Assembly: GCA_030038695.1 (NCBI GenBank)
Contig: JASHSN010000586.1
Coordinates: 1 to 17,815 of the forward strand
Direction of reading: 5' to 3'
DNA length: 17,815 nt
From: Nitrososphaeraceae archaeon
GTDB lineage: Archaea > Thermoproteota > Nitrososphaeria > Nitrososphaerales > Nitrososphaeraceae
The notes under the pieces were generated by a model. That model saw only the letters and a list, made by a program, of their open reading frames with translations. It was not told where the DNA came from and ran no database searches. How positions within the stretch are numbered: the first letter of the stretch is position 1; the number at the start of each line of letters is the position of its first letter. Below are positions 1 through 17,815 of the stretch, in pieces. The position numbers and the translations under genes are program-made.

Positions 1-264
1 AAATTTGCTGACTTGCTCTACAAATCGTTACCCTCAACGGCATCTGTTGGAAACAATAATTTAGCTAGCCAAATTCCAGGCAGAGTAGTAAACATACTAC
101 TAAACGTGGGATCTGCCGTCAAAGCGGGTGACTCGGTGGTAATACTTGAATCCATGAAAATGCAGGTGGCAATAAAGGCGCATAAGGATGGTAACATACG
201 AGACATAAAAGTAAAGAAAGGAATGACAGTAGGCCGTAACGACATTGTAGCAATAATTGAGTGA
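1..264 (+). CDS. Biotin carboxyl carrier protein, C-terminal part (5' end outside window)
   Basis: The frame is open from the window edge, so only the end of the gene is seen. The visible part is one biotinyl/lipoyl-attachment domain. It has the entry motif IPGRVV, the hairpin segment VGSAVKAGDSV, and the biotinylation motif ESMKM, whose lysine codon is at 157-159; the domain closes with MTVGRNDIVAIIE. The protein would carry carboxybiotin between a biotin carboxylase and a carboxyltransferase in the cytoplasm. It may be the free carrier subunit of an acetyl/propionyl-CoA carboxylase or the end of a pyruvate or oxaloacetate carboxylase subunit; the missing upstream sequence would decide. A TTG at 13 could be read as a start, but the reading frame continues before it. 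The gene ends convergently with the cysteine desulfurase, 108 nt away. Confidence 0.85.
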   Translation, partial: KFADLLYKSLPSTASVGNNNLASQIPGRVVNILLNVGSAVKAGDSVVILESMKMQVAIKAHKDGNIRDIKVKKGMTVGRNDIVAIIE

Positions 265-372
265 TGCTTGACTCTCGATCGAGGGTTTATGACACTGTGC
301 AGACAGTTTTTACGGATGACGAGGCGCTAAGCATAAATTTCTAATAGTATCAGCTTACCTAAACAATTTCAC

Positions 373-1557
373 TTAATCAAATGGCGATAGTTTTCGTAAC
401 TCCTCCACCGCTTTCGACAAGATCGAAACCGCTTGATCTATTTCTACCTTAGTGTTCATTATGCCAATACTAAGGCGGAGAGATCCAGTTGATTCCGCAT
501 ACGAGAATCCCATTGCCTTCAGAACATGGGATGACGTCTGATTTCGTGACGAACAAGCGGATCCTGTCGATGCAGCGATCCCAAGTTCGTCGAGCTTAAT
601 GATTAGATCTTCTCCGTTGACTCCAAAAAGAGTGAAATGTGCAATATTGGCAATCCTATTTTGAGTGGAGCAGTTTAGACGAGAATTAGGTACTTCATGC
701 AAGACTCTATCGATCAAATGGTTTCTAAGTGCTGAAACCTTTGTTTCGTATTCCCCCATTCGTTGTGCAGCAATTTCGCAAGCTTTTCCAAACCCTACGA
801 TTCCATGTACGTTTTCAGTACCTGATCTGAGAGTTGATTCTTGACCTCCACCATGAATTATTGCAGCTATTTTCAAAGCCTCACGTTTGTATAATGCTCC
901 TACACCCTTCGGTCCATTAATCTTATGTGAAGACATCGAGAGAAGATCTACTCCAAGCTGTTTGACGTCGATACGAATTTTCCCGACAGCCTGAACAGCA
1001 TCAGTGTGAAATAATCCTCCTTTCTGATGAGTGACTCTTGCGAGTTCACTGATACGTTGTATTGTACCTACTTCATTATTGGAAAACATTATGCTCACCA
1101 GCGCTGTTCTATCGTTTAATATTCGTTCTAGATCTGTCGTTTCGATCTGTGCCTCTTTCGTCACTGGAAGGTATTCCACTTCGAATCCCTTTCCCTCTAG
1201 ATCTCTAAAGGCTTCAAGAATGGATTCGTGTTCCATTGTACTAGTTATAATGTGTTTTTTTTCTGGATTCGTTTTTCGAACAAGATCTGCAACCCCTTTG
1301 ATTGCAAGATTATTAGCTTCAGTTCCTCCTGACGTAAAGATTACCTCACTCCTATTGCATCCAATCAGAGAAGATACGCGTGTTCTAGCTTTCTCAATCG
1401 CTCGCATCGTCATCCTTCCAAATCTATGCAAAGAGGACGGGTTCCCATAATGTTCTTTAAGATAGGGCAACATTTCTGTCATCACCTCGTCTAACATTGG
1501 CGTCGAAGCGGCGTTATCTAGGTAGATGGGAAACGGGACAGAATCTGAAGAGGACAT
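373..1557 (-). CDS. Cysteine desulfurase, NifS/IscS family
   Basis: This is a 394-residue PLP enzyme that takes sulfur from L-cysteine as an enzyme persulfide, leaving alanine. Visible hallmarks are the N-terminal LDNAASTP segment, SGGTEANN, TMEHES with the PLP-stacking histidine near residue 110, HTDAVQ with the cofactor aspartate at 186, SSHKINGPKG with the Schiff-base lysine at 212, RSGTEN, and GSACSS with the catalytic cysteine at 335. The length is normal for the family. The ATG start lies 2 nt after the larE stop, so the gene is probably cotranscribed with larC and larE. Family members usually feed Fe-S assembly or tRNA thiolation. The position here suggests it also supplies sulfur, directly or through an Fe-S cluster, to LarE. 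That role is inferred; the enzyme assignment is secure. Confidence 0.95.
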   Translation of the reverse strand: MSSSDSVPFPIYLDNAASTPMLDEVMTEMLPYLKEHYGNPSSLHRFGRMTMRAIEKARTRVSSLIGCNRSEVIFTSGGTEANNLAIKGVADLVRKTNPEKKHIITSTMEHESILEAFRDLEGKGFEVEYLPVTKEAQIETTDLERILNDRTALVSIMFSNNEVGTIQRISELARVTHQKGGLFHTDAVQAVGKIRIDVKQLGVDLLSMSSHKINGPKGVGALYKREALKIAAIIHGGGQESTLRSGTENVHGIVGFGKACEIAAQRMGEYETKVSALRNHLIDRVLHEVPNSRLNCSTQNRIANIAHFTLFGVNGEDLIIKLDELGIAASTGSACSSRNQTSSHVLKAMGFSYAESTGSLRLSIGIMNTKVEIDQAVSILSKAVEELRKLSPFD

Positions 1558-1559
1558 CT

Positions 1560-2369
1560 TTAGTTTTTAATCAAAGCAAGATTTCTAGTGCGATATCCTC
1601 TTGCATCTATCGAAACATATTTGAAGCCAAGCTTCTTCAAATGCTCGTCTAGGATTTGTAATTTCGTTACATCAAACAGTTGGGGAAGTTCTTCCCTGTA
1701 AACTTCTATTCTTGCAACGTCCCCATGATCTCTAACTCGAACCTGACGTACATCAAAAAGTGTTTTTACAATGATCTCTGATTGTTCGATTCTTGCTAGT
1801 TTTTCATATGTAATTGTCATTCCTTTCGGAATGCGCGACGCTAGACACGAATTTGAAGGTTTATCATGTACTGAAAGTTTGAATTTTCTCGCGATTGCAC
1901 GAATTTCTTCCTTGGATATAGCTAATTCACGCATTGGACTCTTCACATTACTTTCCTCAAACGCTCTAATTCCTGGCCTATTGTCACTAAGATCATCCAA
2001 ATGAATGCCATCCACAATGACATTTGCGTCCATTTCAAGGGCTTCTTTTGAAAGTCTTCTAGCCAGTTCCTTTCGACAGTGATAACATCGCAGCTCATCA
2101 TTTTTCGCAAACTCGGGATTTGCCACCTCGTCGTATTTAATCAATTTATGCATGATCCCTATCTCTCTAGCGACGACAATAGCTGCAGACAACTCTTCAT
2201 TCGATAGTGTTGTATAATTTGCCGTAATGGCTATGGCATTATCTCCTAGAGCTTTTCTTGCAGCCAGTGCAACCACAGCACTGTCGACCCCTCCTGAGAG
2301 CGCGACAACTACTCTACCGCCATGTTCTGAAAACCATTCGAGGAGCTCTTGAAAACGATCTGTCCCCAA
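1560..2369 (-). CDS. larE: LarE, sulfur insertase for the nickel-pincer nucleotide
   Basis: LarE is an ATP-dependent PP-loop enzyme that activates pyridinium-3,5-biscarboxylic acid mononucleotide by adenylylation and converts its carboxylates to thiocarboxylates. The 269-residue product has the PP-loop SGGVDSA at 25-31, RCYHCRKEL with Cys95 and Cys98, and PSNSCLASRIP with Cys175. Cys175 is at the position of the sacrificial cysteine of the Lactobacillus enzyme. These are the only three cysteines. A CxxC pair plus this third cysteine is the pattern expected of LarE enzymes that hold a [4Fe-4S] cluster and transfer its extra sulfur, so turnover may be catalytic rather than sacrificial; this is inferred. 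The start is TTG, 6 nt after the larC stop, and the gene sits directly before a cysteine desulfurase. Other PP-loop families such as ExsB or TtuA fit less well because of the PSxxCLASR motif. Confidence 0.93.
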   Translation of the reverse strand: MGTDRFQELLEWFSEHGGRVVVALSGGVDSAVVALAARKALGDNAIAITANYTTLSNEELSAAIVVAREIGIMHKLIKYDEVANPEFAKNDELRCYHCRKELARRLSKEALEMDANVIVDGIHLDDLSDNRPGIRAFEESNVKSPMRELAISKEEIRAIARKFKLSVHDKPSNSCLASRIPKGMTITYEKLARIEQSEIIVKTLFDVRQVRVRDHGDVARIEVYREELPQLFDVTKLQILDEHLKKLGFKYVSIDARGYRTRNLALIKN

Positions 2370-2375
2370 CGTTCT

Positions 2376-3623
2376 CTATCCGCCATTTATTTTGGAAGTT
2401 ATTTGCGCACTCACTAATTCTAGGGCTTTCTTGACTGAAATTGCAGTAGTCGTAGCGATAAGCTTGACATCTTCGAATTCAGGTTTAATACTTGTAGCTT
2501 CAGCGTTTAATCCCCTGGCAATTTTAACGCGCACATTGAAGTCGTAGCCGCAAATATTGACTGGAATTGTTACAATACTTCTAGGAAGAATGAATCGCCG
2601 TATCTCTTGGAATCTTGCACCGATTGTACCTGTCTCCCTAAAGAGAATTGTCAACACATCGTTTAAGTTCGCCTGATCACATATAATTCTAATCAAATGT
2701 GCGGGTCTATTTTTCTTAGCTATCCCAGGTATTGCAATTATGTCCTTCACATGTCCTGCAGATAATTGTTCTATCAAATTCCCGATAATCTCTCCAGAGA
2801 TATCATCAACAACACTCTCTATAAGGCAGCTGGTTTCTCTATATGCGTCGTTGACCATGGGCTGCTCGCCTATTATGAATCTCAAGATGTTTGGAATATG
2901 ATCTAATGTTTTCTGTCCTGCACCGTAGCCTATGCTTAAAGGCGTAAAAGTTGGGTAGTAGCTAATGGTTCCAGAAGCAAGATTAACTAAAAGGGCAGCG
3001 CCAGTCGGAGTTGTTAACTCTTCGGCAACCTGACCGCCGCAGAGTATGAAATGCCTACCTTTAAAAATTTCAAGAATGGCATTTGTAGGGTTCGGTACGT
3101 TTCCATGTGAGAACGTTGTTGTTCCTCCTCCTACTGCGACTTTTGTAGAAAATATCCGACCTTCGAACAGTTTCAGATCTTGTATAGCTGTTGCGCAACC
3201 GATTAAATCAGCAAAAGTGTCAATACTAGATGTTTCATCTAAATTTACATGATCAATTTCTTCCCCATGAATGAATGCCTCGGCGGCAATGAGTGTTCTG
3301 AGACATTCGAGAGCAAATACCTTGGCACGCTGCTCTAGATCGAGGGAATCACAACAGATACCCAGCGATCGGTACATCTCCATTCCTCTGCGGTGATGTT
3401 TATTATCTGTGTAATCCAATTTAAATGCCATAGCAGAGAACCCATGAGATATGGTTTTCAAGAAGCTGGCGCTCCTGATTTTGCTTCCCCTCAAAAAATC
3501 TTGACATGCGAATATCGAATCTATGATCTTATGTTCGTTTGCTCCTGCACCAACTAGGCTAGCCAATAACATGTCACCGGATATCCCTGAATTTTGAGAA
3601 TCAACTATTGCTATCTTGGCCAA
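2376..3623 (-). CDS. larC: LarC, nickel insertase for the nickel-pincer nucleotide
   Basis: LarC is the CTP-dependent cyclometallase that inserts nickel into the dithiolated nucleotide to complete the cofactor. The 415-residue product carries family landmarks in order: SGISGDMLLASL near the N-terminus, DHVNLDETSSIDTFADL, GGGTTTFSHGNVPNP, ELTTPTGAALL, and GYGAGQKTLDHIPNILR, followed by the C-terminal metal-binding domain. It is one continuous frame, unlike the Lactobacillus gene, which needs a programmed frameshift to join LarC1 and LarC2. The start is TTG at 3623-3621 (TTG GCC AAG). A TATA-like AT tract is centred about 29 nt upstream, so the transcript is probably leaderless. It heads a minus-strand unit larC-larE-cysteine desulfurase and is divergent from the malate dehydrogenase gene. 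Confidence 0.93.
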   Translation of the reverse strand: MAKIAIVDSQNSGISGDMLLASLVGAGANEHKIIDSIFACQDFLRGSKIRSASFLKTISHGFSAMAFKLDYTDNKHHRRGMEMYRSLGICCDSLDLEQRAKVFALECLRTLIAAEAFIHGEEIDHVNLDETSSIDTFADLIGCATAIQDLKLFEGRIFSTKVAVGGGTTTFSHGNVPNPTNAILEIFKGRHFILCGGQVAEELTTPTGAALLVNLASGTISYYPTFTPLSIGYGAGQKTLDHIPNILRFIIGEQPMVNDAYRETSCLIESVVDDISGEIIGNLIEQLSAGHVKDIIAIPGIAKKNRPAHLIRIICDQANLNDVLTILFRETGTIGARFQEIRRFILPRSIVTIPVNICGYDFNVRVKIARGLNAEATSIKPEFEDVKLIATTTAISVKKALELVSAQITSKINGG

Positions 3624-3646
3624 GGATAGGGGATGATTCTTATGTC

Positions 3647-3658
3647 AATATAATATTT
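3647..3658 (-). promoter_or_regulatory. TATA box for the larC-larE-desulfurase unit
   Basis: A 12-nt all-A/T tract lies about 29 nt from the larC TTG start. This is the archaeal TATA-to-start spacing of a leaderless transcript. It sits in the 96-nt divergent region shared with malate dehydrogenase. The assignment rests on sequence and spacing only. Confidence 0.5.
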
Positions 3659-3719
3659 GCCTGGACTGGAAATGCTCCTCGGAAAACTATTTACAATGTG
3701 TGAACTAATTTCCTTTAGA

Positions 3720-4634
3720 ATGACAATCACGATAATTGGTTCAGGAAAAGTGGGCGCATCTATCGCTTTGAACTGTGGAATGCGAGATTTAGATGACTTG
3801 ATATTAATCGATATTGTACAGGGGCTTCCCCAAGGTGAGGCTATGGACATAAATCACCAATTGGCCGAAATGGGGATAGATCGGTCGGTACGCGGTAGCA
3901 ACAACTATGCTGATATGGTTGGCTCTAGTATTGTCGTACTCGTAGCCGGGTTGGGAAGAAAACCTGGTATGACCAGAATGGATCTGTTACAGACCAATGC
4001 CAATATTATAAGGGAAGTATCAATGAAAGTAGCATCCTATACAAAGAGTGCTAAATTGATTGTGGTGACAAACCCTCTTGACCCTATGACTTATCTCGCA
4101 CTGAAAACAACAGGAATGAACAAAGACCAGGTTATGGGGATGGGTGGTCTCTTGGATTTATCTAGATTTAAAAACTTTATTCGAGAAAGTACAAATGTAT
4201 CAAGTGAATCGATTCATGCAATGGTCATAAGTGAGCATGGTGAAAATATGCTGCCGCTTACCAGATTTTCTTGTATTAGTGGAATACCTCTCAGCGAATT
4301 TATTACCGATGAAGTCCAATCTCGGATCTTTGAAGCCACTCGTAAAGTGGCTGCTGACGTGATCGCGTTAAAAGGCGCTACCATTTATGCACCCGGCAAT
4401 GCTGTGGCAACTATGGCCGAGTCAATAATAAAGGACAAAAAGTCTGTGATTCCAGTATCTGCACTCCTGATGGGTGAATACGGTGCGAGGGACTTATGCA
4501 TAGGAGTTCCGACCATCCTTGGTGAAAAAGGCATAGAAAAGATAATAGAGCTCAGGCTAAATGATACTGAACGCGAAATATTCCATAGAGGAATGAACAG
4601 CGTTGCCGAAGCGATAAGGGTAATTATGCATTAA
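3720..4634 (+). CDS. mdh: NAD-dependent malate dehydrogenase (LDH/MDH superfamily)
   Basis: The enzyme oxidises (S)-malate to oxaloacetate with NAD, or runs in reverse. From the ATG at 3720 it is 304 residues and begins directly with the Rossmann strand MTITIIGSGKVG. This start is preferred over upstream in-frame ATGs because those add 21 residues before the first beta strand, and because an AT-rich CTATTTACA is about 29 nt upstream. The acid at residue 31 after the second strand favours NAD. GRKPGMTR supplies Arg80 and Arg86; arginine at the second site is the malate-type substrate residue, where lactate enzymes have glutamine. VTNPLDP, LLDLSRF (Asp146, Arg149) and SEHGENM (His173) complete the catalytic set. 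It lies between the larC promoter and larB, suggesting that the NPN-dependent client acts on malate or a related 2-hydroxyacid. Confidence 0.9.
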   Translation: MTITIIGSGKVGASIALNCGMRDLDDLILIDIVQGLPQGEAMDINHQLAEMGIDRSVRGSNNYADMVGSSIVVLVAGLGRKPGMTRMDLLQTNANIIREVSMKVASYTKSAKLIVVTNPLDPMTYLALKTTGMNKDQVMGMGGLLDLSRFKNFIRESTNVSSESIHAMVISEHGENMLPLTRFSCISGIPLSEFITDEVQSRIFEATRKVAADVIALKGATIYAPGNAVATMAESIIKDKKSVIPVSALLMGEYGARDLCIGVPTILGEKGIEKIIELRLNDTEREIFHRGMNSVAEAIRVIMH

Positions 4635-4672
4635 ATTTTTTATTCTAATATCCCTTTGTCTTCCATGACGAC

Positions 4673-5464
4673 ATGGATCTAAAAGATATTTTGCAACAAT
4701 TTGCAAAAGGTGAACTTGATCTTTCTGAGGCACAGAAACAAATATCTATACATTCCATAGAACACGTAAAAAATAATATTGCGAAATTGGATATTGGCAG
4801 AGACCTTCGGAAAGGAGTACCTGAAGTAGTCTTCGGTGAAGGGAAGGATTATCGAGATATCATAAGAATAGTACTGTCAGCAGTTAAGATCAAAGGAAGT
4901 GTAGTAGTGAGTAGAATTCGAAGGGAAGAACTGCCAATGATTTGTAAGGCTCTAAAAGATAAGAATAAGCATGTCCAAATAGGAAAGAGGAGTACGACAA
5001 TTCTGGTTAAGGATAAGCTTAAGGCCAGTGGGCGGACAGGCGGCAAAATTGGAATTCTATCTGCTGGAACGTCAGACATGGGTGTGGCTGAGGAAGCCCG
5101 TTTGACGGCTGAAGCAATGGGATGCGTCGCGATTGTTCATTATGATGTAGGAATTGCAGGGATGCATAGGCTGCTCCCTGCTATGGAGGATATGATCTCG
5201 GCAGGTGTTGGGGCAATAGTCGTAGTTGCAGGGATGGAAGGTGCTCTTGCGTCAGTAGTGTCTTCAATGGTGAATGTACCGGTAGTAGGTGTCCCAACTT
5301 CAATAGGCTACGGATTTGGCTCGGCAGGTATTGGAGCCCTTTCATGTATGCTCCAGAGCTGTGCATTAGGTCTTGCGGTCGTTAACATAGATAATGGTGT
5401 AGGAGCCGGTGCATTCGCAGCGCTGATCGCTAACAGAGCTGGCGAAAAATTATACAACAGATAA
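4673..5464 (+). CDS. larB: LarB, pyridinium-3,5-biscarboxylic acid mononucleotide synthase
   Basis: LarB carries out the first committed step of nickel-pincer cofactor synthesis: it carboxylates the pyridinium ring of nicotinate adenine dinucleotide and hydrolyses the phosphoanhydride, releasing AMP. The 263-residue protein has the usual N-terminal helical segment, with LDIGRDLRKGVPEVVFGEGK around residues 39-58. A PurE-like (AIR carboxylase) domain follows from about residue 124 with ILSAGTSDMGVAEEA, HYDVGIAGMHRLL, VVVAGMEGALASVV and VVGVPTSIGYGFG. Length and order match the family. It starts 38 nt after malate dehydrogenase; an AT-rich stretch at 4631-4644 could be its own promoter. With larC and larE it completes the three-gene synthetic set within 4 kb. 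Confidence 0.93.
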   Translation: MDLKDILQQFAKGELDLSEAQKQISIHSIEHVKNNIAKLDIGRDLRKGVPEVVFGEGKDYRDIIRIVLSAVKIKGSVVVSRIRREELPMICKALKDKNKHVQIGKRSTTILVKDKLKASGRTGGKIGILSAGTSDMGVAEEARLTAEAMGCVAIVHYDVGIAGMHRLLPAMEDMISAGVGAIVVVAGMEGALASVVSSMVNVPVVGVPTSIGYGFGSAGIGALSCMLQSCALGLAVVNIDNGVGAGAFAALIANRAGEKLYNR

Positions 5465-5496
5465 TCCCATCTAATTTCTGCCATCTTTTTAAAACG

Positions 5497-5505
5497 TTTA
5501 TAAAG
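5497..5505 (+). promoter_or_regulatory. TATA box for the uL18-Cbf5 operon
   Basis: TTTATAAAG follows a purine-rich AAAACG that could serve as a TFB recognition element. Transcription would start near 5527. This gives a leader of about 20 nt holding the AGGTGG ribosome-binding site at 5536-5541, just before the proposed ATT start of uL18 at 5548. It is the first strong promoter-like element after larB. Confidence 0.55.
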
Positions 5506-5547
5506 TCCGTTACTCGATTTTTAAACCTCAGAACTAGGTGGATTGAT

Positions 5548-6165
5548 ATTAAGACTTATACTGCTGTTCTTAGGAGAAATAGAGAAAATCGAACCAATTA
5601 CCGGAAGAGGGCAGCGATCCTTATTGGAAGACACTCTTTTGTTTCAATTACTATTAGCAATCAGAATATCGTGGCCCAGGTATTGAGACCTCATGTTAAG
5701 GGAGATATCGTTATCACAGCCGTTAGCGGTAAAGAACTTCTGAAGTATGGCTGGAAGGGCTCTATGAATAGCATGCCATCATGTTACCTGACGGGCTTGC
5801 TTCTGGGTATAAGGACACTGGAAAAAGGAATATCTAATTTGGTTCTTTATACCGGTAAAAAATCTTTTACTGCAAGGGTCGCATCTTGCTTGAAGGGAAT
5901 TATTGATGCTGGGGTCAGTGTACCGGTCTCCGATGCTTCGTTACCTAAAATTGAACGGTTAAACGGAGGGCATATCTGCCAGTATGCAGAGGTCTTGAAA
6001 AAAGATGAAGAAAAGTATAATTCACGTTTTTCATTACTTTTAGAAAATGGCTTTCTACCCGAAAATTATCCACGCTATTTTGAAGAAGTAAAAACGAGAA
6101 TGATTGAAAACATAAAGACTGGACCGTCTGTTTCTTCGAAAGGAAATAAGGCTACTGGTAGTTAG
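5548..6165 (+). CDS. rpl18: Ribosomal protein uL18 (non-canonical start)
   Basis: uL18 binds 5S rRNA and carries it into the large subunit. Conserved segments are YGWKGSMNSMPSCYLTGLLLG, LYTGKKSFTARV and CLKGIIDAGVSVPV. A gene caller would start at the GTG at 5671, but the frame stays open upstream and encodes the conserved basic N-terminus (RRNRENRTNYRKRAAIL, then HSFVSITISNQNIVAQV), so the true start is about 41 codons earlier. No in-frame ATG, GTG or TTG occurs between the stop at 5431-5433 and 5671. The best candidate is ATT at 5548, 6 nt after AGGTGG (5536-5541) and about 20 nt after the predicted transcription start. ATT at 5542, or a one-base error joining the TTG at 5543, are alternatives. 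It is the first gene of the ribosomal operon. Confidence 0.9.
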   Translation: MKTYTAVLRRNRENRTNYRKRAAILIGRHSFVSITISNQNIVAQVLRPHVKGDIVITAVSGKELLKYGWKGSMNSMPSCYLTGLLLGIRTLEKGISNLVLYTGKKSFTARVASCLKGIIDAGVSVPVSDASLPKIERLNGGHICQYAEVLKKDEEKYNSRFSLLLENGFLPENYPRYFEEVKTRMIENIKTGPSVSSKGNKATGS

Positions 6166-6188
6166 GTGGTTGGAGTACAGAAATAAAG

Positions 6189-6809
6189 TTGAGTAGATAT
6201 TCTAGACAGCAAGAACAACATGTAGAATGGCAGCCGCGTACAACACTCGGCACGATGGTCTTAAGTGGTAAAATCAATTCAATGGATCAGATTTTTGAGA
6301 ATGGGATGAGAATTCAGGAGCCAGAGATTGTCAAGCATCTGATTCCAGACATCCGGAGCCAGGTTATCCACGTGGGTATAGTACAGAAGCAAACTGATGC
6401 AGGTGAAATGACCCGCTTTAATGCCTTAGTTGCTGTTGGAAATGAAGCCGGATGGTTTGGAATAGGGAAGGGAAAAGCAGCGCAAATGCGTGTTGCAATA
6501 GATAAGGCGACCACGGCGTCATATCTCAACGTTATTCCAGTAAAATTAGGCTGCGGAAGCTGGGAATGTAGGTGCAATCAACTCCATTCGATACCATTTA
6601 AAGTCAAAGGAAAGGGGGGAAGTGTAACTATAGAGATCATTCCAGGCCCGAGAGGCCTGAGTTTAGTAGCAGGTGAGAATATTAAGGGCCTTCTGAAGCT
6701 TGCAGGTATAAAGGACGCTTGGACCAAGACATTTGGTTCCACTAGTACCATGTCGTCGGCTACTAAGGCGATATTTGCAGCTCTTCGCCGTACATACATT
6801 ACGGGTTGA
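6189..6809 (+). CDS. rps5: Ribosomal protein uS5
   Basis: This small-subunit protein sits at the decoding and mRNA-entry region. The 206-residue product follows the archaeal family throughout: an N-terminal EWQPRTTLG and an IFENGMRIQEPEIV segment, the double-stranded-RNA-binding fold with RFNALVAVGNEAGWFGIGKGKA at about 77-98, GCGSWECRC near 124, PHSVPFKV-like HSIPFKVKGKGGSV, and PGPRGLSLVAGE, KDAWTKTFGSTSTM near the end. The start is TTG at 6189; a GGAG at 6172-6175 is 13 nt away, slightly long. An in-frame ATA at 6183 has ideal spacing of 7 nt, worth noting given the unusual starts of uL18 and cytidylate kinase. The gene begins 23 nt after uL18 and ends 6 nt before uL30. Confidence 0.95.
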   Translation: MSRYSRQQEQHVEWQPRTTLGTMVLSGKINSMDQIFENGMRIQEPEIVKHLIPDIRSQVIHVGIVQKQTDAGEMTRFNALVAVGNEAGWFGIGKGKAAQMRVAIDKATTASYLNVIPVKLGCGSWECRCNQLHSIPFKVKGKGGSVTIEIIPGPRGLSLVAGENIKGLLKLAGIKDAWTKTFGSTSTMSSATKAIFAALRRTYITG

Positions 6810-6815
6810 TGGAGC

Positions 6816-7274
6816 ATGGCATATCTGGTAGTTAGGATGCGTGGCACGATAAACGTGCCGTCGTCAGCGACAGCGACTTTAACGTACTTAAATCTAACAA
6901 AGAAATATCGTGCTACTCTCATATCGGAAAGTCGACAATCCTTAGGTATGTTAAGAAAGGTAAAAGGACAAGTGGCATGGACTTCTGCGGATCCAGGCAT
7001 CGTAAAAGATCTGTTAGAAAAGAAAGGGCGAAAGATAGGCTTTAAACCAATCTCTGATTCAGATCTACCAAAGGAATATGTTAGCATAGAGCAACTTGCC
7101 TCCGCAATCTCTGAGAACAGAATATCCATGTCTGATATAGACAATATTAAACCCTGGTTTGGACTAAATCCACCTCGTGGAGGATTTAAACGAAAAACTA
7201 AGAAGCAGTATGGCGAAGGAGGGATACTTGGAGAGGACAAAGATTTGGTAGCTATTGTCAGGAGGATGTTATAG
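6816..7274 (+). CDS. rpl30: Ribosomal protein uL30
   Basis: The 152-residue product is the long archaeal/eukaryotic form of uL30, a large-subunit protein. It opens with AYLVVRMRGTINVP, the usual first strand, has TLTYLNLTKKYRATLI and a middle helical section with LPKEYVSIEQLASAI. It ends with the diagnostic NPPRGGFKRKTKKQYGEGGILG segment at about residues 118-139. The ATG at 6816 is preceded by GGAG and lies 6 nt after the uS5 stop, so the two are translationally close. After it the operon is interrupted by 382 nt before uL15, which usually follows directly. Confidence 0.95.
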   Translation: MAYLVVRMRGTINVPSSATATLTYLNLTKKYRATLISESRQSLGMLRKVKGQVAWTSADPGIVKDLLEKKGRKIGFKPISDSDLPKEYVSIEQLASAISENRISMSDIDNIKPWFGLNPPRGGFKRKTKKQYGEGGILGEDKDLVAIVRRML

Positions 7275-7656
7275 TGTGCCACAAAAACAGGTTTACGGTT
7301 CTAATGTAGCCTATTAGAGTCATTTATCAATTCGTAGCCGGAGTAGAGCGAATAAAAGCAGGAAGAAATAAGCAGCAGAAATAATGCAATCAAGTGACCT
7401 CAGTCTTAACAATCATCTGCTTTGTCAACTCGACTTAAGAATGGCGATTACAGAAATAAGACTCAAAATTGATCACGTTATCTAGCAAGACCAGCCAACT
7501 GATTATCGTACAAAAACAGGAGTAAGAATATAAATGAACGTGACGCTTTTGATTTCTGCATGCCCGAGAGAACAGTATAGCAAGACTTAAGTAAGGTAAC
7601 CATATCAAATTAATCCGTTTCATACATAAACGAAAAAAGGAGATGCGTTAAGAATT
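7275..7656. other. 382-nt gap between uL30 and uL15 without a recognisable gene
   Basis: I see no convincing coding frame, tRNA or hairpin array here. A 62-codon minus-strand frame (7435-7623) has no recognisable motif. The 11-mer ACAAAAACAGG occurs at 7282-7292 and 7510-7520. AT-rich GAATATAAATG near 7527 and CATACATAAACG near 7620 could be promoter elements for uL15. A GGAG at about 7640 lies 14 nt before the uL15 ATG. The stretch may be an untranslated leader, an unrecognised small RNA, or remains of a lost gene. Confidence 0.5.
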
Positions 7657-8100
7657 ATGGCTACTCGGTTCAGAAAAAGCAGAAGACAGAGGGGTAGTAG
7701 GTATTGTGGGTGGGGACAAATAGGTCAACACAGGCAATCTGGCGGTAGGGGAGGAGTCGGAGCAGCTGGGAAACACAAGCATTTTTGGATTCGAACGGTT
7801 ATAGAAGAACCGAGTCACTTTGGCCACGATGCTTTTCACTTAATTAATAATAATCCGGTTAGGAAATGGTTGAATGTTCGAGATCTGAATGGCATGCTAT
7901 TGCAGCATGGCAATATAAATGAGAGGGACACCAAAGCTACTCTAGATCTTGTCTCATTCGGATATCACAAGTTACTTGGAGGCGGTAAAGTTAGCGGTGC
8001 CGTTAAGGTGCGGATTGCGAAAGTATCAGACAAGGCTAAACAGAAGATAGAGGAAGCAGGCGGGGAGGTGTTACTATATAATGAGTACAATACAACATGA
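7657..8100 (+). CDS. rpl15: Ribosomal protein uL15
   Basis: uL15 is a large-subunit protein with a long basic N-terminal extension that threads into rRNA. The 147-residue product has the archaeal signature RFRKSRRQRGSRYCGWGQIGQHR, GGRGGVGAAGKHKH, and a globular end with GYHKLLGGGKVSGAVKVRIAKVSDKAKQKIEEAGGEV. The ATG at 7657 gives the family-typical start MATRFRKSRRQRG. Its last 20 nt overlap the start of secY in another frame, so the two are probably translationally coupled. Confidence 0.95.
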   Translation: MATRFRKSRRQRGSRYCGWGQIGQHRQSGGRGGVGAAGKHKHFWIRTVIEEPSHFGHDAFHLINNNPVRKWLNVRDLNGMLLQHGNINERDTKATLDLVSFGYHKLLGGGKVSGAVKVRIAKVSDKAKQKIEEAGGEVLLYNEYNTT

Positions 8101-9517
8101 TGATGAGAGCATATTTAGGCGCGTTATAAAAAAAATTTCTACCTATATCCCACAGGTAGAGAAGCCTAAAAAAAAGATAACGCTTACTGAGAAGTTTGTC
8201 TGGAGCGGGATCGCTCTCTTTGCATATTTGATTATGGGTCAGATACCTCTTTACGGTGTCACGAGCGATCCCAAGTTCGACTTTCTTGCATTCGCTAGGG
8301 TGATATTTGCAGCCCAGCAAGGTACTCTCTTAGAACTCGGAATAGGACCAATTGTGACAGCCGGATTGTTGATGCAGTTGCTGAAGGGCTCAGAACTTGT
8401 CAAACTTAACTTCAAGAATCCAGATGATAGATCATTATTCACTTCCGCTACAAAGATAGTAACAATCATTGTCATTATTGCAGAGGGCACGCTATATGGA
8501 ACCAGCGTATATGGTCACCTCGTGGCAAGTCCATTATTTGTACCAATACTTGTGGCACAGCTTGTAGGTGCAAGTGTTATAGTGATGTTCCTTGACGAGA
8601 TGGTGCAAAAGGGATGGGGCTTGGGATCTGGCATAAGCCTGTTTATAATGGCTGGCGTAGCCCAAGGCATTTTGTGGAGCTTGGTTAGTCCTATTCCTGC
8701 TCAGGATGGACCTGTGGGTGTAATTCCATACACAATAAATTCTGCGATTCATGGACATGCGGCCGACGCGTTTTTCAGATCAGGACAGCTGCCAAGTATA
8801 TTTGGCTTAATAGTTACAGCAATAGTGCTTCTAATCTTAGTCTATGTGCAAGGCATACACATAGACATTCCCATCGTTTCTACAAAATATAGGGGATTTA
8901 CTGCAGTTTACCCGATCAAACTGCTATATACATCAAATATTCCGGTGATATTGGCTTCTGCGCTACTTGCTAATGCTGTTTTTATGGGTCAGATGTTATG
9001 GGCAAATTACAACCCCCAAAATTCTAATCCTGTGTTCAATTACTTAGCACAATTTGATCCTGGCAGACCTCAAACGCCTACAGGTGGATTGCTGTATTAC
9101 ACCACGTCGCCACAGAGCTTGGATACCGCGGCGCAAGATCCAGTCAGAGCAGTAGTGTATATTGTGTTTATGACTACGATCATAACGATATTTGGCAGAC
9201 TGTGGGTTGAGCTAGGTGGCTTATCTGCCAAGTCTGCCGCAAAGAATTTGCTTGATGCTGATGTTCAGGTCCCTGGCTTTAGAAGAGCAGAAGGATCGGT
9301 TCAGGTATTACTTAACAAGTATATTCCGTCAGTCACTATCGTGGGGTCTATTATAATAGGACTCCTAGCTTCTGCATCTAATGTGCTCAACGTCTTTGGC
9401 TCTGGTATAGGTATTCTCTTGATGGTAGATATTCTAGTAAATTATTACAATTTATTGATTAAAGAACAAGTTGATGTCAATATGCCGAAATTGGCGGCTC
9501 TTCTTGGCAGAAAGTAA
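8081..9517 (+). CDS. secY: Protein translocase subunit SecY
   Basis: SecY is the pore of the Sec61/SecYE-type protein-conducting channel in the cytoplasmic membrane. The 478-residue product has the archaeal pattern: an amphipathic cytoplasmic N-terminus (residues 1-35), TM1 with SGIALFAYLIMGQIPLYG, the plug region after it, LDEMVQKGWGLGSGISLFI in the middle, the large cytoplasmic loop VQGIHIDIPIVSTKYRGF, LLYTSNIPVILASALLANAVF, and the end helices through VDILVNYYNLLI. About ten membrane segments can be counted. The ATG at 8081 lies inside the end of uL15, and the final codons overlap the longest reading of adenylate kinase. Linkage to ribosomal genes and to an EMC3-like insertase places membrane-insertion functions in one transcript. 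Confidence 0.96.
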   Translation: MSTIQHDDESIFRRVIKKISTYIPQVEKPKKKITLTEKFVWSGIALFAYLIMGQIPLYGVTSDPKFDFLAFARVIFAAQQGTLLELGIGPIVTAGLLMQLLKGSELVKLNFKNPDDRSLFTSATKIVTIIVIIAEGTLYGTSVYGHLVASPLFVPILVAQLVGASVIVMFLDEMVQKGWGLGSGISLFIMAGVAQGILWSLVSPIPAQDGPVGVIPYTINSAIHGHAADAFFRSGQLPSIFGLIVTAIVLLILVYVQGIHIDIPIVSTKYRGFTAVYPIKLLYTSNIPVILASALLANAVFMGQMLWANYNPQNSNPVFNYLAQFDPGRPQTPTGGLLYYTTSPQSLDTAAQDPVRAVVYIVFMTTIITIFGRLWVELGGLSAKSAAKNLLDADVQVPGFRRAEGSVQVLLNKYIPSVTIVGSIIIGLLASASNVLNVFGSGIGILLMVDILVNYYNLLIKEQVDVNMPKLAALLGRK

Positions 9518-10100
9518 CACGAAAAGGGTAATAATAGTAGGGATACCGGGTGTGGGGAAGACCACCGTAATTTCAAGAGCGGCTGAATTTTTAAGACAGA
9601 AGGGGCATGATGCCAACGTCGTAATATTCGGTAGTTTGATGCTTGAGGAATCCACTGAAATAAAGTTGAAGAGCAGAGATGAAATGAGAAAGCTTTCGGT
9701 GGAAGACCAACGTCGACTCCAAGCAAAGGCGGCAAATAGAATTGCGATGATGGAAGGAGACTTTGTCATTATTGATACTCATCTACTAATAAATACCGAC
9801 GAAGGGTATTATCCAGGTATCCCTATGCATGTCCTACAAACGATAAAGCCAACGAATATGATTATGATTGCGGCTAAGCCGCACGAAGTCCTGAATAGGA
9901 GGAAGCAGGACGAAAGTCGCCAAAGGGACATTACTGCAGAAATAGATGTTCAAAATGAACTAGATGCTTCAAGGGTAATGATGGCTTGCTGCTCGGTGAT
10001 ATCAGGATCTCCATTTCTAACTGTTATGAATAATAATGACGAAATTGACAAAGCCGCTCTCGCTATAGTAGATGTTTTATCCGAGGGTACCCCTATATGA
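9504..10100 (+). CDS. adkA: Adenylate kinase, archaeal AdkA type
   Basis: The enzyme interconverts AMP + ATP and 2 ADP. It is the archaeal AdkA form rather than the bacterial Adk form. Visible motifs are the P-loop GIPGVGKTT at residues 13-21, the RDEMRKLSVEDQRRLQ segment, IIDTHLLI with the Walker-B-like aspartate, a GYYPGIP loop, and RRKQDESRQRD near the lid. The start chosen is TTG at 9504, giving 198 residues and a short tail before the first strand. An earlier TTG/ATG at 9471/9474 would add 10-11 residues lying within secY and is less likely. The gene overlaps secY by 14 nt, and its stop overlaps the next start as ATGA. Confidence 0.93.
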   Translation: MAESNTKRVIIVGIPGVGKTTVISRAAEFLRQKGHDANVVIFGSLMLEESTEIKLKSRDEMRKLSVEDQRRLQAKAANRIAMMEGDFVIIDTHLLINTDEGYYPGIPMHVLQTIKPTNMIMIAAKPHEVLNRRKQDESRQRDITAEIDVQNELDASRVMMACCSVISGSPFLTVMNNNDEIDKAALAIVDVLSEGTPI

Positions 10101-10669
10101 ATATCCTTGATTCGATAATAATGCAACTACCTGGCTTTTCTGTGCATTATACAAAGCATCCTATCTTTCATGACATGTTTTCGGCTATGATCGTAGCTTC
10201 GCTCATATCGATTGGCCTAAATGTCGCAATAGCTATGCTGCGTAAAAAAACAACAGATTTTGAAAAAATGAATAAGGTAATGAAAGAGACAAACGAATGG
10301 CGTAAGCAGTATACAGCGGCTATAAAGAAGCAAGATAGAGTACTTATTGAAGAGTTAAAAAAGAAACAGGCGTATGTAAACAAGATGAGTATGGAGATGC
10401 AGCAACAGCAGATGCGACCCATGTTGCTATATATGATACCCTCATTTATGCTGTGGATTTTTGTCTTTCCTACCATTTTTGGTGCAACAACAGCACTATC
10501 GCCTATCCATATCCCTTGGATTATGTGTACTGGCATAAATATACAAACATCATGCCTTGTTCCAGGGGAAGTCTTTCTCTGGGGCTGGTTTCTTATAACA
10601 TCATTCGCATTTAGTGGCATTATATCAAAAGTCACGAAGACAAGTATGCCTAGCTTGACGGGGAACTGA
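10097..10669 (+). CDS. EMC3/TMCO1-type (DUF106) membrane insertase, Oxa1 superfamily
   Basis: This 190-residue integral membrane protein belongs to the archaeal DUF106 family, related to Oxa1/YidC, Get1, EMC3 and TMCO1, which help insert membrane proteins beside or without SecY. Three hydrophobic segments can be seen at about 28-47, 107-130 and 156-178. Between the first and second lies a charged coiled coil (about 50-103, rich in Lys, Glu and Gln) typical of the cytosolic ribosome-facing hairpin; QMRPMLLYMIPSFMLW follows. Its ATG overlaps the adenylate kinase stop by 4 nt. Its own TGA stop (10667-10669) is in the same frame as cytidylate kinase, which follows at once. The family call is firm; the insertase role comes from studied relatives. 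Confidence 0.9.
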   Translation: MNILDSIIMQLPGFSVHYTKHPIFHDMFSAMIVASLISIGLNVAIAMLRKKTTDFEKMNKVMKETNEWRKQYTAAIKKQDRVLIEELKKKQAYVNKMSMEMQQQQMRPMLLYMIPSFMLWIFVFPTIFGATTALSPIHIPWIMCTGINIQTSCLVPGEVFLWGWFLITSFAFSGIISKVTKTSMPSLTGN

Positions 10670-10675
10670 TGTAAA

Positions 10676-11248
10676 ATAGCGCACAAAAAAAGCATAGTTA
10701 TTTCTGGCTGTCCTGCAGTAGGGAAAACTACTGTGGCGGGCGAGCTCGCAAAGGAATTTGGTCTAAAACTATTTAATGGTGGAGATATTTTGAAAAAAAT
10801 TGCTAGCGATAAAGGGTACACGATTGCTGGTAGAGATTGGTGGGATGGGGAAGAAGCAAAAAAATTCATGGCTGATAGATTGACCAGCCCATGTTTCGAT
10901 AAGGAAGTAGATCAGAAACTGATGGATATAGTAGAATCAGGGAATGCTGTGATTACTAGTTATACTCTTCCATGGCTTACTAGGCATGCGATAAAATTTT
11001 GGTTGAGTGGCTCGCAGGAGAACAGAGCAAAAAGGATGGCGAACAGGGATAATATAGAATTCTCCGAAGCAAAAAAGATAGTACAATTGAGGGATGAGGA
11101 AAACAAAAAGATCTACCGTAAACTTTACGGTATAAACTTCGGAGATGACCTAACTGTTTTTGATTTCAGTATTAACACTGATCTTCTTAGTCTAACGCCG
11201 TTAATAGAAATATCCAAAAGCATGATGCGTCATGTTTTGCCTAGTTGA
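10676..11248 (+). CDS. cmk: Cytidylate kinase, archaeal type (non-canonical start)
   Basis: The enzyme phosphorylates CMP and dCMP. A caller limited to standard starts would begin at the GTG at 10733, but this cuts through the nucleotide-binding site. The upstream codons in frame encode KKSIVISGCPAVGKTTVAGEL, which holds the whole first strand and P-loop. Other family segments are FNGGDILKKIA, then GRDWWDG, DKEVDQKLMDI, VITSYTLPWLT, SGSQENRAKRM and RDEENKKIYRKLYGIN. Between the TGA of the previous gene (10667-10669) and the P-loop, no frame offers a usable ATG, GTG or TTG; the ATG at 10669 is followed directly by TAA. The start given here is ATA at 10676, about 11 nt after GGGGA. Readthrough of the TGA, which would fuse it to the DUF106 protein, or a sequence error are the alternatives. 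Confidence 0.85.
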   Translation: MAHKKSIVISGCPAVGKTTVAGELAKEFGLKLFNGGDILKKIASDKGYTIAGRDWWDGEEAKKFMADRLTSPCFDKEVDQKLMDIVESGNAVITSYTLPWLTRHAIKFWLSGSQENRAKRMANRDNIEFSEAKKIVQLRDEENKKIYRKLYGINFGDDLTVFDFSINTDLLSLTPLIEISKSMMRHVLPS

Positions 11249-11273
11249 GGTGAAGTATATCCCTAACTTGCTG

Positions 11274-12281
11274 ATGCTTCAGCTACAAAATCTCACGAAG
11301 ATAGATGATGATATTACTGACGAAGCCTACGGTCATTATCCTGACCTCAGACCAATCAGTTCGTTACTCGATTATGGTCTCATTCTAATTGATAAGCCTG
11401 CGGGCCCTTCTAGTCATGAAATAGTGGCATGGATAAAAAAGATCTTGTGTGTTCAAAGCGCTGGACATAGTGGTACGCTCGATCCTGGTGCAACAGGACT
11501 CCTGCCTATCGGTCTAGGCGAGGGGACTAAAGCTCTTTCGATACTTCTGCTAGGTCCAAAGGAGTACTATACTTTGGCACGTATGCATTCGCATATCTCG
11601 GAAGAAAGATTGCGATTGGTGCTAGCAAAGTTTACAGGCGATATTTTTCAAAGGCCTCCACAGCGATCTTCGGTAAAAAGGTCTACACGTATACGGACTA
11701 TCTACGAATTTCAGAAATTAGAACAATATGACCGTCTTGCTTTGTTCCGGATATTGTGTCAAGCTGGGACATATATCAGAAAGGTGATTTATGATATAGG
11801 GGAAGTCCTGGGACCTGGAGCTACTATGATAGAACTTCGAAGAACTAGAGTGAGCAATCTAGCCGAAACAAAGTCAGAATTCACAAAGCTACATGATCTT
11901 GAGGACGGTTTCCAAATCTATAAGGCAAAAAATGACGATAAAAAGCTCCGACGCTTGATAAGACCCATAGAACAGTGCCTAGAAGGCTTACGCGCGGTCG
12001 TAGTTCGTGACACCGCGGTCGATGCACTATGCCACGGTGCGCAGCTAGCAGTCCCTGGAATAGTCGCAGTAGCAAAGGATTTGGCTCCTAAGCAGTTGGT
12101 TGGTATTTATACCATAAAAGGAGAAATTATTGGACTAGGGGAGTCATTGATGTCGACAAATGACATTCAAGAAAATGGTAGAGGAATAGCGGTCCAACTA
12201 AAAAGGATAATTTTAAAACCTAATACCTATCCTCGAGCTTGGCGTCTAAGCGGTAATCGTCTTAAAGGGTTCTCTACTTGA
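11274..12281 (+). CDS. cbf5: Cbf5/TruB pseudouridine synthase (H/ACA RNP catalytic subunit)
   Basis: In archaea Cbf5 is the catalytic subunit of H/ACA guide RNPs, pseudouridylating rRNA, and it can also modify tRNA position 55. The sequence has IDDDITDEAYG, the start of the catalytic domain YGLILIDKPAGPSSHE, the active-site motif AGHSGTLDPGATG with the catalytic aspartate at residue 70, QRPPQRSSVKR, and CQAGTYIRKVIYDIG. A C-terminal PUA domain (about 235-320) begins with LRAVVVRDTAVDALCHGAQL and has APKQLVGIYTIKGEIIGLG. The ATG at 11274 gives 335 residues. An in-frame ATG at 11232 is less likely because the strong ribosome-binding site GAGGTGA (11247-11253) lies after it; TTG at 11268 is also possible. 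It is the last gene of the operon. Confidence 0.92.
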   Translation: MLQLQNLTKIDDDITDEAYGHYPDLRPISSLLDYGLILIDKPAGPSSHEIVAWIKKILCVQSAGHSGTLDPGATGLLPIGLGEGTKALSILLLGPKEYYTLARMHSHISEERLRLVLAKFTGDIFQRPPQRSSVKRSTRIRTIYEFQKLEQYDRLALFRILCQAGTYIRKVIYDIGEVLGPGATMIELRRTRVSNLAETKSEFTKLHDLEDGFQIYKAKNDDKKLRRLIRPIEQCLEGLRAVVVRDTAVDALCHGAQLAVPGIVAVAKDLAPKQLVGIYTIKGEIIGLGESLMSTNDIQENGRGIAVQLKRIILKPNTYPRAWRLSGNRLKGFST

Positions 12282-12500
12282 AAATAACACAGCAAATTCT
12301 GGTAACAACTTCGTAGATTTTATATGTTCTTATGGAGAAGTGTTATATGTGATTGTATTATTGAGAGCGTTTCTGAGGCATCTTGACTCATATTAGTTCA
12401 TACATTGATTGTCTTCTAACATTATACCCCAAGAACATTGTGCATATTCGTTTGGAACATAAGTTCAAATAAATAGGATATGATCTGGTTTCTTACCTCT
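12282..12500. other. AT-rich non-coding stretch after Cbf5
   Basis: No gene is seen. It probably carries the operon's transcription end and the upstream region of the zinc-finger gene. The 12-mer AACAACTTCGTA at 12304-12315 recurs at 14069-14080 downstream of the hydrolase, also just past a gene end. Confidence 0.4.
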
Positions 12501-12508
12501 TATATTCA
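12501..12508 (+). promoter_or_regulatory. TATA box for the zinc-finger gene
   Basis: TATATTCA is centred about 31 nt before the ATG at 12535, the spacing expected of an archaeal leaderless or very short leader transcript. No ribosome-binding site precedes the ATG. Confidence 0.4.
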
Positions 12509-12534
12509 ATAGCCGTCTATTAAATCTAGCAACT

Positions 12535-12708
12535 ATGCATCAGGACGATCTGAGAGTAATATGGTTTTGCGGCGAATGCGGAACGAGTTTTGTGTTTTGG
12601 TCTGACGTAGAAGACCACAAAGAAAAAGAGGGTCACCTAAAGATTTCAAAATATGATTTGGCAGCTTATATGGATATGGATGTCGACCTGGGCATGGAAC
12701 GAATTTAG
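12535..12708 (+). CDS. Small C2H2 zinc-finger protein
   Basis: This 57-residue frame encodes one zinc finger: FCGECG provides Cys12 and Cys15, and DHKEKEGH provides His28 and His34, giving the spacing C-x2-C-x12-H-x5-H. Phe19 or Phe21 and Val25 are in core-like positions. Such single-finger proteins are common in archaea and eukaryotes and may bind DNA, RNA or protein; nothing here decides which. The tail after the finger is acidic and methionine-rich (YMDMDVDLGM). The ATG at 12535 has a TATA-like TATATTCA about 31 nt upstream and no ribosome-binding site, so the transcript is probably leaderless. It lies between Cbf5 and tRNA-Ser on the same strand. Confidence comes from the intact motif and promoter; short length leaves some doubt. 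Confidence 0.75.
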   Translation: MHQDDLRVIWFCGECGTSFVFWSDVEDHKEKEGHLKISKYDLAAYMDMDVDLGMERI

Positions 12709-12733
12709 AGATCTCTGCTTCTGCTTTGAATGG

Positions 12734-12742
12734 TTAATATAT
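12734..12742 (+). promoter_or_regulatory. TATA box for tRNA-Ser
   Basis: TTAATATAT is centred 29 nt before the first nucleotide of the mature tRNA, the normal archaeal distance. Confidence 0.6.
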
Positions 12743-12766
12743 TTCGTGATTACGGAGGGATATTAT

Positions 12767-12863
12767 GCCGGGGTTGCCTAGCCTGGTAGGGCGCAAGCCT
12801 GGAAAACCAGCAGTAAGCTTGTGATCCGGAAGGGTCTCGAGGGTTCAAATCCCTCTCCCGGCG
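12767..12863 (+). tRNA. tRNA-Ser(GGA) with probable 11-nt intron
   Basis: A full class II cloverleaf can be folded. The acceptor 12767-12773 pairs with 12856-12862, closing with one G-U, and the discriminator is G at 12863, as in archaeal tRNA-Ser. The D stem GCCT/GGGC encloses AGCCTGGTA. The anticodon stem CAAGC (12794-12798) pairs with GCTTG (12817-12821). The long variable arm GATCC-GGAA-GGGTC is at 12823-12836, and the T arm GAGGG-TTCAAAT-CCCTC at 12839-12855. The anticodon stem encloses 18 nt instead of 7. Removing 11 nt after position 37 (12805-12815) leaves the loop CTGGAAA with anticodon GGA. No CCA is encoded. The intronless length of 86 nt is typical for tRNA-Ser. The exact splice sites are inferred from the canonical 37/38 position. 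Confidence 0.93.
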
Positions 12864-13310
12864 CTTAAACCAAGGGTTCATACTCTAACTTTAAATCTTC
12901 TCAGTAGCAGGTTTCTGTAGATGTCCTAGCAAGACCTGTGCCATTCAATCAAACTAAAAAGAATTATCATCCTTCCTGAAGAGCTAGAAAGAAAAATTAT
13001 GTCGACTATCATAAAGGCCTTAACGGACGCCAAGTATGTGACATTGTTTCCATATGAGGACAGCATTTAAGTCGGGTCTTGCGTGCATATTGCATACGTC
13101 TTCGTTTCCATGATGAAGATGCTCTATAAGCAATAAGAAGACGATAGTTGCCTCATGACGTACAGCCCAGTCTGCTGTAGAATTTTTTAGTTATGGACTA
13201 TGCGACTATGTGCCTTCTATTCTTGAACAATTCTAAGGACGAGTGCTAGATGTGCTACATGCAGTTTCTGCCCTAGTTCACTGTGACCATGGGTTTTGGG
13301 ACGAGAATAT
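12864..13310. other. Non-coding stretch between tRNA-Ser and the hydrolase
   Basis: No firm gene. An open frame ending at TAA 13068-13070 reads KLKRIIILPEELERKIMS, then IIKALTDAKYVTLFPYEDSI, which looks protein-like. However, its only ATG (12999) leaves 23 residues, and stops at 12918 and 12927 close the frame upstream, so it may be a gene remnant. The rest shows nothing beyond short AT-rich tracts. Confidence 0.4.
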
Positions 13311-13321
13311 TAAGATAAATA
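13311..13321 (+). promoter_or_regulatory. TATA-like box for the alpha/beta hydrolase
   Basis: TAAGATAAATA lies about 29 nt before the ATG at 13345. It supports that ATG, rather than an upstream TTG or ATG, as the start of a leaderless transcript. Confidence 0.4.
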
Positions 13322-13344
13322 CGACAACAGCAAATGCTACTAAG

Positions 13345-14022
13345 ATGAATATTATCCTAGTCCATGGAGCATGGGCTGATGGATCTATGTGGAGTAAAGT
13401 GATTCCTATTCTACAAGATGCTGGACATCGTGTTATTGCTGTACAGCTTCCTCTTCATTCTCTAGCGGATGATGTCGCTACTGTAAAGCGTGCAATTGAG
13501 CTAGTTGGTGGGCCAACAATTGTGGCAGGACATTCATATGGTGGAATGGTAATTACTAATGCTGCTTATAATAATCCTAACGTTAAGGGCCTTGTTTACA
13601 TCGCTGCCTTTGCTCCTAAGGAGGGTCAATCTCTCGGAGATTTTGTTGATGTCAAAGAGATAAAAAAAGCCTTGATCACTGACAGCGAAGGTTTTTCTTA
13701 CATAAACCCAGCGATGTTCGCCGCGGCCTTTTCTAAAGATGTCAATCCATCCGAAGCTCAAACCATGGCAGCCGTGCAAAACCCATTTAATATATCAATA
13801 TTTGCAGAAAAGTCTGGTCCTCCTGCGTGGAAGCATCTTCCAACATGGTATCAAGTATCAGAGAATGACCAGAGCATTCCTCCTGATGTACAATGTACGT
13901 TCGCAAAACAAATGGATGCCACTACCATATCACTCCCATCAAGTCATGCTTCACTTGTGTCTCATCCAGATGAGATTGCCAAATTAATTCTAGATGCCGC
14001 AAAAGGGGTCACTACCAAGTAA
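13345..14022 (+). CDS. Alpha/beta-fold hydrolase (esterase-like)
   Basis: The 225-residue product is a compact alpha/beta hydrolase. It begins MNIILVHGAWADGSMW, with the HGxW oxyanion loop at residues 7-10. The nucleophile elbow GHSYGG places the serine at 64. Asp175 (SENDQSIP) and His201 (SSHASLVSHP) are the likely partners. The arrangement resembles bacterial EstC-like esterases and related small hydrolases of unknown natural substrate. An open frame begins about 100 nt earlier, but those residues have no family character; the ATG at 13345 has a TATA-like TAAGATAAATA about 29 nt upstream. It stands alone between tRNA-Ser and a broken dehydrogenase gene. Bacterial origin by transfer is likely but inferred. 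The substrate cannot be told from the sequence. Confidence 0.88.
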   Translation: MNIILVHGAWADGSMWSKVIPILQDAGHRVIAVQLPLHSLADDVATVKRAIELVGGPTIVAGHSYGGMVITNAAYNNPNVKGLVYIAAFAPKEGQSLGDFVDVKEIKKALITDSEGFSYINPAMFAAAFSKDVNPSEAQTMAAVQNPFNISIFAEKSGPPAWKHLPTWYQVSENDQSIPPDVQCTFAKQMDATTISLPSSHASLVSHPDEIAKLILDAAKGVTTK

Positions 14023-14190
14023 AGCCATGTCAAAAAGGCATGCTTGTGGTGCTAGGTTAAAAGTTGGAACAACTTCGTATGTTTGATAGTAGTATGGTAT
14101 ATCCTCAAGATCGGATAACGTAATAGTGCACCTAGAATAAGCGACACAATGATGCCCCTTTGTTATCGAATAATCATATATACTACCAAT

Positions 14191-14200
14191 TTTAAATATT
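14191..14200 (+). promoter_or_regulatory. TATA box for the short-chain dehydrogenase locus
   Basis: TTTAAATATT is centred about 27 nt before the ATG at 14222, consistent with a leaderless transcript. An intact archaeal promoter in front of a frameshifted gene suggests the break is recent or a sequence error. Confidence 0.5.
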
Positions 14201-14221
14201 CAAAGATACTGTCGGTATCAT

Positions 14222-14961
14222 ATGACTCAAGAAAAACGACTTGAGGGAAAGATTGCGGTCATCACGGGCGGAAATAGCGGCATAGGCCTTGCAACTGCAC
14301 AGCGGTTCGTCCAAGAAGGTGCCTTTGTTTTTATCACCTTCGCCGCCAGGATGAGCTCGATAAAGCGGTCAAGCAGATTGGCAGAAATGCCATGGGTGTT
14401 CGGGGTGACGTCTCAAATCTAGCAGATCTTGATAGATTGTACGCCACGGTGAAGCAGCAGAAGGGAAAGATCGATGTCCTCTTCGCAAACGCCGGCATTT
14501 TTGAAAATGCATCATTAGGATCAATTACTGGATCCCATTTTGACAAAATATTCAGCGTCAATGTGAAAGGGGTGTTATTTACAGTACGAAAGGCGCTTCC
14601 ATTGTTTCAGGATGGTGGTTCTATCATTCTAATTGCTTCGGTCGCAGGTTCCAAAGGCTTCGAGGGCAGTACTGTCTACAGTGCGACCAAGGCTGCTATA
14701 CGATCCTTTGCACGTTCCTGGACTGTTGATATGAAAAACCGTAAGATCCGGGTCAATGCCATTAGTCCCGGTGTGATAGAAACACCTATGTCTGCGGAAC
14801 TCAGCGAGCAGCTGAAGAATATCCTAGTGAGCACGGTCCCTCTGGGGCGGATGGGAAGACCTGATGAAATCGCCAAAGCCATAGCGTTTCTTGCATCCGA
14901 TGACAGTAGCTATATCACAGGTATTGAACTGTTTGTAGATGGGGGTTTAGCACAAATCTGA
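14222..14961 (+). pseudogene. Short-chain dehydrogenase/reductase (SDR) with a -1 frameshift
   Basis: Two frames together form one classical SDR of about 246 residues. The first (from ATG 14222) has the cofactor loop [16 protein letters not shown] and runs to VFIT. The second continues as [44 protein letters not shown], the catalytic YSATK (Tyr and Lys), and ISPGVIETPM, ending in the usual FVDGGLAQI. One base is missing near 14339-14340, where the family would have a glycine codon between VFIT and RR. Read to its own end, the first frame stops at 14422 without the active site. The gene may be a recent pseudogene or carry an assembly error, because the rest is intact. GRR after the second strand would favour NADP. 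It resembles bacterial broad-specificity SDRs and probably was acquired; the substrate is unknown. Confidence 0.85.
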
Positions 14962-15196
14962 TCCCTGTATGAGAAATGAGAGCAGCTCCGTTACCAGTAT
15001 TAGTGTCAGGCTGGCCATCAGCTATTCCTCCGTCCATCGCTATCCCGCCATTTCCGTATATTAGTCCGCCATCTCCTCCGTTAGCACTACTGTATCCGAG
15101 TACGAAACCTCCTGGACCGCCATTGGTGCCGCAAAATGCGTTGCGACGCGTTCCATCGCCACCATCTCCTCCGTTAGTAATCACAAAGTAGTTCAA
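14915..15196 (-). CDS. Hypothetical glycine-rich repetitive reading frame (doubtful)
   Basis: The minus-strand frame from TTG at 15196 encodes 93 residues with repeated NGGxGG units: TNGGDGGDG, TNGGPGGF, ANGGDGGLIYG, NGGIAMDGG. The composition resembles glycine-rich repeat proteins such as bacterial PE_PGRS-like or other surface proteins. There is no ATG start, no signal peptide and no clear promoter, and its last 47 nt lie antisense to the dehydrogenase end. It could be a fragment of a larger repeat protein or chance coding in a GC-skewed repeat. The opposite strand reads as a proline-rich frame that I do not accept as a gene. Confidence 0.25.
   Translation of the reverse strand: MNYFVITNGGDGGDGTRRNAFCGTNGGPGGFVLGYSSANGGDGGLIYGNGGIAMDGGIADGQPDTNTGNGAALISHTGIRFVLNPHLQTVQYL
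15069..15177. repeat. Short direct repeats in the glycine-rich region
   Basis: The 16-mer CCATCTCCTCCGTTAG occurs at 15069-15084 and again at 15162-15177, exactly 93 nt (31 codons) apart. Looser CCGCCAT and CCTCC units lie between. Spacing by a whole number of codons fits repeats inside a coding frame. Confidence 0.6.
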
Positions 15197-15370
15197 GCAT
15201 ATCCTCTTATACGTAGAACAGTATCCTGTATAGCCACACTAGTGGAGAGTACTACTAGAGACGCAAGTGTGTTATGCGTGGCACGAACAAACTGAACGAA
15301 TGATCTACTACATCACATTTCTCGAGATGTTATAAAACGCAGCAGGGCATTACTTACCTGTTCATATGAT

Positions 15371-15604
15371 TTAGATCTCTTCATCCATTTCTTCAAAAGC
15401 GAGCGCCTTTGATAGTTCGTGCAGCCGCATTGAGACAATTCTTTGATATTCCTTTTTGTTGATTACACCTTTCTCATCAAGTATTTCTATTAGAACACTT
15501 AGATGAGTCATTAATTCCTCTTCAGATTTTAGTTCTTTTCCCGTAATTTTTTTATCGGTGCTTGAGTTTTCGATGTCATCGCCAGTAGGATTCCGTTGTC
15601 TCAT
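15371..15604 (-). CDS. Small acidic helical protein of unknown function
   Basis: The 77-residue product has a polar disordered start (residues 1-25, MRQRNPTGDDIENSS onward). Two likely helices follow, EEELMTHLSVLIEILDEKG and KKEYQRIVSMRLHELSKAL, separated by a VIN turn, and the end is acidic (FEEMDEEI). The layout recalls short helical modules in which one helix ends in a DEKGVI(N/T) turn before the next, but I cannot name a family. A TATA-like TTATATAT at 15627-15634 (plus-strand coordinates) is 27 nt upstream of the ATG, so a leaderless transcript is likely. It is divergent from the geranylgeranyl reductase gene. The promoter spacing and composition make it a probable real gene. Confidence 0.65.
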   Translation of the reverse strand: MRQRNPTGDDIENSSTDKKITGKELKSEEELMTHLSVLIEILDEKGVINKKEYQRIVSMRLHELSKALAFEEMDEEI

Positions 15605-15626
15605 ATAAATGAAGACTTATCCAATC

Positions 15627-15634
15627 TTATATAT
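15627..15634 (-). promoter_or_regulatory. TATA box for the small helical protein
   Basis: The box is ATATATAA on the minus strand, 27 nt from the ATG at 15604. It lies in the divergent region shared with geranylgeranyl reductase. Confidence 0.5.
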
Positions 15635-15740
15635 CTACGTCGACCGAACCATCTAAAACGGAATGTCGAATCTAACGATCACAACCTAAATTTAGCCATA
15701 AAATAAAAGACCCAGGATCTACCACTACTACTACTTAAGT

Positions 15741-15748
15741 TTAAATAG
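15741..15748 (+). promoter_or_regulatory. TATA box for geranylgeranyl reductase
   Basis: TTAAATAG lies about 36 nt before the TTG start at 15781, predicting a transcript with a leader of roughly ten nucleotides and no obvious ribosome-binding site. Confidence 0.45.
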
Positions 15749-15780
15749 AGCGCACCAGTCGCCATATCCAGTCGATATCC

Positions 15781-17235
15781 TTGCCGGAGACAGATTATGA
15801 TATTATCGTAGCAGGTGGAGGCCTTGCAGGTATGATAGTTGCATCTTCAGCTGCTTACTTTTCAAATGAATCACTTCGAATTCTTGTCGTTGACAGAAAT
15901 CCATTGTTACTTGTGGGTAAGAAAACTATGACGGGATGGATTTGTGGGGATGCTGTAGGAAAAAAAAGTGTGGATTATATGTCAAAGCGAATTGGCATAA
16001 ATTGGGAGTACCCTGAAGTTGAACATCCTGTAAAGGGTGTAATCGCATATTCCCCTGATCACAAGACGGCCGTTACTTTTGACGGTGAAGGTTACATGCT
16101 AAACAGGAAGTTGTTACCACAAAAGCAATTGGAGGACGCGACTAAAAGAGGAGTCCATGTGCGTGATCGTGTTGCGCTTCGTTCTGCTATACTCGAGAAC
16201 AATAGCGTTGTAGGAGTAGAAGGAGAAGATCTTACTAACAAATGCGTCTTCAGAAGGTCTGCAAAGCTAGTAATAGACTGTACTGGCGTGACATCAGTTC
16301 TTAGAACGAATCTTCGGATGAAATCCTTCATTCAGACAAAAATTGACAGGGATGATCTAGAAGCTACAGGAAGGTATATCTTCAACTTTGACATTGCAAC
16401 TAAAGAAGATACATTTTTTCATCCAGACTACTGCATTATACATCTGGACCAAGAACTAGCGCCGGGTGGATATGGTTGGGTATTTCCTAAAGGAGAAACT
16501 AAGGTTAACATAGGCGTTGGCGTTCAGCCAAGAGCGTTTGACCTCCGGAATAGGGAAATGGGCATCAGGAGAGATCTGAAAATGTTGATCGACGAGTATG
16601 TGCGCAACAATCCGGTTATCAGTAATCCGAGACTTGCTGAAAGCGAAGTAGATGATGGGAACGGCTGGGGGACATGGCAGGTTTCGGTAAGAAGACAAAA
16701 TGACTGTATGGTTGCGAATGGTTACATGGTTGTAGGAGATGCAGCTTGGATGCCTAAGCCGCTCGATGCAGGAGGGATCGGCCCCGCGATTATCGCAGCT
16801 ACTATAGCTGGCAGGGATGCCGTGGAAGCAATCCAAGCAAATGACACCTCCGAGAGAACATTGTGGAAATACAACAAGGATTATGTCAATGACTACGGGT
16901 ACAAAACAGCAGGCCTAGAAGTGTTTCGAAGGATGCTGCAAGGGCTGACTAACGAACAGATCGATTACGGCATGAAGCATTTCTTATCGAAAATGGACGT
17001 GGAGAAGATAACAAACGGCGAACATCCTGAATTCAGCGCCGTAGATAAACTGGGCATGTTCATCAGAGGCGCACTCAATAAAGAGCTTGCGGAGAATCTT
17101 AAGTGGACCGCATGTACAAATGAACGGCTCGTGGAACATTATCATAACTACCCAGATGATCCTGAACACTTTTTGGACTGGCAGAAGAATTTACACGATA
17201 TCTTAAACGAGTCGTATGCCAAATTGTCAGGATAA
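15781..17235 (+). CDS. Geranylgeranyl reductase family FAD-dependent oxidoreductase
   Basis: Members saturate the isoprenoid chains of archaeal membrane lipids or reduce related polyprenyl groups. The 484-residue protein begins with the FAD Rossmann motif DYDIIVAGGGLAGMIVASSAA (GGGLAG at 12-17) and an acidic end to the second strand (VVDRN). TGWICGDAVGKK follows the first domain. The FAD-ribityl motif VVGDAAWMPKPLDAGGIGPAI has its GD pair at 319-320. The segment GGYGWVFPKGETKVNIGVG matches the substrate-domain sheet of this family. The C-terminal 100 residues are helical. The start is TTG at 15781, with TTAAATAG about 36 nt upstream. It is monocistronic in appearance: divergent from a small gene on the left and convergent with the translin-like gene on the right. 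The exact lipid substrate is not determined by the sequence. Confidence 0.9.
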   Translation: MPETDYDIIVAGGGLAGMIVASSAAYFSNESLRILVVDRNPLLLVGKKTMTGWICGDAVGKKSVDYMSKRIGINWEYPEVEHPVKGVIAYSPDHKTAVTFDGEGYMLNRKLLPQKQLEDATKRGVHVRDRVALRSAILENNSVVGVEGEDLTNKCVFRRSAKLVIDCTGVTSVLRTNLRMKSFIQTKIDRDDLEATGRYIFNFDIATKEDTFFHPDYCIIHLDQELAPGGYGWVFPKGETKVNIGVGVQPRAFDLRNREMGIRRDLKMLIDEYVRNNPVISNPRLAESEVDDGNGWGTWQVSVRRQNDCMVANGYMVVGDAAWMPKPLDAGGIGPAIIAATIAGRDAVEAIQANDTSERTLWKYNKDYVNDYGYKTAGLEVFRRMLQGLTNEQIDYGMKHFLSKMDVEKITNGEHPEFSAVDKLGMFIRGALNKELAENLKWTACTNERLVEHYHNYPDDPEHFLDWQKNLHDILNESYAKLSG

Positions 17236-17260
17236 TATTGGATAGGTTTTACTACTTTTC

Positions 17261-17815
17261 CTAGCTTTTCAGGATTTCGCTACTGGTCCAGGTTTTTTCT
17301 AAAGACGTGAGAGCGTTTATCATTAACTCTCTCCTAGAATGTTCCGTAACAGCAGCCCTAATGTCTTCTGTTATCATCTTTGAAATATCCAATTTTCTTC
17401 TGAGCCCAGGTAGTAGATTATCGTAAACGCCGAATGGATATACCGCGTTGTATAATTCTTGCATAAGACCGAAAAGCCTCATTACGTCAGGAGTTTGAGA
17501 CGTTCTCATCCTGTCATATATTAGCCGCTTTATCTCTCCCATAGAGTCCAAAATTCCTGTTATATACGATGGCCCAGATACGTTAAGGTCCTCTCGAAGC
17601 GGGAGTGATGTATCTTCTAAGATTGATTTTAGCATCGATGCTTCAACGAATTCTTGTTCTGCATCAGCCAAGTATCTTTGCAGATCGGTTTTGGCGTACG
17701 GCCTAAATTCATTCAAGAGCAACCGCGCCTCTTCGATTTTTTTCGTTCCATCTTCTATTTCATTACGATGCATAGCGACTATGGATTTGCCACACAAAAT
17801 GACGACCTTGCGGGT
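17261..17815 (-). CDS. Translin/Trax-like protein, archaeal type (5' end outside window)
   Basis: The frame is open to the right window edge. An internal TTG at 17797 could be called as a start, but codons upstream (TRKVVIL) continue the first helix, so the start is outside. The visible 184 residues are almost entirely helical. They carry family features: a charged CGKSIVAMHRNEIEDGTKKIEEARLLL helix, the SYITGILDSMGEIKRLIYDRM segment, YPFGVYDNLLPGLRRKLDISKMITEDIRAAV near the end, and a basic tail. Archaeal Trax-like proteins form hollow oligomers that bind or cleave RNA; whether the acidic catalytic residues of Trax are all present needs an alignment. It ends 25 nt from the geranylgeranyl reductase stop, across a T-rich stretch that could serve as a terminator on either strand. 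Confidence 0.75.
   Translation of the reverse strand, partial: TRKVVILCGKSIVAMHRNEIEDGTKKIEEARLLLNEFRPYAKTDLQRYLADAEQEFVEASMLKSILEDTSLPLREDLNVSGPSYITGILDSMGEIKRLIYDRMRTSQTPDVMRLFGLMQELYNAVYPFGVYDNLLPGLRRKLDISKMITEDIRAAVTEHSRRELMINALTSLEKTWTSSEILKS

Follow-up and report, generated by a model that had tools for sequence, protein, structure and literature searches.

A LarA-less larB-larC-larE locus with a neighboring cysteine desulfurase in ammonia-oxidizing archaea suggests a nickel-pincer cofactor user outside canonical LarA

We describe a locus from a Nitrososphaeraceae archaeon that encodes LarB, LarC and LarE, the proteins of nickel-pincer nucleotide (NPN) synthesis, together with a NifS-type cysteine desulfurase and a malate dehydrogenase (MDH). 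Our searches of this lineage recovered no LarA that retains the residues for binding the cofactor, so the user of NPN most likely lies outside canonical LarA. The explanation that we favor, with a probability of about 0.68, is that ammonia-oxidizing archaea (AOA) carry an NPN-synthesis locus in which NifS feeds a [4Fe-4S]-type LarE, that the cofactor is used by a protein other than canonical LarA, and that MDH is a housekeeping enzyme. Within the window, meaning the whole 17,815-nucleotide stretch of DNA that was analysed, five genes occupy positions 373-5464, where nifS, larE and larC on the minus strand face mdh and larB on the plus strand and all five products match family models. The features are as follows:

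373..1557, minus strand: NifS-type cysteine desulfurase (Aminotran_5; TIGR03402 below cut-off; TGSACSS loop, C335; SHKINGP, K212), the proposed sulfur donor to LarE
1560..2369, minus strand: LarE of the three-cysteine CxxC-C type (TIGR00268; C95, C98, C175; PP-loop SGGVDS)
2376..3623, minus strand: LarC, nickel insertion protein (LarC1 and LarC2 domains, single ORF)
3624..3719, no strand: spacer separating the divergent larC and mdh (likely start ATG 3720), where both promoters presumably lie
3720..4634, plus strand: malate dehydrogenase, with the ORF open from TTG 3657 (PRK06223; GSGKVG, RKPGMTR, DLSRF, SEHGE)
4673..5464, plus strand: LarB (NF033503; C230 aligned to Cys221 of L. plantarum LarB)

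Coordinates and family models agree with the initial annotation of this DNA, which had placed the three Lar proteins in two divergent units with nifS 2 nt from larE and mdh adjoining larB; the gaps between larE and larC and between mdh and larB are 6 nt and 38 nt, respectively. Homology to MDH starts at approximately residue 21 of the ORF (3657-4634), making ATG 3720 the likelier start of mdh, which would leave a divergent spacing of about 96 nt between larC and mdh. The source genome comprises 3.75 Mb in 679 contigs and is 78.5% complete and 5.1% contaminated. Among the best 80 of 584 LarC matches, the window's LarC is 79% identical to those of Ca. Nitrosopolaris wilkensis and a Nitrososphaeraceae MAG, and on this basis we take the host to be a member of the Nitrososphaeraceae of ammonia-oxidizing type.

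The three Lar proteins are identified by profile scores and by key residues. LarB matches NF033503 with 231 bits (cut-off 175) and keeps a cysteine, C230, at the position of Cys221 of L. plantarum LarB, to which we assume a catalytic role. LarC is encoded by one unbroken ORF and matches both LarC1 (139 bits, cut-off 90) and LarC2 (107 bits, cut-off 50), while LarE matches TIGR00268 with 266 bits (cut-off 150) and possesses the PP-loop SGGVDS as well as three cysteines in a CxxC-C arrangement (C95, C98 and C175) that are invariant in 10 of 10 aligned homologs. These findings uphold the earlier call of an archaeal NPN-synthesis locus. The same CxxC-C pattern binds a [4Fe-4S] cluster in Thermotoga maritima LarE, which turns over when supplied with IscS and cysteine (PMC9283937), and by analogy the best reading of the window's LarE is that of a [4Fe-4S]-type enzyme with catalytic sulfur insertion. 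In the pathway that we infer, LarB would carboxylate and hydrolyse NaAD to give P2CMN, NifS would pass sulfur from cysteine to LarE, LarE would use its three-cysteine [4Fe-4S] cluster to insert this sulfur catalytically and give P2TMN, and LarC would complete NPN by inserting nickel. Some protein other than the canonical LarA enzymes would then use the cofactor.

The distribution of these genes was surveyed across 250 genomes of the class, source genome included, whose families were labelled f1-f19 arbitrarily (the window's family is f1); overlaps between surveys were counted by hand from the listed rows. Over-cut-off matches were found to LarC in 194 genomes, to LarB in 192 (with 16 more matches below cut-off) and to LarE in 190, the remaining 60 genomes giving weaker PP-loop matches. 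Lar_N (PF09861), which marks LarA, was found in 18 of the 250 genomes plus one weaker match, and occurred together with LarC in only 12, one of which is the weak match; a Lar_N search of the other 182 of 194 LarC-positive genomes gave no match. In the window's own family, LarC was present in 35 of 36 genomes and Lar_N in none of the 36. Across the single-contig genomes of f1-f3, LarB, LarC and LarE were each present in 31 of 31, none of which had a Lar_N match, and the source genome, at 78.5% completeness, had none either. The three genes also go missing together, as all 13 genomes of f4 are without an over-cut-off match to any of them, and this joint presence and joint absence supports our favored explanation. 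Besides f1, f2 and f3, family f5 also has LarBCE. LarA was found without LarBCE in seven genomes of the class, and those f2 genomes that do carry LarA all belong to genera g28 and g35.

The absence of LarA is a result of profile searches, and among 14 control genomes the PF09861 model matched only 2, passing over Corynebacterium glutamicum, which has a published LarAH19. A second search, at E<=10 across 41 genomes, used a profile built from seven LarA proteins of the class itself, a design that GntE1-like proteins may escape. In the 31 single-contig genomes this profile gave eight matches, seven of which are a degenerate LarA homolog and one of which is at chance level (44 residues in G113, E=0.018). 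Placement of this profile's hits by the coordinates of that homolog covered genomes other than G082 and G185. By sequence criteria, the source genome and 31 of 31 single-contig relatives would thus each have a LarA-less NPN pathway, in the sense that LarBCE are present and a LarA with NPN-binding residues is not found. DUF362, which belongs to the same Pfam clan as Lar_N (PMC11770544), was tried as a hidden NPN user and rejected, being present in only 2 of 35 genomes, with the G128 match lying on that genome's true LarA.

The initial annotation had remarked that the locus is without a LarA-type racemase. It had also raised the possibility that a malate or other 2-hydroxyacid racemase, which would be a conventional LarA-family enzyme encoded outside the locus, depends on it. 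Since none of the 31 single-contig relatives and none of the 36 f1 genomes has Lar_N, and since a permissive profile recovered only the degenerate homolog and one chance match in those 31, we regard such an enzyme as highly improbable, even with about a fifth of the source genome missing and the 12 LarC-positive genomes that do have Lar_N, which also count against our own explanation. A complete lack of LarA-family proteins had been named as the outcome that would speak against the earlier reading, and the search of the rest of the genome came close to it, returning no canonical LarA and only the degenerate homolog.

This homolog, which we call LarAX, came to light in a search of 35 genomes with LarA_C (PF21113): of the 25 f2 genomes covered, 18 gave a match, usually short of the family cut-off, to a protein some 360 residues long. 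A LarAX profile matched the malate racemase Mar2 (E=1.2e-5) and a lactate racemase apoprotein (E=8.7e-5) in the PDB, and aligned with LarA by hhalign at 98.8% probability over 360 columns, indicating full-length homology to the LarA superfamily. LarAX matches occur in 225 of 250 genomes, and the source-genome copy (G000:C56:2122-3177) is the only LarA-superfamily protein found in that genome. To compare residues, 33 LarAX proteins of the 225 matches were aligned with eight LarA proteins, representing 8 of 12 LarA loci (L024, L026, L027 and L032 were left out); denominators are rows with a letter in the column. Row 3 of alignment A1 is missing its C-terminal end and has an N-terminal extension. 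The NPN-lysine column (Lys184) contains lysine in 0 of 32 rows, and histidine is found at His174 in 1 of 32, at His108 in 0 of 29 and at His200 in 1 of 33. Asp72 is aspartate in 16 of 32 rows, and at Arg75 there are 4 arginines and 10 lysines in 32 rows. LarAX is also present in f4, f11, f13, f15 and f17, all of which are without LarBCE; together with the lost residues, this led us to reject LarAX as a hidden normal LarA.

LarAX could still be the NPN user if it bound the cofactor in another way, without the usual lysine and histidines, and the near-universal occurrence of this full-length homolog is a point against our favored explanation; some LarA features remain at Asp72 and Arg75. We consider this unlikely in view of the near-complete loss of the lysine and histidine residues and the presence of LarAX in LarBCE-less families. 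Among the columns that are at least 85% kept in LarAX of LarBCE-positive lineages (18 rows), there is no histidine or cysteine, and the single lysine column kept at this level is kept in LarBCE-negative rows (14 rows) too; therefore, nothing marks a new NPN site. LarAX is probably the published group LarAH12, with which we compared it by description and not by sequence. LarAH12 of Ca. Nitrososphaera gargensis is likewise an AOA protein of the LarA superfamily without NPN-binding and catalytic residues, and in refolded form showed no activity with NPN toward the substrates tried (PMC7583248). There, Desguin and colleagues set LarAH groups 12, 13 and 16 aside as missing these residues and perhaps not LarA homologs (PMC7583248), a doubt that contrasts with the homology supported by our profile comparison. 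One source labels a LarAX entry (P0043) as a nickel-dependent lactate racemase, so lactate racemases published for AOA (e.g. PMC10579303) may in some cases be LarAX.

We also weighed whether archaeal LarBCE make a related but different nucleotide, with no nickel or another metal, or play another role altogether. The seven LarA-positive, LarBCE-less genomes speak for it, indicating that LarA and LarBCE can part. Since LarB, LarC and LarE stay together and keep their key residues, and since a divergent set from Synechocystis makes functional NPN (PMC11796402), we find this reading very unlikely and retain NPN synthesis for a user outside canonical LarA.

To our knowledge, only LarA-type enzymes use the nickel-pincer cofactor. 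The presence of LarBCE in every one of the 31 single-contig genomes, with Lar_N in none, thus implies a second class of NPN user. At slightly better than even odds, we propose that most AOA, f4 excepted, depend on an NPN enzyme other than canonical LarA, which would represent a new class in core metabolism, with the adjacent NifS as the main source of sulfur. Cultured AOA, some of which have small genomes, are a place to look for this enzyme, and if the proposal is true a need for nickel beyond urease would be predicted in AOA.

LarBCE without LarA has precedent: an earlier study reported this pattern for about 15% of the genomes that it covered, including many from cyanobacteria (PMC11796402). 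Synechocystis PCC 6803 and other LarA-less cyanobacteria resemble AOA in having a complete NPN set; most cyanobacteria are without a LarA-like protein, and an unknown user was proposed (PMC11796402). The AOA genes belong to another lineage and are clustered with nifS and mdh in a single block, and they are kept across the 31 single-contig f1-f3 genomes. Haloferax volcanii, whose genome gave no Lar_N match as one of our controls, also has archaeal homologs of LarB, LarC and LarE, for which a nickel-pincer enzyme was suggested (PMC8305020). Unlike in the present locus, its genes (HVO_0197, HVO_2381 and HVO_0190) do not all lie side by side, and the available portion of that paper mentions no desulfurase or MDH partner (PMC8305020). 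The Lactobacillus plantarum lar operon shares the chemistry of LarB, LarE and LarC (PMC9283937, PMC7583248); it differs in that its LarE relies on a single sacrificial cysteine and LarA is the enzyme served, as opposed to the three-cysteine LarE of the present locus, for which we found no LarA. We conclude that the AOA locus is a new lineage-wide member of the known LarA-less LarBCE puzzle and not a new kind of system; in a literature search that left most subscription papers outside its scope, we recognised no paper naming AOA as such a case. A published study reports that, among AOA, LarA is confined to the sediment clades NP-theta, delta and iota (PMC8397731), which agrees in kind with its limitation within f2 to genera g28 and g35, and another describes soil AOA MAGs without lactate racemase (PMC11131427).

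The desulfurase of the locus is a class V aminotransferase of the cysteine desulfurase type, as indicated by its Aminotran_5 match (E=2.4e-84) and by TGSACSS, which we take to be the catalytic-cysteine loop (C335); SHKINGP (K212) is presumably the PLP-lysine motif. Its top NCBIfam match is TIGR03402 at 473 bits, below the strict cut-off of 530.75 that was passed in 0 of 36 genomes, and it is therefore named only a NifS-type desulfurase. Of the 31 single-contig genomes with LarBCE, all but G046 gave a NifS-type match of at least 440 bits (30 of 31), compared to best matches of only 140-166 bits in the three LarBCE-negative genomes tested (G096, G169 and G008). In f2, nifS lies beside larE in 12 of 13 regions, in 11 of which the BLAST matches of the two genes overlap by 1 base. 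This adjacency, and a NifS-type score that splits with the presence of LarBCE, points to a coupling of NifS to LarE. The desulfurase noted in the initial annotation thus fits a role as sulfur donor, as LarE shares its three-cysteine pattern with the desulfurase-fed LarE of T. maritima (PMC9283937). Such feeding of a [4Fe-4S] LarE has been demonstrated in vitro with the E. coli enzyme, and the T. maritima desulfurase genes lie far from larE (PMC9283937), in contrast to the 2 nt found here; the larE-nifS pairing thereby offers genetic support for a desulfurase as the natural donor of [4Fe-4S]-type LarE. In G046, G115 and 8 of 36 titled loci, however, larE has no neighboring nifS; presumably a different desulfurase can take over, and a strict need of LarE for the adjacent NifS is doubtful.

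Gene order was compared in two sets that overlap in some genomes. Set A comprises 40 regions from 39 genomes, of which only those long enough were counted (G133 is without larC and larE coordinates), and set B comprises 43 loci picked by title from the best 80 of 584 LarC matches, including one titled Bathyarchaeota (L197). In set A, larC-larE was conserved in 35 of 38 regions, larE-nifS in 33 of 35, including an f6 case whose homolog shares just 28% identity with the NifS of the window, mdh-larB in 31 of 33 and the divergent larC/mdh arrangement in 29 of 35. The corresponding counts in set B were 37 of 38, 28 of 36, 29 of 31 and 29 of 34. Since the f6 protein was one of the nifS queries, its 100% match in L069 is a self-match. 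Outer flanks vary, with ribosomal-protein and secY genes following larB in f1 and other genes in f2, from which we conclude that the block itself is the conserved unit. Two loci titled Bathyarchaeota (L197 and L205) have larB-larC-larE and no mdh or nifS match. Conservation across relatives of the order of larB, larC, larE, nifS and mdh, which the initial annotation had left to comparison, is therefore strong.

The linkage of mdh to larB is thus real, and this part of the earlier proposal of MDH as a partner stands; that malate is a substrate of the system does not follow from it. The protein matches PRK06223 with 364 bits (cut-off 283) and keeps GSGKVG, presumably for NAD binding, and the motifs RKPGMTR, DLSRF and SEHGE, which we take to be the Arg, Asp and His motifs of malate dehydrogenases. 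It is scarcely credible that MDH is itself the NPN-dependent enzyme: its link to larB in 31 of 33 regions would favor this, but the NAD and Arg/Asp/His motifs are kept and MDH persists in 6 of 6 tested f4 genomes, which have a single Ldh_1_C gene and no lar locus. A dedicated NPN partnership is likewise weakened by this persistence, by the single-copy status of the gene in f1, where all six single-contig genomes have the locus copy as their sole Ldh_1_C gene, and by an MDH tree in which the lar-linked genes of f1, f2 and f3 and an f5 gene on another contig form one clade (100/100) with f4 outside. MDH looks like an ordinary, vertically inherited housekeeping malate dehydrogenase long co-inherited beside larB. 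A second Ldh_1_C gene is present in 6 of 11 f2 genomes tested.

A divergent homologue of the LarA superfamily (LarAX) is nearly class-wide, matching in 225 of the 250 class genomes surveyed, usually as a single copy. The cofactor lysine and the catalytic histidines are missing from this protein, and its invariant stretches, which include DPLFG, WN and LP, suggest from sequence that it may have a function other than that of LarA. One LarAX entry, P0043, bears the JGI name nickel-dependent lactate racemase, which is likely an annotation trap. The copy in the window's own genome lies on another contig:

G000:C56:2122-3177 (locus L115), LarAX

Seven genomes, from families f13 (G001, G005, G009, G013 and G017), f18 (G027) and f11 (G203), have matches to the LarA-marking domain Lar_N with no LarB, LarC or LarE over the cut-off; either they encode LarA without the cofactor pathway or contigs are missing. 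In family f7, LarA forms the C-terminal portion of an ORF of 655-669 residues (L029:748-2712 and L030:745-2751), the first portion of which looks, by eye, like a cytidylyltransferase.

Within the window, the short-chain dehydrogenase ORF lacks its N-terminal part, which is legible upstream in a different frame, reflecting either a frameshift or an assembly error. Of the 40 regions compared for gene order, 20, all from f1, f3 or f5, have a gene close to nifS that looks, by eye, peroxiredoxin-like; no such gene was found within the window. A radical-SAM-like protein of ~520 residues, also named by eye, shares the region with larB in 13 of 13 f2 regions.

Window 14024-14961 (ORF proper 14392-14961), short-chain dehydrogenase
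L039:11170-11667, peroxiredoxin-like gene, example with equivalents in other regions
L064:883-2457, radical-SAM-like protein, example with equivalents in other f2 regions
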